Shown here in pieces: positions 1-64,000 of a stretch of 64,000 nucleotides of DNA. Each line of letters begins with the position of its first letter. The first letter of the stretch is position 1. The position numbers and the translations under genes are program-made. The stretch is taken from the NCBI RefSeq assembly GCF_000701465.1, contig NZ_JNIY01000003.1, positions 186,001 to 250,000 on the forward strand. The letters run 5' to 3'. The stretch is from Paraoerskovia marina DSM 21750. Its GTDB lineage: Bacteria; Actinomycetota; Actinomycetes; Actinomycetales; Cellulomonadaceae. The notes under the pieces are model-generated. The model worked only from the letters and a program-made list of their open reading frames with translations, searched no databases and was not told the origin of the DNA.

Positions 1-29
1 GACCCCCCAGCCGCCGCCGGGTGCCGAGC

Positions 30-76
30 ACGCGGTTGTGGATACCACCGGCGACCGGAAGCAGCCACAACCGCGT
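30..76. repeat. Inverted repeat, intergenic (CACGCGGTTGTGG family)
   Basis: ACGCGGTTGTGG at 30-41 is the exact reverse complement of CCACAACCGCGT at 65-76, with 23 bases between. Outside the perfect arms the match continues imperfectly (GCCGAg / gTCGGC). The sequence resembles the larger inverted repeat at 58484-58548, so it may be a second copy of the same element rather than a simple terminator. The first 109 bases of the window contain no gene that I can support. Confidence 0.6.
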
Positions 77-109
77 GGTCGGCATCGAGTGTTCCGGGAG
101 CAGGAGCCC

Positions 110-592
110 TCAGTCGGAGAGCTCGGCCAGTACGCCGTCGAGCTTGGCGTACCCCTCGGTGAGGCCGGACTCCATGCCGGAGTCGACCATCCCGTCCCGG
201 TCCTGGACCGATTGGTAGACGGCGTGGTTCTCGATCCGCGTGCGCCCGCCGGGGAGGGCGATCAGGCGCATCGACTCGAGGCTGACGTGCCCGGACCACC
301 CGTCGAACTCGAAGGTCTGGACGATCAGCTCGTCCTCGACGAGGTGGAACGAGCCGCGGAACCCGTACCGACCGCCTCCGGGGTCGATGTTGGTGTACGC
401 GTACGAGCCGCCGGTGCGGGCGTCGTAGTGGTCGAACTCGATCGCCAGCCCGTCGGGCCCGAGCCACCGCTCGACCAGGCTCGCGTCGGTGTGCGCGCGG
501 TGGACGAGTGCGGGCGGGGCGTCGAACTCCCGCACGATGTCGATGTACGGCTGCCCCTCGGGGGCGGTGACCTGCGTGGGGTTGCTGCTCAT
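110..592 (-). CDS. SRPBCC / AHSA1-family protein
   Basis: A 160-residue protein of the Activator-of-Hsp90-ATPase-1-like (AHSA1, SRPBCC superfamily) type. The N-terminal strand reads IREFDAPPALVHRAHTD and is followed by the family hallmark VERWLGPDG; a late WSGHVSLESMRL segment and a C-terminal helix (GLTEGYAKLDGVLAEL) complete the helix-grip fold. Bacterial members of this kind bind small hydrophobic ligands; the ligand here is unknown. The ATG at 592 overlaps the stop of the upstream ArsR gene by four bases (ATGA), so the two are translationally coupled, an arrangement very common for ArsR-AHSA1 pairs. The function beyond the fold is not known. Confidence 0.88.
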   Translation of the reverse strand: MSSNPTQVTAPEGQPYIDIVREFDAPPALVHRAHTDASLVERWLGPDGLAIEFDHYDARTGGSYAYTNIDPGGGRYGFRGSFHLVEDELIVQTFEFDGWSGHVSLESMRLIALPGGRTRIENHAVYQSVQDRDGMVDSGMESGLTEGYAKLDGVLAELSD

Positions 593-936
593 GATTCCTC
601 CGTGGTGAGTGACTCGAGCACCGTGTCGAGGCTGCGGAACCGGCGTTCTGCGGCCAGTCGGTACCCGTCGATCCATCCCGTCAGCGCCTCGAGCGCGGCA
701 GGGTCCAGGTGGCACGGGCGGGTCTGGCCCTCGCGGGTGCGGGTGATCAGACCCGCGCGCTCGAGCACCTGCACGTGCCGGGAGACGGCCTGCACCGTGA
801 TCGGGAACGGCTCTGCGAGCTCGTTGACCGTGGCGGGGCCGCGAGACAGCCGGGCGACGATCGCGCGGCGGACCGGGTCGGCCAGGGCGAGGAACGCCTG
901 GTCGAGCCGGTCCTCCGACGTGCCGTTCGGCATCAT
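589..936 (-). CDS. ArsR-family winged-helix transcriptional regulator
   Basis: A 115-residue ArsR-type regulator. After a short N-terminus come LADPVRRAIVARLSRGP and the recognition region ITVQAVSRHVQVLERAGLI, followed by the wing TRTREGQTRPCHL. It lacks the metal-binding ELCVCDL motif and belongs to the non-metal ArsR subgroup encoded with AHSA1 proteins. The start is taken at the first of two adjacent ATG codons (936; 933 is equally possible). It heads a two-gene operon with the AHSA1 gene. The AT-rich leader just upstream (940-970) holds AACTAGTT and two GTTGAA copies and is the obvious place for autoregulation. Confidence 0.88.
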   Translation of the reverse strand: MMPNGTSEDRLDQAFLALADPVRRAIVARLSRGPATVNELAEPFPITVQAVSRHVQVLERAGLITRTREGQTRPCHLDPAALEALTGWIDGYRLAAERRFRSLDTVLESLTTEES

Positions 937-939
937 CAA

Positions 940-970
940 CCAATCTGTTGAACAACTAGTTCGTTGAATA
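940..970 (-). promoter_or_regulatory. Candidate promoter/operator of the ArsR-AHSA1 operon
   Basis: A 30-bp AT-rich stretch in otherwise GC-rich DNA directly upstream of the ArsR start. It contains the 8-bp palindrome AACTAGTT (954-961) and two direct GTTGAA copies about 15 bp apart. This fits an autoregulated ArsR promoter, but symmetry beyond the core is weak. Confidence 0.3.
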
Positions 971-1065
971 TACGTCGGCACTCGGGTCCGCGCAAGAGGT
1001 TCTGTCAGGTGATCGTTCGGCTCTGCGCGCCCCGATGTGCCCGGGCGCCTCGTACCGTCGAACGC

Positions 1066-1455
1066 ATGGAGAACCTCTCGCGCGTCACCTGCCTCGTCGG
1101 TGTCTACGACGCCGACGGCGGACTCCGGGGTGAGCTGCGGTACGTCGTCGGCCACCTGCTGGGCCGGACGGAGTGCGCGCTCTGCGATGTGACCCACTCG
1201 CCCCTGCGGCGCAAGCGGGCGTGGGACGCGATGGTCGTCCGCCTCGGCATCCCCGTCGAGCTCGTGCACCGCAACGAGATCCCGTCCGACGTCGCGGCGT
1301 GCGTCCGCGAGGCCGGGTTGCCGTGCGTCGTGGCGCGGCGTGCCGACGGCGGGGTCGAGACCCTGCTGGACAGGGCGGCCCTCGAGGCGCTCGACGGGTC
1401 CGTCGAGGCGTTCGAGCGCGGCGTGGGCGAGGTCCTCGCTGCCCGATCCGTCTAG
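1066..1455 (+). CDS. Conserved hypothetical protein with CxLCDVTH motif
   Basis: A 129-residue protein that I do not recognise as a named family. It starts with an LVGVYDADGG segment, has RTECALCDVTHSPLRRKRAWD near residue 35, then a Rossmann-like alternation (IPVELVHRNEIP, LPCVVARR) and an acidic C-terminal helix. The Cys-x2-Cys-Asp-x2-His cluster could bind a metal, but that is inference. The ATG at 1066 was chosen because the upstream in-frame codons overlap the divergent promoter region of the ArsR gene. It lies 41 bp before the CmtR-like gene and could share transcription with the metal-export pair. It has no signal peptide and no membrane segment. Confidence 0.6.
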   Translation: MENLSRVTCLVGVYDADGGLRGELRYVVGHLLGRTECALCDVTHSPLRRKRAWDAMVVRLGIPVELVHRNEIPSDVAACVREAGLPCVVARRADGGVETLLDRAALEALDGSVEAFERGVGEVLAARSV

Positions 1456-1496
1456 ACCCGCCGCCCCGGTCCGTCCGTCGGCGCTATCATCGTTGG

Positions 1497-1856
1497 ATGA
1501 CGATGAATGCGGCGGTCGTCGCCGATGCCGAGCCCGGTACTGTCGCCGCGCTGTTCCGCGCGCTCGGCGAGCCCGCTCGGCTGACGATCATGCGCCACCT
1601 CTTCACGGGCGAGCACAGGGTCCGCGACCTGACCGACCACCTCGGTCTCGCCCAGTCGACCGTGAGCGCCCACCTGAGCTGCCTGCGCGAGTGCGGGCTC
1701 GTCGTCGTGCGGGCCGAGGGCCGGGCGTCGCTCTACCGGCTCGCCGACCCTGCGGGGCTGCGGGGGCTGCTCGCCGCGGCAGAAGATGCCCTCGCCACGA
1801 CGGGGGCCGCCGTCGCGCGCTGCCCCTCCGTGCCCGAGCCGCAGAGCGCGCCATGA
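1497..1856 (+). CDS. CmtR-like Cd/Pb-sensing ArsR/SmtB repressor
   Basis: A 119-residue ArsR/SmtB-family repressor. The DNA-recognition helix reads LGLAQSTVSAHLSCLRECGLV, placing Cys62 and Cys66 four residues apart inside the helix, and a third cysteine sits near the C-terminus at Cys109 (AVARCP). This three-cysteine arrangement matches mycobacterial CmtR (Cys57, Cys61, Cys102), which senses Cd(II) and Pb(II); the classical alpha-3 ELCVCDL site is replaced by EHRVRDL. The stop overlaps the ATG of the following cation exporter (ATGA at 1853-1856), so regulator and exporter are one transcript. Likely role: metal-responsive autorepression of the efflux pair. Confidence 0.85.
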   Translation: MTMNAAVVADAEPGTVAALFRALGEPARLTIMRHLFTGEHRVRDLTDHLGLAQSTVSAHLSCLRECGLVVVRAEGRASLYRLADPAGLRGLLAAAEDALATTGAAVARCPSVPEPQSAP

Positions 1857-2779
1857 GTGCCGGACACTCGCACGGCCACGCGGCGGATGCGACGCCCGAC
1901 CATCGCCGCCGCCTGGCGATCGCGTTCGGCATCACCGCGACCCTGTTCGTCGCGCAGGCCGTCGGGGCGGTCCTCACCGGGTCGCTCGCGCTCCTCGTCG
2001 ACACCGCCCACATGCTCACCGACGCCGGCGGTCTGCTGCTCGCGCTGGTCGCCGCCAACCTGACACTGCGCCCGCCGTCGAACCGGCGCACCTGGGGCTT
2101 CCGTCGTGCCGAGGTGCTCGCAGCGCTCGCCCAGTCGGCGCTGCTGCTCGTGGTCGGGCTCTACGTGCTCGTCGAGGGCGTCCAGCGGCTCTTCACCCCG
2201 CCAGAGGTGCCGTCCGCCGAGCTGCTCGTCTTCGGCGTCGTCGGCCTGGTGGGCAACATCGCCTCGCTCCTCGTGCTCTCCTCCGGACGCGACGCCAACC
2301 TGAACCTGCGCGCGGCGTTCCTCGAGGTGCTCAACGACGCGCTCGGGTCGGTCGGTGTGATCGCCGCGGCGATCATCATCTCGACGACCGGCTGGCAGCA
2401 GGCCGACGCCGTCGCCGGCTTGCTGATCGGGGCACTGATCCTTCCCCGCGCACTCAAGATCCTGGGGGAGAGCGCCGGGGTGCTGCTCGAGTCGACCCCC
2501 CGCGGGCTCGACCTCGACCAGGTCCGCGAGGTGCTGACCGAGGTCGAGCACGTCGAGTCGGTGCACGACGTCCATGCCTCGTTGATCGCGTCCGGCCTCC
2601 CCGTGCTCTCCGCCCACGTGGTGGTCGAGGAGGGGTGCTTCCGGGACGGGCACGCCCCGCAGATCCTCGACCAGCTGCAGACGTGCGCGTCCGCGCGGTT
2701 CGCGATCGCCGTCGAGCACACGACGTTCCAGCTCGAACCGCCCAGCCACGCCCACCACGAGGAGGGCCGGCACGCCTGA
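1853..2779 (+). CDS. Cation diffusion facilitator (CDF) heavy-metal exporter
   Basis: A 308-residue CDF-family antiporter. A His-rich N-terminus (GHSHGHA) precedes six predicted membrane helices and a cytoplasmic ferredoxin-like domain (from about residue 205), and the C-terminus is again His-rich (HAHHEEGRHA). The TM2 metal site is present (D50, H53, D57 in LLVDTAHMLTDAG). In TM5 the usual HxxxD of zinc CDFs is ExxxD (E158, D162 in FLEVLNDALGS), which predicts altered metal preference. It exchanges cytosolic divalent metal for protons. Coupling to the CmtR-like repressor supports Cd/Pb (or Zn) efflux. A modest basic loop follows TM3, and length is normal for ZitB/CzcD-type proteins. Confidence 0.9.
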   Translation: MSAGHSHGHAADATPDHRRRLAIAFGITATLFVAQAVGAVLTGSLALLVDTAHMLTDAGGLLLALVAANLTLRPPSNRRTWGFRRAEVLAALAQSALLLVVGLYVLVEGVQRLFTPPEVPSAELLVFGVVGLVGNIASLLVLSSGRDANLNLRAAFLEVLNDALGSVGVIAAAIIISTTGWQQADAVAGLLIGALILPRALKILGESAGVLLESTPRGLDLDQVREVLTEVEHVESVHDVHASLIASGLPVLSAHVVVEEGCFRDGHAPQILDQLQTCASARFAIAVEHTTFQLEPPSHAHHEEGRHA

Positions 2780-2838
2780 CCCGCGCATTCGGCCACGTCC
2801 TACCCCACAGAACCGCGCCGCCGGGTGAGACTGGCCCC

Positions 2839-3864
2839 ATGAGGTTGTTGGTGCTCGGCGGAACCCGGTACGTGGGCCGCGCGATCGCGGCGGACGCCGT
2901 CGCGCGGGGCTGGGACGTGTCCGTCCTCAACCGGGGGACCCAGCCGCTTCCCGACGGCGTCACGCACCTCGCGGGCGACCGCACCCGGGCCGACGGTCTC
3001 GGCGTGCTCGACGACGCCGGGTCCTGGGACGTCGTCGTCGACACCTGGGAGCACGCCCCGCGCGTGGTGCACGCCTCGGCGCGCGCCTTGAGCGGGCGGA
3101 CGGGCCGGTACCTCTACATCTCGAGCCGCTCGGTGTACGACCACCCGCCCGCAGGAGCGCGCGAGGACCATGCCGTCGTCGACGCGGACCCGCAGGCCGG
3201 GGAGGAGGTCTCCTTCGCCCAGCGCAAGCGCGGTGCCGAGCTCGCCGTCGCCGCCGAGTTCGGCGAGCGGGCGAGCGTGCTCCGGCCCGGGCTCGTCCTC
3301 GGTCCCGACGAGAACATGGGGCGCCTGCTCTGGTGGCTCGCGCGTGCCGTGCGCGGCGGCCGGATCCTCTCGCCCGGCCCCGCCGACTCGCCGATCCAGC
3401 ACGTCGACGCCCGGGACCTCGCACGGTTCGCCCTCGACCAGGCCGAGCGTGACAGGCCCGGCGTGGTCGACGTCGTCGGGCCGTCCGGGCCGGTGACGAC
3501 GGAACGACTCCTCCAGGCGACGATCTCGGTGACCGCCGAGCAGCGGCACAAGGCCGGCAACCCGGCCGCACGGCTCGACTGGGTCGACCCCGAGCCGATT
3601 CTTCGCGCCGGCGTCGCCCCCTGGACCGAGCTGCCGATCTGGCTCCCACCGGGCACCGACCACGACGCGCTGCACCGCTCCGACGTCTCGACCGCCCTCG
3701 ACGAGGGCATGACGCTGCGCCCGATCGAGTCAACGGTGGCGGAGACGTGGGACTGGATGATGCGGACCGGGCCTGACGGCTGGGGCATCCCGTCCGGCGT
3801 CGGCCTCGACCCGGCACGCGAGCGACAGATCCTCGACGCCGAGCTCCCGCGATCGACCTCGTAG
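2839..3864 (+). CDS. NAD-dependent epimerase/dehydratase (extended/atypical SDR)
   Basis: A 341-residue Rossmann-fold protein beginning with the nucleotide-binding motif MRLLVLGGTRYVGRAIA. Residues SSRSVYDHP correspond to the Ser and Tyr of the SDR active site, although a canonical YxxxK is not obvious; a later HVDARDLARFALD is typical of extended SDRs that bind NAD(P) and modify sugar nucleotides or other polar substrates. The C-terminal 120 residues (with WDWMMRTGPDGWGIPSG) form the substrate domain seen in actinobacterial SDR family oxidoreductases. It is 59 bp downstream of the CDF exporter and may be read through from it, but no functional link is evident. The substrate is unknown. Confidence 0.82.
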   Translation: MRLLVLGGTRYVGRAIAADAVARGWDVSVLNRGTQPLPDGVTHLAGDRTRADGLGVLDDAGSWDVVVDTWEHAPRVVHASARALSGRTGRYLYISSRSVYDHPPAGAREDHAVVDADPQAGEEVSFAQRKRGAELAVAAEFGERASVLRPGLVLGPDENMGRLLWWLARAVRGGRILSPGPADSPIQHVDARDLARFALDQAERDRPGVVDVVGPSGPVTTERLLQATISVTAEQRHKAGNPAARLDWVDPEPILRAGVAPWTELPIWLPPGTDHDALHRSDVSTALDEGMTLRPIESTVAETWDWMMRTGPDGWGIPSGVGLDPARERQILDAELPRSTS

Positions 3865-3939
3865 CGCCAGGGTCGACGCCGGCGCTGCGGATCCGGCTCC
3901 TGAGCAGCACCCTTGTTGCCCGGAACGTAGGGTCGGACG

Positions 3940-5175
3940 ATGGCAACGGTTCCCCTGACATTCCCTGGCGCGCACGGCACCGAGCTGGCCGGTCGGCTCG
4001 AGATGCCGGTCGGCGAGCCGCGTGCGACCGCCCTCTTCGCACACTGCTTCACGTGCAGCAAGGAGTCCGCCGCGGCATCGCGGGTCTCGCGGGCGCTGAC
4101 GGACGAGGGAATCGCGGTGCTGCGGTTCGACTTCACGGGCCTCGGCGGGTCGGACGGGGACTTCGCCAGCACGGACTTCAGCTCGAACGTCGACGACGTC
4201 GTCGCCGCGGCCGAGCACCTCGGCGAGTCGTTGGCGCGGCCGTCGTTGCTGATCGGGCACTCGCTCGGCGGTGCAGCCGTGCTCGCGGCCGCCTCCCGCC
4301 TGCCGGACGTCGACGCGGTCGCCACGATCGGCGCTCCTGCCGACCCGAGCCACGTGACGGCGCTCTTCGCGGACGACGTCCCCCGGATCGAGGAGGACGG
4401 CTCGGCCCGCGTGACGCTGGTGGGGCGCGAGTTCTGCGTCCGCAAGGAGTTCCTCGAGGACCTGGCGGAGCAGAAGCAGACGGAGCGGATCGCGGCGCTC
4501 GACGCGGCGCTGCTGATCCTGCACTCGCCCGTCGACCAGACGGTCGGGGTCGAGAACGCCCGCACGATCTACGACGCGGCCCGGCACCCCAAGTCGTTCG
4601 TCGCGCTCGACGGCGCCGACCACCTGCTGCAGAACCGGCGGGACTCGCAGTTCGCCGCCGACCTGATCGGGGCGTGGGCCTCGCGGCACGTCCCGGAGCT
4701 CAAGGCGCAGACGCAGGGCACGCCGCAGGAGAAGGTGCCCGAGCACCCGGACGGCGCGGTCGTCGTCGAGACCGGCGCCGGCCGGTTCGGCCAGGTCGTC
4801 CACGCCGGGTCCCACCGGTTCGTGGCCGACGAGCCCCGCGACGTCGGGCTCGACACGGGTCCGAACCCGTACGACTTCCTCCTGACGGCCCTCGGGACGT
4901 GCACGTCGATGACGCTCCAGGAGTTCGCCCGGCGCAAGGGCTGGCCGCTCGAGTCCGTCCGCGTGGAGCTCCAGCACTCGCGCGTCCACGCCGACGACTG
5001 CGCGGCCTGCGAGGACCAGTCGGGCCAGGTCGACCGCATCGAGCGCGTCGTCCACCTGACCGGCGATCTCGACGACGCGCAGCGCACCAAGCTGCTGCAG
5101 ATCGCTGACCGCTGCCCCGTGCACCGCACGCTGCACAACCAGATCGACGTGCCGACCCGGCTCGCGGACGACTGA
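3940..5175 (+). CDS. Bifunctional alpha/beta hydrolase - OsmC family fusion protein
   Basis: A 411-residue two-domain protein. Residues 1-255 are an alpha/beta hydrolase with the nucleophile elbow GHSLGG (Ser108), an oxyanion-region AHCFTCSKE and a late catalytic GADHLL. Residues 265-411 are an OsmC/YhfA-type domain (NPYDFLLTALGTCTSMTLQEFARRKGW, ending CPVHRTLHN) with two cysteines positioned like the redox pair of OsmC proteins. The fusion is known in bacteria, mainly as a bifunctional alpha/beta hydrolase/OsmC family protein, but the joint substrate is not. A plausible role is hydrolysis of an ester or lipid combined with hydroperoxide reduction. The ATG at 3940 is the first start in frame. 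The gene is monocistronic and converges with the CorC-like gene. Confidence 0.88.
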   Translation: MATVPLTFPGAHGTELAGRLEMPVGEPRATALFAHCFTCSKESAAASRVSRALTDEGIAVLRFDFTGLGGSDGDFASTDFSSNVDDVVAAAEHLGESLARPSLLIGHSLGGAAVLAAASRLPDVDAVATIGAPADPSHVTALFADDVPRIEEDGSARVTLVGREFCVRKEFLEDLAEQKQTERIAALDAALLILHSPVDQTVGVENARTIYDAARHPKSFVALDGADHLLQNRRDSQFAADLIGAWASRHVPELKAQTQGTPQEKVPEHPDGAVVVETGAGRFGQVVHAGSHRFVADEPRDVGLDTGPNPYDFLLTALGTCTSMTLQEFARRKGWPLESVRVELQHSRVHADDCAACEDQSGQVDRIERVVHLTGDLDDAQRTKLLQIADRCPVHRTLHNQIDVPTRLADD

Positions 5176-5208
5176 CCCGACCGGGCGCCCTGGAGTGAGC
5201 GCGGCAGG

Positions 5209-6489
5209 TCAGCGGATGACGGTGACCTCGGTGACCCGGCGTCCGTTGACGCCGCTGACGACGATGCGCTCGCCCTCGGGCCCCTCGACGAAGTCGCCCT
5301 CGGCGCCCAGGTGGCCCAGCCGTGCGACGACGTACCCGGCGACTGTCTCGTAGGGTCCGTCGGGCAGCACCAGGCCGGAGCGCTCCGCGCACTCCTCGAT
5401 CGTCAGGCGGGCGTCCACCACGAACTCGCCGACACCCGCACGGGCGGGGGCGACGTCGTCGGCGTCGTACTCGTCCTCGATCTCGCCGACGAGCTCCTCG
5501 ACCAGGTCCTCGAGGGTGACGATGCCGTCGGTGCCTCCGTACTCGTCGACCACGACGGCGATGTGCACGCGGGCGCGGCGCAGCTCCGACATCGACGGCA
5601 GGACGCCGTTGGTGCCGGGCACGAACACGATCTCGCGGGCGATGTCGCGGACACGGGCGCCGCCGTCGAGCGTGCCCTCGCCGACGGCCTCGAGCAGGTC
5701 GCGGACGTGCAGGAACCCGAGGATGTCGTCGAAGTCCTCGCCCGTGACCGGGTACCGCGAGAACGACTGCCCGCGTACGGCCTCGACCGCCTCGGTCAGG
5801 GTCAGGTCGCCGGAGACGAACTCCACCTCGCCGCGCGGGCGCATCACCTCGGTGACGCTGCGGTCCCGGGCCTCGAACACGTCGCCGAGGATGCGCCGCT
5901 CGTCGGCCGGCAGACCCTCGTGGGCCATGACGACGTCGCGCACCTCCTCGGAGGTCATGCGCTCCTCCGTGGCCTGCGGGTCGCCGCCGAGGAGCTTCAC
6001 GACGGCGTCGGTCGAGCGGGAGAGCAGCCAGATGACCGGCGTCATGAGGGTTGCGAACCGGTCGAGCGGCGGGGCGACGACGAGCGAGACCTTGGCCGAG
6101 CGCTGCAGCGCGATGCGCTTGGGCACTAGCTCGCCGAAGACGAGCGACAGGTAGGCGACGACGAGGGTCAGGACGATCAGCGCCGTCGTGTCCGCGGCGG
6201 ACGCGGACAGCCCGAGCGACTCGAACCACGGGGCGACGGTCGGGGCGAGCGCCGAGGCGCCGTAGGCCGCCGAGAAGAAGCCGGCGACCGTCACGCCGAT
6301 CTGGACAGCCGCGAGGAACCGGTTGGGGTTCCGGGCGACCGACGCCACGCGTCGCCCGCGGGAGCCGGTCTGCTCGATCGCCCGCACCTGGCTCTCCCGC
6401 AGGGAGACCAGGGCGATCTCCGTGCCGGAGAACACCCCGCCGATCAGCACGAAGAGAAGAACGAGGGCCAAGCTCCACCAGGGGTCCAT
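5209..6489 (-). CDS. Hemolysin/CorC family (CNNM, DUF21-CBS-CorC_HlyC) membrane protein
   Basis: A 426-residue protein of the TlyC/CorC/CNNM family. The N-terminal DUF21 domain (about 1-190) has three to four membrane helices and the conserved FSGTEIALVSLRES and FGELVPKRIALQ segments. Two CBS domains follow (about 205-330; VTEVMRPR, FSRYPV, GFLHVRDLLEAV, VVVDEYGGTDGIVTLEDLVEELVGEI split over positions 300-330), and the protein ends with a CorC_HlyC domain (ATVAGYV-type, PDGPYETVAGYVVARLGHL). Family members are Na+-coupled Mg2+ (or Co2+) exporters with adenine-nucleotide-sensing CBS domains; older annotations as hemolysins are not well supported. The start ATG lies 136 bp from the divergent DUF389 gene. 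Confidence 0.92.
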   Translation of the reverse strand: MDPWWSLALVLLFVLIGGVFSGTEIALVSLRESQVRAIEQTGSRGRRVASVARNPNRFLAAVQIGVTVAGFFSAAYGASALAPTVAPWFESLGLSASAADTTALIVLTLVVAYLSLVFGELVPKRIALQRSAKVSLVVAPPLDRFATLMTPVIWLLSRSTDAVVKLLGGDPQATEERMTSEEVRDVVMAHEGLPADERRILGDVFEARDRSVTEVMRPRGEVEFVSGDLTLTEAVEAVRGQSFSRYPVTGEDFDDILGFLHVRDLLEAVGEGTLDGGARVRDIAREIVFVPGTNGVLPSMSELRRARVHIAVVVDEYGGTDGIVTLEDLVEELVGEIEDEYDADDVAPARAGVGEFVVDARLTIEECAERSGLVLPDGPYETVAGYVVARLGHLGAEGDFVEGPEGERIVVSGVNGRRVTEVTVIR

Positions 6490-6625
6490 GGATCAATTCG
6501 ACGCATTCGCGCGTCACGATGCAAGTCTGCCGTGCATACTTACGCTGCCGAGCAGTGCGCCTCCCGCCACCCGGCCGAGCCTGCGCCACGAGCGCGGCCC
6601 GTACTACCCGCCGAAGGACCGCACG

Positions 6626-7696
6626 ATGACCGCTGCCACCAGCGCCCCCGCCACCCCGTACGACCCGAAGAAGAAGCCGGGGTACCGGCTCGGGTCCCTC
6701 GTCCCGCCCGAGCAGCGACGCGGCCTGGCGGAGCTGAGCGACCGGCTCGACCTCGACTCCGGCGACGTCCGTGCCAAGCGCTCGGCGTTCTGGGCGATGC
6801 TGATCCTGTCGGGCGTGATCGCGACGGCCGGCATCGTCACGGACTCGACGGCCACCGTCATCGGCGCCATGATCATCGCGCCGCTCTCGACGCCCATCCT
6901 CGGCATCGGTGTCGGCATCGTCACCGCGCGTCCGCGGCTGGTCGGGCGGTCGCTGTCCTACGTCGTCGTCGGCCTTCTGCTGGTGGTCGCACTCGGGACC
7001 GTGACCGCGCTGATCCTCCCCAACACGGCGAGCGTTCTGCAGAACTCCCAGGTCACGGGTCGGACGTCGCCGGGCGTGATGGACCTGATCGCCGCCTTCG
7101 CGACGGGCTTCGCCGGGTCGATCGCGCTGGCGCGCAAGGACCTGGGGGACGTGCTCCCCGGGATCGCGATCGCGATCTCGCTCGTGCCGCCGCTCGGGGT
7201 CGTGGGCGTGTGCCTCGGCGCGGGGGAGCCGTCGCTGGCGGCCGGCGCCCTGCTGCTCTTCGGCTCCAACGTCGTCGCGCTCGTGATCGCCTCCACCGTG
7301 GTGTTCTTCATCGCCGGCTACGGGCGCGAGGCCGTGCAGGTGCGCCGCGAGCTCGAGGTCGAGCGCCCGCGTCGTCGCCGCGCGTTCACGGTCATCGCGG
7401 TGGCCTTCGTCATCGTCGCGATCCCGATGGTCGGGAACACGGTGACCGCCACGCTCGCCTCTGTCTGGGCCGGGCAGGTGCGGACCGCGACGGAGGAGTG
7501 GGTCGCCGACACCCCGGGTGCGACTGTCGAGAACGTCTCGTGGCAGTCGCGCGACCTGATGGTGGAGGTGCGGAGCCCGGGTGCGCTGCCCGACGTCGAC
7601 GATCTCCAGGACACGGTGGACGAGCTGATCCCGTGGTCGCCCGAGGTCGTCGTCCTGCACACGGTCGGCGAGCGGGTCGAGCGGGCTTCGGAGTAG
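6626..7696 (+). CDS. DUF389 family membrane protein
   Basis: A 356-residue membrane protein of the DUF389 (TIGR00341-like) family. A cytoplasmic N-terminus ending ELSDRLDLDSGDVRAKRSAFWAML (positions about 35-60) leads into the conserved IVTDSTATVIGAMIIAPLSTPILGIG region, and five or more membrane helices follow; a soluble C-terminal domain (about 265-356) lies after the last helix. The function is unknown; one proposal for this family is ion transport. An upstream in-frame ATG exists far earlier, but ATG 6626 is the one that begins the conserved N-terminus. Its stop (TAG) abuts the stop of the convergent CDP-alcohol phosphatidyltransferase with no intervening base. Confidence 0.88.
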   Translation: MTAATSAPATPYDPKKKPGYRLGSLVPPEQRRGLAELSDRLDLDSGDVRAKRSAFWAMLILSGVIATAGIVTDSTATVIGAMIIAPLSTPILGIGVGIVTARPRLVGRSLSYVVVGLLLVVALGTVTALILPNTASVLQNSQVTGRTSPGVMDLIAAFATGFAGSIALARKDLGDVLPGIAIAISLVPPLGVVGVCLGAGEPSLAAGALLLFGSNVVALVIASTVVFFIAGYGREAVQVRRELEVERPRRRRAFTVIAVAFVIVAIPMVGNTVTATLASVWAGQVRTATEEWVADTPGATVENVSWQSRDLMVEVRSPGALPDVDDLQDTVDELIPWSPEVVVLHTVGERVERASE

Positions 7697-8320
7697 CTAC
7701 GGCGCGGTAGGTCCGGGTGCCGGCGACGGGGCCGGCATCCGGATCATGACGCGCAGGTAGTGGGAACCGACCACCCAGTGGCCGATCAGTCCCACCACGA
7801 CGATGACGAGCGCGACGGTGTCGACCCACGAGCCGATCGCGTCGAAGGCCCGCGTCAGCATCATCACGGGCAGGCCGATCATGAGCAGGGCGGTCCGGAT
7901 CTTGCCGAGTCGCGTGGCCGCGATGCGCGGATTGCCGTGGAACTTCACCAGCGCGAACGTGCCGAGGATCAGGTCGGGGACGACGATCCCGACGAGCACC
8001 CACCACGGGGCGATCCCGTTGATCGCCAGGACGAGCGCGACCGTGAAGATCATCAGTCGGTCGGCCACGGGGTCCATCGCCGTCCCGATCACGCTCACCT
8101 GGTCCAGGCGGCGGGCGAGATAACCGTCCACCCAGTCGGTCGCCGCGATCGCGACGAGGACCCAGAGCGCGGCCGCCGTCTCGCCCGGTCCGATCGCCAG
8201 CCAGGCGAAGAGCGGCAGCCCCATCAGACGGATCAGCGTGACGAGGTTGGCCCACGTCAGGATGTCGTCCTTGACCGTCCGGGTGACGCCCTCCGGAGCT
8301 CCGGCGCCCATCAGCCTCAT
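7697..8320 (-). CDS. CDP-alcohol phosphatidyltransferase family protein (PgsA-like)
   Basis: A 207-residue integral membrane enzyme with the complete CDP-OH-P signature D-x2-DG-x2-AR-x8-G-x3-D-x3-D (DWVDGYLARRLDQVSVIG then TAMDPVADR). Such enzymes move a phosphatidyl group from CDP-diacylglycerol to an alcohol such as glycerol-3-phosphate. The five to six membrane helices and size fit PgsA-like proteins, but the alcohol acceptor cannot be read from sequence, and an actinobacterial genome normally has several paralogues. The ATG at 8320 is preferred because it has AGGGG nine bases upstream; the upstream in-frame extension is Pro/Arg-rich and unlike coding sequence. Confidence 0.87.
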   Translation of the reverse strand: MRLMGAGAPEGVTRTVKDDILTWANLVTLIRLMGLPLFAWLAIGPGETAAALWVLVAIAATDWVDGYLARRLDQVSVIGTAMDPVADRLMIFTVALVLAINGIAPWWVLVGIVVPDLILGTFALVKFHGNPRIAATRLGKIRTALLMIGLPVMMLTRAFDAIGSWVDTVALVIVVVGLIGHWVVGSHYLRVMIRMPAPSPAPGPTAP

Positions 8321-8405
8321 CGCCGGCACCCCTGGCGGGGGAGGGATCCAGAAGCAGCCCGCGCGCGAACGTGCGGGGGGAGATGGGGCATAGCACCCGG
8401 GGCCG

Positions 8406-9029
8406 TCATGGATCAAGTATCGCGTGCGTCGGCCGTGGGCGCGTGTGCGCGAGGAGCACGGCGCGTCCGACGGAGGTCAGACGGTCCGCGAGAAGGGTCG
8501 CGTCGCCGACGTGCCCGGCGACCATCGCGCCGTCGCGCAGCATCATCAGCTCCTCTGCGACCTCTGCCGGCTCACCGGCACCCGCCTCCTCGGCGAGCTC
8601 GCGGAACGTCGCCAGGTACCACCGGCGGTGCGTGGCGATGGTGTCGCGCACAGGATGGTCGACGTCGGGGTACTCGGCGCCCGCGTTGACGAACGCGCAG
8701 CCACGGAACCCGGGACGGCAGGCGACCTCGCCCGCGACCGTCGCCAGGAACCGGAGGGTGTCGAGCGGTCGGCCCGCGTTCTCGGTGCGTGCCTCGGTGA
8801 TGAGGTGGCGTTCGCGGGCCGCGCTCGCCTCGAGGTAGGCGACGACGAGATCGTCCTTGGTGCGGAAGTGCCGGTAGAACGTGACCTTCGAGATCTCGGC
8901 CGCGGCGATGATCTTGTCCGCGCTCACGGCGCGGATGCCCTCGCGGTAGAACTGCTCGGTCGCGGCCTCGAGGATGCGCTCACGCACGGGGGAGGCCGGG
9001 CGGTTGCTCACGGGCGTTGCGGTCGTCAT
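8406..9029 (-). CDS. TetR/AcrR-family regulator, divergent from Ohr
   Basis: A 207-residue TetR-family repressor. The N-terminal helix-turn-helix spans residues 15-62 (RERILEAATEQFYREGI, then SADKIIAAAEISKVTFYRHFRTKDDLV). The ligand domain contains two cysteines (VACRPGFRGCAFVNAGAEY), candidates for redox sensing. A strong ribosome site (GGAGG, 7 bp) precedes the ATG at 9029. It is transcribed divergently from the organic-hydroperoxide-resistance gene, and a 22-bp dyad lies in the shared region near the Ohr start, so it is the likely local regulator of that gene. Ohr genes are more often controlled by MarR-type OhrR. Confidence 0.9.
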   Translation of the reverse strand: MTTATPVSNRPASPVRERILEAATEQFYREGIRAVSADKIIAAAEISKVTFYRHFRTKDDLVVAYLEASAARERHLITEARTENAGRPLDTLRFLATVAGEVACRPGFRGCAFVNAGAEYPDVDHPVRDTIATHRRWYLATFRELAEEAGAGEPAEVAEELMMLRDGAMVAGHVGDATLLADRLTSVGRAVLLAHTRPRPTHAILDP

Positions 9030-9089
9030 GGTGCCTCCTACCGTGCCACGGTCGATGTCCTCTTGCGCGGGTGATCCACGCGTGCTTAA

Positions 9090-9111
9090 GTAGACGAACT
9101 AGTAACTCTAC
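9090..9111. promoter_or_regulatory. Dyad operator between TetR and ohr
   Basis: GTAGA-CGA-ACTAGT-AAC-TCTAC is a 22-bp imperfect palindrome centred between 9100 and 9101; 8 of 11 base pairs are symmetric. It lies 15 bp upstream of the Ohr ATG and 61 bp upstream of the divergent TetR start, where binding would block the Ohr promoter or its initiation region. Size and placement fit a TetR-dimer site. Confidence 0.6.
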
Positions 9112-9126
9112 CAAAAGGGGAGCATC

Positions 9127-9549
9127 ATGCCTGCGATCTACACCGCCACCGCCACCGCCACCGGCGAGGGCCGCGACGGGCGAACTCGCTCGAGCGACGG
9201 CGTCCTCGACGTCGACCTCGCCGTCCCCACCGAGATGGGTGGCGCCGGCGGCGCCACCAACCCCGAGCAGCTCTTCGCCGCCGGGTACGCGGCCTGCTTC
9301 CACTCCGCGCTCAAGCTCGTCGCCCGCCGCGACGGCGTCGCGGTCGAGGACTCGGCCGTCACGGCGGACGTGTCCTTGCATCCCGTCGACGGCGGCGGCT
9401 TCCAGCTCGCGGTCGCCCTCGACGTCGAGATGGGCGGCGTCGACCAGGAGCAGGCCGACGCGCTCGTCGCGGCAGCCCACGAGGTCTGCCCGTACTCGAA
9501 CGCCACGCGCGGCAACGTCGACGTGGCGGTCACCGCGACGATCGGCTGA
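9127..9549 (+). CDS. ohr: Organic hydroperoxide resistance protein (Ohr/OsmC family)
   Basis: A 140-residue thiol peroxidase of the Ohr subfamily. It carries TNPEQLFAAGYAACFHSAL with the peroxidatic cysteine Cys57 and VCPYSNATRGN with the resolving cysteine Cys121; length and motif order match Ohr rather than OsmC. It reduces organic and fatty-acid hydroperoxides in the cytoplasm, usually with lipoyl-protein electrons. An AAGGGGAG ribosome site lies just before the ATG. It is regulated in all likelihood by the divergent TetR through the dyad at 9090-9111. A repeat cluster begins immediately after its stop codon. Confidence 0.95.
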   Translation: MPAIYTATATATGEGRDGRTRSSDGVLDVDLAVPTEMGGAGGATNPEQLFAAGYAACFHSALKLVARRDGVAVEDSAVTADVSLHPVDGGGFQLAVALDVEMGGVDQEQADALVAAAHEVCPYSNATRGNVDVAVTATIG

Positions 9550-9551
9550 CC

Positions 9552-9791
9552 CGCGGTCTCGACGGGCTCGACCCGCGGTGGTTGAGCCTGTCGAAACCAC
9601 CTCTCGTCAGGCTTGACCCGCGGTGGTTTCGGTGGTTGAGCCTGTCGAAACCACCTCTCGTCAGGCTTGACCCGCGGTGGTTTCGGTGGTTGAGCTTGTC
9701 GAAACCGCGTCTCGACGGGCTCGACCCGCGGTCTCGACGGGCTCGACCCGCGGTCTCGACGGGCTCGACCCGCGGTCTCGACGGGCTCGAC
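9552..9791. repeat. Intergenic repeat cluster A (54-bp and 22-bp tandem units)
   Basis: Between ohr and uxaC there are three copies of a 54-bp unit starting at 9577, 9631 and 9685 (GGTGGTTGAGCCTGTCGAAACC core) and further copies of a 22-bp unit with TCTCGACGGGCTCGACC core (one at about 9553 and a tandem run from about 9707 to 9791). The core is the same degenerate TCGA-rich element found at five other places in this window. Long open frames across it are repeat artefacts, not genes. Confidence 0.9.
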
Positions 9792-9803
9792 TGGCAGGGC
9801 GAG

Positions 9804-9827
9804 TGGCAACTCCCGGCAACCGATTGC
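9804..9827 (+). promoter_or_regulatory. Candidate LacI operator upstream of uxaC
   Basis: TGGCAAC-TCCC-GGCAACCGATTGC. The same layout, TGGCAAC-N4-GGCAAC followed by a TTG half-site, recurs before the first GPH transporter (13757) and before uidA (15435). The right part, GCAACCGATTGC, is a near-palindrome with a central CG, the usual shape of LacI-family operators. It ends 21 bp before the uxaC start. Confidence 0.65.
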
Positions 9828-9848
9828 ATCTGTGCCGGGCCTCCGCGC

Positions 9849-11282
9849 ATGCTCATGAACATGTCATCGCCGACACGAACCCTCGCCCCGCACCCGGATC
9901 GCCTGCTCCCGCCGGACCCCCAGGTCCGCGCCGTCGCGCGCACGATCTACGAGGCCGTCCGCGAGCTCCCGATCATCTCCCCGCACGGCCACGTGCATCC
10001 GCGGATGCTGCTGGACGACGAGCCGTTCGGCGACCCGACGGCGCTGCTGATCACGCCCGACCACTACGTGACGCGCCTGCTGCACGCCTCGGGCGTGCCG
10101 CTCGAGGAGCTGGGCGTCGGGCAGGGGGCTCTGGACGAGTCCGCAGCGAGGGTCGCGTGGCGGCACCTGTGCTCGCACTGGCAGGTCTTCGCCGGCACCC
10201 CGGTGCGCTACTGGCTCGAGCAGGAGCTCGCCGAGATCTTCGACGTCGATGTCCAGCCCTCGGCCGACACCGCCGACGACGTCTACGACCGGGTGGCGGC
10301 CCGCCTCGCGCAGCCGCAGTTCCGGCCGCGCGCACTGTTCGACCGGTTCGGCATCGAGGTGCTCGCCACCACCGACGACCCGGTGGACGACCTCGCCGCG
10401 CACGCGAAGATTGCCGCCGACGAGTCGTTCCGCGGCCGGGTGCTGCCGACGTTCCGCCCCGACCGGCACCTCGAGGTCGCCGCACCGGGGTGGCGGGCCG
10501 CGGCCGACGCGCTCGCCGACGCCTCAGGGTGCTCGACCGACACGTACGCCGGATGGGTGGCCGCGATGGAGAACCGTCGCGCCCACTTCGCCGCGCACGG
10601 TGGTGTCTCGACCGATCACTCGCACATCGACGTCGGCAGCGACGTCCTCGACCCCGCCGACGCCGAGCGGATCTACGCCGCGGCACGGGCGGGCACCGTC
10701 GACGCCGCGCAGGGCGTGGCGCTGCGCCGGCACATGTTCACGGAGATGGCCAGGATGGCCACCGAGGACGGGCTGACCATGACCGTGCACCCGGCCTCGC
10801 GCCGCAACCACGACCGCCCGACGTTCGAGCGGTTCGGTGCCGACCAGGGCCATGACATCCCGGTCCGCGTGGACTACACGGACCCGCTGCGACCGCTGCT
10901 CGAGCGCTACGGCAACCACCCGAACCTCACGCTGGTGCTGTTCACGCTCGACGAGACGAGCTTCTCGCGCGAGCTGGCGCCGCTGGCCGGGTACTACCCG
11001 AGCGTGTACGTCGGCCAGCCGTGGTGGTTCCTCGACGCGCCGGACGCGATCCGCCGCTGGCGCTCCGCGATCACCGACACCGTGGGCTTCTCCCGCACGT
11101 CGGGCTTCATCGACGACACCCGGGCCTTCTGCTCCATCCCGGCCCGGCACGACATGTCCCGGCGCCTGGACGCCGGGCACCTCGCGGGGCTCGTCGCCGA
11201 CCACCGGCTCGACCTCGACGAGGCGACCGAGATCGCCGTCGACACGGTCGCCGGCCTGCCGCGGCGGGTGTTCGGGCTGTGA
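9849..11282 (+). CDS. uxaC: Glucuronate (uronate) isomerase UxaC
   Basis: A 477-residue amidohydrolase-superfamily uronate isomerase of the actinobacterial type. The metal-binding motif is IISPHGHVHPRML, followed by TPDHYVTRLLHASGV; later STDHSHIDVG, MTVHPASRRNHD and RAFCSIPARHDMSRR complete the active-site strands. It converts D-glucuronate to D-fructuronate (and galacturonate to tagaturonate), the first intracellular step after beta-glucuronidase. Three in-frame ATGs lie close together (9849, 9855, 9861) without a good ribosome site, so the exact start is uncertain. It is the first gene of the uxaC-uxuB operon and is preceded by a candidate LacI operator. Confidence 0.92.
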   Translation: MLMNMSSPTRTLAPHPDRLLPPDPQVRAVARTIYEAVRELPIISPHGHVHPRMLLDDEPFGDPTALLITPDHYVTRLLHASGVPLEELGVGQGALDESAARVAWRHLCSHWQVFAGTPVRYWLEQELAEIFDVDVQPSADTADDVYDRVAARLAQPQFRPRALFDRFGIEVLATTDDPVDDLAAHAKIAADESFRGRVLPTFRPDRHLEVAAPGWRAAADALADASGCSTDTYAGWVAAMENRRAHFAAHGGVSTDHSHIDVGSDVLDPADAERIYAAARAGTVDAAQGVALRRHMFTEMARMATEDGLTMTVHPASRRNHDRPTFERFGADQGHDIPVRVDYTDPLRPLLERYGNHPNLTLVLFTLDETSFSRELAPLAGYYPSVYVGQPWWFLDAPDAIRRWRSAITDTVGFSRTSGFIDDTRAFCSIPARHDMSRRLDAGHLAGLVADHRLDLDEATEIAVDTVAGLPRRVFGL

Positions 11283-12646
11283 GCACGACGGCGCAGGGCC
11301 ATGCCCTGGAGCGCAACCGTCCCGTGGGCCCGGTCCGGCACGTCCACCTGGGCCTCGGCAGCTTCTTCCGCGCGCACCAGGCCTGGTACACGGACAACGC
11401 CCCGGACGGGGCCGAGTGGCCGATCGCGGCCTTCAGCGGTCGCTCGGCCGCGCTCGCCGAGCGGCTGACCACGCAGGACGGTCTCTACACGCTGGTCACA
11501 CAGCGTCCGGAGGGGAACACCTACGACGTCGTCGGCTCGCTCGCGAGGGCGCATGCGGCGTCCGACGTCGAGGCCTGGCTCGCGTACTTCGCGGACCCGG
11601 GCGTCGGGGTCGTCACCACGACCGTCACCGAAGCGGGCTACTGCCGTGGCGCCGACGGCGGCATCGACACCGAGCGGGACGACGTCGCCGCGGACCTCAT
11701 GGCACTGCGCTCCGGGGACGGGCGGCCCACCACCGCGCCGGGCCGCCTGGTGGCGGGGCTGGCCCACCGACGCGACGCCGGAGCCGGCCCGATCGCCGTC
11801 GTGCCCTGCGACAACCTGCCGGAGAACGGCCCGGTCCTGCGCGGGGTGCTGCTGGGGCTCGCGGACGCGGTGGACCCGCCGCTCGCCGCGTGGATCGAGG
11901 CAGAGGTCTCGTTCGTCTCGACGATGGTCGACCGGATCACGCCCGAGACCACGGAGTCGGACGTCGACGGCGTGCTCGCGGGGACCGGGGTCGCGGACGT
12001 CGCTCCCGTGGTCACCGAGCCGTTCAGCGAGTGGGTGCTCGCGGGGGAGTTCCCCGCCGGGCGGCCGGACTGGGCGGCGGCGGGCGCGCTCTTCGTCGAC
12101 GACGTCGCGCCGCACGAGACCCGCAAGCTGTGGATGCTCAACGGGGCCCACTCGACCATCGCGTACGTGGGCTCGCTCCGCGGTCACGGCAACGTCGCGG
12201 AGGCGATCGCGGACCCGCAGGTGAGGGACGCCGTCGACGCCTGGTGGTCCGAGGCCCGGCAGGGACTGGACGTCGCTGCCGAGGTGGTCGACGAGTACTG
12301 CGCCGCGCTCGTGGAGCGGTTCGCGAACACCGCGATCGACCACCGGCTCGCGCAGATCGGCACGGACGGCAGCCAGAAGCTGCCCGTGCGCGTGCTGCCG
12401 ACGCTGCGCCGCGAGCGGGCGGCCGGGAACATGCCGCACGGCGCCGTGACCGCGGGGGCCGCGTGGGTCGCGAGCTGCGTGCGGGGAGGCGTCGCCTGCC
12501 GGGACGCGCGCGCCGACGAGATCCGGGACGCCGCCGCCGGCAAGAACCCGGTGCGTGACCTGCTCACGATCCTCGACCCGGCGCTTCTCGACGACGGCCC
12601 GCTCGTCACCTCGGTGGTGCGGCGGGTGGAAGAACTGGGTCTGTAG
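11279..12646 (+). CDS. uxuB: Fructuronate reductase / mannitol dehydrogenase family protein (UxuB)
   Basis: A 455-residue long-chain polyol dehydrogenase. The N-terminal VRHVHLGLGSFFRAHQAWYTD is the characteristic Rossmann entry of the mannitol dehydrogenase family; the C-terminal domain holds the catalytic lysine and neighbours in the segment KLWMLNGAHSTIAYVG, then QKLPVRVLPTLR. Placed after uxaC it should reduce D-fructuronate to D-mannonate with NADH. The GTG start overlaps the uxaC stop (GTGA), so translation is coupled. Its last 41 bases overlap the 3' end of the convergent LacI gene. Confidence 0.9.
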   Translation: MSTTAQGHALERNRPVGPVRHVHLGLGSFFRAHQAWYTDNAPDGAEWPIAAFSGRSAALAERLTTQDGLYTLVTQRPEGNTYDVVGSLARAHAASDVEAWLAYFADPGVGVVTTTVTEAGYCRGADGGIDTERDDVAADLMALRSGDGRPTTAPGRLVAGLAHRRDAGAGPIAVVPCDNLPENGPVLRGVLLGLADAVDPPLAAWIEAEVSFVSTMVDRITPETTESDVDGVLAGTGVADVAPVVTEPFSEWVLAGEFPAGRPDWAAAGALFVDDVAPHETRKLWMLNGAHSTIAYVGSLRGHGNVAEAIADPQVRDAVDAWWSEARQGLDVAAEVVDEYCAALVERFANTAIDHRLAQIGTDGSQKLPVRVLPTLRRERAAGNMPHGAVTAGAAWVASCVRGGVACRDARADEIRDAAAGKNPVRDLLTILDPALLDDGPLVTSVVRRVEELGL

Positions 12647-13649
12647 GCCGCGCCGGAGCCGTCGTCGTCGAGCCGCGCACGACCAGCTTCATCGGAAGCT
12701 TGGCCGGCGGCGGCAGTCGGGGCGTGTGCGTGGTGACCTGCTTCAGCAGGGTCCTGACCGCGTGCGCGCCCAGCGCCCGGAGCGGGGACGCGACCGTCGT
12801 CAGCGGCGGGTTGCAGAAGTCGGCCCCGAAGATGTCGTCGAACCCGACGACGCTGACCGCCCCGGGAATCTCGATGCCGCGTTCCACGAGCTCTTGGCCG
12901 AACCCGATGGCGAGCAGGTCGTTGTAGGCGATCACCGCCGTCGTCGGGTTCTCGAGGAACCGGGCCGCCGCGCGCCGGCCCTCCTCGCGGGTGGGGGCGC
13001 TCGGCGAGGTCCGGCGCACCGTGATCTCGAGCCGGTGGCACGCCTCGCGCAGCGCCCGCCAGCGCATGCCGTCCGCCCAGGACGCCTCGGGTCCCGCCAG
13101 GTACGTGATCTGCCGGTGCCCCAGGCTCGCGAGGTGCTCGACGGCATGCCGCGTCCCGCCCGAGTTGTCGGTAGCCACGCTCGCGACGTCGCTCATCACC
13201 CGGTTGAGGACGACGGTCGGGCGCTGCTTGGCGGCCACGCGGATCGCGGAGTCGGAGAGTCGGGACGTGGCGAGGATCAGGCCGTCGACGAGGGGGAGGA
13301 TCCGGTCGAGCGCCCGGCGTTCGGAGACCGGTGACTCCTGGACGTCGGCGACGAGCATCGTGTAGCCCTCCTCCGACGCGGCAGTCTCGGCGCCGCGGAT
13401 CACGTCGAAGAAGAACGGGTTGGTGACGTCTGCGACGGCAATCGCGAGAAGCTGGGTCTTCCCCGAGTGCAGGGCGCGGGCGATCGCGTTGGCGCGGTAG
13501 CCGAGCTCCTCGGCGGCCGCGCGGACCCGTGCGGCGGTGTCGGCGTTGACCCGGCCCGGGCGGGAGAACGTGCGCGAGACCGTGGAGGGGGCGACGCCGG
13601 CGGCGCGGGCGACGTCGTAGATCGTCGGCTGACGCGGCTCGTCGCTCAT
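12606..13649 (-). CDS. LacI-family regulator of the uronate module
   Basis: A 347-residue LacI/GalR-type repressor. The N-terminal helix-turn-helix is TIYDVARAAGVAPSTVSRTF with the hinge helix ANAIARALHSG, followed by a periplasmic-binding-protein-like sensor domain (from about residue 60; AVADVTNPFFFDVIRG, SVVGFDDIFGADFC, PPLTTVASPLRALG). ATG 13649 was chosen because it starts the conserved N-terminus; the longer frame runs through the operator region. It is located between uxuB (convergent) and the transporter genes (divergent), so it most likely represses the glucuronate genes and is relieved by a uronate or glucuronide intermediate. Confidence 0.92.
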   Translation of the reverse strand: MSDEPRQPTIYDVARAAGVAPSTVSRTFSRPGRVNADTAARVRAAAEELGYRANAIARALHSGKTQLLAIAVADVTNPFFFDVIRGAETAASEEGYTMLVADVQESPVSERRALDRILPLVDGLILATSRLSDSAIRVAAKQRPTVVLNRVMSDVASVATDNSGGTRHAVEHLASLGHRQITYLAGPEASWADGMRWRALREACHRLEITVRRTSPSAPTREEGRRAAARFLENPTTAVIAYNDLLAIGFGQELVERGIEIPGAVSVVGFDDIFGADFCNPPLTTVASPLRALGAHAVRTLLKQVTTHTPRLPPPAKLPMKLVVRGSTTTAPARPTDPVLPPAAPPR

Positions 13650-13702
13650 GCGGTCAGAGTACGTGCTCGCCGAACGTGCTGCTGCGCCACTGGACGTCGA
13701 GC

Positions 13703-13719
13703 GGCAACCGGTTGTTGCC
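13703..13719. promoter_or_regulatory. Candidate LacI autoregulatory operator
   Basis: GGCAAC-CGGTT-GTTGCC is a perfect inverted repeat with six-base arms located 54 bp upstream of the LacI start. Within it CAACCGGTTG is a perfect 10-bp palindrome with central CG. The half-site GGCAAC is the one repeated in the other three candidate operators of this module. Confidence 0.6.
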
Positions 13720-13756
13720 GCAGGACGAAGCCGTTTCCCGTATCTGAATCGTGACG

Positions 13757-13780
13757 TGGCAACTGACGGCAACAAGTTGG
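13757..13780 (+). promoter_or_regulatory. Candidate LacI operator upstream of GPH transporter 1
   Basis: TGGCAAC-TGAC-GGCAACAAGTTGG: the same TGGCAAC-N4-GGCAAC-nnnTTG layout as upstream of uxaC and uidA. It lies about 80 bp before the transporter GTG and about 110 bp before the divergent LacI start, so it can control both. Confidence 0.65.
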
Positions 13781-13859
13781 CCGAACCAAAGGACCGAGGT
13801 GAAGGTGACGCAGGTCACGCCGATGTGACCGCCCTGATCGCCTGGCAAAGGAGCCATTC

Positions 13860-17355
<3,496 letters not shown>

Positions 17356-17363
17356 CCCGTCCA

Positions 17364-17396
17364 GGGCGGGTGCGCACCGTGCGTGCGCACCCGCCC
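17364..17396 (+). terminator. Hairpin terminator after uidA
   Basis: A 14-bp perfect stem, GGGCGGGTGCGCAC (17364-17377) with GTGCGCACCCGCCC (17383-17396), and a 5-base loop, nine bases past the uidA stop. It may attenuate rather than fully stop transcription into GPH transporter 2. Confidence 0.8.
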
Positions 17397-17481
17397 CGGC
17401 CCCGCCAGCCACCCGTCGCCGTGGACGTACCGCGGCCAACCCCTCGTACGACCCCCGTACCGCCGCGGAAGGACCACGACG

Positions 17482-18891
17482 ATGACAAGCAACGCCGCTG
17501 TCTCGGACACCACGTCAGCGACCTCGAAGAAGCTGTCCAAGAAGCAGCTGATGGGCTACGCGTCCGGAGACGCCGCGAACAACCTCGCGTTCTCCATGAC
17601 GTCGATGTTCCTGCTGCTCTACTACACGGACGTCGTGGGGATCAGTGCGGCGGCGGTCGGCACGATGTTCCTGGTCATGCGGGTCTTCGACGCCTTCACC
17701 GACGTGTGGGCGGGCTCGGTGGTCGACCGGACCATGACCCGCTGGGGCAAGTTCCGGCCCTTCTTCCTCTGGGGCGCCCTGCCTCTGCTGCTGATGAGCG
17801 TCGCGACCTTCACGGTCCCCGGCGGACTCGGTGACACCGGCTCGCTCGTCTACGCCTACGTCTCCTACGGTCTGCTCGGCCTGGCGTACACGTTCGTCAA
17901 CATCCCCTACGGCTCGCTCGCCTCCGCGATGACGCAGGAGCCCAAGGAGCGGGCCAAGCTCGCGACCGCCCGCACCCTCGGCAGCGGCATCACGATCCTC
18001 ATGCTGTCGATCATCGTCGCCCCGCAGATCGAGAACTCGGACGACCTGCAGAGCTCGCTCACGACGACGACCCTCGCCTTCGCCGTCATCGGGTTCGCGC
18101 TCTACATGTTCCTCTTCCGGACGTCGAAGGAGGACGTCGTCCGCGACGTCGACCACGTCCCGTTCCGTGACTCCGTGCGCAACCTCAAGGGCAACCGCCC
18201 GCTGTACATGCTGTGCATCTCGGCGCTCTGCTTCCTCACCGGCATGATCGCGATGCAGGGCGTGCAGGCCTACTTCGCCCGCGACGTCATGGGCAGCGCC
18301 TCGTACTACATCCCGCTGTCGCTGATGTCGGTCGGCATGATGTTCGTCATCGCCCCGCTCGTCCCCAAGATCGTCTCGATGATCGGCAAGAAGGCCACCT
18401 ACATCACCGGCGGCACGCTGTCCGTGGTCGGCGGCCTGATGATCGCGTTCCTGCCCGGGACCAACGTCCCCGCCATGTTCATCGGCTTCGCCGTCTACGG
18501 CGCCGGCCTGATGACCGTCAACACCATCATGTGGGCGATGGAGGCCGACACCGTCGAGTACGGCGAGTGGAAGAACGGGGTGCGCACCGAAGGCACCACC
18601 TACGCCGTCTTCTCGTTCACCCGCAAGGTCGGCCAGGCCGTCGGTGGCGCGGTCGCCGCCTACGGGCTCGCGCTGGTGGGCTACGTCTCGGGCGGCGTCG
18701 AGCAGACCGCGGAGACCGTCCACGGCATCCAGCTCGTCGCCGGCCTCGCCCCGGCGATCTTCGTCGGACTCGGCGTGCTCGTGATGATCAAGTACCCGAT
18801 CACCGACAAGCGCTTCGCCGAGATCACGGCCGACATCGCCGAGCGCCGCGAGGCCAAGGCTGCCGACGCGGCCGAGACCACCGAATCCTGA
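17482..18891 (+). CDS. GPH-family glucuronide:cation symporter 2
   Basis: A 469-residue, 12-helix GPH-family transporter, clearly paralogous to the gene at 13860: both share [47 protein letters not shown] and the [17 protein letters not shown] signature. It differs at the N-terminus (Lys/Ser-rich tail [18 protein letters not shown]) and in TM-loop residues, so the two may take different uronides (for example glucuronides versus free glucuronate or glucuronoxylan products; inference). The ATG has GAAGGA upstream. It is followed by a strong hairpin and then manD. Confidence 0.92.
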
Positions 18892-18894
18892 CCT

Positions 18895-18923
18895 GGCGGG
18901 GCGCGAGCACCTCGCGCCCCGCC
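18895..18923 (+). terminator. Hairpin between GPH transporter 2 and manD
   Basis: A 13-bp perfect stem, GGCGGGGCGCGAG (18895-18907) with its complement at 18911-18923, and a 3-base loop. It sits only 29 bp before manD, so it may tune the ratio of transporter to ManD by partial termination or protect the upstream mRNA. Confidence 0.75.
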
Positions 18924-18952
18924 CCATCCCGCAGAACGTCCCGGAGAACGCC

Positions 18953-20179
18953 ATGAAGATCACCGCAGCCGACGTCATCGTCACCAGCCCGGACCGCAAC
19001 TTCGTCACCCTGAAGATCACGACCGACGAGGGCATCACGGGCCTCGGCGACGGCACCCTGAACGGGCGAGAGCTCGCCGTCGCCGCCTACCTCACCGAGC
19101 ACGTCGTGCCGCTGCTCCTCGACCGCGACCCGATGACGATCGAGGACACCTGGCAGTTCCTCTACCGCGCCGCCTACTGGCGCCGCGGACCGATCACCAT
19201 GACCGCGATCGCCGCCGTCGACATGGCGCTGTGGGACATCAAGGCCAAGGCTGCCGGGATGCCGCTCTACCAGCTGCTCGGCGGAGCCTCTCGCAGCGGA
19301 ATCCGCACCTACGGGCACGCCTCCGGCATGGACCTGCCGTCGCTGTTCGACTCGATCCGCGAGCACCAGGAGAAGGGGTACACGGCCATCCGCGTGCAGA
19401 CCGCGATCCCGGGGCTCCGGGCGGTCTACGGCGTCGCGGCCCAGGCCACCGAGGGCGCGCGGTACGACTACGAGCCGGCCCGCCGCGGGGCGCTGCCGAC
19501 CGAGGAGGACTGGGACACCCCGTCGTACCTGCGGCACCTGCCCGGCGTCTTCGAGGCCGTGCGCAACGAGTTCGGGCCCGAGCTCACCCTGCTGCACGAC
19601 GGCCACCACCGGATGACCCCCAACCAGGCGGCACAGCTCGGCAAGTCGCTCGAGCCCTACGACCTGTTCTGGCTCGAGGACTGCACGCCCGCCGAGAACC
19701 AGCAGGCGCTGCGCCGCGTCCGGTCCCAGACCACCACGCCGCTCGCGATCGGCGAGATCTTCAACACCGTCTGGGACTACCAGACGCTGATCACCGAGCA
19801 GCTGATCGACTACGTGCGCTCCGCCGTCACGCACACCGGCGGCATCACGCCGATGAAGAAGCTACTGGACTTCGCCGCGCAGTACCAGATCAAGTCGGGG
19901 ATCCACGGGCCCACGGACATCTCGCCCGTCGGCATGGCCGCCGCCATGCACCTGGACCTCGCGATCCACAACTTCGGGATCCAGGAGTACATGCAGCACG
20001 GCGCCCTGACGGACGAGGTCTTCCAGCAGTCGTACACCTTCACCGACGGCTACCTGCACCCGGGGGAGAAGCCCGGCCTCGGCGTCGAGATCGACGAGGA
20101 GGCCGCGGCGAAGTTCCCCTACGAGCGGGCCTACCTGCCGTACAACCGACTCCTGGACGGCACCGTCCACGACTGGTGA
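18953..20179 (+). CDS. manD: D-mannonate dehydratase (ManD, enolase superfamily)
   Basis: A 408-residue enolase-superfamily acid-sugar dehydratase of the ManD subgroup. The capping domain begins with [20 protein letters not shown]; the Mg-binding acidic residues lie in [24 protein letters not shown] and LAIGEIFNT, and [12 protein letters not shown] and [16 protein letters not shown] are typical ManD segments. It dehydrates D-mannonate to 2-keto-3-deoxygluconate and here substitutes for UxuA. Some ManD-like proteins have low activity and other roles, but linkage with uxaC and uxuB supports mannonate. KDG kinase and aldolase are not in this window. It ends the module before a strong terminator. 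Confidence 0.92.
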
Positions 20180-20200
20180 CTGCACGAGCGTGACGAGACC

Positions 20201-20238
20201 AGCGGGTCGGTGGGCAGGAGTCAGCCCACCGACCCGCT
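20201..20238 (+). terminator. Terminator after manD
   Basis: A 15-bp perfect stem, AGCGGGTCGGTGGGC (20201-20215) with GCCCACCGACCCGCT (20224-20238), and an 8-base loop, 21 bases after the manD stop. Confidence 0.85.
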
Positions 20239-20249
20239 CTCGCATGCCG

Positions 20250-20361
20250 GTCGAGCCTGTCGAGACGGGGTCTCGACGAGCTCGACCGGCGGGGGTCGAG
20301 CCTGTCGAGACGGGGTCTCGACGAACTCGACCGACGGGGGTCGAGCCTGTCGAGACCGGCG
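20250..20361. repeat. Intergenic repeat cluster B (45-bp period)
   Basis: GTCGAGCCTGTCGAGAC starts at 20250, 20295 and 20340 (exact 45-bp period), with the inverted version GTCTCGACGAGCTCGACC between copies. It fills the gap between the manD terminator and the 3' end of the desaturase gene, whose last codons abut the cluster. Confidence 0.9.
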
Positions 20362-21447
20362 TCAGCCGAGCGGACCGCGCAGAGCCCGCGCGGGCGCGCA
20401 GTCGAACGGGTCGCGTGCGCCGAGCCCGACGCGGTTGAGGTAGCGGATGACGATCACGTACGACTGCACGAGCGACGTCTCGGTGTAGGGGACACCGTTC
20501 TCGAGGCTGTGCTGGCGGACGAGCCGGCGTGCCGCGGCGAGGTGGGGTCGGGGCATCGAGGGGAAGAGGTGGTGCTCGATCTGGAGGTTGAGGCCGCCCA
20601 TCAGGACGTCCATGACCTTGCCTCCGCGAATGTTGCGGGAGGTGACGACCTGGCGGCGGAAGAAGTCGAGCGTCGTCTCGCGGCCGATGATCTCCATGCC
20701 CTTGTGGTTCGGGGCGAAGGACGCGCCCATGTAGACGCCGTAGACGGCGAGCTGCACGCCGAGGAACGCGGCGGCGATCCCGAGGGGGAGGAGCCAGACG
20801 ACGAGCGCGACGTAGATCGACAGCCGCAGCCCGATGGTCCACAGCTCGCTGGCGCGGTGGTTCTTGCGCCCGCCCTTGGGCATCGTGATCGCGCTGCGGA
20901 TGGACGTGATGTGCAGGTTGATGCCCTCGAGCGTCAGGAGCGGGAAGAACAGCCAGCCCTGGCGTCGGTGCAGGTGGCGGAGCCACGACTTCTCGTACTT
21001 CTGGGCGGACTCGGTGGTGAAGACGATCGCGTCCATGTCGATGTCTGGGTCCTTGCCGACCTTGTTGGGGTTGGCGTGGTGGCGGCTGTGCTTGTTCATC
21101 CACCACGTGTAGCTGATCCCGGCGACGCCGTTGGCGAGGATCCGTCCGAGCAGGTCGTTGCGCGGCCCTGAGGTGTAGACCTGACGGTGCGCGGCCTCGT
21201 GGGCGACGAACGAGAACTGGGTCAGCACGATGCCGAGGGCTCCCGCGATCAGCAGCTGGAACCACGAGGCGCCGAGGAGGACGAATCCGGCGATGCACCC
21301 GGCCAGGGCGATGCCGAGGACCGTGAGGAGCACCGCGTAGTACACGGGGGTGCGGGCGAGAAGCCCTGCGTCACGGACCTTCTTGGAGAGCTCGGTGTAG
21401 GTCGAGATGTGCGACGGCGCCGCCGCCGGGGCTGAGGTCGAGGGCAT
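20362..21447 (-). CDS. Fatty-acid desaturase (membrane acyl-lipid/acyl-CoA type)
   Basis: A 361-residue integral membrane di-iron desaturase. The three histidine boxes are HEAAH (83-87), HSRHH (120-124) and QIEHH (about 298-302); four membrane helices flank them. Length and box spacing fit the actinobacterial acyl-lipid/acyl-CoA desaturases (DesA3-like, linoleoyl-CoA desaturase-type annotation). It inserts a cis double bond into membrane acyl chains, adjusting fluidity. A perfect 16-bp dyad (CCTACG-GGAC-CGTAGG) lies 73-88 bp upstream of the ATG; the same dyad occurs before the acyl-CoA ligase at 51194. The redox partner is not adjacent. Confidence 0.93.
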   Translation of the reverse strand: MPSTSAPAAAPSHISTYTELSKKVRDAGLLARTPVYYAVLLTVLGIALAGCIAGFVLLGASWFQLLIAGALGIVLTQFSFVAHEAAHRQVYTSGPRNDLLGRILANGVAGISYTWWMNKHSRHHANPNKVGKDPDIDMDAIVFTTESAQKYEKSWLRHLHRRQGWLFFPLLTLEGINLHITSIRSAITMPKGGRKNHRASELWTIGLRLSIYVALVVWLLPLGIAAAFLGVQLAVYGVYMGASFAPNHKGMEIIGRETTLDFFRRQVVTSRNIRGGKVMDVLMGGLNLQIEHHLFPSMPRPHLAAARRLVRQHSLENGVPYTETSLVQSYVIVIRYLNRVGLGARDPFDCAPARALRGPLG

Positions 21448-21519
21448 GGGGTCCTCTGGTCGGTGCCGACTTCCCAGCCGTGGTGGTGAGCAGGTGCTCG
21501 ATCATCCGGATAAATGCAC

Positions 21520-21535
21520 CCTACGGGACCGTAGG
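21520..21535. promoter_or_regulatory. CCTACG-N4-CGTAGG dyad upstream of the desaturase
   Basis: CCTACGGGACCGTAGG is a 16-bp dyad with a two-base centre, 73 bp upstream of the desaturase start. The same six-base arms with the same four-base spacing are found at 51208-51223 before the acyl-CoA ligase. It is most likely the site of a TetR-type lipid regulator encoded elsewhere. Confidence 0.65.
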
Positions 21536-21588
21536 TTAGATGTCAGCACCCTCGCAGAACCTCCACATTCGTGTGGGGCGCGCGGGAT

Positions 21589-22032
21589 CTATCCGGCCGC
21601 GGCGACCGATCGCGCGGCGCTCGTCACCGGAAATCGGGCCCAGACGTGCTTCGCGAACGGTGTGGTGTAGAAGCCCACGTCCTCGGCGAGCCGACGGGCG
21701 AGGAGCAGCCCGAAGCCGCCCTGTCCGGCGGGCCGTGGTCCGGCGACGACGGGGTGCGCGTCGACCGCGCGGTCGATGACCTCGAGCAGGTATTCGTTCT
21801 CGTTCGACATCAGCCGGACGATCGCCGGGGTCGAGCCGTGACGCAGCGCGTTCGTGGCCAGCTCGTTGGCGACGAGGACGAGGTGGTCGATCGACTCGGA
21901 GGTGCAGCAGCCCGCCAGCGCGCGGTGGAGTCCTCGTCGTAGACGACCGAGGTCCTCGACCCGGCTGATCGTCCACGAGCGTTCGGTCCGGAAGCCGTCG
22001 GGTGCCGGCCCTGTGTGAATCGCTTCGCCCAC
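21589..22032 (-). CDS. RsbW-like ATP-binding protein (anti-sigma/HATPase_c_2)
   Basis: A histidine-kinase-type ATPase domain protein of about 147 residues. The N-box is LVLVANELATNALRHG, the G-box GQGGFGLLLARRLAEDVGF. Stand-alone proteins of this kind act as serine kinases and anti-sigma factors (RsbW/SpoIIAB type) in partner-switching. GTG 22032 is chosen because GGAGG lies seven bases upstream; longer starts (ATG 22056, GTG 22071) lack a spaced ribosome site. No sigma factor or antagonist is adjacent; the RsbU-type phosphatase at 46420-48612 is the nearest candidate partner, but this is only a possibility. Confidence 0.82.
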   Translation of the reverse strand: MGEAIHTGPAPDGFRTERSWTISRVEDLGRLRRGLHRALAGCCTSESIDHLVLVANELATNALRHGSTPAIVRLMSNENEYLLEVIDRAVDAHPVVAGPRPAGQGGFGLLLARRLAEDVGFYTTPFAKHVWARFPVTSAARSVAAAG

Positions 22033-22154
22033 GCTGCCACCTCCACGAGCTGTCATCTCCGCGGACAGCACGACCTGGGGTCCGGGGTGGGGACGAGAGG
22101 GGGTGCTGTGCCGCCCCTGGTTGTTGCGGCTTCATCATCATGCATCACGTCCAC

Positions 22155-22994
22155 CTACCCCGCAGGTCGACCCGCGCGTTCCACGAGACCCTTCGCAAGA
22201 TCTGCAGAATCAAGGTCGCCGGCTCGGACCCGCTCGACGATCGTGCGGCGCACGATCCGGTCGGTCAGGCCCGGGAGGTGGCGGGCGAGGGCGATCTCGA
22301 GGCGCCCTCGCGTCGTCGTGGGTACGTCGCGGGGCGCCCTGCGTGCGGTGGCGGCGCGCAGGATCGCGGCGACGACGCCCTCGACCGGCTCGAACCGCGA
22401 GACCCCCTGCAGGGACAGGCCCGCGTCCTTCGTCGTGGAGTGGATCGGCGAGGCGACCATCGACGGGTAGACGACGCTCACTCCGACGTGGCTGCCGATC
22501 TCGAGACGGAGCGTGTCGGCGTATGCGACGACGGCCCGCTTGGAGACGCCGTACGCCGCCGCGAGGGGCAGAGGCATGACGGCCATCCGGGAGGAGACGA
22601 AGACGACCCGCCCTCGCGCCGCCACGAGGTGGGGGACGGCTGCGGCGCTCGCTCGCCACGACGCGAGGAGGTTGACCTCGATCTGGCGGCGGACCTCGTC
22701 CGACGGCGGGAGCTCGGCCGGGGCGGGGCCACCCACGCCGGCGTTGTTGATCAGGAGGTCGAGGCCGCCCAGCCTCTCGACGGCGGCCTCGACGCCGGCG
22801 ACGGTGCTCTCGTCGTCGGTGAGGTCGCACGCCAGGACGGGGGCGTCGGCCGCGTCGACACCGCGGAGGTCGAGGCCGACGACGCGTGCCCCGGCGGCGA
22901 GCAGGTCCTCGCGGAGCCGGGTGCCGAACGTGCCGGCACCCCCGGTGACGATCACACGCATGCCGCGAAGCTCGCGGTGGGCGGGGCGGGGCAT
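22155..22994 (-). CDS. Short-chain dehydrogenase/reductase
   Basis: A 279-residue classical SDR. The cofactor motif is VIVTGGAGTFGTRL, the NNAG motif LLINNAGVGG, the catalytic Ser and Tyr-x3-Lys are in VFVSSRMAV and AYGVSKRAVV. The Asp after beta-2 (GLDLRG) suggests NAD preference. Start ATG 22994 overlaps the stop of the upstream FMO (TGATG) and has GAGG upstream, whereas 22961 would begin exactly at the Rossmann strand. It is coupled to the flavin monooxygenase, so both probably act on one substrate, for example a ketone/alcohol pair. Confidence 0.9.
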   Translation of the reverse strand: MPRPAHRELRGMRVIVTGGAGTFGTRLREDLLAAGARVVGLDLRGVDAADAPVLACDLTDDESTVAGVEAAVERLGGLDLLINNAGVGGPAPAELPPSDEVRRQIEVNLLASWRASAAAVPHLVAARGRVVFVSSRMAVMPLPLAAAYGVSKRAVVAYADTLRLEIGSHVGVSVVYPSMVASPIHSTTKDAGLSLQGVSRFEPVEGVVAAILRAATARRAPRDVPTTTRGRLEIALARHLPGLTDRIVRRTIVERVRAGDLDSADLAKGLVERAGRPAG

Positions 22995-24388
22995 CAGGGG
23001 ACCTCGATCGGCTCGGTGGTGTGCGTCGGCCCGGAGGCGGCGACGGGGGACGTGAACGCGACTCCGTCGCCGGTGGCGGCCCGGCGGGCGCCGTCCGCGA
23101 GCTCGCGGTCCATGAGGGCGACGTACGCGTCGAAGTCGACGCGCATCGCGGGGCGGCGCTCGCCCCAGCGCGCGCGGGCGGCGCGCAGGTCCGCACCGCA
23201 GGACGCACGCTGGACGCCCTCCTCGGGCAGTGCGTACTCCCCGGCGACGTGGGCCGCGATCAGCCGACCCTGCGCCTCGACCACGGGCAGCGCGGCCCCC
23301 GTGGACTGCATCAGCCCGACGAAGTAGAGGCCAGGCGCGGTCAGGTGGAACACGCGCCGGTAGAGCGGCATCCGGTCCGCGCCCGGGGCGAGGAGCGCCG
23401 GGTCGAGGAACGGGATGTCGACGCGGTACCCGGTGGCCCAGACGATCAGGTCGATCCGCTCGCGGCGGCCGTCGGTGAACACCACCTCGTCGCCGTCGAA
23501 GCGTTCGATCGCGGGGCGGACGGCGATCTCGCCGTGGGCGATGCGGGGGTACAGCGCGTCGGAGAGTGTCGGGTGGTCCTGCAGGAACCCGTGCTCGGGG
23601 GCGGGCAGGCCGTGGCTCTCGGGCCGGCCTGCGGCGAGCGCGATCATGCGCTCGCTGATCCGCTGGCGCGCACGCCACGGCAGCTTGGTCGCGAGCGCCC
23701 CGTTGAGGGTGTCGGCCGGCCTGCCGAAGATCTGCTTGGGCACCACCCAGACGCCGCGCCGGATCGAGAGGACGGTCTGCTCGGCGGCGTAGGAGGCGTC
23801 GACGGCGATGTCCATGGCGGAGTTGCCGGCGCCGACGACGAGGACGCGTCGCCCTCGCAGCTGTGCGGGCGACCGGTAGTGGTGGGCGTGCATCTGGTCG
23901 CCGTCGAACCGTCCGGGGTACCCGGGGTCGGGCAGGCGCGGGTGGGCGTTGTGCCCGTTGGCGACGACGACCGCGTCGTAGCGTTCGGTCGTCTCGCCCC
24001 GGGGCCCGACGGCGGTGACGTGCCAGCCGGTGTCGTCGCGGCGGACGTCCCGGACCTCGTGCTCGAACCGGACGAGCTCCGTGATGCCGTACGTGTCGGC
24101 GTAGTCCTTCAGGTACCCGGCGACGACGTCGTGGCGCGGGAAGTGCGGCCAGTCGGTCGGCATCGGGTGGTCGGCGAACTCGGTGCGGGTGCGGGAGGTG
24201 TTCAGGTGCAGGGTCTCGTACGCCGAGGAGTTCGGGGCGCCGAGGTTCCAGAGCCCGCCGGGCAGAGACCCGGCGTCGTAGCCGACGGCGTCGATCCCGC
24301 GTTCCCGCAGGGACTTGAGCGTCGTCAGGCCCGACGGGCCGGCGCCGATGACGGCGACGCGGGCTGCGGCATCGTTGCCGGGGTGCAT
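22994..24388 (-). CDS. Flavin-containing monooxygenase (class B FMO/BVMO-like)
   Basis: A 464-residue flavoprotein monooxygenase. The FAD motif is VAVIGAGPSGL at the N-terminus; the FMO fingerprint F-x-G-x3-H-x3-Y is present as FDGDQMHAHHY; the NADPH motif is VLVVGAGNSAMDIA; WATGYRVDIPFLD is the C-terminal FAD-proximal motif. Enzymes of this class oxygenate soft nucleophiles (N, S) or insert oxygen in ketones (Baeyer-Villiger), and the F-x-G-x3-H-x3-(Y/F) form leans to FMO. It heads the FMO-SDR operon, with the TetR gene downstream of the promoter on the same strand and an AT-rich promoter at 24395-24424. The substrate is unknown. Confidence 0.9.
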   Translation of the reverse strand: MHPGNDAAARVAVIGAGPSGLTTLKSLRERGIDAVGYDAGSLPGGLWNLGAPNSSAYETLHLNTSRTRTEFADHPMPTDWPHFPRHDVVAGYLKDYADTYGITELVRFEHEVRDVRRDDTGWHVTAVGPRGETTERYDAVVVANGHNAHPRLPDPGYPGRFDGDQMHAHHYRSPAQLRGRRVLVVGAGNSAMDIAVDASYAAEQTVLSIRRGVWVVPKQIFGRPADTLNGALATKLPWRARQRISERMIALAAGRPESHGLPAPEHGFLQDHPTLSDALYPRIAHGEIAVRPAIERFDGDEVVFTDGRRERIDLIVWATGYRVDIPFLDPALLAPGADRMPLYRRVFHLTAPGLYFVGLMQSTGAALPVVEAQGRLIAAHVAGEYALPEEGVQRASCGADLRAARARWGERRPAMRVDFDAYVALMDRELADGARRAATGDGVAFTSPVAASGPTHTTEPIEVP

Positions 24389-24425
24389 GCGGGCTCCATT
24401 TATTGAACGAACGATCTAATTAGCG

Positions 24426-25091
24426 TCAGTCTGCAACAGGCGGGTACATCGAGTCCAGCCACCGGTGCAGGTAGGCGCGCAGATCACCGCGGGCCCGTGC
24501 CGCGTCGGCCGCGGTCTCGAGCTCGACGACGTGCCCGTGGACCGCCCACACGAGCGACCGGACCGCCACGTGCGGCGTCGGCTCCACGAGCAGGCCTGCG
24601 GCGTCGGCGCGTGCGAGCAGGTCCTCCACCCGCGAGTACAACGGGTGGGCGTAGGCGTGGCTGAGGTTGCTCAGCTCGCGCGGGGCGAGCCAGCGCCGCA
24701 GCCACAGCGACGTGGTCTCGGGGTGCTCCTCGAGGAAGTCGGTGAACGTGTCGGCGATGTCGTGCATCGCCCGGCGCAGGGCGGGCCCGCCCTCGTCGAG
24801 GGCCGCGACGGCGGGGTCGAACGCCGTGAGGAGCGCGGCGGTCTCGGCGTCGAAGATCCGGGCGAAGCATGCGTCGTAGAGGTCGACCTTGCGTCCCGTG
24901 TGGTGGTGCACGGTGGCCACGTTGACACCCGCCGCCCGGGCGACGTCGCGCATCCCGACCGCGTCGAACCCGCGCGCCGCGAAGAGCTCGGTCGCGCAGG
25001 CCAGCACGATCTCGCGCGTGTCGCGCTGGTCCGCGCGTCGGGGGCGGCCCGGGCCGCGTGGTGGGCCGGCGGTACCGTTCTCGTCGATCAT
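24426..25091 (-). CDS. TetR-family regulator near the FMO/SDR and MFS genes
   Basis: A 221-residue TetR-type regulator. A basic, Pro/Gly-rich tail (GPPRGPGRPRRADQRD) precedes the helix-turn-helix (EIVLACATELFAARGF, then GMRDVARAAGVNVATVHHHTGRKVDLY); a C-terminal ligand domain of 140 residues follows. ATG 25091 was chosen as the first start with plausible sequence after the divergent operator. It faces the MFS transporter across 46 bp that contain a 20-bp dyad, and its 3' end is 37 bp from the FMO start, so it probably controls both the exporter or importer and the monooxygenase operon. Confidence 0.88.
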   Translation of the reverse strand: MIDENGTAGPPRGPGRPRRADQRDTREIVLACATELFAARGFDAVGMRDVARAAGVNVATVHHHTGRKVDLYDACFARIFDAETAALLTAFDPAVAALDEGGPALRRAMHDIADTFTDFLEEHPETTSLWLRRWLAPRELSNLSHAYAHPLYSRVEDLLARADAAGLLVEPTPHVAVRSLVWAVHGHVVELETAADAARARGDLRAYLHRWLDSMYPPVAD

Positions 25092-25107
25092 CCGGCTAGC
25101 ATGCCGT

Positions 25108-25127
25108 ATTCGATCAGCTGTTTGAAT
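25108..25127. promoter_or_regulatory. Dyad operator between TetR and MFS transporter
   Basis: ATTC-GAT-CAGCTG-TTT-GAAT: 8 of 10 base pairs symmetric, centred between 25117 and 25118. It fills the middle of the 46-bp divergent promoter region and ends 10 bp before the transporter ATG, so it overlaps that gene's ribosome site. Confidence 0.6.
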
Positions 25128-25137
25128 CAGGAGAGAC

Positions 25138-26499
25138 ATGGTCACCGTCGACCGACCCACCGGCACGCGTCTGCCGACGCCCGCGCTGACCGCCTTCGCC
25201 AGCGGTTCTGTCGGGATGGGGATCTGGGTGACCGTCCCCGGCCTCCTCCTGCTCGTCTACCTCACGGACGTCCTTGCCGTCACCCCCTGGCTCGCGGGCC
25301 TCGTCGTCCTCCTGCCCAAGGTTCTCGACGTCGTCCTGCACCCCTGGGTGGGCCACGTCTCCGACGTGCAGCTGCGACGCGACGGGCACCGTCGCCGGCT
25401 CCTCCGCCTCGGCCTCCTCCTCGCCGTCGGGATGGTGCTGCTCTTCGCCGTGCCCTCGGGCGTCACCGGTGCCGCCGCCGCCGTGTGGGTCGCGATCGCC
25501 TTCGTCGTCGCCAACCTGGCGTTCGCCGCCTACCAGGTGCCCTACCTCGCCACGCCCTCGGACCTCAGCGTCGGCTACCACGAGCGCACCCGCCTCATGT
25601 CGTTCCGGATGGTCGTCCTGACCGTCGGGATCCTCGTCTCCGGCCTCCTCGCCCCGATGATCTCGCGCAGCGCCGACGGCACGCACACCACCTACTTCCT
25701 GATGGCGCTCGTGCTCGCCGTCGCCATGTTCGTCACGATGGTCGTCGGGATCCGCGGGGTCCGGATGCTCACCGCCGCCGCCCCGCCCCACATCGACGAG
25801 ACCGAGGGCGGGCACGACACCCGGCCGCTGCTTGACCGGATGCGGGAGGCGCTCGCGGACCCGCACTTCCGCCCCCTCGTCCTGGCCTACCTGGGGATGT
25901 CGACGACGTCGCACCTGACCCTCGCGGCCGTGCCGTACTACGCGAAGTACGAGCTCGACGCCGCAGGGCTGGCCACCGTCCTGGTCGCCGCCTTCGTCGC
26001 ACCCGCGCTCGTCACGACGCCGGTGTGGCTGGCGGCCTCGCGCCGCTGGGGCAAGCAGCGGTGCCTCCTGGCCGCCCAGAGCACCTTCGTCGTCGGGTCG
26101 CTCGTCCTGACGATCGGCGCCGGCGCCGGCGTCCCCGTGCTGGTGGCGACCGTCGCCGTGCTCGGCACCTGCTTCGCCGCCATGCAGCTCTTCCCGTTCT
26201 CGATGGTGCCGGACGTCGTCCGGTCGCACGGGGAGCTCGGAGCGCGCAAGGCCGGGACGTACACCGGCGTCTGGACGGCCACCGAGGCGTTCGGTGCGGC
26301 GCTCGGGCCGTACCTCTTCGCGACCTGCCTCGCGCTCGGCGGGTTCGTCGCGACGACGGGCGGTGAGGCCGTGATCCAGCCCGGGGCCGCGGTCGACGCG
26401 GTCCGCCTCGGGATGGGGCTGGTCCCCGCGGTCGTGATGATCCTCGTCGTCCTCGTGCAGCGCACCTACCGTCTCGACGCCGCCGCCCGGCTCGCGTAG
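25138..26499 (+). CDS. MFS transporter (GPH-like) linked to TetR/FMO/SDR
   Basis: A 453-residue, 12-helix transporter with the MFS_2/GPH layout (GMGIWVTVPGLLLLVYLTDVL, WVGHVSDVQLRRDGHRR, RKAGTYTGVWTATEAFG). It lacks the [11 protein letters not shown] signature of the sugar-transporting GPH proteins at 13860 and 17482, so the substrate is probably not a glucuronide. An AGGAGAG ribosome site lies directly before ATG 25138. It is divergent from a TetR with a dyad operator between, and close to the FMO-SDR operon; uptake or export of the compound oxidised by the FMO is the simplest reading (inference). Confidence 0.85.
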   Translation: MVTVDRPTGTRLPTPALTAFASGSVGMGIWVTVPGLLLLVYLTDVLAVTPWLAGLVVLLPKVLDVVLHPWVGHVSDVQLRRDGHRRRLLRLGLLLAVGMVLLFAVPSGVTGAAAAVWVAIAFVVANLAFAAYQVPYLATPSDLSVGYHERTRLMSFRMVVLTVGILVSGLLAPMISRSADGTHTTYFLMALVLAVAMFVTMVVGIRGVRMLTAAAPPHIDETEGGHDTRPLLDRMREALADPHFRPLVLAYLGMSTTSHLTLAAVPYYAKYELDAAGLATVLVAAFVAPALVTTPVWLAASRRWGKQRCLLAAQSTFVVGSLVLTIGAGAGVPVLVATVAVLGTCFAAMQLFPFSMVPDVVRSHGELGARKAGTYTGVWTATEAFGAALGPYLFATCLALGGFVATTGGEAVIQPGAAVDAVRLGMGLVPAVVMILVVLVQRTYRLDAAARLA

Positions 26500-26551
26500 G
26501 TATGGGCTTCCACCTCTGGCGCGCCCCGGGGAGGCGGCGCTACGGTCAGGT

Positions 26552-27064
26552 ATGGCCCTTCAGGAGATCATCGAGACACGAGTGGTCGACGCCCCGCACG
26601 AGGCCGTGTGGGACGTGCTGACCGACATCCGCAACGCGGCGACGACGCTCCGGGGCGTCGAGAACATCGAGCTCGTCGACGGAGACGAGTACGAGGTCGG
26701 GCTCCGGTGGCGCGAGACCCGCAAGGTGTTCGGCATGCGCGCGACGGAGGAGATGTGGGTCGCGAGCGTCGACCCCCAGAGCTCCACGCGCGTCGACGCC
26801 GACAACGGGGGAGTGCACTACTCCACCCGGTTCGACCTCACCCCCATCGGCGACAAGACGCGCATCGTCGTGCGGTTCAGCAGTGCGGGGCCGGTGAGCC
26901 CGAGCGCCGTCCAGCGCGCGACGACGGCGGTCTTCGGCCGACTCGGCGAGCGGATGACCCGGTCGATGCTGCGGTCGGACCTCGCCGACATCGAGAAGGT
27001 CGCGTCCGGGACCGCCAACGAGATGGCGATCACGGACGGCACCGCCTCGGGCCGTACGGCCTAG
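26552..27064 (+). CDS. SRPBCC-family protein
   Basis: A 170-residue START/Bet v1-like (SRPBCC) protein. It begins LQEIIETRVVDAPHEAVWDVLTDI, has WRETRKVFGMRATEEMWVASVD in the middle of the sheet and a long C-terminal helix (GERMTRSMLRSDLADIEKVAS). The family covers polyketide-cyclase-like and lipid-binding proteins; nothing in the sequence fixes the ligand. It converges with endonuclease IV, overlapping it by four bases. Confidence 0.85.
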   Translation: MALQEIIETRVVDAPHEAVWDVLTDIRNAATTLRGVENIELVDGDEYEVGLRWRETRKVFGMRATEEMWVASVDPQSSTRVDADNGGVHYSTRFDLTPIGDKTRIVVRFSSAGPVSPSAVQRATTAVFGRLGERMTRSMLRSDLADIEKVASGTANEMAITDGTASGRTA

Positions 27065-27846
27065 TTCGAGCCCACCTGCGACCGCAGCCACGCGATGTCG
27101 TCGGCGGCGGTCGCGGTCTCGCAGATCACCGGGGCGCCGGCCGCCTCGACCGCTGCGGCGAGATCAGCGGGCGGGATCGTGCCCTCCACGAGCGAGGTGT
27201 GCCGGTCCTGGCCCGAGTCGAACGCACCGTGGCTGCCGTTGGCGTGCACGAGGTCGATCCGGCCCGTGATCGCCCGGACCTGCTCCACCGCGTCCGGCAG
27301 GACGAGTCCGCCGGCGTGCGCGTGGCAGGTGTCGAGCGTGAAGCCGACCTCGACGTCGTTGCCCGCGGACTGCACGGCCGCCCACAGCTGTTCGATCCGG
27401 TCCAGACGACGGGCCATCGAGTGCTCGCCCCCGGCGGTGTTCTCGATCAGCACGGGCACGTCGGTCGTCAGCGACTCGATCGCCTTGCGCCAGTTGTCGA
27501 AGCCCTTGGCCGGGTCGTCCTTGGCCGTGACGTGCCCGCCGTGCACGACGACGCCCGCGGCCCCGATCTGCGCCGCCCCGTCCATGATCTTCTGCAGCAG
27601 CTTGCGGCTCGGGATCCGGATCCGGTTGTTGGGGGACGCGACGTTGATCACGTACGGGGCGTGGACGACGAGCGTGAGGTCCGCGGCGCGGGCCGCCTCG
27701 GCGAGCGCCTCCGGTCCGCCGTCGTAGGTCCACTCCGGGCCCGTCCAGGACTGGGGGTCGCTGAGGAAGACCTGGGCGACGTCGGCCCCGAGGTCGGCGG
27801 CCTGGGTGATCGCGTGCTGCTGTTCGACATGGGCTCCGATGCGCAT
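27061..27846 (-). CDS. nfo: Deoxyribonuclease IV (endonuclease IV-like AP endonuclease)
   Basis: A 261-residue TIM-barrel apurinic/apyrimidinic endonuclease. It starts MRIGAHVEQQHAITQAADLGADVAQVFLSDPQSW and contains the trinuclear zinc ligands in VVHAPYVINVASPN, VVHGGHVTAKDD, VLIENTAGGEHSM, FTLDTCHAHAGG, LVHANGSHG, FDSGQDRHTSLVEG and VICET. It incises DNA 5' of abasic sites in base-excision repair. Length is slightly below E. coli Nfo (285), as in other actinobacterial forms. It is divergent from ppc. Confidence 0.92.
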   Translation of the reverse strand: MRIGAHVEQQHAITQAADLGADVAQVFLSDPQSWTGPEWTYDGGPEALAEAARAADLTLVVHAPYVINVASPNNRIRIPSRKLLQKIMDGAAQIGAAGVVVHGGHVTAKDDPAKGFDNWRKAIESLTTDVPVLIENTAGGEHSMARRLDRIEQLWAAVQSAGNDVEVGFTLDTCHAHAGGLVLPDAVEQVRAITGRIDLVHANGSHGAFDSGQDRHTSLVEGTIPPADLAAAVEAAGAPVICETATAADDIAWLRSQVGSN

Positions 27847-28051
27847 GGGTCGAGACTATGCCGTCCGGGGCCACGGCCACCGCGCGGGCAGGTTGACGCC
27901 GCCTGGTTCGTCGCCGTCGCCGCGATGGTCGGTCATCTCACACGTCATCTCGTCAGAAACCGGGCGATACCGGGGAAGCCCACCGTGTGACACTCGGTCA
28001 GCCTGCGGACGAGGTCACCTGTCGGTCAAGGATTGATTTACCCTCTTGACC

Positions 28052-30748
28052 GTGACTGACAACAACGCAATCCAGGACACGGCGGAGGCAGGGCGTGTGC
28101 TCGCCCGGCACGACGTGCCGGATCCGCTGCGCGACGACGTCCGCCTGCTCGGCGGACTTCTCGGCACCGTGCTGGCAGAGTCCGGCGGTCAGGACCTCCT
28201 CGACGACGTCGAGCGTCTCCGCGAACTGACGATCAACGCCTTCGACGAGCGGGGATCCAGCAGCGACTCCCTCGCCGAGGCAGAGAAGGTCGTGGAGGGG
28301 TTCACGCTGGAGCGCGGCGAGCAGGTCGCCCGCGCCTTCACGTGCTACTTCCACCTCGCCAACCTCGCCGAGGAGTACCACCGCGTGCGCATGCTGCGCC
28401 TGCGGGAGTCGAGCGCGGACACGTCCGTCCCCGACGACACGCTCTCCGCGGCGTTCGAGCAGCTGGCCGAGGAGGTCGGCCGCGACGAGGCCCTGCGCCG
28501 CGTCCGCGCGCTCGAGTTCCGCCCGGTGCTGACGGCGCACCCGACCGAGGCCCGCCGTCGTGCGGTCTCTGGGACGATCCGCCGGATCTCCGTCCTCCTC
28601 GCCGAGCGGGAGAACCTCCACCTCGGAGGAACCTCACTCGCGGAGAACGACCGCACCCTGCTCTCCGAGATCGACACGCTCTGGCGCACGTCGCCGATCC
28701 GCGCGGCCAAGCCGACGGTTCTCGACGAGGTCAAGACCGCGCTCGGTGTCTTCGACGCCACGATGTTCGACACCTTCCCGGCGGTCTACCGCCGGCTCGA
28801 CGACTGGCTGCTGCGCGAGCAGGCCGGCCGCGAGGAACCCCTGGCGCGGCCGTTCGTGAGCCTTGGCTCGTGGATCGGCGGCGACCGCGACGGGAACCCG
28901 AACGTGACCGCCGAGATCACGCGGTCCGCCGCGGCGCTCGCCTCCGAGCACGCCCTGCGCGCGCTGGAGGGCTCGGCCCGGCAGGTCGCCCGCAAGCTCA
29001 CGCTCGAGGAGGCCGGGACCCCGCCGTCCGAGGAGCTGCTCGCGCTGCGCCAGCGCCAGCGCTCCCTCGACGGCTCGCGCAGCGACCACGTCGCGAGCGA
29101 GTCGCCCAGCGAGCCGCACCGGGCTGCCCTGCTGTTCGTCGCAGACCGCCTCGCCGCGACCCTCGCGCGCAACGCGGACCTGCAGTACGCCACCCCGGAC
29201 GACCTCGAGGCAGACCTCGCCGTGATCCAGGCGTCGCTCGTCGCCGCCGGTGCACAGCGCGCGGCCTACGGCGACCTGCAGAAGCTGATCTGGCAGGTCG
29301 AGACCTTCGGGTTCCACCTCGCCGAGCTCGAGGTCCGCCAGCACTCGCAGGTGCACGCCGCCGCGCTCGAGGACCTGCGCACCAACGGCGTCCACGGCGA
29401 GCTCGAGGACCGTACGCGCGAGGTGCTCGACACCTTCCGTGCGATCGGCTCGGTCCAGCAGCGCTACGGCATCCGCGCCGCTCGCCGCTACATCGTGTCG
29501 TTCACCCAGGCCCCCGAGCACATGGCCGCGGTGTACGAGCTCGCCGAGTTCGCGTTCCCGGACCCCGCGGACGCACCCGTCATCGACGCGGTCCCGCTGT
29601 TCGAGACGTTCGACGACCTCGAGAACTCCGTGCCGATCCTCGAGTCGATGCTGACGCTGCCCGTCGTGCAGCGCCGCCTCGGCGAGAACGGCCGCCGCAT
29701 GGAGGTCATGCTCGGCTACTCCGACTCCTCCAAGGACGTCGGGCCGGTCTCGGCGACGCTCTCCCTGCACGCCGCCCAGGCGCGCATCGCCGCGTGGGCC
29801 GAGCGCAACAACATCACGCTGACGCTGTTCCACGGCCGTGGCGGCGCCCTCGGGCGCGGCGGCGGTCCGGCCAACCGCGCGGTCCTCGCGCAGCCGGCCG
29901 GATCGGTCGACGGTCGCTTCAAGCTCACCGAGCAGGGCGAGGTGATCCTGGCCCGCTACGGCGACCAGGTCATCGGCGAGCGTCACATCGAGCAGGTGGC
30001 CGCGGCCACGCTGCTGCAGTCCGCGCCGTCGGTCGAGAAGCACAACACCGACGCGACCGAGCGGTTCACCGAGCTGGCGAGCCGACTGGACGCGACGTCC
30101 CGCGGGCGGTTCCACGAGCTGGTCAAGGCTGAGGGGTTCCCCCAGTGGTTCGCCCAGGTCACGCCTCTCGAGGAGGTCGGCCTGCTGCCGATCGGCTCGC
30201 GGCCGGCCAAGCGTGGGCTCTCGGTCAACTCGCTGGACGACCTCCGCGCCATCCCGTGGGTCTTCTCCTGGAGCCAGGCGCGGATCAACCTCGCCGGCTG
30301 GTACGGCCTGGGCACGGCGCTGGCCGAGTACGGAAACCTCGACGAGCTGCGCCAGGCGTACGAGGAGTGGCCGCTGTTCAGCACGCTGCTGGACAACATC
30401 GAGATGTCCCTGGCGAAGACGGACGAGCGGATCGCTGCGCTGTACCTCGCGCTCGGCGACCGCGACGACCTCGCACAGATGGTGCTCGACGAGCTGCGCC
30501 TGACCCGCGAGTGGGTCCTGAAGATCACGGGCAACGACTGGCCCCTGTCGGGTCGTCGGGTGCTGGGCCGTGCCGTCCAGCTCCGGTCGCCGTACGTCGA
30601 CGCGCTCTCGCTGATCCAGGTCCGTGCGCTCTCCGCCCTGCGCGGTGGCGAGGACCAGGGCCTGAGCGAGGCGACGACGGACCAGCTGCGGCACCTGCTG
30701 CTGCTCACCGTCAACGGCGTCTCGGCCGGTCTGCAGAACACGGGCTGA
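28052..30748 (+). CDS. ppc: Phosphoenolpyruvate carboxylase
   Basis: An 898-residue PEP carboxylase, normal length for bacteria. Signatures: RPVLTAHPTEARRRAVSGTIRRI with the catalytic His (about 165), SLGSWIGGDRDGNPNVT, VMLGYSDSSKDVGPVSA with the active-site lysine, LTLFHGRGGALGRGGGP, and the invariant C-terminus NGVSAGLQNTG. It fixes bicarbonate onto PEP to give oxaloacetate, replenishing the TCA cycle. GTG 28052 is preferred; an in-frame TTG six bases upstream is closer to an AAGGA motif at 28028, so two more residues are possible. A strong terminator follows. Confidence 0.96.
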   Translation: MTDNNAIQDTAEAGRVLARHDVPDPLRDDVRLLGGLLGTVLAESGGQDLLDDVERLRELTINAFDERGSSSDSLAEAEKVVEGFTLERGEQVARAFTCYFHLANLAEEYHRVRMLRLRESSADTSVPDDTLSAAFEQLAEEVGRDEALRRVRALEFRPVLTAHPTEARRRAVSGTIRRISVLLAERENLHLGGTSLAENDRTLLSEIDTLWRTSPIRAAKPTVLDEVKTALGVFDATMFDTFPAVYRRLDDWLLREQAGREEPLARPFVSLGSWIGGDRDGNPNVTAEITRSAAALASEHALRALEGSARQVARKLTLEEAGTPPSEELLALRQRQRSLDGSRSDHVASESPSEPHRAALLFVADRLAATLARNADLQYATPDDLEADLAVIQASLVAAGAQRAAYGDLQKLIWQVETFGFHLAELEVRQHSQVHAAALEDLRTNGVHGELEDRTREVLDTFRAIGSVQQRYGIRAARRYIVSFTQAPEHMAAVYELAEFAFPDPADAPVIDAVPLFETFDDLENSVPILESMLTLPVVQRRLGENGRRMEVMLGYSDSSKDVGPVSATLSLHAAQARIAAWAERNNITLTLFHGRGGALGRGGGPANRAVLAQPAGSVDGRFKLTEQGEVILARYGDQVIGERHIEQVAAATLLQSAPSVEKHNTDATERFTELASRLDATSRGRFHELVKAEGFPQWFAQVTPLEEVGLLPIGSRPAKRGLSVNSLDDLRAIPWVFSWSQARINLAGWYGLGTALAEYGNLDELRQAYEEWPLFSTLLDNIEMSLAKTDERIAALYLALGDRDDLAQMVLDELRLTREWVLKITGNDWPLSGRRVLGRAVQLRSPYVDALSLIQVRALSALRGGEDQGLSEATTDQLRHLLLLTVNGVSAGLQNTG

Positions 30749-30775
30749 CCCCGGCGGGCCGATGCCCGTCCCACG

Positions 30776-30811
30776 AACGGCCCCGCCGGTCCTCGGACCG
30801 GCGGGGCCGTT
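30776..30811 (+). terminator. Terminator after ppc
   Basis: A 17-bp perfect stem (AACGGCCCCGCCGGTCC at 30776-30792 with 30795-30811) and a two-base loop, ending GTTC. It may also serve the convergent VOC gene whose stop is at 30837. Confidence 0.9.
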
Positions 30812-30836
30812 CTGCGTCGTCCACCCGCGTGCCGGG

Positions 30837-31619
30837 TCAGGCGGGCGGGTTCGCGGCGGTGATGACCTTGAACTGGGCGCCCAGCGGGTCGGTGAGCACC
30901 GCCATCCGCCCGTAGGGGGAGTCCTCGGGCGCCATCGAGATGCCGCCCCCGAGCTCGACCGCCCGGTTGCAGGTCTCGTCGGCGTCGTCGATCAGGAAGT
31001 ACACGCTCCAGTGCGCGCCGACCTTCTCGTCGAGCCACCCGGAGGCGTCCATGATGCCCGCGTGCTGGTCCCCGCCCTCGGGCTGGAAGACGCTGTACCG
31101 GAACTCGTCGGTGTCGCCCTGGACGTTGATCGTCCAACCCAGGACGTCGCGATAGAAGTCGATCGCGGCGGCGTAGTCGCGGGTGAGCAGCTCGTGCCAC
31201 GCCGGGGCGCCGACCTCGGCGAGACGCCCGAACCCGTTGTGGCCCCGGGCCTCCCAGAGCCCGACGACCGCACCGGAGGGGTCTGTGACGAACGCGTTGG
31301 CACCGAACGCAGGGACCTCCATCGGGGGGACGAGGACCGTCGCGCCGGCCTGGGCCGACCGCTCGACGGCGTCCTTGACGTCGGCGACCTTGAGGTAGAC
31401 GTTCCAGGCGCTGACGGGGTCGTCCGCGGCGTTGGGTCCGACACCCGCGATCGGGACGTCGTCGAGCGTGAAGGCTCCGTAGTGGCCGTACTCCTCGCCG
31501 TAGTCGAGGTGCCCCCAGCCGAACAGGTCGGTGTAGAAGGCGACGGTCGTGTCGAGGTCGGGCGTTCCCAGGTCGTTCCAGCAGGGCGCACCGACGGGCA
31601 GGTCTGGTGTGGCGGGCAT
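30837..31619 (-). CDS. VOC-family protein with two glyoxalase-like modules
   Basis: A 260-residue protein with tandem vicinal-oxygen-chelate halves. The first (about 8-125) reads GAPCWNDLGTPDLDTTVAFYTDLFGW ... VTDPSGAVVGLWEA; the second (about 138-258) reads GAPAWHELLTRDYAAAIDFYRDVLGW ... LTDPLGAQFKV. Metal ligands are only partly conserved (Asn/His and Glu positions), so enzymatic activity is uncertain; the family includes antibiotic-binding and dioxygenase members. It converges with ppc and is divergent from the aldehyde dehydrogenase. Confidence 0.87.
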   Translation of the reverse strand: MPATPDLPVGAPCWNDLGTPDLDTTVAFYTDLFGWGHLDYGEEYGHYGAFTLDDVPIAGVGPNAADDPVSAWNVYLKVADVKDAVERSAQAGATVLVPPMEVPAFGANAFVTDPSGAVVGLWEARGHNGFGRLAEVGAPAWHELLTRDYAAAIDFYRDVLGWTINVQGDTDEFRYSVFQPEGGDQHAGIMDASGWLDEKVGAHWSVYFLIDDADETCNRAVELGGGISMAPEDSPYGRMAVLTDPLGAQFKVITAANPPA

Positions 31620-31727
31620 GGCTTCTCCTCGTGCCGGGATTCTGACGCTACTCCGCCGGGTGAATCTCGTCGCGCGGAATCGTGGGCACCGCCTGCGAGT
31701 CGGGCGATCTCGTTCCAGAGTGGGGGC

Positions 31728-33197
31728 ATGAGCTTCGACAGGATCTCGCACCGTCCCCTTCCCCCCGTACCCGACCGCCTGTGGATCGGCGGCGCATGGC
31801 GCACGGCGTCCGGCGGCGGCACGTTCGGCGTCGACGACCCGGCCAACGGGAGCGAGCTCGCTCGCGTGGCCGACGCGACGTCGGAGGATGCCGTCGCCGC
31901 ACTGGACGCCGCCGTGGACGCGCAGGCGGCGTGGGCCGCGACCCCGCCCCGCGACCGCGGCGAGATCCTGCGACGCGGCTTCGAGCTCATCACCGACCGG
32001 ACCGACGACCTCGCGACCGTGATGACGCTCGAGATGGGCAAGTCGCTCGACGAGTCGCGTGCCGAGATCACGTATGCCGCCGAGTTCTTCCGCTGGTTCT
32101 CCGAGGAGGCTGTCCGGGTCACCGGCTCGTACGGCGTGACGCCGAACGGTGCGGGCCGGATGCTCACCATGAAGCAGCCGGTGGGGCCGTGCCTGTTCGT
32201 CACCCCGTGGAACTTTCCGCTCGCGATGGGCACGCGCAAGATCGGCCCGGCGATCGCGGCCGGGTGCACGATGGTGGTCAAGCCCGCGTCGGCGACACCG
32301 CTGAGCATGCTCCTGCTCGCCGAGATCCTGGCCGAGGCCGGACTGCCCGACGGCGTGCTGAACGTCGTCACGACGCGGTCGACGGGCGAGGTCGTCGGCA
32401 CCCTGCTCCAGGACTCGCGCCTGCGGAAGCTCTCCTTCACGGGTTCGACCGAGGTCGGGCGCTCGCTCGTCGAGCAGTCGGCGGCCAATTTGCTGCGCGT
32501 CTCGATGGAACTCGGCGGCAACGCCCCGTTCCTCGTCTTCGCGGACGCGGACGTCGAGAAGGCCGTCGACGGCGCCATGCTCGCCAAGATGCGCAACGTC
32601 GGGGAGGCGTGCACGGCCGCGAACCGCTTCTACGTGCACCGCGACGTCGTGGAGGAGTTCACGACGCGGCTCACGGAGCGCTTCGAGGAGCTGCAGCTGG
32701 GCCACGGGACGTCCGGGGCCGACGTCGGACCGCTGGTCGACGCCTCCACCCGGGACAAGGTGGCCGACCTGGTCGGGGACGCCGCCGAGCGCGGGGGAGT
32801 CGTCCGGACGGGCGGCGAGCCGGTCGACGGGCCGGGGTACTTCTACCGCCCGACCGTGATCGCCGACGTGCCCGATGACGCACGGATCCTCCGGGAGGAG
32901 GTCTTCGGCCCGGTCGCGCCGATCGTGACGTTCGACGAGGACGACGAGGCTGTGCGTGCCGCCAACGACACCGAGCTCGGGCTTACCGCCTACGTCTTCA
33001 CCCGCGACCTGGACCGCGCGATCCGGGTCGCGGAACGCCTGGAGACGGGCATGGTCGGCCTGAACCAGGGCATCGTCTCCAACCCGGCCGCGCCCTTCGG
33101 GGGGATCAAGGCGAGCGGGTTCGGCCGCGAGGGCGGCGCGGAGGGGATCGAGGAGTACCTCGAGACGAAGTACGTGGCGCTCGCGACGGGTGCGTAG
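31728..33197 (+). CDS. NAD(P)-dependent succinate-semialdehyde dehydrogenase-type aldehyde dehydrogenase
   Basis: A 489-residue aldehyde dehydrogenase, closest in motif and length to GabD-type succinate-semialdehyde dehydrogenases. Key segments: TPWNFPLAMGTRKIGPAIAAGCTMVVKPAS (split around 150-180), the FTGSTEVGRSL cofactor loop, the general base Glu in SMELGGNAPFLVF and the nucleophile Cys in GEACTAANRFYVH, then EEVFGPVAPI and PFGGIKASGFGREGG. It oxidises an aldehyde (likely succinate semialdehyde) to the acid. No gabT is adjacent, so the pathway is inferred from family only. Confidence 0.9.
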   Translation: MSFDRISHRPLPPVPDRLWIGGAWRTASGGGTFGVDDPANGSELARVADATSEDAVAALDAAVDAQAAWAATPPRDRGEILRRGFELITDRTDDLATVMTLEMGKSLDESRAEITYAAEFFRWFSEEAVRVTGSYGVTPNGAGRMLTMKQPVGPCLFVTPWNFPLAMGTRKIGPAIAAGCTMVVKPASATPLSMLLLAEILAEAGLPDGVLNVVTTRSTGEVVGTLLQDSRLRKLSFTGSTEVGRSLVEQSAANLLRVSMELGGNAPFLVFADADVEKAVDGAMLAKMRNVGEACTAANRFYVHRDVVEEFTTRLTERFEELQLGHGTSGADVGPLVDASTRDKVADLVGDAAERGGVVRTGGEPVDGPGYFYRPTVIADVPDDARILREEVFGPVAPIVTFDEDDEAVRAANDTELGLTAYVFTRDLDRAIRVAERLETGMVGLNQGIVSNPAAPFGGIKASGFGREGGAEGIEEYLETKYVALATGA

Positions 33198-33212
33198 CCA
33201 CCGTTCGGCGGA

Positions 33213-33237
33213 AGGTAAGGTTGGGCGAACCTAACCT
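33213..33237 (+). promoter_or_regulatory. DtxR/IdeR-type iron box before the MATE exporter
   Basis: Two ten-base arms, AGGTAAGGTT (33213-33222) and AACCTAACCT (33228-33237), are reverse complements with one mismatch and flank GGGCG. The inner 19 bases (33216-33234) match 16 of 19 positions of the textbook DtxR/IdeR consensus. It lies 18 bp before the TTG start, where an iron-loaded repressor would block transcription. Confidence 0.75.
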
Positions 33238-33254
33238 CTCGTCTGGAGTCTTCG

Positions 33255-34661
33255 TTGAGCGACCTCTCCCACCCCGTCTCCGGCGTCGACGTCGCTCAGG
33301 AGGACCCGGCGGCGCCCGCAGGTGGCGAGCAGTTCCGTCGCAGCGGGCTGTTCCGACTGAGCTGGCCCCTGCTGCTCGTCAGTCTTCTGACGCTTCTCAG
33401 CGGGGTCGCCGACACGGTGATCCTCAGCCTGGCCTCCCCTGAGCTCAACGCCGCGGTGGCCACCGCGAACCAGATCCTGGGGATCCCGTACGACCTCACC
33501 GTGCTCTTCAGCATCGGTGCGCTCGTCGTGATCTCACAGATGCTCGGCGCCGGACGGTACGGCGCCGCCCGGCGCGCCACCGTCGTCGCTCTCCGCGCGA
33601 CGACGGTTCTCGGCATCGCGATCGCGGCCGCTGTCGCGCTCCTCGGGCCCGTCGTGGTCACGGCGATCAACACCCCGCCCGAGCTCGTGGACGAGACCCT
33701 CGCCTATCTGTGGACGGTCGCCGGGGCGCTCGCGTTCAACGCGTTCATCGTCGTCGCCACCGCGGTGCTGCGGGCGTACGGCCGGACGGTCTCGATCCTC
33801 GTGCTGGGGCTGCTCGTCAACGTCGCGTATCTCGCGCTGCAGGTGCTGTTCGTCCTCGTCCTCGACATGGGCGCCGCCGGGGCTGCGCTGTCGACCCTTC
33901 TCGTCCGCGGCGTCGGCGTGCTCGTCATCGCCTGGCTCGTGCGCCGTCGGACCGGGATCCACCTGGCGAGCTCGGTCCCGCGGGACAGCACCACGGGCGG
34001 CGTGCTCCGGATGCTGCGGCTGTCGGTCCCGACGGTCCTCGAGAACGGGCTCTTCAACGTCGCCGTGCTCGGCGTCGTCGCCCTGATCAACACCCTGGGC
34101 TCCGACGCGATCAACGCCCGCTCGTACGTGCTGACCCTGACCGCACTGGTCACCGGCGTGGTCGGTGCGCTCGCCCAGGGCAACGAGACGATCGTCGGCT
34201 GGGACAAGGGCGACCGGTCGATCGAGCACGCGCGGCGGACGACCCTGCGATCGGTGGTCACCGCCGCGCTCGTGGCCGCACTGCTCGCCGCCGCGTTGTG
34301 GTCGGTGGCCGGCCCGGTCCTCTCGATCTTCGGTGCGAACGACGTCGTGGTGACCGAGGCGACGGGCCTGCTGGCCCTGAGCATCGTGCTGCTGCCCCTC
34401 TCCGCGACGTCCATCGTGCTGTTCTCGGCACTGCGGTCGACCGGGGACGTCGTGGCGCCGATGGCGTACTCGCTCGCCGCGACGTTCGTCGTCCTCCTTC
34501 CCCTGTCGTGGCTGCTGATCGACGGCCTCGGTCTCGGCCTGGCGGGGGCCTGGTGGGCGTTGATCGCCGCGGAGGCCTGCAAGGCCGGTGCTCTGGGCCT
34601 GCGGTGGATGCGCGGGCAGTGGGCGGACCGGCCGCGTGAGATCCGGCTGGCGGAGGCGTGA
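33255..34661 (+). CDS. MATE-family efflux transporter, iron-box controlled
   Basis: A 468-residue multidrug-and-toxin-extrusion family protein with 12 membrane helices and the duplicated MATE_1 domain (LFRLSWPLLLVSLLTLLSGVADTVILSLAS at 30-60 and LRLSVPTVLENGLFNVAVLGVVALINTLG at 255-285). The TTG start has GGAG six bases upstream. The promoter carries a near-consensus iron box, and the downstream overlapping gene is a flavoprotein reductase, so export of a siderophore or another iron-linked metabolite is a good hypothesis; similar MATE/MFS exporters accompany siderophore loci. No siderophore synthase is in the window. Confidence 0.9.
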   Translation: MSDLSHPVSGVDVAQEDPAAPAGGEQFRRSGLFRLSWPLLLVSLLTLLSGVADTVILSLASPELNAAVATANQILGIPYDLTVLFSIGALVVISQMLGAGRYGAARRATVVALRATTVLGIAIAAAVALLGPVVVTAINTPPELVDETLAYLWTVAGALAFNAFIVVATAVLRAYGRTVSILVLGLLVNVAYLALQVLFVLVLDMGAAGAALSTLLVRGVGVLVIAWLVRRRTGIHLASSVPRDSTTGGVLRMLRLSVPTVLENGLFNVAVLGVVALINTLGSDAINARSYVLTLTALVTGVVGALAQGNETIVGWDKGDRSIEHARRTTLRSVVTAALVAALLAAALWSVAGPVLSIFGANDVVVTEATGLLALSIVLLPLSATSIVLFSALRSTGDVVAPMAYSLAATFVVLLPLSWLLIDGLGLGLAGAWWALIAAEACKAGALGLRWMRGQWADRPREIRLAEA

Positions 34662-35762
34662 GCGACGTCCCGTCCGGGGCCGTCGGACTCGGAGCCGCCG
34701 TCGCCTCGCACCTGCGCCACGCGGCGCGGCGGGCGCTGCTGGTCGCTCCGCGCGGTGGTCCGCCCCGTGACCGTGCCTTCCACGCCTATGCGCGCGAGGT
34801 GCGTCGTCGGACGGCGTCAGCACCCACGAGTCTGCGCGTCGTCGGAAGCCGGGTCGTCGCCGAGGACGCCGTCGGTTCCATCGTGGAGATCGCGTTGCGC
34901 GGCCCGTCGGACGCCCGGACGGGGGACATGCTCTACGCGTGGTGGTCCAACTCGGCCGACGCCGTCCGTGGGTGCCACGCAGGCCCGGCGGCCGACGTCG
35001 CGTACTGGTCGACACCCGTGCCCGGTCGGCCGGCACGACGACGTCGCGCGAGTGCCGAGCACGTCCTCACCTCGGTGGTGGACCTTGCCGGGACACGGGC
35101 CGACGACGACGCCGTGCACGGCGGCGCGGCCGGCCTGCTGGCCGTGCGGCCCCGGATCGAGCCCCGGCTCTACACCGTCGCCGGGGTCCGTGACCTGGAG
35201 GACGGTGAGAGCGAGGTCCGGCTGCTCGTCACCCGCCGTGCTCACTGGCCGGCGCGGTCGGCCGCGCACCTGACGGGCCTGGGCACCGGCGACGTCGTCC
35301 GCGCGTGGGCACTGCCGCATCCGCACCGCACGCCTGTGCTGCGCGGTGCGACCGGGCCGGGACTCGCGGTGGCGACCGGCTCGGGCCTGGCGGGTGTCCT
35401 CGCCACCCTGCGCGAGCACGCGCTCCTCGGTTCGTGCGCCGAGCCGGCGGTCGGCCGGCTCGTCTGGGGCTCCCGGGCGGCTCCGGCGCAATGGCTGCTG
35501 GACGAGCTGCGCGGGTATGTCGACACCGGGGTGCTCGGACGTCTCGACGTCGTCGGCGGCAGGGGGGGCAGACCGCCGACGCGTGACGGACGTCCTTGGA
35601 ACATGTGCCGACGAGGTCCGCGCGTGCGTCACGGACGGCTGGGTCTACGTGAGCGGGCACCGCGAGATGGCGGCGTCGGTCGACGCCCTGGTGCGGCGGG
35701 TCGCCGGGGACGCCGCGGTCGATGCGGGAGCCGCACGGCTCCACTACGTCGAGTCGGCGTAG
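34658..35762 (+). pseudogene. Frameshifted flavoprotein reductase (CysJ/FNR-like C-terminal half)
   Basis: The frame starting at GTG 34658 (overlapping the MATE stop, GTGA) encodes a ferredoxin-NADP-reductase-like module: FAD-binding PRLYTVAGV, pyrophosphate loop GSGLAGVLATL, then WGSRAAPAQWLLDELRGYVDTGVL. At the G7 run at 35562-35568 the frame is lost: the intended C-terminus (VTDVLGTCADEVRACV ... GWVYVSGHREMAASVDALV, ending HYVESA at 35762) is read in the next frame. Removing one G restores a continuous protein of about 367 residues with the normal NADPH-binding end. It is either a recent null mutation, a phase-variable tract, or a sequencing error. Proposed role: ferric-siderophore or sulfite-type reductase, co-transcribed with the MATE gene. 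Confidence 0.78.
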
Positions 35763-36079
35763 ATCGCGACCCGCCGCGCGGCGTGGCGTCCGGCCGAGCG
35801 GGTGAATCTCGAGTGGCGAGGACCGCGAACGGTCGGCATCCTCTCTGAGGGGCATCGGTCGATGCCTCGGCCGACGTGAGCAGGGGGCCCGTCGGATCCT
35901 TGGTGTGATCCGACATATCGCTCAAACTATTGCTATCAGTAAAAAATGTGTAAAACCTGTGTAGATCGCTATGTGATCCAGGTCGCACGTGCCTACCGTG
36001 AGGTGCCCCGCACGGGGCTGCCAGGCCGGCTGCTCCCTACCAGGAGGGCTGCCGGATTCCTCAACATGGAGGTACTGCT
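35763..36079. other. AT-rich intergenic promoter region of the M6 protease
   Basis: This 317-bp gap holds no gene. Bases about 35912-35975 are strikingly AT-rich for this genome (including six consecutive A after CAGT and TGTGTAAAAC), bordered by GGATC/GATCC short inverted pieces. A strong GGAGG lies eight bases before the protease GTG. I read it as a long regulated promoter and 5' leader for a secreted enzyme; exact promoter elements are not certain. Confidence 0.5.
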
Positions 36080-38500
36080 GTGCAGAGAAGATTCATCGGA
36101 GGCCTGATCGGGCTCTCCCTCGTGGGCACGTCTGCGCTTGCCGCAGGTGCCGCGTTCGGCGCTCCGGCCGCCGAACAGCCCGGCGTCTCCTCGCCGGACA
36201 CCGCGCCGCCGTCGGACGACCTGCCCAACCCGTTGGCAGAGAAGCGGAACGAGCTGCGGGAGACCGCCATCACGGGGGTGCTCGACGGCGAGCTCACTCC
36301 CGAGGTGGTCAACGGCAGCAAGGTGGTCAAGGTCGGTGAGTCCGTCGAGGGTGACGACTCGCTCGGCAAGGACGGGCCGAAGATCAGCCCGCAGGCCGTC
36401 GGCTCCGCCAAGGGAGAGGCCAAGGCCTCCGACAAGCAGAAGAAGCAGTCGCAGTACGTCGAGCTCGAGCGCGAGGCGACCGACCGGATCTTCGTGATCC
36501 TGGCCGAGTTCGGCGACGAGCGTCACCCCGACTACCCCGACCAGGACACGGACCCGACGACGCCCGGACCCCTGGTCTTCGACGGACCCCAGGTCAACCA
36601 GATCCCCGAGCCGGACCGCTCGAAGGACAACTCGACGATCTGGCAGGAGGACTTCAGCCAGGAGCACTTCGACGACCTGTACTTCGGCGACGACGAGTCG
36701 CTGCGGACCTACTACGAGACCCAGTCCTCCGGGCGCTACAGCGTCGAGGGCACCGTGACGGACTGGGTGAAGGTCCAGTACAACGAGGCACGCTACGGGC
36801 GCTCGAACGGCTTCCCGTGCGCCTCCACCACGTGCTCCAACGTCTGGGCCCTGGTCGACGACGCCGCGCAGCAGTGGGTGGCCGACCAGAAGGCCGCCGG
36901 GATGACCAACCGGCAGATCAAGGAGGAGATGCAGTCCTTCGACCAGTGGGACCGCTACGACTTCGACGGTGACGGCGACTTCAACGAGCCGGACGGCTAC
37001 ATCGACCACTTCCAGATCGTGCACGCCGGCGGCGACCAGGCTGACGGTGACCCGCAGCAGGGTGAGGACGCGATCTGGAGCCACCGCTGGTACGCCAACC
37101 AGGTGTTCAACGGGACGGTCGGCCCGGAGACGAACCCGCTCGGCGGGTTCCAGGTCGGCAAGACCGGGATCTACATCGGTGACTACACGATCCAGCCGGA
37201 GAACGGCGGACGGTCCGTGTTCTACCACGAGTACGGGCACGACCTCGGCCTGCCGGACGACTACAACGTCCTCTCCGGCGGCGACAACAACAACGAGCAC
37301 TGGACCCTGATGGCTCAGAGCCGCCTCAACGACGAGGGTGAGGCCCTCGGCGAGCGTGGCGGCGACCTCGGGGCCTGGAACAAGCTCCAGCTCGGATGGC
37401 TCGACTACGAGGTCGTCCCCGCCGGGCAGAAGCGCAACCTCGTCCTCGGGCCGCAGGAGTACAACTCGAAGGACGCACAGGCGGCCGTCGTCGTCCTTCC
37501 GAAGAAGGAGATCACCGCCGAGCTCGGCGCCCCGGCCTCCGGTGAGCAGCAGTTCTACAGCGACACCGGCGACGACCTCGACAACTCGATGAGTCGCGAG
37601 GTCACCGTGCCCGCCGACGACGCCACCCTGTCGTTCAAGGCGCGCTACGACATCGAGGTCGGGTACGACTACGCGTTCGTCGAGGTGAACGACGGCTCCG
37701 GCTTCGCGGCGGTCGACACCAGCATCTCCACCGACGCCACCACCAACGGCATCGACGGGACGAGCCAGGCGTGGACCGACGCGACGGCCGACCTCTCCGA
37801 ATACGCCGGCCAGACGGTCACGCTCCGCTTCCGGTACGTGACCGACGGGGCCGTCGCGGGCAACGGCGGCGACGTGCCGTCCGGCCTGTTCGTCGACGAC
37901 ATCACGCTGGGCGACCTCAGCGACGGTGCGGAGGACGGCCTCGCCGGCTGGGACTCCGACGGCTTCCTCGCCGTCGGTGCAGAGTCCACCGAGGACTTCT
38001 CGCACTACTACATCGCCGGGCAGCGGTCGTACACCTCGTACGACCAGTACCTCGAGACCGGGCCGTACTACTTCGGCTACACCGGGACCGACAAGCCCGA
38101 CTTCGTCGACCACTACGCGTACCAGGAGGGTCTGCTGATCTCCTACTGGGACACGTCGTTCGCCGACAACGACACCTTCGCCCACCCGGGCCAGGGCCGA
38201 AACCTCATCATCGACGCGCACCCGCGCCCGATCTACCAGCTCACCACGGGTCAGCCGTGGCGGGCCCGCGTGCAGGTCTACGACGCTCCGTTCAGCAAGA
38301 CGAAGGCGGACTCGTTCACCCTGCACCAGAACGGTGAGGCGAACTACATCCGCGGTCAGGCCGGCAACCCGGTCTTCGACGACACCGACAAGTACTTCTA
38401 CGAGGAGCTGCCGAACCACGGCGTCAAGCTCCCCGGCGTCGGGGTGAAGATCAAGGTGCAGAACGAGAACGGATCGACGATGAAGATCAAGATCAGCTGA
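36080..38500 (+). CDS. Secreted M6 metalloprotease (immune inhibitor A-like)
   Basis: An 806-residue extracellular zinc protease of the peptidase M6/InhA family. The signal peptide is residues 1-28 (RRFIGGLIGLSLVGTSALAAGAAFGA). A propeptide region with acidic and Pro-rich sequence follows, then the catalytic domain with the zincin motif H383-E-Y-G-H387 (FYHEYGHDLGLPDDYN). After it come a MAM/jelly-roll-like domain (about 500-625; TVPADDATLSFKARYDIEVGYDYAFVEVNDG in pieces) and a C-terminal beta domain typical of InhA. It degrades extracellular proteins. GTG start with GGAGG. A long AT-rich leader suggests regulated expression. Confidence 0.93.
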   Translation: MQRRFIGGLIGLSLVGTSALAAGAAFGAPAAEQPGVSSPDTAPPSDDLPNPLAEKRNELRETAITGVLDGELTPEVVNGSKVVKVGESVEGDDSLGKDGPKISPQAVGSAKGEAKASDKQKKQSQYVELEREATDRIFVILAEFGDERHPDYPDQDTDPTTPGPLVFDGPQVNQIPEPDRSKDNSTIWQEDFSQEHFDDLYFGDDESLRTYYETQSSGRYSVEGTVTDWVKVQYNEARYGRSNGFPCASTTCSNVWALVDDAAQQWVADQKAAGMTNRQIKEEMQSFDQWDRYDFDGDGDFNEPDGYIDHFQIVHAGGDQADGDPQQGEDAIWSHRWYANQVFNGTVGPETNPLGGFQVGKTGIYIGDYTIQPENGGRSVFYHEYGHDLGLPDDYNVLSGGDNNNEHWTLMAQSRLNDEGEALGERGGDLGAWNKLQLGWLDYEVVPAGQKRNLVLGPQEYNSKDAQAAVVVLPKKEITAELGAPASGEQQFYSDTGDDLDNSMSREVTVPADDATLSFKARYDIEVGYDYAFVEVNDGSGFAAVDTSISTDATTNGIDGTSQAWTDATADLSEYAGQTVTLRFRYVTDGAVAGNGGDVPSGLFVDDITLGDLSDGAEDGLAGWDSDGFLAVGAESTEDFSHYYIAGQRSYTSYDQYLETGPYYFGYTGTDKPDFVDHYAYQEGLLISYWDTSFADNDTFAHPGQGRNLIIDAHPRPIYQLTTGQPWRARVQVYDAPFSKTKADSFTLHQNGEANYIRGQAGNPVFDDTDKYFYEELPNHGVKLPGVGVKIKVQNENGSTMKIKIS

Positions 38501-38512
38501 TCCTCGTCACGT

Positions 38513-38546
38513 CGGCGGCGGCATCCCTCAGGGGGTGTCGCCGCCG
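38513..38546. terminator. Bidirectional terminator between M6 protease and VOC gene
   Basis: CGGCGGCGGCATCCC (38513-38527) pairs with GGGGTGTCGCCGCCG (38532-38546), with two wobble pairs. The stop codon of the convergent VOC gene lies at the loop (38528-38530), so one hairpin can serve both genes. Confidence 0.6.
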
Positions 38547-38995
38547 TCGCGTGCTGCGCGCAGGACGGCGAGGTCGATGCGGTTCATCTGCATCATCGCC
38601 TCGGTGACCCGCGCGTTCGCGGCGGGGTCGGGGCTCGACATCAGCGAGTAGAGCTCCGTCGGGACCACCTGCCAGGACAGTCCGAACCGGTCCTTAAGCC
38701 ACCCACACTGACTCTCCTGTCCGCCGTCGGCGGTGAGGATCTCCCAGTAGTGGTCGGCCTCATCCTGCGAGTCGCACGGAAGGATGAACGACACCGCCTC
38801 GGTGAACCGGAAGTGCGGACCGCCGTTGATGCCGTTGAACGGGCGCCCCATGAGCGTGAAGTCCCCGGCGAGCACCGAACCGTCGGGGTTGCGGACGACG
38901 GAGCCCAGCTCGCTGTCGGGGAAGATCGAGGCGTAGAAGGCCGCCGCCTCCTCGAAGTCGTCGTCGAACCACAGGCTGGGGGTGATGGTCTGCAT
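38528..38995 (-). CDS. VOC family protein (PhnB / 3-demethylubiquinone methyltransferase-like)
   Basis: A 155-residue single-domain VOC protein of the PhnB-like type. It starts MQTITPSLWFDDDFEEAAAFYASIFPDSELG and has FNGINGGPHFRFTEAVSFILPCDSQDEADHYWEILTADGG (split across 55-95), CGWLKDRFGLSWQVVP, and a C-terminal helix. The PF06983 family fold is clear; the reaction is not known, and older names as methyltransferases are unreliable. It lies 13 bp after a second VOC gene on the same strand, forming a small operon. Confidence 0.88.
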   Translation of the reverse strand: MQTITPSLWFDDDFEEAAAFYASIFPDSELGSVVRNPDGSVLAGDFTLMGRPFNGINGGPHFRFTEAVSFILPCDSQDEADHYWEILTADGGQESQCGWLKDRFGLSWQVVPTELYSLMSSPDPAANARVTEAMMQMNRIDLAVLRAARDGGDTP

Positions 38996-39008
38996 CGTCG
39001 TCCTCGTC

Positions 39009-39368
39009 TCAACCGGCCGGGGGCTGCCAGAGCTCGATGCGATTGCCCTCGGGGTCGGACACCCAGCCGAACCGCCCCACCCCGTCGAGATCCTGCACGT
39101 CCTCGTCCACCGCGGCGCCGTGCCGACGGAGCTGGGCGAGCATCGCGTCCAGGTCGCGGACCCGGAAGTTGACCATCGTCTGCTGCGCGGGGCCGCCGAA
39201 ATAGTCGGTGTCGGCCGCGAACGTCGCGAGCACCGTGGGCCCCGCCTCCTGCTGCCAGAGCCCGTGGCCGTCGACGTCGACCCCGAGCACGTCGCGGTAC
39301 CAGGCGATCAGCGCATCGGGGTCCGCAGCACGAAGGAAGTACCCGCCGACGCCGAGGACGTGCTCCAT
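39009..39368 (-). CDS. VOC-family (glyoxalase/bleomycin-resistance-like) protein
   Basis: A 119-residue single-domain VOC protein: VLGVGGYFLRAADPDALIAWYRDVLGVDV, FGGPAQQTMVNFRVRDLDAMLAQLR and RFGWVSDPEGNRIELWQP with the terminal Glu metal ligand. ATG 39368 starts the conserved first strand; a start at 39395 would add nine residues. It is upstream of and close to the PhnB-like gene. The substrate is unknown. Confidence 0.85.
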   Translation of the reverse strand: MEHVLGVGGYFLRAADPDALIAWYRDVLGVDVDGHGLWQQEAGPTVLATFAADTDYFGGPAQQTMVNFRVRDLDAMLAQLRRHGAAVDEDVQDLDGVGRFGWVSDPEGNRIELWQPPAG

Positions 39369-39418
39369 CTCGTCAGGATCGCACCCGCCCCGCACGACCG
39401 CGCGCGGAACGAGGCGCG

Positions 39419-40441
39419 TCAGACCAGGCGCTGCTCGATCGTCGAGCGCTCCGACGAGTGCACGACGCGGGCGAGACTACCGTTGACCAGGGCCAGGTGC
39501 GGCGGGACGTGGCCGCAGTCGACCCCGCCGATCAGCGGGATGCCGAGGTCTCCGAGCGCGTGCCGTGCTGCGTCGTCGTGCGTGAGGTCAGGGAGCTCCT
39601 CGCCCCGCGTCGTGCCCAGGAGCACGGCGTTCGCGTGGTCGAACCACCCGGCGTACCGCAGGCCGAGGAGCATCCGGGAGACGTCGGACGCGTCCGACCG
39701 GGACGACTCGAGGTAGACGACGAGCCCCTCCGGCGCATGCTGCTCGGCAAAGGCAGAGACGTCCCCGAACGGTGTTCCCGTCAGGGGCGAGACGGTCTCC
39801 AGGCATCCGCCGACCAGGCGACCTTCGACGTCGACCTCGCCGGACCCGTCCAGCCGCCGCCAGCCGCCCGGTGTCTCGAGCGTGTACTCGGCGACGTCCG
39901 GGTGGGTCGCGTAGTCGTCGAACCCGGAGCGGCGGTGGAACGGCGCCGACCCCTGGGTCAGCACCGAGCCGGCCGGGGCGGTCGCGACGTCGAGCCACGA
40001 GAGGAGCGGGCTCGGCACCCGGTAGGGGGTGTCCATGAGGTTCTGGCCGTAGAGCGACGCCACCCCGGTGCGCAGCGTGAGCGGGAGGAGGATCGTCGAG
40101 ACGTCGGAGTACCCGACCAGCCACGTCGGGTCGGCGGCGAGCGCGTCCCAGTCGAGTCGGGGCAGGAGGTCGATGGCCGTCGCGCCGCCCCACGGCGGGA
40201 CGACGGCGCGGACGTCACCGTTCGTCATGAGCGCGGTGAGCTCCCCGCCGCGCGCGTCCGCAGCGCCGCTCGTCAGGCCCGACCCATCCATCAGGTCGCC
40301 GACGCGGACCGTGAAGCCTCGGTCCTCCACGGCGGTGACGGCCACCGCGAGCCGGGCTGAGAGCTCGTCCGGCACGCCCGCCGACGGTGAGGTGACGCCG
40401 ACGGTGTCACCCGGTGCGAGCGGGCGCGGGTAGCGGATCAT
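39419..40441 (-). CDS. Peptidase S66 / LD-carboxypeptidase (MccF-like)
   Basis: A 340-residue S66 serine peptidase. The nucleophile is in the LVGYSDVST elbow, the glutamate in VVYLESSRSDAS and the histidine in GGVDCGHVPPHL. S66 enzymes cleave the L,D bond of murein tetrapeptides (LdcA) or the acyl-sulfamoyl/peptide bond of microcin C-like compounds (MccF). The YLESS segment and length favour the MccF/LdcA type with self-resistance or recycling roles; which one is undecided. ATG 40441 overlaps the stop of the exonuclease gene (ATGA). Confidence 0.9.
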   Translation of the reverse strand: MIRYPRPLAPGDTVGVTSPSAGVPDELSARLAVAVTAVEDRGFTVRVGDLMDGSGLTSGAADARGGELTALMTNGDVRAVVPPWGGATAIDLLPRLDWDALAADPTWLVGYSDVSTILLPLTLRTGVASLYGQNLMDTPYRVPSPLLSWLDVATAPAGSVLTQGSAPFHRRSGFDDYATHPDVAEYTLETPGGWRRLDGSGEVDVEGRLVGGCLETVSPLTGTPFGDVSAFAEQHAPEGLVVYLESSRSDASDVSRMLLGLRYAGWFDHANAVLLGTTRGEELPDLTHDDAARHALGDLGIPLIGGVDCGHVPPHLALVNGSLARVVHSSERSTIEQRLV

Positions 40442-41415
40442 CGGTCAGCGGACTCCAGCGCGGCAAGCACCCGTCGGACGCTCGTGCCGAGCCCCCAGCG
40501 GTCGCTCAGGCGCTCCAGCGCCGCGGGGTCGGCGGGTGTCGCGGGCAGCGTGTCGTCGAGGTCACCGACGGGAACGTCCCGGACGACCTGGACGACGGTC
40601 GGTGCCGCGTCGAGATAGTCGGCGGCTTCCGTGAGACGGGTGCGCTGCGTGGCCGTCAGGCCCCGCTCCTCGGCGTCGTCCCGGGCGCGCAGGATCCCGT
40701 CGAGGTCACCGAACCGGTCGAGCAGCGTCGCCGCCGTCTTCTCGCCGATGCCGCGCACGCCGGGCAGACCGTCCGACGGGTCCCCGCGCAGGGTCGCCAT
40801 CTCCGCGTACGCCTGGCCGGTCGGCACGCCGTACTTCTCGGCCAACCGGGCCTGGTCGACCACCTCGAGGTTCTTGATGCCACGCGCCGGGTACAGGATG
40901 CGGACGGCTGCGTCGTCGTCGACCAGCTGGAACAGGTCCCGGTCCCCGGTGACGACGTCGACCGGAGTCCGCTCCGCCGTCGTGCGGTCGGAGCCTGCGG
41001 CGACTTCCCGGGCGACGAGCGTGCCGATGATGTCGTCGGCCTCGAAGCCCGGGCTGCCGACCCGCGGAATCCCGAGGGCGGCAAGCACCTCGGCGATCAC
41101 CGGGATTTGCGGTGTCAGGGCGTCGGGGACCTCCTCGACGTCGCCGCCGTCCGCCCGCGCGCCGACGCCGCCCTCGGCCACGCGGTGCTCCTTGTACGAG
41201 CCGATGGCGGCGACCCGGAACGCCGGCCGCCACTCGTCGTCCCAGCACGCCACGAGGCGCGTCGGCTCGTGGTCCGTGACGAGCGTCGCGATCATGTCCA
41301 GCAGCCCGCGCACCGCGTTCACCGGCTCGCCCTGCGGCGAGCGCAGGGAATCGGGCACGCCGTAGAACGCGCGGAAGTACAGGCTTGCGGTGTCCAGAAG
41401 CAGCAGGCGGCTCAT
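40438..41415 (-). CDS. 5'-3' exonuclease (polymerase-I type FEN domain)
   Basis: A 325-residue stand-alone 5'-3' exonuclease (PIN/H3TH, like the N-domain of DNA polymerase I). Key motifs: LLLLDTASLYFRAFYGVP, ACWDDEWRPAFR with YKEHR, FEADDIIGTLV, VVTGDRDLFQLV and the helix-hairpin DPSDGLPGVRGIGEKTAATLL. It processes flaps and RNA primers in the cytoplasm. Typical actinobacterial stand-alone copies are similar in length. It is co-transcribed with the S66 peptidase without evident functional link. Confidence 0.92.
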   Translation of the reverse strand: MSRLLLLDTASLYFRAFYGVPDSLRSPQGEPVNAVRGLLDMIATLVTDHEPTRLVACWDDEWRPAFRVAAIGSYKEHRVAEGGVGARADGGDVEEVPDALTPQIPVIAEVLAALGIPRVGSPGFEADDIIGTLVAREVAAGSDRTTAERTPVDVVTGDRDLFQLVDDDAAVRILYPARGIKNLEVVDQARLAEKYGVPTGQAYAEMATLRGDPSDGLPGVRGIGEKTAATLLDRFGDLDGILRARDDAEERGLTATQRTRLTEAADYLDAAPTVVQVVRDVPVGDLDDTLPATPADPAALERLSDRWGLGTSVRRVLAALESADR

Positions 41416-41672
41416 CTGCCCACGGTAGCGGGTGGCGGCTCGACGATCCCAGGCTCGAAGTGCTGGTCCTGCACGCGGTGACCGTCCACGCGTTCCAGTC
41501 GTACGCCCCCGGAGTGCGGCTCGACCGCACGCGTGAGGGGTATTGGCTCGGACCGGCTCGCCTCGCCCGTCCGACGGCGCGATAGATCCAGGACAGTGGT
41601 GCACGGGGATCACCTCACCAGAGGTGCTGATAGCAGTGTGGTAATCGGGGCGTCGTGAGCGTCCAGGTGTAC
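41416..41672. other. Intergenic region without gene
   Basis: 257 bp between the exonuclease start and the 3' end of the ABC operon. A small hairpin CACCTC-ACCA-GAGGTG occurs at 41611-41626 and could end the ABC operon transcript. I see no supported ORF. Confidence 0.5.
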
Positions 41673-42233
41673 CTACCGGGCGTGCTCGCGACGTGGTCCA
41701 CGGGCGAGGAGGAGGGCCGCCGCGCCGAGCATCATGGTCGCCGCGACGACGTCGGGCAGCGCAGCGAGCGTCGCAGTGACCGGGTTTCCCGGGGCGGTCA
41801 TCACGGGAAGTGTCGTCAGCCCGAGGGCAAGCACGATCAAGGGGGTGGCTCGCCCGAAGAGCGCGACACCGACGAGAGCCACACCGAGGAGGAGCAGGAA
41901 CAGTGGGAGCGCGACCTGTTGGTCCACCGTGCCTCGCGTCGACGTGGCCAGCGCCGGATACATGCTGGCGCACGCGAGAACGAGCACCGCGCCGACGCCG
42001 AGGGCGTGCACCGTCCGCGCGCGGGGGAGCGTGCGAACGAGATCGGGGAACGTCTCGTGGAGCGGGGTCGTCGCGACCGCCGCCACGGCGATCGCGATCA
42101 GCAGCGGAGCGGGTAGTCGCTCCTGGAGGAGCGGGACAGTGACGAACGTCGTGCGGCTCAGCCATCCGGTGACCGCGAGCAGCGCAAGAACGGCCGACGT
42201 CGTCAGCCATCGTCCCGGGCGTAGTGCGATCAT
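41673..42233 (-). CDS. Membrane protein, third gene of an ABC exporter operon
   Basis: A 186-residue protein with about five membrane helices (LTTSAVLALLAVTGWLS, LPAPLLIAIAVAAVATT, VHALGVGAVLVLACASMYPAL, VALPLFLLLLGVALVGVALF, VVAATMMLGAAALLLARG). I do not recognise the family. ATG 42233 overlaps the stop of the upstream membrane gene (ATGA), so it is part of the same complex or operon with the ATPase at 43468. The short cytoplasmic C-terminus is arginine-rich. Confidence 0.72.
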   Translation of the reverse strand: MIALRPGRWLTTSAVLALLAVTGWLSRTTFVTVPLLQERLPAPLLIAIAVAAVATTPLHETFPDLVRTLPRARTVHALGVGAVLVLACASMYPALATSTRGTVDQQVALPLFLLLLGVALVGVALFGRATPLIVLALGLTTLPVMTAPGNPVTATLAALPDVVAATMMLGAAALLLARGPRREHAR

Positions 42234-43471
42234 CGAGTCGCGTAGTCCCAGTCCGGCAGCGCGCTCGAGTCGCATGCACGCAACGCGTCGAGGGTCGAGA
42301 CCGCGGCCACGGTGTCGGGATCTGTCGGGGCGATGTCTTCCGACGTCGAGAGAGCCGCCACGAACCACAGGCTCAGGGCTGCCTGAGCGTCCAGCAGCTC
42401 GACAGGCACGGCGTCGCCGTAGAACTCGGGGCATGCAGCGGGCGTCGCGAGAGTGAGCCCACGATCCCACTCGCTCATGTGGTCGCCCTGCAGGGTCGTC
42501 GGGTCGACGAAGAGGAGCCCACGGGTCTCGTCAGCCGGCATCGTCGGAGCGTCCAGCGCGTATTCGTCGGGAAACGTGAACCCGGCCGCGGTCAGCCTCG
42601 AGCTCGCGTCCTCGAGGTCTCGCGACGCGACCTCCAGGACGGCCGAGGCATCCGTCGGCCCGCAGGTCTCGGGGGACGTGCCGGTGCACACGACGTCAGT
42701 CGTCCCCGTCAGGGATCGTGTGCGCGGGTCGGAACTGACGAGCGCCACGAGCGACACGGCCAGGACGATGACCAGCGCGATCGGCAGCGCCTTGCCGAAG
42801 CTCGGTCGAAGTCCGAGCCGACCCAGCGCCGCAACGCTGCAGAGCGCCATGAGCGAGAGGTTGACGGCGAGAGTGGCAGCGACGACGGTCGGGTTGGGGA
42901 CCATGCCGTAAGTCGGGCCGGTCGCGCCCCCGACGCTCAGGATCCCCTGGAGCCCGAGCGGGAGCACGAGAATCGGCCCGACGTACACGAGTGCCGCAGC
43001 AGCGGGCCCCGCCAGCAGATGAGGAACGAGGGTGCCGACAAGAAGACCGACGGATGCCGCCGCCCCGAGGACCGCGACACCCAGTGCCACGTAGACGAGC
43101 CATGTGGTCATGAGCGGTGGAGCACCCGTCGCTGCCGCGCGAACGGAGGTCGTCGACATTCCCGCGAACCACGGGACCGCCGCGGCCACGGTCAGGACGA
43201 CGACGAGCGCGACGACACTTCGGGCACCGCGTTGCGCGCTGGCGGTGAGGAGCCGAAGACCAGGCGTCAGGAAGCGATGGACGTCGAACGCGACCACGCC
43301 CGCCAGGAGCGGCGAGAGGACGATCGACGTCCCGGCTCCCCAGCTGACGGCCCACTGGCCCTGCCACTGCCAACCGCTCCGGGAGACGATCACCGCGGCG
43401 ACGATGACGCAGAGGCCGCCGAACAGCCATCCCGCCGAAGACCTCAGCGCCCAGGCGCGGATCGCGGTCAC
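42230..43471 (-). CDS. ABC-2-like membrane protein with Cys-containing extracytoplasmic domain
   Basis: A 413-residue membrane protein. Seven helices (from WLFGGLCVIVAAVIVSRSG to ALPIALVIVLAVSLVALV) occupy residues 1-250; then comes a soluble part of about 160 residues with CTGTSPETCGPTD, a long helix (AVLEVASRDLEDASSRL), ACPEFYGDAVPVELLDAQAAL and a C-terminal RACDSSAL, i.e. four or five cysteines likely paired outside the membrane. The GTG start overlaps the ATPase stop. No family name is recognised; the layout suggests the permease of a small export or self-protection ABC system. Confidence 0.72.
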   Translation of the reverse strand: MTAIRAWALRSSAGWLFGGLCVIVAAVIVSRSGWQWQGQWAVSWGAGTSIVLSPLLAGVVAFDVHRFLTPGLRLLTASAQRGARSVVALVVVLTVAAAVPWFAGMSTTSVRAAATGAPPLMTTWLVYVALGVAVLGAAASVGLLVGTLVPHLLAGPAAAALVYVGPILVLPLGLQGILSVGGATGPTYGMVPNPTVVAATLAVNLSLMALCSVAALGRLGLRPSFGKALPIALVIVLAVSLVALVSSDPRTRSLTGTTDVVCTGTSPETCGPTDASAVLEVASRDLEDASSRLTAAGFTFPDEYALDAPTMPADETRGLLFVDPTTLQGDHMSEWDRGLTLATPAACPEFYGDAVPVELLDAQAALSLWFVAALSTSEDIAPTDPDTVAAVSTLDALRACDSSALPDWDYATR

Positions 43472-44217
43472 TGTCGGGGAGTCGTGTCGACGGAGGATGT
43501 CAGGACCGACAGGAAGCCCGCCTCGGCCCGGCGCTCGTCGACGCCGTCGGGTGCGAGATCCGCCAGGTCGGCAAGTCCGCCGGCGAAGGCGATCGCACCG
43601 GCGTCGAGCACGAGGACGTTCTGAGCAAGGTCGGCGACGTCCTCCATGACGTGGCTGCTGAGCAGCACCGTTCCTTCCAGCTCCGCGAGAAGGCCCACCA
43701 TCGCGCGTCGTTGTTGAGGATCCAGCCCTGTGCTGGGTTCGTCGAGGCAGAGATGCTCGGCCCCCGAGGCGATCGCCTGTGCGAGACACACCCGTCGGAC
43801 CATTCCGCCCGAGAGTGTCTTGATCTTGGACGACGCACGATCGTCGAGCAGCACCCGTCGCAGGGCGTCCTTCGCGACGATCCGGGCGTGGCGCGCGCTC
43901 GCACCGCGCATCCATGTCAGGTACTCCACGACCTCGAGCGCAGTCATGTGTGGAGGGAAGGTGGCGCTCTGCGGCATGAGCGCCACCTTCCCCAGCGCCC
44001 GACGCCTGCTCGCGGAACTCCCGAAGACCTCCTCGTCGTCAATCCGGACGGACCCGCTGTCGGGGCGCAGGGCGCCGGCAAGAATCGACAGAAGAGTTGT
44101 CTTGCCGGCGCCGTTCACGCCGAGGAGCGCTGTCACTCCGGTGTTGATCGTGATCGAGACGTCGTTCAGCACCGATCGCGCGCCATAGGCACGGTGCACC
44201 TGTTCTGCGACGAGCAT
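43468..44217 (-). CDS. ABC transporter ATP-binding protein
   Basis: A 249-residue ABC ATPase: Walker A GVNGAGKTTLLS, Q-loop MPQSATFPPHMTALE, signature LSGGMVRRVCLAQA, Walker B HLCLDEPSTGLDP, H-loop LLSSHVMEDV. It most resembles drug/peptide-exporter (CcmA-type) ATPases. ATG 44217 has GGAGG seven bases upstream; a longer in-frame extension is unlikely. It heads the operon and is divergent from the WhiB-like gene, with which it shares a 112-bp promoter region. Confidence 0.92.
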   Translation of the reverse strand: MLVAEQVHRAYGARSVLNDVSITINTGVTALLGVNGAGKTTLLSILAGALRPDSGSVRIDDEEVFGSSASRRRALGKVALMPQSATFPPHMTALEVVEYLTWMRGASARHARIVAKDALRRVLLDDRASSKIKTLSGGMVRRVCLAQAIASGAEHLCLDEPSTGLDPQQRRAMVGLLAELEGTVLLSSHVMEDVADLAQNVLVLDAGAIAFAGGLADLADLAPDGVDERRAEAGFLSVLTSSVDTTPRQ

Positions 44218-44329
44218 GGGTCCTCCGAGGGTCCACCGGGAGCGTTTGTGCCGAGTCGCAGCCCATCCGCACGGAACCTTGGAGCAAAACAGCAGGTCAC
44301 GGACCCGCACCCGGGTCGATACTGGCGGC

Positions 44330-44812
44330 ATGGGGGCGATAGAGGCTGGATCCGCGCTCGGCGCGCGCGAATGGTGGGGCCGGGCGGCATGCGCCGGAGT
44401 CGACGTCGGGCTGTTCTTCCGCGACGCGCAGGCGAGCCGTGTTCAGGCGCTGGCGATCTGCGTCGTCTGTCCGGTCATCGAGGAGTGCCGGACGGTCGGG
44501 ATGAGTGAGGTGCACGGGGTCTGGGGCGGTCTCCTGCCGCACGAACGGGCGCGCGTCGACGCCGAGCGCCGCGCCGTCCGTCGCCGTTGGAGCAGCGAGG
44601 TCTCGACGCGGGACGCCTCTCTCTCGGCGCTCGACGACGCGGTGCGAGCCGCTGCGCTCTCGGAGTCCGTCGTCGCCCAGGCGGTCGCGACGGCGCGGGC
44701 CGCGGGGCATTCCTGGGAGGTCGTCGGACGTGCGTTCGGCCTGAGCCGGCAGGCCGCCCACAAGCGTTGGGCGTCGTCAACACGGGTTGACGGGGGTAGG
44801 GACTCCGGCTGA
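44330..44812 (+). CDS. WhiB-family protein with C-terminal helix-turn-helix extension
   Basis: A 160-residue WhiB-like protein. The four iron-sulfur cysteines are Cys21, Cys44, Cys47 and Cys53 (C-x22-C-x2-C-x5-C), followed by the turn GVWGG (63-67). Typical WhiB proteins end soon after with a short basic tail; here about 90 further residues follow, ending in HSWEVVGRAFGLSRQAAHKRW, which looks like a helix-turn-helix of the kind found in sigma-like or resolvase-like DNA binders. It should be a redox- or NO-sensitive transcription factor with its own second DNA-reading element. It is divergent from the ABC exporter operon, its probable local target. Confidence 0.85.
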   Translation: MGAIEAGSALGAREWWGRAACAGVDVGLFFRDAQASRVQALAICVVCPVIEECRTVGMSEVHGVWGGLLPHERARVDAERRAVRRRWSSEVSTRDASLSALDDAVRAAALSESVVAQAVATARAAGHSWEVVGRAFGLSRQAAHKRWASSTRVDGGRDSG

Positions 44813-44823
44813 GGCCGACGCGG

Positions 44824-45114
44824 TCAGCGGAGCGGATGCCACCGATTTCCCCAGCGGCGTGTGATGCGCGGCGGGGAGGTCTCGGCCAGGCCGTCGATGC
44901 GGTGGTAGACGTGCTGGCCGACCCGGGCGGCGTCGACGTCGGTGTCGGCCATGAAGCGGACCGTGATGCGTGCCTGGCCGCGGACCACGCCGATCTCGTT
45001 CGCCTCGACGGTCGCGAGCTCGGCGACGGCGTCGGCCGCCGTGGGGAGCACGCGCGCCGGGTCGACGCCGCGCTCCAGGACGCCGACGGCGAGCACCACG
45101 CGGTAGGAGGGCAT
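44824..45114 (-). CDS. Small conserved unknown protein coupled to FluC
   Basis: A 96-residue protein with an alternating beta-alpha pattern (YRVVLAVGVLERG, DPARVLPTAADAVAELATVEANEI, RITVRFMADTD, VYHRIDGLAETSPPRITRRWGNRW). I do not recognise it; it is not the DUF190 protein often found with CrcB. Its ATG overlaps the stop of the second fluoride channel gene by one base (TGATG), so it is the last gene of the usp-fluC-fluC operon. A role tied to fluoride export or its regulation is inferred from position only. Confidence 0.6.
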   Translation of the reverse strand: MPSYRVVLAVGVLERGVDPARVLPTAADAVAELATVEANEIGVVRGQARITVRFMADTDVDAARVGQHVYHRIDGLAETSPPRITRRWGNRWHPLR

Positions 45115-45482
45115 CAGAGTGCTCCGACGATCGCGAGCCCGACGGCGGAGGCCGCCACCGCGGCGACGAGCGTCCCGGCGGCGTTGGCGACGGCCAGCGG
45201 GGCGCGGTCGGACTGGACGAGTCGCACCGTCTCGACCATCGCCGTCGAGAAGGTGGTGAATCCTCCGCAGAACCCGGTGGCGGCGTACAGGTGCCAGGCG
45301 TCGGCGCCGTCGTGGAAGAGCACGATCCCCATGAAGATCCCGATCAGGAAGGAGCCGGCGACGTTGACGGCGAACGTCGCCCAGGGGAAGGCGGTGCGTC
45401 GCCGGGCGCGGATCGCGCCGTCGGTGACGAACCGGGCCGCCGCCCCGAGGCCGCCCGCGAGGCAGACGAGGACGAAGCTCAT
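45114..45482 (-). CDS. crcB: Fluoride channel FluC/CrcB (subunit 2)
   Basis: A 122-residue four-helix membrane protein of the FluC/CrcB family, with AFPWATFAVNVAGSFLIGI (the GN-box Asn) and TGFCGGFTTFSTAMVETVRL (GxTTFST motif that lines the Na+ site and fluoride pore). FluC works as an antiparallel dual-topology dimer; actinobacteria often encode two different subunits, as here. ATG 45482 overlaps the stop of subunit 1 (ATGA); the longer frame to 45509 is less likely. It exports F- passively down its gradient. Confidence 0.92.
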   Translation of the reverse strand: MSFVLVCLAGGLGAAARFVTDGAIRARRRTAFPWATFAVNVAGSFLIGIFMGIVLFHDGADAWHLYAATGFCGGFTTFSTAMVETVRLVQSDRAPLAVANAAGTLVAAVAASAVGLAIVGAL

Positions 45483-45907
45483 GCCGCGGCCTGCCGTCGT
45501 GCCGCCCACCAGATCCCGGCGAAGCAGGCGAGGAACCCGCCGAGGAGCGTGACCGCGGCGTACGCCGTGGCGACTCCGGCCGTGCCGCCGGAGACGAGGC
45601 GCTCGATCTCGAACGCGAGGCTCGAGAACGTGGTGAACCCACCGAGCACGCCCGTGCCGAGCCCGAGCCGCAGCCGCAGCAGACCGGTCGTCTCCGGACC
45701 GCGGCGCACGAGAGCCTCGGTCAGCAGTCCGAGCAGGAACGCGCCGAGGAGGTTCGCCGTCAGGGTCGCGACCGGCCAGCCACCCACGACGGGGAGGGCG
45801 AGCGCCAGGCCGTACCGTCCGGCGGTCCCGACGGCACCGCCGAGCGCGACGAGCGCGATCAACGAGCCGGTGGCGTACGGGGGGCGGGGGGAGGACGCCG
45901 TGCTCAC
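45479..45907 (-). CDS. crcB: Fluoride channel FluC/CrcB (subunit 1)
   Basis: A 142-residue FluC/CrcB-family four-helix protein: LGGAVGTAGRYGLAL, WPVATLTANLLGAFLLGLL and GTGVLGGFTTFSSLAFEIERL. It forms, with the next gene, a probable heterodimeric fluoride channel. The GTG start overlaps the stop of the UspA gene (GTGA), so the operon is usp-fluC-fluC-unknown. No fluoride riboswitch can be recognised upstream of the operon; the 9-bp gap to the RsbU-like stop leaves little room for one. Confidence 0.92.
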   Translation of the reverse strand: MSTASSPRPPYATGSLIALVALGGAVGTAGRYGLALALPVVGGWPVATLTANLLGAFLLGLLTEALVRRGPETTGLLRLRLGLGTGVLGGFTTFSSLAFEIERLVSGGTAGVATAYAAVTLLGGFLACFAGIWWAARRQAAA

Positions 45908-46410
45908 GGGCTCTCGGCGCGCTTGTCGTGGTGGAGGTTCGGGAGCACGACGACGGGGCGGTGCTGCGAGTGCGACAGCCGCCCGCCCAGGGCGTGCCCG
46001 ACGACGGTCTCGGCCCATCGGCCGAGGCCGGCCCGGTGCGTGCCGACGACGATCAGCGTGGCATCGAGCCGCTCCGCGACGGCCGCAAGACGGTCCGCGA
46101 TGTCCCCGGCCGTCGTCTCCAGCGTCCACGGCACGGCGAGAGGGGTGAGCTCGTCGGACAGCTCGAGTCGGAGGGACGCGACGGCGCTCGCCGCGTCGGC
46201 GGCACCGTCGGGGTCGATCGGCACGACCTCGGTCCTGCCGCCCTCGTGGACCAGCGCCTGCGCCGGGTCCACCCAGACGGCCACCAGGTCGACGCCCAGC
46301 CGTGCGGCGAGCTGCCCGGCCCGGCGGGCGACGTCCTCGCTCAGACCGGGATGCACGCCCACGACGACGGGGCCGTCGCCAGGACTGCCGGGTGCGGGGG
46401 TGGTCGTCAT
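45904..46410 (-). CDS. Universal stress protein (UspA family)
   Basis: A 168-residue single-domain universal stress protein: VVVGVHPGLSEDVARRAGQLAARLGVDLVAVWVD and the ATP-binding end VVGTHRAGLGRWAETVVGHALGGRLSHSQHRPVVVLP (G-2x-G-9x-G(S/T) variant). It probably binds ATP and helps survival under stress. It is the first gene of the fluoride-channel operon and starts ten bases after the RsbU-type gene ends, so read-through from that gene is likely. Confidence 0.9.
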   Translation of the reverse strand: MTTTPAPGSPGDGPVVVGVHPGLSEDVARRAGQLAARLGVDLVAVWVDPAQALVHEGGRTEVVPIDPDGAADAASAVASLRLELSDELTPLAVPWTLETTAGDIADRLAAVAERLDATLIVVGTHRAGLGRWAETVVGHALGGRLSHSQHRPVVVLPNLHHDKRAESP

Positions 46411-46419
46411 GACGTCACG

Positions 46420-48612
46420 CTATCGCCGCGTACCGACCTGCGCGTTGCTGGACAGCCGCCCGCGGCGCTCGGCCTCGCGGGGGATCTCGAACCACACCTG
46501 CTTGCCGTTCTCGTGGAGGTCCACGCCCCACGACGTCGCGAACCGGTCGACGAGCTGCATGCCGCGCCCCCCGGCGTCGTACAGCCCGGGTTCGCGGATC
46601 ACGGGGTTGTCGGTCGAGCTGTCCTCGACCTCGAGGCGGATCATGTGGTCGTCGATCCGGATGCGCAGGTGCACGGGGGGCGACCCGTGCTGCAGGGCGT
46701 TGGTCACGACCTCGCTGGTCAGGAGCATGACGTCGCGGCGTCGGCTGTGCGGGACCTCGCAGCTGTCGAGCAGGTCGTCCACCCATCGGCGCGCACGCCC
46801 GGCGGAGTCGAGACGGTCGGGCAGGTCCCGCTCGGCGCGGAGGGGGCGTGCGTCCGTCGCCGAGGGCGAGGCGATGCCGTGCCGCACGCGCACGGCGAGG
46901 ACCGCGACGTCGTCCTGCTGGTGGGACAGGACCTGGCGCACGAGCGACGACGGCAGCCCGCCGGTCGGCCCGTCGCCGTAGGCGTGGAGCGCGTCGAGCA
47001 CCGAACCGAAGTCCATGCCGGTGGTCGCGGTCCGCTGCTCGACGAGTCCGTCGGTGTAGAGCAGGAGGGTGTCGCCCGGGTCGAGGTGCGCCGTGTGGTC
47101 GACCCGCCGTGACTCCGGCCGGATGCCCAGCATCATGTCCGACTGCCCGGACAGGAGCTCCGCGGCATCCTCCCCGCGGCGCACGAGCGGCGGGAGGTGG
47201 CCGGCGCTCGACCACGTGAGCTCGTACCCCTCCTGCCCCGGGCGCCGCTCGAGCCGGGCGACGATCGCGGTGCCCGTCGCGCCGAGGCCCAGGCCGGCGT
47301 TCGCCCGGTCCAGGAGACCGAGAAGGATCGCGGGCGACTCGTCCTGGCTCCACGCGAACGTCCGGAGCATCGAGCGCAGCTGGCCCATCAGTGCGGCGGC
47401 GTGCATGTCGTGGCCGGTGACGTCGCCGATCATCAGCACGACGGTGTTCTCGTCGAGCACGACGGCGTCGTACCAGTCGCCCCCGACCTGGTCGAACTGC
47501 TTGGCCGGGGCGTACGTCGACGCCAGCTCGAGCCCGCGCACCGCCGGCAGGTCCGTGAGCATCGCGCTCTGGAGGGTCTTGGCGACCTCCCGCCGGTCCT
47601 CGACGATCCGCACGCGTTCGAGCGCCTGGGAGGTGTACCGACCGAGCGCCTCGGTGATCTCCTCCTCGTGGTGGTCCGGCGCGTGCGGCCCGTCCCACAC
47701 GAGCGTGATCACCCCCGCGAGGCGGCGCCGGGTGACGAGCGGGATCAGCACCCGAGCCCCCGTCGCCAGGTCGACGGCCTCGTCGGGGAACTCGGCCATC
47801 ACCTCGGCCGGGCTCGCGAAGAACCTGCGGATGCGGGTGCGGCAGACCGCGGCGCAGGGGGTGTCGCTGTCGAGCGGTGTGACGGTGCCGGCGCCGGCCT
47901 CGTCGGGCGGCACGAACCGGTTGGAGACCCGCGTGAGACTGCGCCCGTCGTGGTCCGCCAGCGCGAGGCGGGTCCACCGGGCACCGAGTCCGGCGCTCGC
48001 GACCCGCGCCAGGGTCTCCTCGACGTCGGCGACGGACTGGGCGTCCGAGAATGCCTCGCTCAGCATCAGCAGAGCCCGGCTGTGCCGGTTGGCGCGGACC
48101 GCGACGTGCTGGATCCGACGGGCGCGCTCCCGCTCGGCGCGAAGCCGAACCTCCGCGGAGCAGGCCGCCGCGACGTCGGCCAGGACGGCGAGATCCGTCT
48201 CGGACCATTCTCGGGGGACCGACGAGTACGCGCAGAGCGCGCCGACCGCGCGGTCGCGCATGTCGCGGACCGGGAACCCCGCGAAGGCGACGATGCCGTA
48301 CCCGGCGAGCACCTCGGCGTCGTCCGCGGGCACGGCCGTCCTGAGGTCCGCGACGACGTACGGGGTGTCCGTCTCGACGACGACGTGGCACATGGACCTG
48401 TCCAGCGGGATCCTGCGAGCGGTCTGGGCGGGCTCGGGCAGCCCGTCGGCACCGGGCAGCACCTGGTGGTCCGGCAGGAGGATGCTGACCGCGGCACCCG
48501 TGACGTCGAGCTCGCGGCGGACGAGCGACGCGAGCCGGTCGAACGACGGGTCGGGTGTGGCGTCGCCGAGTCCTGCCTCGACGAGCTCGCGCACCGATTC
48601 CGTCGTGCCCAT
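46420..48612 (-). CDS. GAF-PP2C (RsbU/SpoIIE)-HATPase stress-signalling protein
   Basis: A 730-residue soluble regulator. Order: GAF domain (about 25-160; CHVVVETDTPYVVADL), second GAF (about 190-345; TPCAAVCRTRIRRFF, GARVLIPLVTRRRLAGVITLVWDG), SpoIIE-type PP2C phosphatase (about 380-590; KQFDQVGGDWYDAVVLDENTVVLMIGDVTGHDMHAAALMG, LLLYTDGLVEQR), and an RsbW-like ATPase (about 610-720; TSEVVTNALQHGSPP, GRGMQLVDRFATSWG). One protein thus carries phosphatase and anti-sigma kinase activities of partner-switching, with GAF sensors for redox, light or ligands. It is a single gene with a divergent unknown protein. Confidence 0.92.
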   Translation of the reverse strand: MGTTESVRELVEAGLGDATPDPSFDRLASLVRRELDVTGAAVSILLPDHQVLPGADGLPEPAQTARRIPLDRSMCHVVVETDTPYVVADLRTAVPADDAEVLAGYGIVAFAGFPVRDMRDRAVGALCAYSSVPREWSETDLAVLADVAAACSAEVRLRAERERARRIQHVAVRANRHSRALLMLSEAFSDAQSVADVEETLARVASAGLGARWTRLALADHDGRSLTRVSNRFVPPDEAGAGTVTPLDSDTPCAAVCRTRIRRFFASPAEVMAEFPDEAVDLATGARVLIPLVTRRRLAGVITLVWDGPHAPDHHEEEITEALGRYTSQALERVRIVEDRREVAKTLQSAMLTDLPAVRGLELASTYAPAKQFDQVGGDWYDAVVLDENTVVLMIGDVTGHDMHAAALMGQLRSMLRTFAWSQDESPAILLGLLDRANAGLGLGATGTAIVARLERRPGQEGYELTWSSAGHLPPLVRRGEDAAELLSGQSDMMLGIRPESRRVDHTAHLDPGDTLLLYTDGLVEQRTATTGMDFGSVLDALHAYGDGPTGGLPSSLVRQVLSHQQDDVAVLAVRVRHGIASPSATDARPLRAERDLPDRLDSAGRARRWVDDLLDSCEVPHSRRRDVMLLTSEVVTNALQHGSPPVHLRIRIDDHMIRLEVEDSSTDNPVIREPGLYDAGGRGMQLVDRFATSWGVDLHENGKQVWFEIPREAERRGRLSSNAQVGTRR

Positions 48613-48759
48613 CGACCCAGTATCGCCACGATCCGGCACGAATGCCGGTATTCCCGCCGATCGGGATATGGCGCGTTGTAATTTCACCCCCCGTTGCGTG
48701 GCGTGGGTCACAGTCGCACACTGAGAGGGACCTGACTGCCCATCGAGGGGGTGTTCCCT

Positions 48760-49467
48760 GTGAACACTGCTGGAACCTACGACTCGCTCCCACTGCTCGG
48801 CCGTGGGCGCCATCGAAACCCGCGCCGGGGCGCGTGCTTCATGGAGCTCGCGTCCTACCTGGCGGGGGAGAAGTGGTCCGACCACCCCGCCTGCACGCAC
48901 CCGACGCTCGCGCTGATGGCCCGCGCGATCAACGACCTCACGACCAACGCCGCCCGGCCCCGACTCGCCGTCCTGGTCCCGTCGGTGATCGGTCTCAACA
49001 GCACCGACCCGTCGTGGACCGTCCGGATCGCGCTCCGCGCGGCGACGACGGCGATGCCCATCGCCGCCGACGACCGTCAGCAGACCTTGGCCGTGGCCAT
49101 CGTCGGCGCAGAGCGGATGCTCGACGACCTGGAAGGGCGCCCGGCCGGGACGCTCACCCCGCGGTCCGTCGAGGCGCTCGACGCCGCACCCCGCACGGCG
49201 GCGTGGGCCCGGGAGTTCGCCGGCGACGCACGGATCCGCAGGGCACGGTTCTTGCGTGACGCCGCCCCCAGCATCGTGGCGGTCTCCGTCCAGGCGATCG
49301 CCGAGTCGGCGACGTTCGACGCCGACCAGGTGATGCACGACCTGCTCTCCGACACGATCGACGAGTGCCGGGTGTGGGACGGGTCGGCAGATCTGCCCGT
49401 GCCGAGCCTGGTCCCCGAGGACTGGGTCGAGCGCGTCCGTCCGGCAGGCCCGACCAGCGCGGCCTAG
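48760..49467 (+). CDS. Conserved actinobacterial hypothetical protein
   Basis: A 235-residue protein, not recognised. Its conserved core seems to be FMELASYLAGEKWSDHPACTHPTLALMARAINDLTTN (positions about 28-64), followed by a long helical region (WTVRIALRAATTAMPIAADDRQQTLAVAIV and on). Cys/His residues around WSDHPACTHP could bind a metal. GTG 48760 is preferred, with GAGGGGG 9-15 bases upstream; GTG 48751 would lie directly behind that site. It is divergent from the GAF-PP2C gene and overlaps the stop of the acyl-CoA ligase by four bases (CTAG). No signal peptide. Confidence 0.65.
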   Translation: MNTAGTYDSLPLLGRGRHRNPRRGACFMELASYLAGEKWSDHPACTHPTLALMARAINDLTTNAARPRLAVLVPSVIGLNSTDPSWTVRIALRAATTAMPIAADDRQQTLAVAIVGAERMLDDLEGRPAGTLTPRSVEALDAAPRTAAWAREFAGDARIRRARFLRDAAPSIVAVSVQAIAESATFDADQVMHDLLSDTIDECRVWDGSADLPVPSLVPEDWVERVRPAGPTSAA

Positions 49468-51194
49468 TTCGCGCGGGCCATCAGGTCGTCCCGCAGCACG
49501 CGGCGCAGCACCTTGCCGATCTGCGAGCGAGGCAGCTCGGGCACGATCACGATCTCCCGCGGCAGGGCGTAGCGGGCGAGCACCGCCTCGCAGTGCGCCC
49601 GGACGGCCTCGAGCGTGGGCAGCGTGCCGCCGTCGACGACGAGCGCTGCGGCGACGTGCTCGCCGGACCGCTGATCGGGCAGGCCGACGACGGCGGCCTC
49701 CCGCACGCCGGGGAACGCACGGAGCACGTCCTCGACCTGGGACGGGAAGACCTTGAAGCCGTTGGTCACGATCATCTCCTTGACCCGGTCGACGAGCGTC
49801 ACGACCCCCTCGGGACTCATGGTCACCACGTCGCCCGTGCGGATCCAGCCGTCGGAGGTCAGCACCTGCGCGGTCTCCTCCGGGTTCTCCCAGTAGCCCG
49901 CGAAGACCTGGGGCCCGCGGACGAGCAGCTCGCCGCGTCGGACGCCGGCGTCGTCCGGTGCAGCCTCGTCGTCCGTGCCGGCGGCACCCTGCGGGACGAT
50001 CCGGATCTCGGTCGACGGGAAGGGCAGCCCGAGCGTGCCGGGCCGGCGCTCGGCGGAGCAGGGGTTGCCGATGCTGATCGGGGAGGTCTCCGTCATCCCG
50101 TACCCCTCGATCAGCAGCCCGCCGGTGGCCGACTCCCAGCGGGCCGCCGTCGTGGGGGAGATCGGCATCGCGCCACCGATCGAGATGCGGGCGGTGGAGA
50201 AGAACGGCGTTCCGTCGGCGCGGGGCGGCTGCTGCTCGGCGGCCGTCGCGAGGCGGTCGAACATCGTCGCGACGCCAGGGACGAACGTCGCGGGACGGCG
50301 TCGCTGCGCGTCGACGACCGCGTCGACGTCGAAGGTCGGGAAGATGACGAGCGTCGCGCCGATCCGGGCCGCGAGGGTCAGGCACAGGGTCAGGCCGAAC
50401 GCGTGGAAGAACGGGAGTGCGCCGTAGACGACCTCGGCACCCGGGGCGAAGCCCGCCCAGGCGATGCCCTGTGTCGAGTTGGCGACCAGGTTGCGGTGCG
50501 TCAGCTCGGCGGCCTTCGGCGTGCCGGTGGTGCCACCCGTGAAGAGCAGGAGGGCGGTGTCCGACGCCGCGGGCCGGGGGTGGTCGGCCGGGAGCGGGGC
50601 GGCCGCGCGGGTCAGCGTCTCCCACCGCGGCGTCCCGGCCGGCACGGTGGCCTGCATCGCGGCACGGAGCCTGCGCGCACGGGCGACGGGCAGGCGTAGC
50701 GCGAGGCGCTTGGCGAGCGGAAGGTCCCGCGCCATGTCGACGGCCACGACGTGCGCGACGTCCGTCCGATGCCGGACCCCCAGGACCGCGTCGAGCGCGA
50801 CGGTCCACACGAGCGCCACGGTGGAGCCGGTCGTGACCATCTGGTCGCCGAGCTGCTCGGCCGTGTGCGTCGGGTTGTGCTCGACCGCGACCGCTCCGAC
50901 GCGGAGCGTGGCGTAGAACGCGACGACGTGCGCCGTGCAGTTCGGCAGGACGAGGGAGACACGGTCCCCGGGCCGCACACCGAGCTCCAGGAGGGCGCTC
51001 GCGGCGCGGTCGACGGCGGCGTCGAGCTCGGCGTAGGTCGTCGCCCTCCCGAAGAAGTCGAGGGCGACGTGCTCGGGCCAGCGAGCCGCGGCGTCGCGCA
51101 GGCCCGCGTGGACGTCCTCGTCCGGCACCTCGACCTCGGCGGGGACTCCGGCGGGGTAGTGCGCGAGCCAGGGGCGGTCCGGTGAAGTGGTCAC
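49464..51194 (-). CDS. Long-chain fatty-acid-CoA ligase (FadD-like)
   Basis: A 576-residue adenylate-forming enzyme: P-loop LLFTGGTTGTPKAAELTHRNL, FFHAFGL, GYGMTETSP, RTGDVVTMSPEG, VDRVKEMIVTNGFKVFPSQVED and the C-terminal lysine in SQIGKVLRR. It activates a fatty acid to acyl-CoA with ATP; chain length cannot be read. The promoter holds AACCTACG-GTTG-CGTAGGTT (51206-51225), sharing its core with the desaturase operator at 21520, so the two genes probably belong to one lipid regulon. Confidence 0.92.
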   Translation of the reverse strand: MTTSPDRPWLAHYPAGVPAEVEVPDEDVHAGLRDAAARWPEHVALDFFGRATTYAELDAAVDRAASALLELGVRPGDRVSLVLPNCTAHVVAFYATLRVGAVAVEHNPTHTAEQLGDQMVTTGSTVALVWTVALDAVLGVRHRTDVAHVVAVDMARDLPLAKRLALRLPVARARRLRAAMQATVPAGTPRWETLTRAAAPLPADHPRPAASDTALLLFTGGTTGTPKAAELTHRNLVANSTQGIAWAGFAPGAEVVYGALPFFHAFGLTLCLTLAARIGATLVIFPTFDVDAVVDAQRRRPATFVPGVATMFDRLATAAEQQPPRADGTPFFSTARISIGGAMPISPTTAARWESATGGLLIEGYGMTETSPISIGNPCSAERRPGTLGLPFPSTEIRIVPQGAAGTDDEAAPDDAGVRRGELLVRGPQVFAGYWENPEETAQVLTSDGWIRTGDVVTMSPEGVVTLVDRVKEMIVTNGFKVFPSQVEDVLRAFPGVREAAVVGLPDQRSGEHVAAALVVDGGTLPTLEAVRAHCEAVLARYALPREIVIVPELPRSQIGKVLRRVLRDDLMARAN

Positions 51195-51205
51195 TACGCT
51201 ACCGT

Positions 51206-51225
51206 AACCTACGGTTGCGTAGGTT
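51206..51225. promoter_or_regulatory. AACCTACG-N4-CGTAGGTT operator upstream of the acyl-CoA ligase
   Basis: A perfect inverted repeat with eight-base arms and a four-base centre, 12-31 bp upstream of the ligase ATG. The inner CCTACG-N4-CGTAGG equals the dyad before the desaturase (21520-21535). A TetR-family fatty-acid regulator (FadR/DesT-like role) is the likely binder, encoded outside the recognisable genes here. Confidence 0.7.
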
Positions 51226-51260
51226 TGGTGCAGGCCGGCCCGCGGATGGGCCCGGTGCCG

Positions 51261-51968
51261 TCACCGCATCCGGCTGAACGCCTCTGCGTCCTTGACCTGT
51301 CCGGCGACGATGATCGTGTCGTCGGCCTCGAGGCACGTGTCGTTGCTGGCGTAGCTCCACGACCTTCCCTGCGGGCGCCGCGCGACCACGGTCACGCGGT
51401 GTCGGGAACGGATGTCGGTCTGCGCGATCGGCGTCCCGACGTACCGTGCGGGCGGCGTCGTCTTGACCATCGCGAACCCGTCCTCGAACTCGACGTAGTC
51501 CTGCACCGATCCGCGCACCAGGTGTGCGACCCGCTTGCCCATGTCGTGCTCCGGGTAGACCACGTGCGGCACGCCCAGCTGGTCGAGGATCTGGCCGTGC
51601 TCGTCGCTGATCGCCTTGGCCCACACCTCGATCCCGCCGTAGCGCAGCAGGAGCGACGTGGTCAGGATCGACGACTCCAGGTGGGAGCCGATGCCGACCA
51701 CCGCGCGGTCGTACTCGGGCACGCCGAGCTGACGCAGCGCCTCGTCCTTGGTCGAGTCGGCGCGCACGACGTGCGTCAGGTGCCCGTCGAGCGCCTGGAC
51801 CACCTCCTCGCGGGCGTCGATCCCCAGCACCTCGATGCCGGACTTCATCAGCTCGAGCGCGAGGGAGCGGCCGAACCGGCCGAGCCCGATGACGACGACC
51901 GAGTCGGCGTCCGCGAGGCTCTGCGGCACGCGCTGCGGGAGCCATGACGACTTCGATGACCTAGCCAA
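51261..51968 (-). CDS. ktrA: Potassium channel regulatory subunit (KtrA/TrkA RCK domain)
   Basis: A 235-residue RCK protein: Rossmann entry VVVIGLGRFGRSLALELMKSGIEVLGID (about 25-50) with TSLLLRYGG and a C-terminal RCK_C (SRHRVTVVARRP ... DDTIIVAGQ). It forms the NAD(H)/ATP- and c-di-AMP-binding ring that gates KtrB. A TTG start at 51968 overlaps the KtrB stop by eight bases; a later GTG (about 51927) would also preserve the Rossmann domain. It is co-transcribed with the KtrB gene. Confidence 0.88.
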   Translation of the reverse strand: MARSSKSSWLPQRVPQSLADADSVVVIGLGRFGRSLALELMKSGIEVLGIDAREEVVQALDGHLTHVVRADSTKDEALRQLGVPEYDRAVVGIGSHLESSILTTSLLLRYGGIEVWAKAISDEHGQILDQLGVPHVVYPEHDMGKRVAHLVRGSVQDYVEFEDGFAMVKTTPPARYVGTPIAQTDIRSRHRVTVVARRPQGRSWSYASNDTCLEADDTIIVAGQVKDAEAFSRMR

Positions 51969-53313
51969 TGATCGGCCTTTCCTTGGGGAGCTCGTACATG
52001 CGGCGCCGGCGGCGCAGCACCAGGGCGGTGGCGAGCGTGATGGGCCCGAGCCGTCCCATGAACATCAGGGCGACCAGGATGAGCTGGGCCGCCGTCGGGA
52101 GGTCGGGCGTGATGCCCGTCGACAGCCCGACGGTCGCAAACGCGGAGATGACCTCGAACAGCGTGCGGTCGAGCCCGAAGTCCTCCATCGCCAGCAGGAT
52201 CATCGTCGACCCCACGACGGCAGCCATCGCCAGGAGCGCGACGCTGATCGCCTGGCGGTGGGTGGTGCGGGGCAGGCGCTTGCCGAGGACGTTGACCGCC
52301 GCCTCGCCACGCACCTCGGTCAGGATGATGAAGAACAGCACCGCGAACGTCGTGACCTTGATGCCTCCGGCCGTCCCGGCCGGGCCGGCGCCGATGAACA
52401 TGAGGATGTCCGTGCCGAACCAGCTCGTCGACGTCATCGCCGACGTGTCGATCGTGTTGAACCCCGCGGTACGCGTCATCGCCGAGTGCGTGAACGCCGC
52501 CAGCACCTTGCCACCGACGTCGAGGCGACCCAGCGTCGCCGGGTTCGCCCACTCCGTCGCGAGGAACAGCACGCTGCCGAGCGCGAGCAGCACGCCCGTC
52601 ATCAGCAGGACGATCCGGGTGTTCATCGACCAGTGCAGCACGCGACCGTGGTACCGCCGCAGCTGGTGCAGGACGGGGAACCCGAGCCCGCCGAGCACCA
52701 CGGCGCCGATGATCGGCAGGCAGATCCACGGATCCGCGACGTACCGGCTCAGACTGTCCGACCACAGCGCGAACCCGGCGTTGTTGAACGCCGAGACCGA
52801 GTGGAAGACAGCCAGCCACGCAGCCTGCAGCGGGTGCTCGCCGTACCCGATCCACCACCGCAGCCAGAGCACGAACGCCACCGCGAGCTCGATCAGCAGG
52901 GCCGTCCGCACCACGCCGATCAGGAGCCCCCGCACCCCGCCGATCGAGCCGGTCTTGGTCTCGGCGGCCGCCGAGAGGCGCGAGCGCATCCGCATCCGCC
53001 GCGTCACGAGCAGCCCCAGCGTGGTCGCGAACGTCATGATCCCGAGCCCGCCGACCTGGATCAGCAGCAGGATCACCAGCTGCCCGAACCCGCTCCAGTG
53101 CGTCGGGGTGTCGACGACGGTCAGGCCCGTCACGCAGACCGCGGAGGCCGCGGTGAACAGGGAGACCATGAAGTCGGCGGGCTCGTCGCCCGCCGTCGCG
53201 ACGGGCAGCATCAGGGCGAGCGTGCCGAGCACGAGCGCGCTGAAGAATCCGAGCACGATCATCTGTGCAGGGTGCAACCGGCGGAACCGGCGTCCTACCC
53301 GAGTCAGGGCCAC
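51961..53313 (-). CDS. ktrB: Potassium uptake channel subunit (KtrB/TrkH family)
   Basis: A 450-residue superfamily-of-K-transporters protein with four membrane-pore-membrane repeats. Pore signatures: AVCVTGLTVVDTP, SVSAFNNAGFALW, TRTAGFNTID and ATVGLSTGITPD; each has the conserved glycine of the selectivity filter. It couples Na+ or K+ gradient to K+ uptake and is gated by KtrA. The GTG start 53313 is followed by a basic N-terminus. The repeat cluster C begins 34 bp upstream of it. Confidence 0.93.
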   Translation of the reverse strand: MALTRVGRRFRRLHPAQMIVLGFFSALVLGTLALMLPVATAGDEPADFMVSLFTAASAVCVTGLTVVDTPTHWSGFGQLVILLLIQVGGLGIMTFATTLGLLVTRRMRMRSRLSAAAETKTGSIGGVRGLLIGVVRTALLIELAVAFVLWLRWWIGYGEHPLQAAWLAVFHSVSAFNNAGFALWSDSLSRYVADPWICLPIIGAVVLGGLGFPVLHQLRRYHGRVLHWSMNTRIVLLMTGVLLALGSVLFLATEWANPATLGRLDVGGKVLAAFTHSAMTRTAGFNTIDTSAMTSTSWFGTDILMFIGAGPAGTAGGIKVTTFAVLFFIILTEVRGEAAVNVLGKRLPRTTHRQAISVALLAMAAVVGSTMILLAMEDFGLDRTLFEVISAFATVGLSTGITPDLPTAAQLILVALMFMGRLGPITLATALVLRRRRRMYELPKERPIIG

Positions 53314-53347
53314 GACGCACGATCGTAGACCTGTCGTCGTTCGGCGG

Positions 53348-53491
53348 CTCGCCGGGTTTCGACGGGCTCAACCACCGTGGTCTGCCGCCGTGGGTCGAGC
53401 CTGTCGAGACCCGGACCACCTCGCCGGGTTTCGACGGGCTCAACCGCCGTGGTCTGCCGCCGTGGGTCGAGCCTGTCGAGACCCGGACCAC
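53348..53491. repeat. Intergenic repeat cluster C (72-bp tandem duplication)
   Basis: Two copies of a 72-bp unit (53348-53419 and 53420-53491) with one difference (accaccgtgg/accgccgtgg), and the start of a third. Each unit holds TTTCGACGGGCTCAACC and its inverted relative GTCGAGCCTGTCGAGAC. It sits between the divergent ktrB and malY starts, close to both promoters. Confidence 0.9.
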
Positions 53492-53513
53492 CTCGCCGGG
53501 TAGCGTTCCCCGT

Positions 53514-54725
53514 GTGACTGCCGACGACCCCACCACCCCGCTGGACACGTACACCCTCGACGAGCTGCGCCGTCGGACCTCCGTGAAGTGGAGGGCGTAC
53601 GCGCCCGACGTCCTGCCGCTCTGGGTGGCGGAGATGGACGTCAGCATCGCGCCGGCGGTGTCGGACGCCGTGGGCCGTGCCCTGCAGACCGGCGACACGG
53701 GGTACGACTTCGGTCCCGTCTACGCCGAGGCGTTCGCCGCGTTCGCGCACGACCGCTGGGGGTGGGACCTCGACGTCGCGCGCACGCGCACCCTGGCCGA
53801 CGTCATGGTCGGGCTGACCGAGGTGATCAAGGTCCTCACGGGGCCGGGGGACGCCGTCGTCGTCAGCCCGCCCGTCTACCCGCCGTTCTACACGTTCCCG
53901 CGCGCCGAAGGGCGACGGATCGTCGAGGCGCCGCTCGGTGCGGACAACCGCCTCGACCTCGCCGCACTCGACGCGGCGTTCGCGGAGGCGACGGGCCGTG
54001 CGGCGTTCGGCACCGGCCCCGGCAGCGGCCAGCGCGCCGTCTACCTGCTGTGCAACCCGCACAACCCCACGGGGGTCGCCCACACCCCGGCCGAGCTGGA
54101 GGCGCTGCTGGCGCTCGCGGCCGAGCACGGGGTCCGCGTCGTCGCGGACGAGATCCACGCGCCGATCACCCGGCCTGTCGGTGCGTCCGGTCCGACGTAC
54201 ACCCCGCTGCTGTCCGTCCCGGGCTCCGACGACGCCGTCGCCGTGCTCTCGGCGTCGAAGGCCTGGAACCTGGCCGGTCTCAAGGCCGCGATCGCCGTCG
54301 GCGGGCCGGCTGCGGCCGACGACCTGCGGCGCATCCCCGAGGTCGCCAACCACGCCGTCTCGCACCTCGCGGTGATCGCGCACTCCGCGGCGCTGACCGA
54401 CGGTGTGGACTGGCTCGACTCCGTGCTCGCCGGCATCGACCGCAACAAGCGCCTGTTCGGCGACCTGCTCGGCGAGCACCTGCCCGAGCTCGGGTACACA
54501 CCCACGGAGGCGACGTACTTCGCGTGGCTCGACGCGCGCACGCTGCCGGGGCAGGCCGGGACGGACCCGTCGAGGTTCTTCCTCGACCACGCCCGTGTGG
54601 CCGTGAACCCTGGCCCCAGCTTTGCGACCGGCGGGGCCGGGCACGTGCGCGTCAACCTCGCGACGTCACCTGCCGTCCTCACCGAGGCGGTCGAGCGGAT
54701 GGGGCGCGCGGTCCGAGCCCTCTGA
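53514..54725 (+). CDS. MalY/PatB-type aminotransferase (cystathionine beta-lyase)
   Basis: A 403-residue PLP-dependent aminotransferase class I protein of the MalY/PatB family: DVLPLWVAEMDVSIAP, TGYDFGPVYAEAFAAF, SPPVYPPFY, LCNPHNPTGVAH, VVADEIHAPITR and the PLP lysine in LSASKAWNLAGLKAAI. Such enzymes cleave C-S bonds of cystathionine or cystine-like substrates, feeding homocysteine or sulfide. GTG 53514 begins the conserved region and excludes the upstream repeats, through which a spurious longer frame runs. It lies about 3 kb from the Cys leader and TcyP-like gene. Confidence 0.9.
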   Translation: MTADDPTTPLDTYTLDELRRRTSVKWRAYAPDVLPLWVAEMDVSIAPAVSDAVGRALQTGDTGYDFGPVYAEAFAAFAHDRWGWDLDVARTRTLADVMVGLTEVIKVLTGPGDAVVVSPPVYPPFYTFPRAEGRRIVEAPLGADNRLDLAALDAAFAEATGRAAFGTGPGSGQRAVYLLCNPHNPTGVAHTPAELEALLALAAEHGVRVVADEIHAPITRPVGASGPTYTPLLSVPGSDDAVAVLSASKAWNLAGLKAAIAVGGPAAADDLRRIPEVANHAVSHLAVIAHSAALTDGVDWLDSVLAGIDRNKRLFGDLLGEHLPELGYTPTEATYFAWLDARTLPGQAGTDPSRFFLDHARVAVNPGPSFATGGAGHVRVNLATSPAVLTEAVERMGRAVRAL

Positions 54726-54737
54726 GGGTCAGAGCCG

Positions 54738-55790
54738 TCAGAGCCAGCCGCGGCGCTTGAACGCCCAGTAGAGCCCGAGCCCGAGCCCGAGCATCAGGAC
54801 CACCGATGCCGGGTACCCCCACCGCCACTGGAGCTCGGGCATGAACGCGAAGTTCATGCCGTAGATCGCGGCGACGAGCGTCGGGGTGAACAGGATGGCG
54901 GCCCAGGACGAGATCCGCTTCATGTCCTCGTTCTGCCGCTGCCCGACGAGCGTCGCGTTGACCGTCATGATGCGGTCGAGGCTGCTGCTGATCTCGACGA
55001 CGCGGTCCGTCGCGCGGCGCAGGTGGTCCTCGACGTCCTGCAGGTAGGCCTCCAGGGCGGGCGGCACGTCGTGGTCGGGGGCGCCGCGGCGCAGTCGGGC
55101 GACGACCTCGCGCAGCGGGATGACGGCGTGCTTGAGGTCGATCACCTCGCCGCTGAGCCGGTAGATGCGCTCGGGAGCGGCGTCGTCGCCGGTGAACACC
55201 TGCCGCTCGATCTCGTCGACGTCGGTCTCGATCTCCTGCAGCACCGGGAAGTACCCGTCGACGATCTGGTCGAGCACCGCGTAGAGCGTGGCTTCGGGGC
55301 CGAGCGCCAGAATCTCCTGAGGGATCTCCCGGTCCAGCTTCATGGGGCTGTGGACACCGCCGTGCCGGGCGACGAGCACCACGTTCCCGAGCACGACGAC
55401 GTGCAGCTCGGTCAGGACGACGTCCTCCGCGGACTCGACGTAGTCGGCGGCCTTCATCACCACGAACAGCGCGTCGCCGTGGCGCTCGACCTTGGGGCGC
55501 TGGCGGGCGTGCTCCAGGTCCTCCGCGAGCAGCGGCGGCAGGTCCAGGAGCGAGGCGACCCGCGCGACGTCGGCGGGTGTCGGACGGTCGTAGGTGATCG
55601 TCGCGATCAGGTCGCCCTGCTCGTCGGCACGGGCGCGCGTGACCGCGGCCGGGATGTCGTCGCTCGGCTCGTCCGCGACGCCGCGCCGGTACAGCGTGAC
55701 CATGCCCTCCGACGTCGGACGGGGCGGGATCGCACGTGACGTGCGGACCCGGCCGGAGCCGAAACGGTGGGGGCCGAAGCGGGGCGACAT
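54738..55790 (-). CDS. corA: CorA-family magnesium/cobalt transporter
   Basis: A 350-residue CorA-like channel. The soluble funnel domain (about 1-275; LSGEVIDLKHAVIPLREVVARLRRG, LEAYLQDVEDHLRRATDRVVEI) precedes two C-terminal helices around the signature YGMNF with the ELQWRWGYP periplasmic loop. It is a homopentameric Mg2+ (or Co2+/Ni2+) uptake channel. It converges with malY. Confidence 0.95.
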   Translation of the reverse strand: MSPRFGPHRFGSGRVRTSRAIPPRPTSEGMVTLYRRGVADEPSDDIPAAVTRARADEQGDLIATITYDRPTPADVARVASLLDLPPLLAEDLEHARQRPKVERHGDALFVVMKAADYVESAEDVVLTELHVVVLGNVVLVARHGGVHSPMKLDREIPQEILALGPEATLYAVLDQIVDGYFPVLQEIETDVDEIERQVFTGDDAAPERIYRLSGEVIDLKHAVIPLREVVARLRRGAPDHDVPPALEAYLQDVEDHLRRATDRVVEISSSLDRIMTVNATLVGQRQNEDMKRISSWAAILFTPTLVAAIYGMNFAFMPELQWRWGYPASVVLMLGLGLGLYWAFKRRGWL

Positions 55791-55837
55791 CGGTACTCCT
55801 GTCTGCAGGGGTGCGGGGACGGTGGCGGGGTGTGACG

Positions 55838-56464
55838 CTACCGTCGGACGGCGCGGACCACGGTGTCGTGGATGGTGACGACCTCGCCGTCGGGGTTGGT
55901 CGCCTCTCGCGGCGCGGCGGCCGCCGTCATGATCTCCCACCCGGTGCCCAGGGACTCCGCGACCGCCGCGGGCATGAAGAGCATCTCCGCGATCCGTGGC
56001 CGCTCGAACCCGACCTCGCGGTCGGAGGGGTGGTGGCCCACGATCAGCAACGTCCCGCCCGGTCGCACGGCCGCAGCGAGTCGACGGTGCACGGACCGGA
56101 GCGTCGGAGTCGGCAGGTGCATGAACTGGACGTTGACGAGGTCGTAGGTCTCGGACGGCGACCACTCCAGCAGGTCCACCCGCTCCCACGTCGCACGAGC
56201 CGCGACGTCGGGACCCGCCTGGGCGACGTGCCCCGCGGCCCGGTCCAGCGCGACCTGCGAGAGGTCGACGCCGGTGACCTGCCAGCCTCGCTCGGCGAGC
56301 CAGAGCACGTCCGCGCCCTCCCCACAGCCGACGTCGAGGGCGCGGCCCGGGGCCAGGTCGCCCGCGTGCTCGACGAGGCGCGGGTTGGGACGCCCGCTCC
56401 AGACGGCGGGCGCGGAACGATAGCGCTCGTCCCAGAATTCGGCGTCGTGCGGCGGGTTCTTCAT
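55838..56464 (-). CDS. Class I SAM-dependent methyltransferase
   Basis: A 208-residue methyltransferase: motif I ALDVGCGEGADVLWLAERGWQVTGVDLS, post-I Asp in VDLLEW, motif II YDLVNVQFMHLPTP, RPGGTLLIVGHHP. Similar short proteins methylate small or redox compounds (thiopurine-, tellurite-type, TehB-like); the substrate is unknown. Start ATG 56464 is the first with the typical NPPHDAEFWDERYR beginning. Confidence 0.88.
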   Translation of the reverse strand: MKNPPHDAEFWDERYRSAPAVWSGRPNPRLVEHAGDLAPGRALDVGCGEGADVLWLAERGWQVTGVDLSQVALDRAAGHVAQAGPDVAARATWERVDLLEWSPSETYDLVNVQFMHLPTPTLRSVHRRLAAAVRPGGTLLIVGHHPSDREVGFERPRIAEMLFMPAAVAESLGTGWEIMTAAAAPREATNPDGEVVTIHDTVVRAVRR

Positions 56465-56638
56465 GGCACCAGACTGCACCACGCGGCGAACCGACACCGG
56501 GTGGAGCGGCCGACTGACCACGTTGTCACAAAGTCTCAGCACCGGTTCGTGAGTTGGTGGAATAGATCGGCAGCGTGTAGATGTTGTGTCCGTCGACCGG
56601 GCCACTCCGGTCGTCGACAGACTGAGGGAGCACACCAC

Positions 56639-56710
56639 GTGACCACGTGGAACTTGATCGAACGACGCGCCGTCGACCTTCGCCGGGTCGCCAGCGCGCT
56701 CTGTTGCTGA
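56639..56710 (+). CDS. Cys-Cys leader peptide upstream of the TcyP-like symporter
   Basis: A 23-codon ORF (GTG 56639) ending RRAVDLRRVASALCC, with GAGGGAG eight bases before the start. This matches the small actinobacterial leader peptides of the RRxVDLxRVxSxLC type that precede sulfur and cysteine genes; two terminal cysteine codons make ribosome progress sensitive to Cys-tRNA. It is followed 174 bp later by a cystine/amino-acid symporter. The intervening 56711-56884 contains overlapping alternative hairpins (see findings). Too short for most gene finders. Confidence 0.72.
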   Translation: MTTWNLIERRAVDLRRVASALCC

Positions 56711-56884
56711 CCCCTCGCGCCTGACGCTCCGGGGCCTCCCGAGCCAGCGCCCGCCGTCGCGGCCCTCCGAGACCGCGACCGGCCGCCGTCCACCACGGCA
56801 CTTCCCCCCGTATCCCCACGCACCCGTGGCTGCCGCTCACCCCTGCGGCCGCCGTCCGCTGCGTGTCCGTCGAGAGGTACCTCT

Positions 56885-58351
56885 GTGTCTTCATCCACCA
56901 CCGCACCACCGGCCGAGTCCGCCGTCGAGAAGCCTCGACGCCGGCTGAGGCTCCCCTCGTTCTCCACCCAGATCGTGCTCGGGCTGGTCTTCGGCGTGCT
57001 CCTCGGGTGGCTCGCGCTCTCCATGGGCCCCGCCGCGGACGGCGAGGAGAACTGGCTGACCGTGACGCTCTCCACCATCGGCGGCTCGTTCATCACGCTG
57101 CTGAAGGCGATCGTCCCGCCGCTGGTCTTCACCGCGATCGTCGCCTCGATCGCCAACCTGCGGAAGGTCACCAACGCCGCACGCCTGGCCGGCCAGACGC
57201 TGCTCTGGTTCGCGATCACCGCGCTGATCTCCGTCGCCGTCGGCATCGGCCTGGGCCTGCTGTTCCAGCCGGGCAACGACTCCTCGCTGTCCACCGACGC
57301 GGCCGCCGAGCCCAGCAGCCAGGGGTCGTGGCTCGACTTCCTCAACGGCCTGATCCCGGGCAACTACCTCGGACTCGACGCCGGGACCTCGCTCGAGACC
57401 GGCGCCGACGGCGTCGTCACCGGTGCCGAGACGTCGATCTCCTTCAACGTCCTCCAGATCGTCGTGATCGCGCTCGTCGTCGGGATCGCCGCACTGAAGT
57501 CCGGCAAGGCGGCCGAGCCGTTCGTCGAGTTCAACCGCTCGGCGCTCGCCGTGATCCAGAAGGTGCTGTGGTGGGTCATCCGCCTCGCACCGCTCGGCAC
57601 CCTCGGCCTGATCGGCCGTGCCATCGCGACCTACGGCTGGGACCTGCTGCAGCCGCTCGCCACGTTCGCCGTCGCGATCTACGTCGGCCTGGCGATCGTC
57701 CTGTTCGTCGTCTACCCGATCGTGCTGCGGTCCAACGGTCTGAAGATCTCGTCGTACTTCAAGGGTGCGTGGCCCGCGATCCAGCTCGCGTTCGTCTCAC
57801 GCTCCTCGATCGGGACGCTGCCCGTCACCGAGCGCGTCGTCGAGCGGAACCTCGGTGTGCCGCGTGAGTACGCGTCGTTCGCCGTGCCGCTCGCCGCGAC
57901 CACCAAGATGGACGGTTGCGCCTCGATCTACCCGGCGATCTCGGCGATCTTCGTCGCGCAGATCTTCGGGATCGACCTCTCGATCACGGACTACATCCTC
58001 ATCGCGTTCGTCTCCGTCGTCGGGTCCGCCGCGACCGCGGGGCTCACCGGCGCGCTCGTGATGCTCACGCTGACGCTCTCCACCCTGGGCCTGCCCCTCG
58101 CGGGCGTCGGCCTCCTGATCGCGATCGACCCGATCCTCGACATGGGCCGCACCGCGGTCAACGTCGCGGGCCAGGCGCTCGTGCCGACCGTCGTCGCGAA
58201 GCGCGAGGGCATCCTCGACCTCGAGCAGTACGACTCGGTCAACACCGAGGACCTGTTCGCCGACGACGAGCCCGAGGTCGAGGGCGAGTCGGACGGTGCG
58301 GACGGCATCGCCGGGACGTCCGAGGACCGGGAGCTCGAGCCGGCGCGCTGA
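56885..58351 (+). CDS. Dicarboxylate/amino acid:cation symporter (TcyP-like)
   Basis: A 488-residue DAACS-family (glutamate-transporter fold) symporter: eight helices with two re-entrant hairpins, marked by IGGSFITLLKAIVPPLVFTAIVASIANL (about 80-110), LAATTKMDGCASIYPAISAIFVAQ, AGLTGALVMLTLTLSTLGLP and DPILDMGRTAVNVAGQ. The family includes L-cystine transporter TcyP and dicarboxylate or glutamate symporters; the Cys-Cys leader upstream argues for cystine. The acidic C-terminal tail (DEPEVEGESDGADG) is unusual in length. GTG start with GAGAGG upstream. Confidence 0.88.
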   Translation: MSSSTTAPPAESAVEKPRRRLRLPSFSTQIVLGLVFGVLLGWLALSMGPAADGEENWLTVTLSTIGGSFITLLKAIVPPLVFTAIVASIANLRKVTNAARLAGQTLLWFAITALISVAVGIGLGLLFQPGNDSSLSTDAAAEPSSQGSWLDFLNGLIPGNYLGLDAGTSLETGADGVVTGAETSISFNVLQIVVIALVVGIAALKSGKAAEPFVEFNRSALAVIQKVLWWVIRLAPLGTLGLIGRAIATYGWDLLQPLATFAVAIYVGLAIVLFVVYPIVLRSNGLKISSYFKGAWPAIQLAFVSRSSIGTLPVTERVVERNLGVPREYASFAVPLAATTKMDGCASIYPAISAIFVAQIFGIDLSITDYILIAFVSVVGSAATAGLTGALVMLTLTLSTLGLPLAGVGLLIAIDPILDMGRTAVNVAGQALVPTVVAKREGILDLEQYDSVNTEDLFADDEPEVEGESDGADGIAGTSEDRELEPAR

Positions 58352-58373
58352 CCTCGGTCTCGACAGGCCCGTC

Positions 58374-58470
58374 CGTCGAGCCTGTCGAGACGCGGGCCTG
58401 TCGTTCCGTTCGTCGAGCCTGTCGAGACGCGGGTCTGTCGTTCCGTCCGTCGAGCCTGTCGAGACGCCAG
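58374..58470. repeat. Intergenic repeat cluster D (37-bp period)
   Basis: CGTCGAGCCTGTCGAGACGC starts at 58374, 58411 and 58448, exact 37-bp period, with TGTCGTTCCGT-like spacers. It directly follows the symporter gene and precedes the inverted repeat at 58484. Confidence 0.9.
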
Positions 58471-58483
58471 CCCTACCTCAACT

Positions 58484-58548
58484 CTGCCGACCACGTGGTT
58501 GTCGACCCCATCTGACTCTGTTGGTGGCCGCAACCACGTGGTCGGCAG
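58484..58548. repeat. 18-bp perfect inverted repeat (CTGCCGACCACGTGGTTG element)
   Basis: CTGCCGACCACGTGGTTG (58484-58501) and its exact reverse complement (58531-58548) enclose 29 bases. Each arm itself contains the palindrome ACCACGTGGT. It resembles the element at 30-76. It could be a terminator, but the arm length and recurrence suggest a mobile or structural intergenic repeat. Confidence 0.75.
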
Positions 58549-58562
58549 TTTTCCCACCGGTG

Positions 58563-58594
58563 TTGAAAGAGTTCTTTCGAAAGAGTACTTTCAA
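58563..58594. promoter_or_regulatory. 32-bp double-dyad operator of the ArsR-type regulator
   Basis: TTGAAAG-AGTT-CTTTCGAAAG-AGTA-CTTTCAA: a near-perfect 32-bp palindrome centred between 58578 and 58579, made of two GAAAG-N4-CTTTC units. It ends four bases before the regulator ATG at 58598, so binding would block initiation, pointing to strict autoregulation and possibly a leaderless transcript. Confidence 0.75.
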
Positions 58595-58597
58595 TGC

Positions 58598-59260
58598 ATG
58601 ACCGCAGCGCAGACTCCCGACCATGCCCCGCACGACGGCGAGCCGACCCCCGGCGGGGAGGCGGCACGGCCGACGCCGGCATGGCCCGTCCGCGACATCA
58701 CCGACCCCCGCGAGCTCCGCGCCCTCGCGCACCCGCTGCGGTTCGCCCTCATCGACCTGCTTGCCGAAGGGCCGCTGACCGCGAGCCAGTGCGCCGAGAA
58801 GTTGGGCGAGTCCCCGGCGTCCTGCTCGTACCACCTGCGCCAGCTCGCCCGGTACGGACACGTCGAGCCCGCGGACGGCGGCCACGGCCGCGAGCGCCCG
58901 TGGAAGTCCCGTGACGGCGGGATCCGGTGGGACGAGTCGACGGCCGCCGGTCGCTCGGCCGGGCGACTGCTGGCGCAGACCGTCGACGAGTTCCGTTTCG
59001 ACTCCTGGCGCCGCTACCGCGAGAACGACGCCGCCGAGCCCGCCGAGTGGCGCGACGCCGCCCTGTCGACAGACATGCTCGCGTGGCTCACCCCGGACGA
59101 GCTCCGCGACGTCACGCAGCGGATCTACGACATCTTCGGGGAGTACGAGCACCGCGAGGACGACGCGACCGCCCGTCCCGATGCCGCGCGGCTCGTCCGG
59201 TTCTTCGCCTACGCCTATGCGGGGTTCGCCGGACGTCGGGCCGAGGAGCGTGCCGAGTGA
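58598..59260 (+). CDS. ArsR-type HTH regulator (coupled to MFS exporter)
   Basis: A 220-residue winged-helix regulator: RELRALAHPLRFALIDLLAEGPLTASQCAEKLGESPASCSYHLRQLARYGHVEPAD in segments over residues 38-92, then a long C-terminal helical domain of about 120 residues. Regulators with this build (ArsR/DUF4180-like size) often control transporters. The GTG of the MFS gene overlaps its stop (GTGA). The 32-bp dyad before the ATG is the likely autoregulatory site. The ligand is unknown. Confidence 0.88.
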   Translation: MTAAQTPDHAPHDGEPTPGGEAARPTPAWPVRDITDPRELRALAHPLRFALIDLLAEGPLTASQCAEKLGESPASCSYHLRQLARYGHVEPADGGHGRERPWKSRDGGIRWDESTAAGRSAGRLLAQTVDEFRFDSWRRYRENDAAEPAEWRDAALSTDMLAWLTPDELRDVTQRIYDIFGEYEHREDDATARPDAARLVRFFAYAYAGFAGRRAEERAE

Positions 59261-60609
59261 GTCGGCCCGAGCGTCGCGGCGAGCCTGGCGAGCCCTCGGT
59301 TTCGACAGGCTCAACCGGCGGGGCGACAGGCTCAACCGACAGTGGCCTCCTGCGCGCCCGGCGGCGCTTCGTCCTGCTCACCGCACTGCGGTGGTTCCCG
59401 ACCGGCGTCGTCATCCCGGTGCTCGTGCTCCTGATGCGCGAGCGCGGCCTCGACCTGGCGACCATCGGGCTGCTCGGTGCCGTATACAGCGTCGTGACCC
59501 TCGTTCTCGAGCTCCCGACAGGTGGTCTCGCAGACGTGGTCGGACGCCGACCGGTGCTGGTGATCTCGTCCGCGATGACGTTCGTCGCGTTGCTCCTGCT
59601 CGCGACCGGGACCTCCGCCCTGGCCCTCGGTGTCGCCTACGCCGTCTTCGGTGCGGCGCGGGCGCTCGACTCGGGCCCGCTGCAGGCCTGGTACGTCGAC
59701 GCCGTTCACGCCGTCGACCGGGACGCGGACCTGACGCCGGGGCTCTCTCGCGCCGGGGTGGCGGAGTCTCTCGGCCTGGGCGTCGGTGCGCTCGTGGGTG
59801 GTGGCGTCGTCGCCGTCTCGCCGTTCCCGACCGACGACGCCGTGCTGATCGCGCTCTCGACCCCCTTCCTGCTGGCTGCGGCCCTGGGCCTCGTGCATCT
59901 GGTGATGGTGGCGGTCTGGGTCCGGGACGTGCCCCGGGAGCGGCGTGCGACGTTGCGAGACGTCGTCGCGGACGTCCCGGCGACGGTCGCGCGGGGTCTG
60001 CGGCTGGCGGTGCACCACCGGACGTTGCGGCGCATCATGACGTTCACGGTGGGCCTCGGGGTCGCCCTGGCCGGCATCGAGCTGCTGGCACCGAACGCGT
60101 TCGCCGAGCTCCTCGGCGGCGAGGCAGCGGCCGCGGCGCCGTACGCGGTGCTGGTGACGCTCGGGTTCGGAGGGTCGGCCCTCGGGTCCGCGCTCGCGCC
60201 GGCCGTGCGCCGGGTGACGCGGTCCGACTCGCGCGGCGTGGTGGTCGCGGCGGTGCTCGGCTCGGTGGCGCTCGCGGCCGTGGCGGTGCCGGTGCTCGGG
60301 GTGGCGGCGACGGCGTTCGTCGTCTTCTACGTATTCCTCGGCATCGGTGGTCCGCTCATCGAGAACCTGACGCACCGGTCGGTGAGCTCCGCGGAGCGGG
60401 CGACGATCCTGTCGGTCAGTTCGATGGCGCTGCAGAGCGGGGGAGTGGTGGCGAGCCTCGCGATCGGCGCGTTGGCCGGTGCGACGTCGCTCGCCTGGGG
60501 GTTCGCGGTCGCAGCTGCCGCGCTGTGCCTGGGCGCGCTCGCCCTCGTCGGGATCCGTGTGCCGCGCCGGACGGGCGACGAGTCGGCACCGGTGCCATCC
60601 TCGAAGTGA
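59257..60609 (+). CDS. MFS transporter with repeat-derived N-terminus
   Basis: A 450-residue major-facilitator protein with 12 helices (LTALRWFPTGVVIPVLVLLMRERGL, GLADVVGRRPVLVISSAMTFVALLLLATGTS and on), typical of drug or metabolite exporters. Residues 14-28 (about SVSTGSTGGATGSTDSG) are encoded by a piece of the intergenic repeat family (59298-59340), so the cytoplasmic N-terminal tail was extended by repeat insertion. GTG 59257 overlaps the regulator stop. Expression should follow the ArsR-type repressor. Confidence 0.88.
   Translation: MSRPERRGEPGEPSVSTGSTGGATGSTDSGLLRARRRFVLLTALRWFPTGVVIPVLVLLMRERGLDLATIGLLGAVYSVVTLVLELPTGGLADVVGRRPVLVISSAMTFVALLLLATGTSALALGVAYAVFGAARALDSGPLQAWYVDAVHAVDRDADLTPGLSRAGVAESLGLGVGALVGGGVVAVSPFPTDDAVLIALSTPFLLAAALGLVHLVMVAVWVRDVPRERRATLRDVVADVPATVARGLRLAVHHRTLRRIMTFTVGLGVALAGIELLAPNAFAELLGGEAAAAAPYAVLVTLGFGGSALGSALAPAVRRVTRSDSRGVVVAAVLGSVALAAVAVPVLGVAATAFVVFYVFLGIGGPLIENLTHRSVSSAERATILSVSSMALQSGGVVASLAIGALAGATSLAWGFAVAAAALCLGALALVGIRVPRRTGDESAPVPSSK
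59298..59340. repeat. Repeat element inside the MFS coding sequence
   Basis: GGTTTCGACAGGCTCAACCGGCGGGGCGACAGGCTCAACCGAC (given here as two abutting TTTCGACAGGCTCAACC-type units) matches the core of the intergenic clusters. Here it is in frame and translated near the N-terminus of the transporter. Confidence 0.8.
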
Positions 60610-60640
60610 CCCGCGTCACAACTCACCGTCGAGGAGTGCC

Positions 60641-61480
60641 ATGAACCCCGTCCGTCGAAGCATCGCGCTGATCGCCGCCGCCGCGGCGACGCTCACCGTC
60701 GCCGCCGTTCCGGCAAACGCCGCCGAGGCGTCCGACCCGCCCGACGTCGTCGTCTCCCTCGGCGACTCGATCTCCCGCGGGTTCGGCGCCGACGGTTCGC
60801 TCCGCCTGCGGTCCACGTACTCGTGGGCCACCGGGACCAGTGCGTCGGTGAACCCGCTCGCCGAGCGCCTCCGGACGGACGGCGGTGACGTCTACGCGCT
60901 GACGTTCGCGGAGCTCGGCGCGACCGCCGGCGACCTGCACGACCAGGCGGCCCGCGCCCGGTGGGTCCGCCCTGACGTCGCGACCGTCATGATCGGTGCC
61001 AACGACGTCTGCGGCGCCTCCGGGGTCGACGACCTGCCGGACCCCGCGGAGTACGCGGCCGACGTCCAGGACGCGATCGACGTCGTGCGGTCCACCGCTC
61101 CCGACGTCGACGTCCTCCTCGTCTCCGTCCCCGACCTCGAGCGACTGCGCGACGTGGGCAAGGGCGACTGGCGCACGCGTGTCCGCTGGGCCGCGTGGGA
61201 CCACTGCTCGATCGTCCTCGGCGACCCGCGCAGCAGCTCGGCGGCCACGCAGGATCGGCTCGCGGCCGTCGGCGAGAGCATCGACGGGCTTAACGCAGAG
61301 CTCGAGGCCATCGCTGCCGCGGACCCGCAGGTCTGGAGCGACCGCGGCGCCGTCCATGCGACGTCGTTCTCGCTCGGGAACCTCTCCACCCTCGACGGGT
61401 TCCACCCGTCGGTGAGCGGGCAGGGGCTCATCGCGCAGACGGTGTACGACGCCGCGGCGGCCCAGGGGATGTTCGGCTGA
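60641..61480 (+). CDS. Secreted SGNH/GDSL hydrolase
   Basis: A 279-residue esterase or lipase of the SGNH family. A signal peptide (residues 1-29, RSIALIAAAAATLTVAAVPANAAEA) is followed by block I VVSLGDSISRGFGAD (Ser nucleophile), the Gly block, MIGANDVCGAS (block III Asn) and the C-terminal DGFHPSVSGQGL with Asp and His. It should hydrolyse ester bonds of lipids or acylated polysaccharides outside the cell. GAGGAG precedes ATG 60641. Repeat cluster F follows the stop. Confidence 0.92.
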   Translation: MNPVRRSIALIAAAAATLTVAAVPANAAEASDPPDVVVSLGDSISRGFGADGSLRLRSTYSWATGTSASVNPLAERLRTDGGDVYALTFAELGATAGDLHDQAARARWVRPDVATVMIGANDVCGASGVDDLPDPAEYAADVQDAIDVVRSTAPDVDVLLVSVPDLERLRDVGKGDWRTRVRWAAWDHCSIVLGDPRSSSAATQDRLAAVGESIDGLNAELEAIAAADPQVWSDRGAVHATSFSLGNLSTLDGFHPSVSGQGLIAQTVYDAAAAQGMFG

Positions 61481-61482
61481 CC

Positions 61483-61679
61483 CGTCGCTCGTCGAGCCTG
61501 TCGCTCGTCGGGCCCGTCGCTCGTCGAGCCTGTCGAGACGGAGTGGTCTCGACAGGCTCGACCGACGGTCGTTGAGCTCGTCGGAGCGGGGTCTCGACAG
61601 GCTCGACCGACGGTGGGTGAGCTCGACCGACGGTCGTTGAGCTCGACCGGCGGGGGTTGAGCTCGTCGAAACCCCGTCT
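61483..61679. repeat. Intergenic repeat cluster F
   Basis: A 197-bp block of the same family: several CGTCGAGCCTGTCGAGAC and inverted GTCTCGACAGGCTCGACC copies at about 61491, 61521, 61547, 61590 and variants GTTGAGCTCGTCGAAACCCC at the end. Order is irregular, without a single clear period. It separates the esterase from the 3' end of the quinone oxidoreductase gene. Confidence 0.85.
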
Positions 61680-61693
61680 TCGCTATCACGCGG

Positions 61694-62584
61694 TCAGACG
61701 GTGAGCACGACCTTGCCGCGCACGTGTCCGTCCATCACCGCGCGCAGCGCCTCGGCGGCGTCGGTCAGCGGGTAGCGTGCCTCGATCTCGGTCCGCAGGC
61801 GACCGCTCTCGGCGAGCGCCAGCACCTCGGCGAGCGCCCCCTTGGCGTCGACCTTCATCGGGATCCCGGCGGCGTCAGCCTTCGGTCCGCCCACGGTCGT
61901 CACGGAGCGCTGGAGGTCGTCGAGGAGCTCGACCGTGGCGGCCACGGCGTCAGGTGTCCCGGCGAGGTCGACGACGGCGTCGACGCCACCCAGGTTGCGG
62001 ACCGCGTCCACGAGACCGTCCCCGTACGTGACGGGCTCGGCCCCGAGCTCGCGGAGGTAGTCGTGGTTGCGGGGTGAGGCGGTGCCGACGACGCGCGCCC
62101 CGAGGGCGAGCGCGATCTGGACGGCCGCGGTGCCGACCCCGCCCGAGGCGCCGTGGATCAGCACCGTCTGCTCGGGCCGGAGGTCTATCTGCGCGAGGGC
62201 GGAGAAGGCCGTGGCCGCGGCGACCGGGAGGACGGCCCCCTGCTCGTGGCTCACGGACTCGGGGAGCACGAGCGCGTGGGCGGCCTGCACGAGCGCGTGC
62301 TCGCGCTGTGCGCCGCTGCCGTGCCAGAGAACCTCGTCGCCGACCGAGAAGCCCGTGACGTCGGGACCGACGGCGTGCACCGTGCCCGCGGCCTCGAATC
62401 CCGGAGTCGCGGGAAATCGTTGCGGGCCGAAGAGCCCGGCGAGCATCTTTGCGTCAGCGGGGTTGATCCCCACCACGCGGTTCGCGACGACCAGCTGCCC
62501 CGGGCCCGGCTCGGGGATCTCGGTCTCGGACACCTGCAGGACCTCGGGTCCGCCGAAGGTGTCGAACGTGATCACGGTGCTCAT
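61694..62584 (-). CDS. NADPH:quinone oxidoreductase-type zinc-independent MDR
   Basis: A 296-residue medium-chain dehydrogenase/reductase of the quinone-oxidoreductase class: FGGPEVLQVSETEIPEPGPGQLVV, GINPADAKMLAGLFG, GFEAAGTVHAVGPDV, cofactor motif VLIHGASGGVGTAAVQIALALGARVVGTAS and a C-terminal DAAEALRAVMDGHVRGKVVLTV. The structural and catalytic zinc ligands of alcohol dehydrogenases are absent. It reduces quinones or enones with NADPH. It is divergent from the CopC-like gene. Confidence 0.92.
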   Translation of the reverse strand: MSTVITFDTFGGPEVLQVSETEIPEPGPGQLVVANRVVGINPADAKMLAGLFGPQRFPATPGFEAAGTVHAVGPDVTGFSVGDEVLWHGSGAQREHALVQAAHALVLPESVSHEQGAVLPVAAATAFSALAQIDLRPEQTVLIHGASGGVGTAAVQIALALGARVVGTASPRNHDYLRELGAEPVTYGDGLVDAVRNLGGVDAVVDLAGTPDAVAATVELLDDLQRSVTTVGGPKADAAGIPMKVDAKGALAEVLALAESGRLRTEIEARYPLTDAAEALRAVMDGHVRGKVVLTV

Positions 62585-62640
62585 CCGGCCACTCTTGCAC
62601 CGTGGGCCGGGCGGCGACAGCCGAACGCTAGTCTGGGCGC

Positions 62641-63294
62641 ATGTCTGCTTCACGTTCCGCGCGTTCTCGTCGCGCCCTCCGCCCCTTCGCTGCGATCGCC
62701 ACGGCGCTCGCCGCCGCGGTGCTGCTCGCAGCACCGGCCGCCGCGCACGACACGATCACCGGGACGAGCCCCGAGGACGGCGCCACGCTGACCGAGGTGC
62801 CGAGCGAGATCGCCCTGACATTCAGCTCAGAGCCACTCGAGGTCTCTCCGGAGGTCGTCGTGACGGACGAGTCGGGAGCGGTCGTGACCGACACGACCCC
62901 GACGGTCGACGGGTTCGACGTGCTGCAGCCGCTGCCGGAGGACCTGACGAGCGGGACGTACGACGTCGCGTGGCGGGTCGTCTCGAGCGACGGCCACCCG
63001 ATCGACGGGTCCTTCTCGTTCGACCTCGACGTCCCGGAGGTGGAGGGGACGACGGACGAGTCTGCCGAGGCGACGACGGAGGCCGAGGACGCCGCGACGT
63101 CGGAGGCCGAGGCCACGGAGACCGACACGGCGAGCGCGTCGATCACGGCCGTCGACCGCGAGGACGGCTCGGACGACGGCACGCCGTGGGGTCTGATCGC
63201 CGGTGCGGCGGGACTCGTGGCGCTGATCGTCGCCGTCGTGGTGCTCGCCGTGCGTCGGGCGCGCGACCCCAACGGGCCTGCCGGACAGCACTGA
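62641..63294 (+). CDS. CopC-domain copper-resistance-like protein
   Basis: A 217-residue membrane-anchored protein. A signal peptide (1-35, ending APAAAH) leaves His36 at the mature N-terminus, the usual Cu(II) ligand of CopC; the CopC fold follows (GTSPEDGATLTEVPSEIALTFSSEPLEVS, then AWRVVSSDGHPIDGSFSFDL with the second His). An acidic Glu/Thr linker (140-175) leads to a C-terminal membrane helix and Arg-rich tail. It may bind periplasmic or surface copper; no CopD is adjacent. Confidence 0.9.
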   Translation: MSASRSARSRRALRPFAAIATALAAAVLLAAPAAAHDTITGTSPEDGATLTEVPSEIALTFSSEPLEVSPEVVVTDESGAVVTDTTPTVDGFDVLQPLPEDLTSGTYDVAWRVVSSDGHPIDGSFSFDLDVPEVEGTTDESAEATTEAEDAATSEAEATETDTASASITAVDREDGSDDGTPWGLIAGAAGLVALIVAVVVLAVRRARDPNGPAGQH

Positions 63295-63480
63295 CCTGCA
63301 CCGATACGACGCCTCCGCGACGTCGCTGCGGGGCGATACGTGACGTTTATCGCCCTCCGACACGCGGAAATTCGCGGTTCCGTGCGGAAAGTCGGCGGAA
63401 TCGGTGGCACAGTAGGGCGCGACGCATCACGGGATCACCCGGGATCGTGTCAGCCCAGAGTCATCCGAGAGAGGAACCCC

Positions 63481-63762
63481 ATGGCGCTCAACAAGTCTGA
63501 TCTGGTTTCTGCCATTGCCGAGAAGGCCAACCTGACGAAGGCCGACGCCGGCGCGGCCGTCGACGCCCTCCAGGCTGTCCTGGTCGAGTCGCTCGAAGCC
63601 GGCGAGGCGGTCAAGGTCACCGGCCTGCTGTCGGTCGAGCGTGTCGAGCGTGCCGCTCGCACCGGCCGCAACCCCCGCACGGGCGAGGAGATCTCGATCC
63701 CGGCCGGTTACGGCGTGAAGGTCAGCGCGGGCTCCGTGCTGAAGAAGGCCGTCCAGAAGTGA
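63481..63762 (+). CDS. hup: Nucleoid-associated protein HU
   Basis: A 93-residue HU-family histone-like protein with no C-terminal extension: MALNKSDLVSAIAEKANLTKADAGAAVDALQ, then the arm VTGLLSVERVERAARTGRNPRTGEEISIPAGY, and KVSAGSVLKKAVQK. It bends and compacts DNA as a dimer. In Streptomyces and mycobacteria a second HU (HupB/HupS) has a lysine-rich tail; this one lacks it and is the HupA-like form. A strong GAGAGGA ribosome site precedes the ATG. Upstream 63297-63480 should hold its promoter. Confidence 0.96.
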   Translation: MALNKSDLVSAIAEKANLTKADAGAAVDALQAVLVESLEAGEAVKVTGLLSVERVERAARTGRNPRTGEEISIPAGYGVKVSAGSVLKKAVQK

Positions 63763-63817
63763 CGTCCGCGGCGCGCTGAGGCGCGCCGCACCACCGGGCG
63801 CAGCCCGGTACACGCGT

Positions 63818-63852
63818 CAGGGCTCGGCTCCCCACCGGGGAGCCGAGCCCTG
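63818..63852 (+). terminator. Terminator after hup
   Basis: A 16-bp perfect stem, CAGGGCTCGGCTCCCC (63818-63833) with GGGGAGCCGAGCCCTG (63837-63852), and a 3-base loop. It also lies at the end of the convergent oxidoreductase gene whose stop is at 63889. Confidence 0.9.
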
Positions 63853-63888
63853 TGCCGTCTCGGGCGGCGTGTGACCGCGCCGGCGCCC

Positions 63889-64000
63889 TCAGGCGGTGCG
63901 AACGACCATCTTGCCGGTGTTCTCGCCGCGCAGGAGACCGAGGAACGCGTCGATGGTGCCCGACACGTCGTCGCGGGCGTCCACGACGGTCTCGTCGAAG
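63889..64000 (-). CDS. NADP-dependent oxidoreductase (MDR), 3' end only
   Basis: Only the last 36 codons are in the window. They read DETVVDARDDVSGTIDAF then LGLLRGENTGKMVVRTA and a stop (TGA). The LLxGxNxGKMVVR ending is characteristic of the NADP-dependent leukotriene-B4-dehydrogenase / CurA-like MDR family, which reduce enones. The gene continues beyond 64000. Confidence 0.75.
   Translation of the reverse strand, partial: FDETVVDARDDVSGTIDAFLGLLRGENTGKMVVRTA

Follow-up and report, generated by a model that had tools for sequence, protein, structure and literature searches.

Introduction

Cysteine-rich upstream open reading frames (uORFs) have been described in mycobacteria, where they precede genes of cysteine metabolism (Shell 2015, PMC4633059), and cysteine leaders without terminators have been predicted before cys operons (Seliverstov 2005, PMC1262725). 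The latter study suggested a role for Rho from polyY motifs, which its authors term not conserved and for which they consider the evidence weak (PMC1262725). In addition, the work on polycysteine uORFs in M. smegmatis is described in PMC9031893, and is cited as translation attenuation in PMC13236596. In Rhodobacterales, a different cysteine uORF motif precedes cysS, with mostly UGC codons (PMC8632094).

Here we analyze a uORF upstream of an SDF/DAACS symporter gene, in a stretch of 64,000 nucleotides that is hereafter called the window. Comparison with related loci argues that this uORF is very probably a cysteine-responsive leader of a cystine-type transporter. The leader family itself is already known, and the parts that seem new are its tie to an SDF transporter and the register of its UGU codon. 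In the literature searched, which leaves most subscription papers outside, we found no report of either.

The leader uORF

The uORF (VTTWNLIERRAVDLRRVASALCC) comprises 23 codons on the forward strand (56639–56710), from the GTG start codon at 56639 to the TGA stop codon at 56708–56710. The SD-like sequence GAGGGAG (56624–56630, forward strand), as read from the sequence, ends 8 nt from the GTG, and corresponds to AGGGAG in two congeners and to AGGTTG in the third. Both the ORF and its ribosome site are exactly as the preliminary description gave them. The frame and the start position of the uORF are kept in all three congeners.

The translated uORF scores 32.8 bits against the NCBIfam model NF042934 (“putative leader peptide”), and thus passes the curated cut-off of 27. 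In the whole-genome profile search with the same model it scores 30.6 bits, and among the five matches listed for its own genome it is the only one over the cut-off. With the models of two mycobacterial leaders, NF042933 (Ms5788A, 28.3 bits) and NF042936 (Ms4527A, 19.1 bits), the uORF remains under the 45-bit cut-offs. Because it passes NF042934, retains its frame and start in the three congeners, and has its motif in 45 of 80 orthologous loci, the uORF stands far above chance and, judged by these comparisons, is genuine.

The inverted repeats GTCCGTCGAC / GTCGACAGAC and CGTCGACCGG / CCGGTCGTCG (56588–56622) are located directly 5′ of the uORF SD, and could form a 5′ stem or an operator. The sequence CCACGTGG occurs at the uORF start (56643–56650), and is also the basis of an inverted repeat at 58483–58550, before the next gene on the forward strand. 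An Rfam search of the window returned no family at the gathering score. Seven stretches before the sulfur-assimilation genes of the host genome were read, and a leader was found in none of them.

Association of the leader with one transporter subfamily

How general is the pairing of leader and transporter? The preliminary description had proposed a comparison across orthologous loci, and a uORF-type leader was found upstream of the transporter gene in 45 of 80 related loci from public genomes. The leaders were collected with a small seed profile run on both strands, and by reading by eye, and were confirmed by a broader profile with the threshold set to 12 bits. Forty-four of the leader-bearing loci are typed as Actinomycetota, and one has an unresolved record name. 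The 35 orthologues without a leader include 2 of 15 Cellulomonadaceae, and among the 80 loci the leader was found in 0 of 18 Pseudomonadota (alphaproteobacterial-type) and 0 of 8 Micrococcaceae orthologues.

Within the SDF family, the association is with one subfamily: 67 of the 102 members of the window's subfamily have the leader, as compared to 0 of 17 other SDF proteins (paralogues). These paralogues come from 27 genomes searched for SDF genes, of which 26 had at least one, with a total of 38 places, all of which were read; the leader precedes 21 of the 21 subfamily genes among them (window included). Since most of the 27 genomes had been picked as holders of such leaders, the contrast with the paralogues is the informative part. 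By this comparison, the leader is tied to one SDF transporter subfamily. Three Streptomyces-like leader cases (L210, L213, and L215) are absent from the NF042934 matches of the phylum sample described below.

The conserved peptide block and the UGU codon

To number the leaders, the Asp of V-D-L was taken as position 0. In an alignment of 132 distinct leaders, the block from R−4 to R+3 (RRAVDLRR in the window; codons 56663–56686, forward strand) is strongly conserved, with R−4 in 130, R+3 in 127, and Asp in 131 of the 132 at position 0, where the anchor demanded D or E. This alignment dropped 9 of 161 leaders through pattern misses, while the anchor motif used for the counts at +9, which ignores Cys, took 161 of 161. 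As the leaders were found by profile and anchored by motif, the conservation of the block arises partly by selection of the sample; the choice among synonymous codons is free of that selection because protein profiles cannot see codons.

The codon at register +9, UGU in the window (56702–56704, forward strand), is the proposed sensor and pause codon. Among 139 distinct leaders (161 aligned), it is TGT in 129, TGC in 2, stop in 5, GGG in 2, and TGG in 1, so that 129 of the 131 Cys codons are TGT. The same preference appeared in a second set, drawn from part of the order sample (64 places read, 63 distinct), with TGT in 55, TGC in 3, stop in 2, and other codons in 3. Three of these leaders (L255, L256, and L308) share exact DNA with first-set loci and were removed; the remaining 60 fresh loci have TGT in 53, TGC in 3, stop in 1, and other sense codons in 3 (TGT in 53 of 56 Cys codons). 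Three further peptide windows recur in both sets without shared 150-mers. Pooled, with the repeated loci removed, the two samples have UGU in 182 of 187 Cys codons at +9.

Elsewhere, TGC predominates. The Cys codons away from +9 are TGC in 92 cases and TGT in 41 in the first set (TGC in 31 of 38 at position +2), and TGC in 25 and TGT in 2 among the 63 distinct leaders of the second. In the genes behind the leaders, read in frames chosen by GC3, 199 of 213 Cys codons are TGC, as are 46 of 46 in the transporter genes. An earlier codon background (TGC 87%) included some wrong reading frames, and the contrast at +9 is therefore stronger with the GC3-chosen frames. The codons of R−4 and R+3 follow roughly the background usage, while +9 is nearly always TGT; selection thus acts on the peptide at R−4 and R+3, and on the codon at +9. 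The Ser at +6 is encoded by AGY in 81 of 89 leaders. This bias is hard to read because the AGY and TCN codons sit two steps apart, and it may reflect history or an RNA constraint.

The preliminary description had also assigned the uORF to the pattern of actinobacterial cysteine leaders. The assignment holds in that the family is a recognized one (NF042934), but a run of Cys codons is not the rule among its transporter leaders: of these 46 (window included), 35 have one Cys between D0 and the stop, 8 have more, and 3 have none. The second Cys codon of the window's uORF (TGC, 56705–56707, forward strand) is accordingly not general among the transporter leaders. Cys is lacking at +9 in 8 of the 139 leaders, and three of these belong to the transporter group, with no Cys at all after D0.

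Several leaders deviate at +9. A stop codon falls exactly there, with the block kept, in L036, L040, L082, L104, L185, and L305 (L308 is the same locus as L082), while L039 has TGG and L181 and L192 have GGG. A distinct leader class, VHMDLxRYAGCVC, is found in L136–L138 and L147–L152, with TGC at +7 and TGT at +9.

Genes behind the other leaders

The leader family extends well beyond this transporter. NF042934 matches over the cut-off were found in at least 24 of 396 genomes of the phylum sample, with at least 10 matches in one genome, and leaders over the cut-off in at least 38 of 297 genomes of the order sample; in many genomes the searches scored only part of the first-look candidates, which makes these tallies lower bounds. 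One genome (G183) has five leader matches within about 21 kb (C1:1354546-1375350), on both strands, as if several operons were each led.

A downstream gene, sought on the leader's strand, could be called for 114 of 116 survey leaders, although some of the called starts may be wrong; five of the 33 places from one genome search, weak or without a locus, were left out. Among the 25 of 33 Pfam families listed for these 114 genes, the most frequent are rhodanese (21), SDF (18, window's copy included), sulfite reductase (12), luciferase-like monooxygenase (9), cysteine dioxygenase (9), and PALP (8); ThiS, NMT1-like binding proteins, and further families are less frequent. The SDF share is inflated because the survey starts partly from the window's relatives. 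Five sulfur-linked families account for 59 of the 96 non-SDF genes. Consistently, the NCBIfam assignments include sulfurtransferase, sulfite reductase, cysteine synthase, and sulfonate or sulfone monooxygenases. Because sulfur-linked genes follow the same type of leader, we accept a sulfur amino acid as the probable substrate of the transporter.

Probable identity and substrate of the transporter

The gene behind the window's leader (56885–58351, forward strand) encodes a symporter of 488 amino acids, which matches PF00375 with an E-value of 1.3e-99 (334.3 bits, against a gathering score of 27.9) and is the only SDF match found in its own genome. Its description as a DAACS symporter is thereby confirmed. 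The NCBIfam models for GltP and DctA (NF008440 and NF002461) yield 180.6 of 638 and 178.3 of 513 bits, below their cut-offs.

Which SDF protein does it resemble most? In single-sequence BLAST against four E. coli SDF proteins, GltP scores 172, TcyP 155, DctA 125, and SstT 64 bits. With a profile built from 102 members of the subfamily, TcyP leads with 212.9 bits, followed by GltP (191.1), DctA (159.3), and SstT (63.0). In the tree, the subfamily falls on the TcyP/SstT side, apart from DctA and GltP, although the branches are very long, including that of E. coli TcyP.

The segment MDG-C-A..YPA with an extra Cys, which represents a one-residue GC insertion, occurs in 101 of the 101 subfamily proteins counted and in 0 of 17 paralogues, and the solved homologues in the alignment have a gap at the extra-Cys position. 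The GC insertion and the YPA motif are both shared with E. coli TcyP, and both are absent from E. coli GltP, DctA, and SstT. In addition, the [DE]PxxDMGRTAxNV segment is mostly as in TcyP, with the Pro in 98 and the Gly in 96 of 101 proteins. The protein thus resembles E. coli TcyP in its family, the insertion, YPA, and [DE]PxxDMGRTAxNV, while it differs in its overall identity of 31% and in the residues adjoining the insertion (KMDG against GQNG); the signature as a whole (GC insertion, YPA, and [DE]PxxDMGRTA) was compared with one TcyP reference, that of E. coli.

The transporter is therefore likely to be TcyP-like, with a cystine-type substrate. The preliminary description had predicted a TcyP-like cystine importer from the leader, as a substrate that sequence alone would not give. 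The TcyP-like signature and the sulfur genes behind the leaders support the first part, and cystine itself is only likely; the protein carries the signature in its own sequence, contrary to the second.

A less probable reading, although one to be taken seriously, is that the leader responds to cysteine while the transporter carries S-sulfocysteine, cysteate, cysteine sulfinate, or cysteine rather than cystine. E. coli TcyP is annotated as a cystine/sulfocysteine symporter, the arginine of DMGRT is conserved in all 66 members that carry a leader, and the closest homologues of known structure transport aspartate and glutamate. Against this reading, TcyP has both the GC insertion and YPA, which E. 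coli GltP, DctA, and SstT lack, and none of the 17 paralogues has the insertion. Such a substrate would be compatible with the leader and Rho mechanism proposed below.

We also considered whether sulfate auxotrophy would explain the importer. This idea is unsupported, given that the genome has a PAPS-reductase-type gene beside sulfite reductase domains, together with one cysteine synthase that passes the cut-off. The subfamily is widespread, and generic models score its members best as GltP or DctA, under the cut-offs; its tie to cysteine supply therefore provides a testable substrate. Immediately after the transporter gene (58355–58470) are three units like TCGAGCCTGTCGAGACG, perhaps a dispersed repeat.

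The spacer between the uORF and the transporter gene

The untranslated spacer (56711–56871, forward strand) is rich in C and poor in G (C 52%, G 27%), and its C−G excess of 0.25 exceeds the value in every 160-nt window when both strands of the 64 kb are scanned in steps of 20. The same bias recurs in the related loci. In the 44 of 46 transporter loci with long enough stretches for a paired test, the stretch from the uORF to the SD has a median C−G excess of 0.227, while the medians are 0.005 directly 5′ of the uORF and 0.084 within the gene; the spacer has the larger excess in 43 of 44 comparisons with the 5′ side and in all 44 with the gene. Upstream of the gene in 12 GC-rich leaderless orthologues, the median is 0.067. 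When all leaders are considered, the median for the best 78-nt window is 0.244 (n = 138), against 0.051 in 171 control 5′ regions. These controls were taken only from the 80 orthologue loci, and not every leader has a genome-matched one among them.

A simple consensus scan of 56450–56950 found 0 terminator-like sites and no U-tract terminator, and a simple scan around the uORF found no sigma-70 promoter. The excess of C over G fits that expected of a Rho loading site, for which composition is only a proxy. We therefore regard the spacer as the proposed Rho loading region.

Alternatively, a ribosome stalled at the Cys codons might block an RNA structure that otherwise hides the downstream SD, and thereby act at the level of translation. 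Related leaders of M. smegmatis were reportedly explained in this manner, by RBS occlusion and not by Rho, in experiments of Canestrari in 2020. The transporter SD-like sequence, GAGAGG, is at 56872–56877 (forward strand), and in the predicted minimum-energy fold of the spacer taken alone, CCUC (56713–56716), directly behind the stop codon, pairs with GAGG (56874–56877). This pairing is, however, absent from the predicted fold of a longer stretch. Moreover, blocking the start of the spacer in folding predictions raised SD accessibility by 0.035 on average over 32 loci, against 0.060 for other blocked stretches; only 6 of the 32 loci beat all of their own controls, and the accessibility in the window fell from 0.22 to 0.17. 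The 32 loci are those with enough control spacer, from 46 with an assigned start and 35 with an assigned SD. In these folding predictions, SD sequestration by the spacer start thus left no systematic signal over the loci and gained no general support, and we consider RBS occlusion the less probable reading.

The region of the transporter SD has some further features. The perfect palindrome AGAGGTACCTCT (56873–56884) spans most of this SD, several orthologues have, by eye, a CU-rich sequence right after it, and five Nocardioides loci (L047, L048, L050, L057, and L086) seem to have a hairpin just before it, in which the sequence varies and the pairing, also by eye, looks kept.

The preliminary description had instead proposed a classical attenuator with mutually exclusive hairpins (56756–56786, forward strand), in which GTCGCGG (56756–56762) pairs with CCGCGAC (56773–56779), or GCGGCC (56759–56764) with GGCCGC (56781–56786). 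Both pairings exist exactly as written, and the first belongs to the predicted minimum-energy fold. In dinucleotide shuffles of the spacer (2000 each), a 7-bp hairpin with a loop of 3–20 nt arises in 26%, whereas 2.9% contain a mutually exclusive 7-bp/6-bp pair, by a test defined after the pair was seen. The hairpins are thus not convincingly above chance. In favor of some structure, the spacer folds better than most of its shuffles (z = −2.19; 3 of 200 shuffles as low). The three congeners in which the proposed comparison was made do not retain the hairpin sequence, no U-tract terminator was found, and the orthologue spacers are as short as 45 nt (45–64 nt from stop to start in about a quarter of the 44 transporter loci). 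We thus rejected the alternative hairpins as the main mechanism, and control by them is very improbable.

Finally, the idea that the peptide is conserved because it acts in trans as a small protein deserves very little credence. The peptide is strongly conserved and its synonymous codons are free, but a scan that covered both strands placed each of the 45 transporter leaders immediately 5′ of the gene and in its orientation. Beyond +9 the leaders run on for anything between 0 and 24 codons, and a trans-acting product would give no reason for choosing UGU over its synonym at +9.

Proposed mechanism

We propose that the uORF is the cysteine sensor for a single gene, which would encode a symporter of the TcyP type with cystine, or a related sulfur amino acid, as its substrate. 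As the ribosome translates the leader, the chain RRxVDLxRxxSAxC would sit in the exit tunnel. When Cys-tRNA(Cys) is scarce, the ribosome would pause at the UGU codon (+9), and the nascent chain may make this pause stronger or longer. The conserved residues stand at a fixed distance from the +9 codon, the putative pause site.

A ribosome parked at the uORF end would cover the start of the C-rich spacer and keep Rho off, which would allow transcription to reach the transporter gene. When cysteine is ample, the ribosome would leave and the spacer would become bare; Rho could then load, and transcription would stop before the transporter gene.

The complete scheme, in which a paused ribosome shields the Rho loading region and the nascent chain aids the pause, seems to us about evenly balanced between right and wrong. 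Comparison shows that the leader and its peptide are conserved, that it goes with this subfamily and with sulfur genes, that UGU holds a fixed register, and that the spacer has more C than G, whereas the response to cysteine, the effect of the nascent chain, the part of Rho, and the substrate are inferred. The better-than-shuffled folding of the spacer, the 35 leaderless orthologues, and the 8 leaders without Cys at +9 count against it.

A broader idea is offered tentatively, as somewhat more apt to fail than to hold: the cysteine leaders of actinobacteria may be one family of arrest peptides, in which R−4, D0, and R+3 of the chain set a pause nine residues on, and the rare UGU is fixed there since slow wobble decoding by tRNA-Cys lets a single codon sense cysteine. 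If so, the chain, and not a run of Cys codons, would make the attenuator work, and the stop-at-+9 leaders (L036, L040, L082, L104, L185, and L305) would be a variant pausing at termination. The fixed UGU and the conserved chain thus raise the question of whether such leaders are codon-reading attenuators or arrest peptides, which we did not meet in the literature searched.

Comparison with known systems

The uORF shares with NF042934 (cis_reg_atten) its RRxVDLxRxxSAxC block and passes the cut-off. The model names the motif without a target or a mechanism, whereas the target here is a TcyP-like SDF transporter. The mycobacterial profiles of Ms5788A (NF042933) and Ms4527A (NF042936) match over the same block; the uORF is under both cut-offs, and has two Cys codons in place of their longer run. 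In addition, the mycobacterial leaders are described as leaderless (PMC4633059), while the uORF here has an SD.

The leaders predicted by Seliverstov (PMC1262725) likewise have Cys near the stop and no terminator. They precede other targets, and the bias of C over G is established here over 44 loci with paired controls. Cys attenuators do not all prefer UGU, as the cysS motif of Rhodobacterales mostly has UGC (PMC8632094).

In its proposed operation, the leader is reminiscent of E. coli tnaC, which has conserved nascent residues 5′ of a fixed pause codon and an adjoining untranslated spacer for Rho loading (PMC10941005), as is proposed here; leaders with a stop at +9 would come closer still. 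TnaC binds free Trp and arrests at its stop codon under high Trp (PMC10941005), whereas the leader described here would pause at a sense codon under low Cys-tRNA. The parallel is drawn for the possible mode of action, and no membership is claimed.
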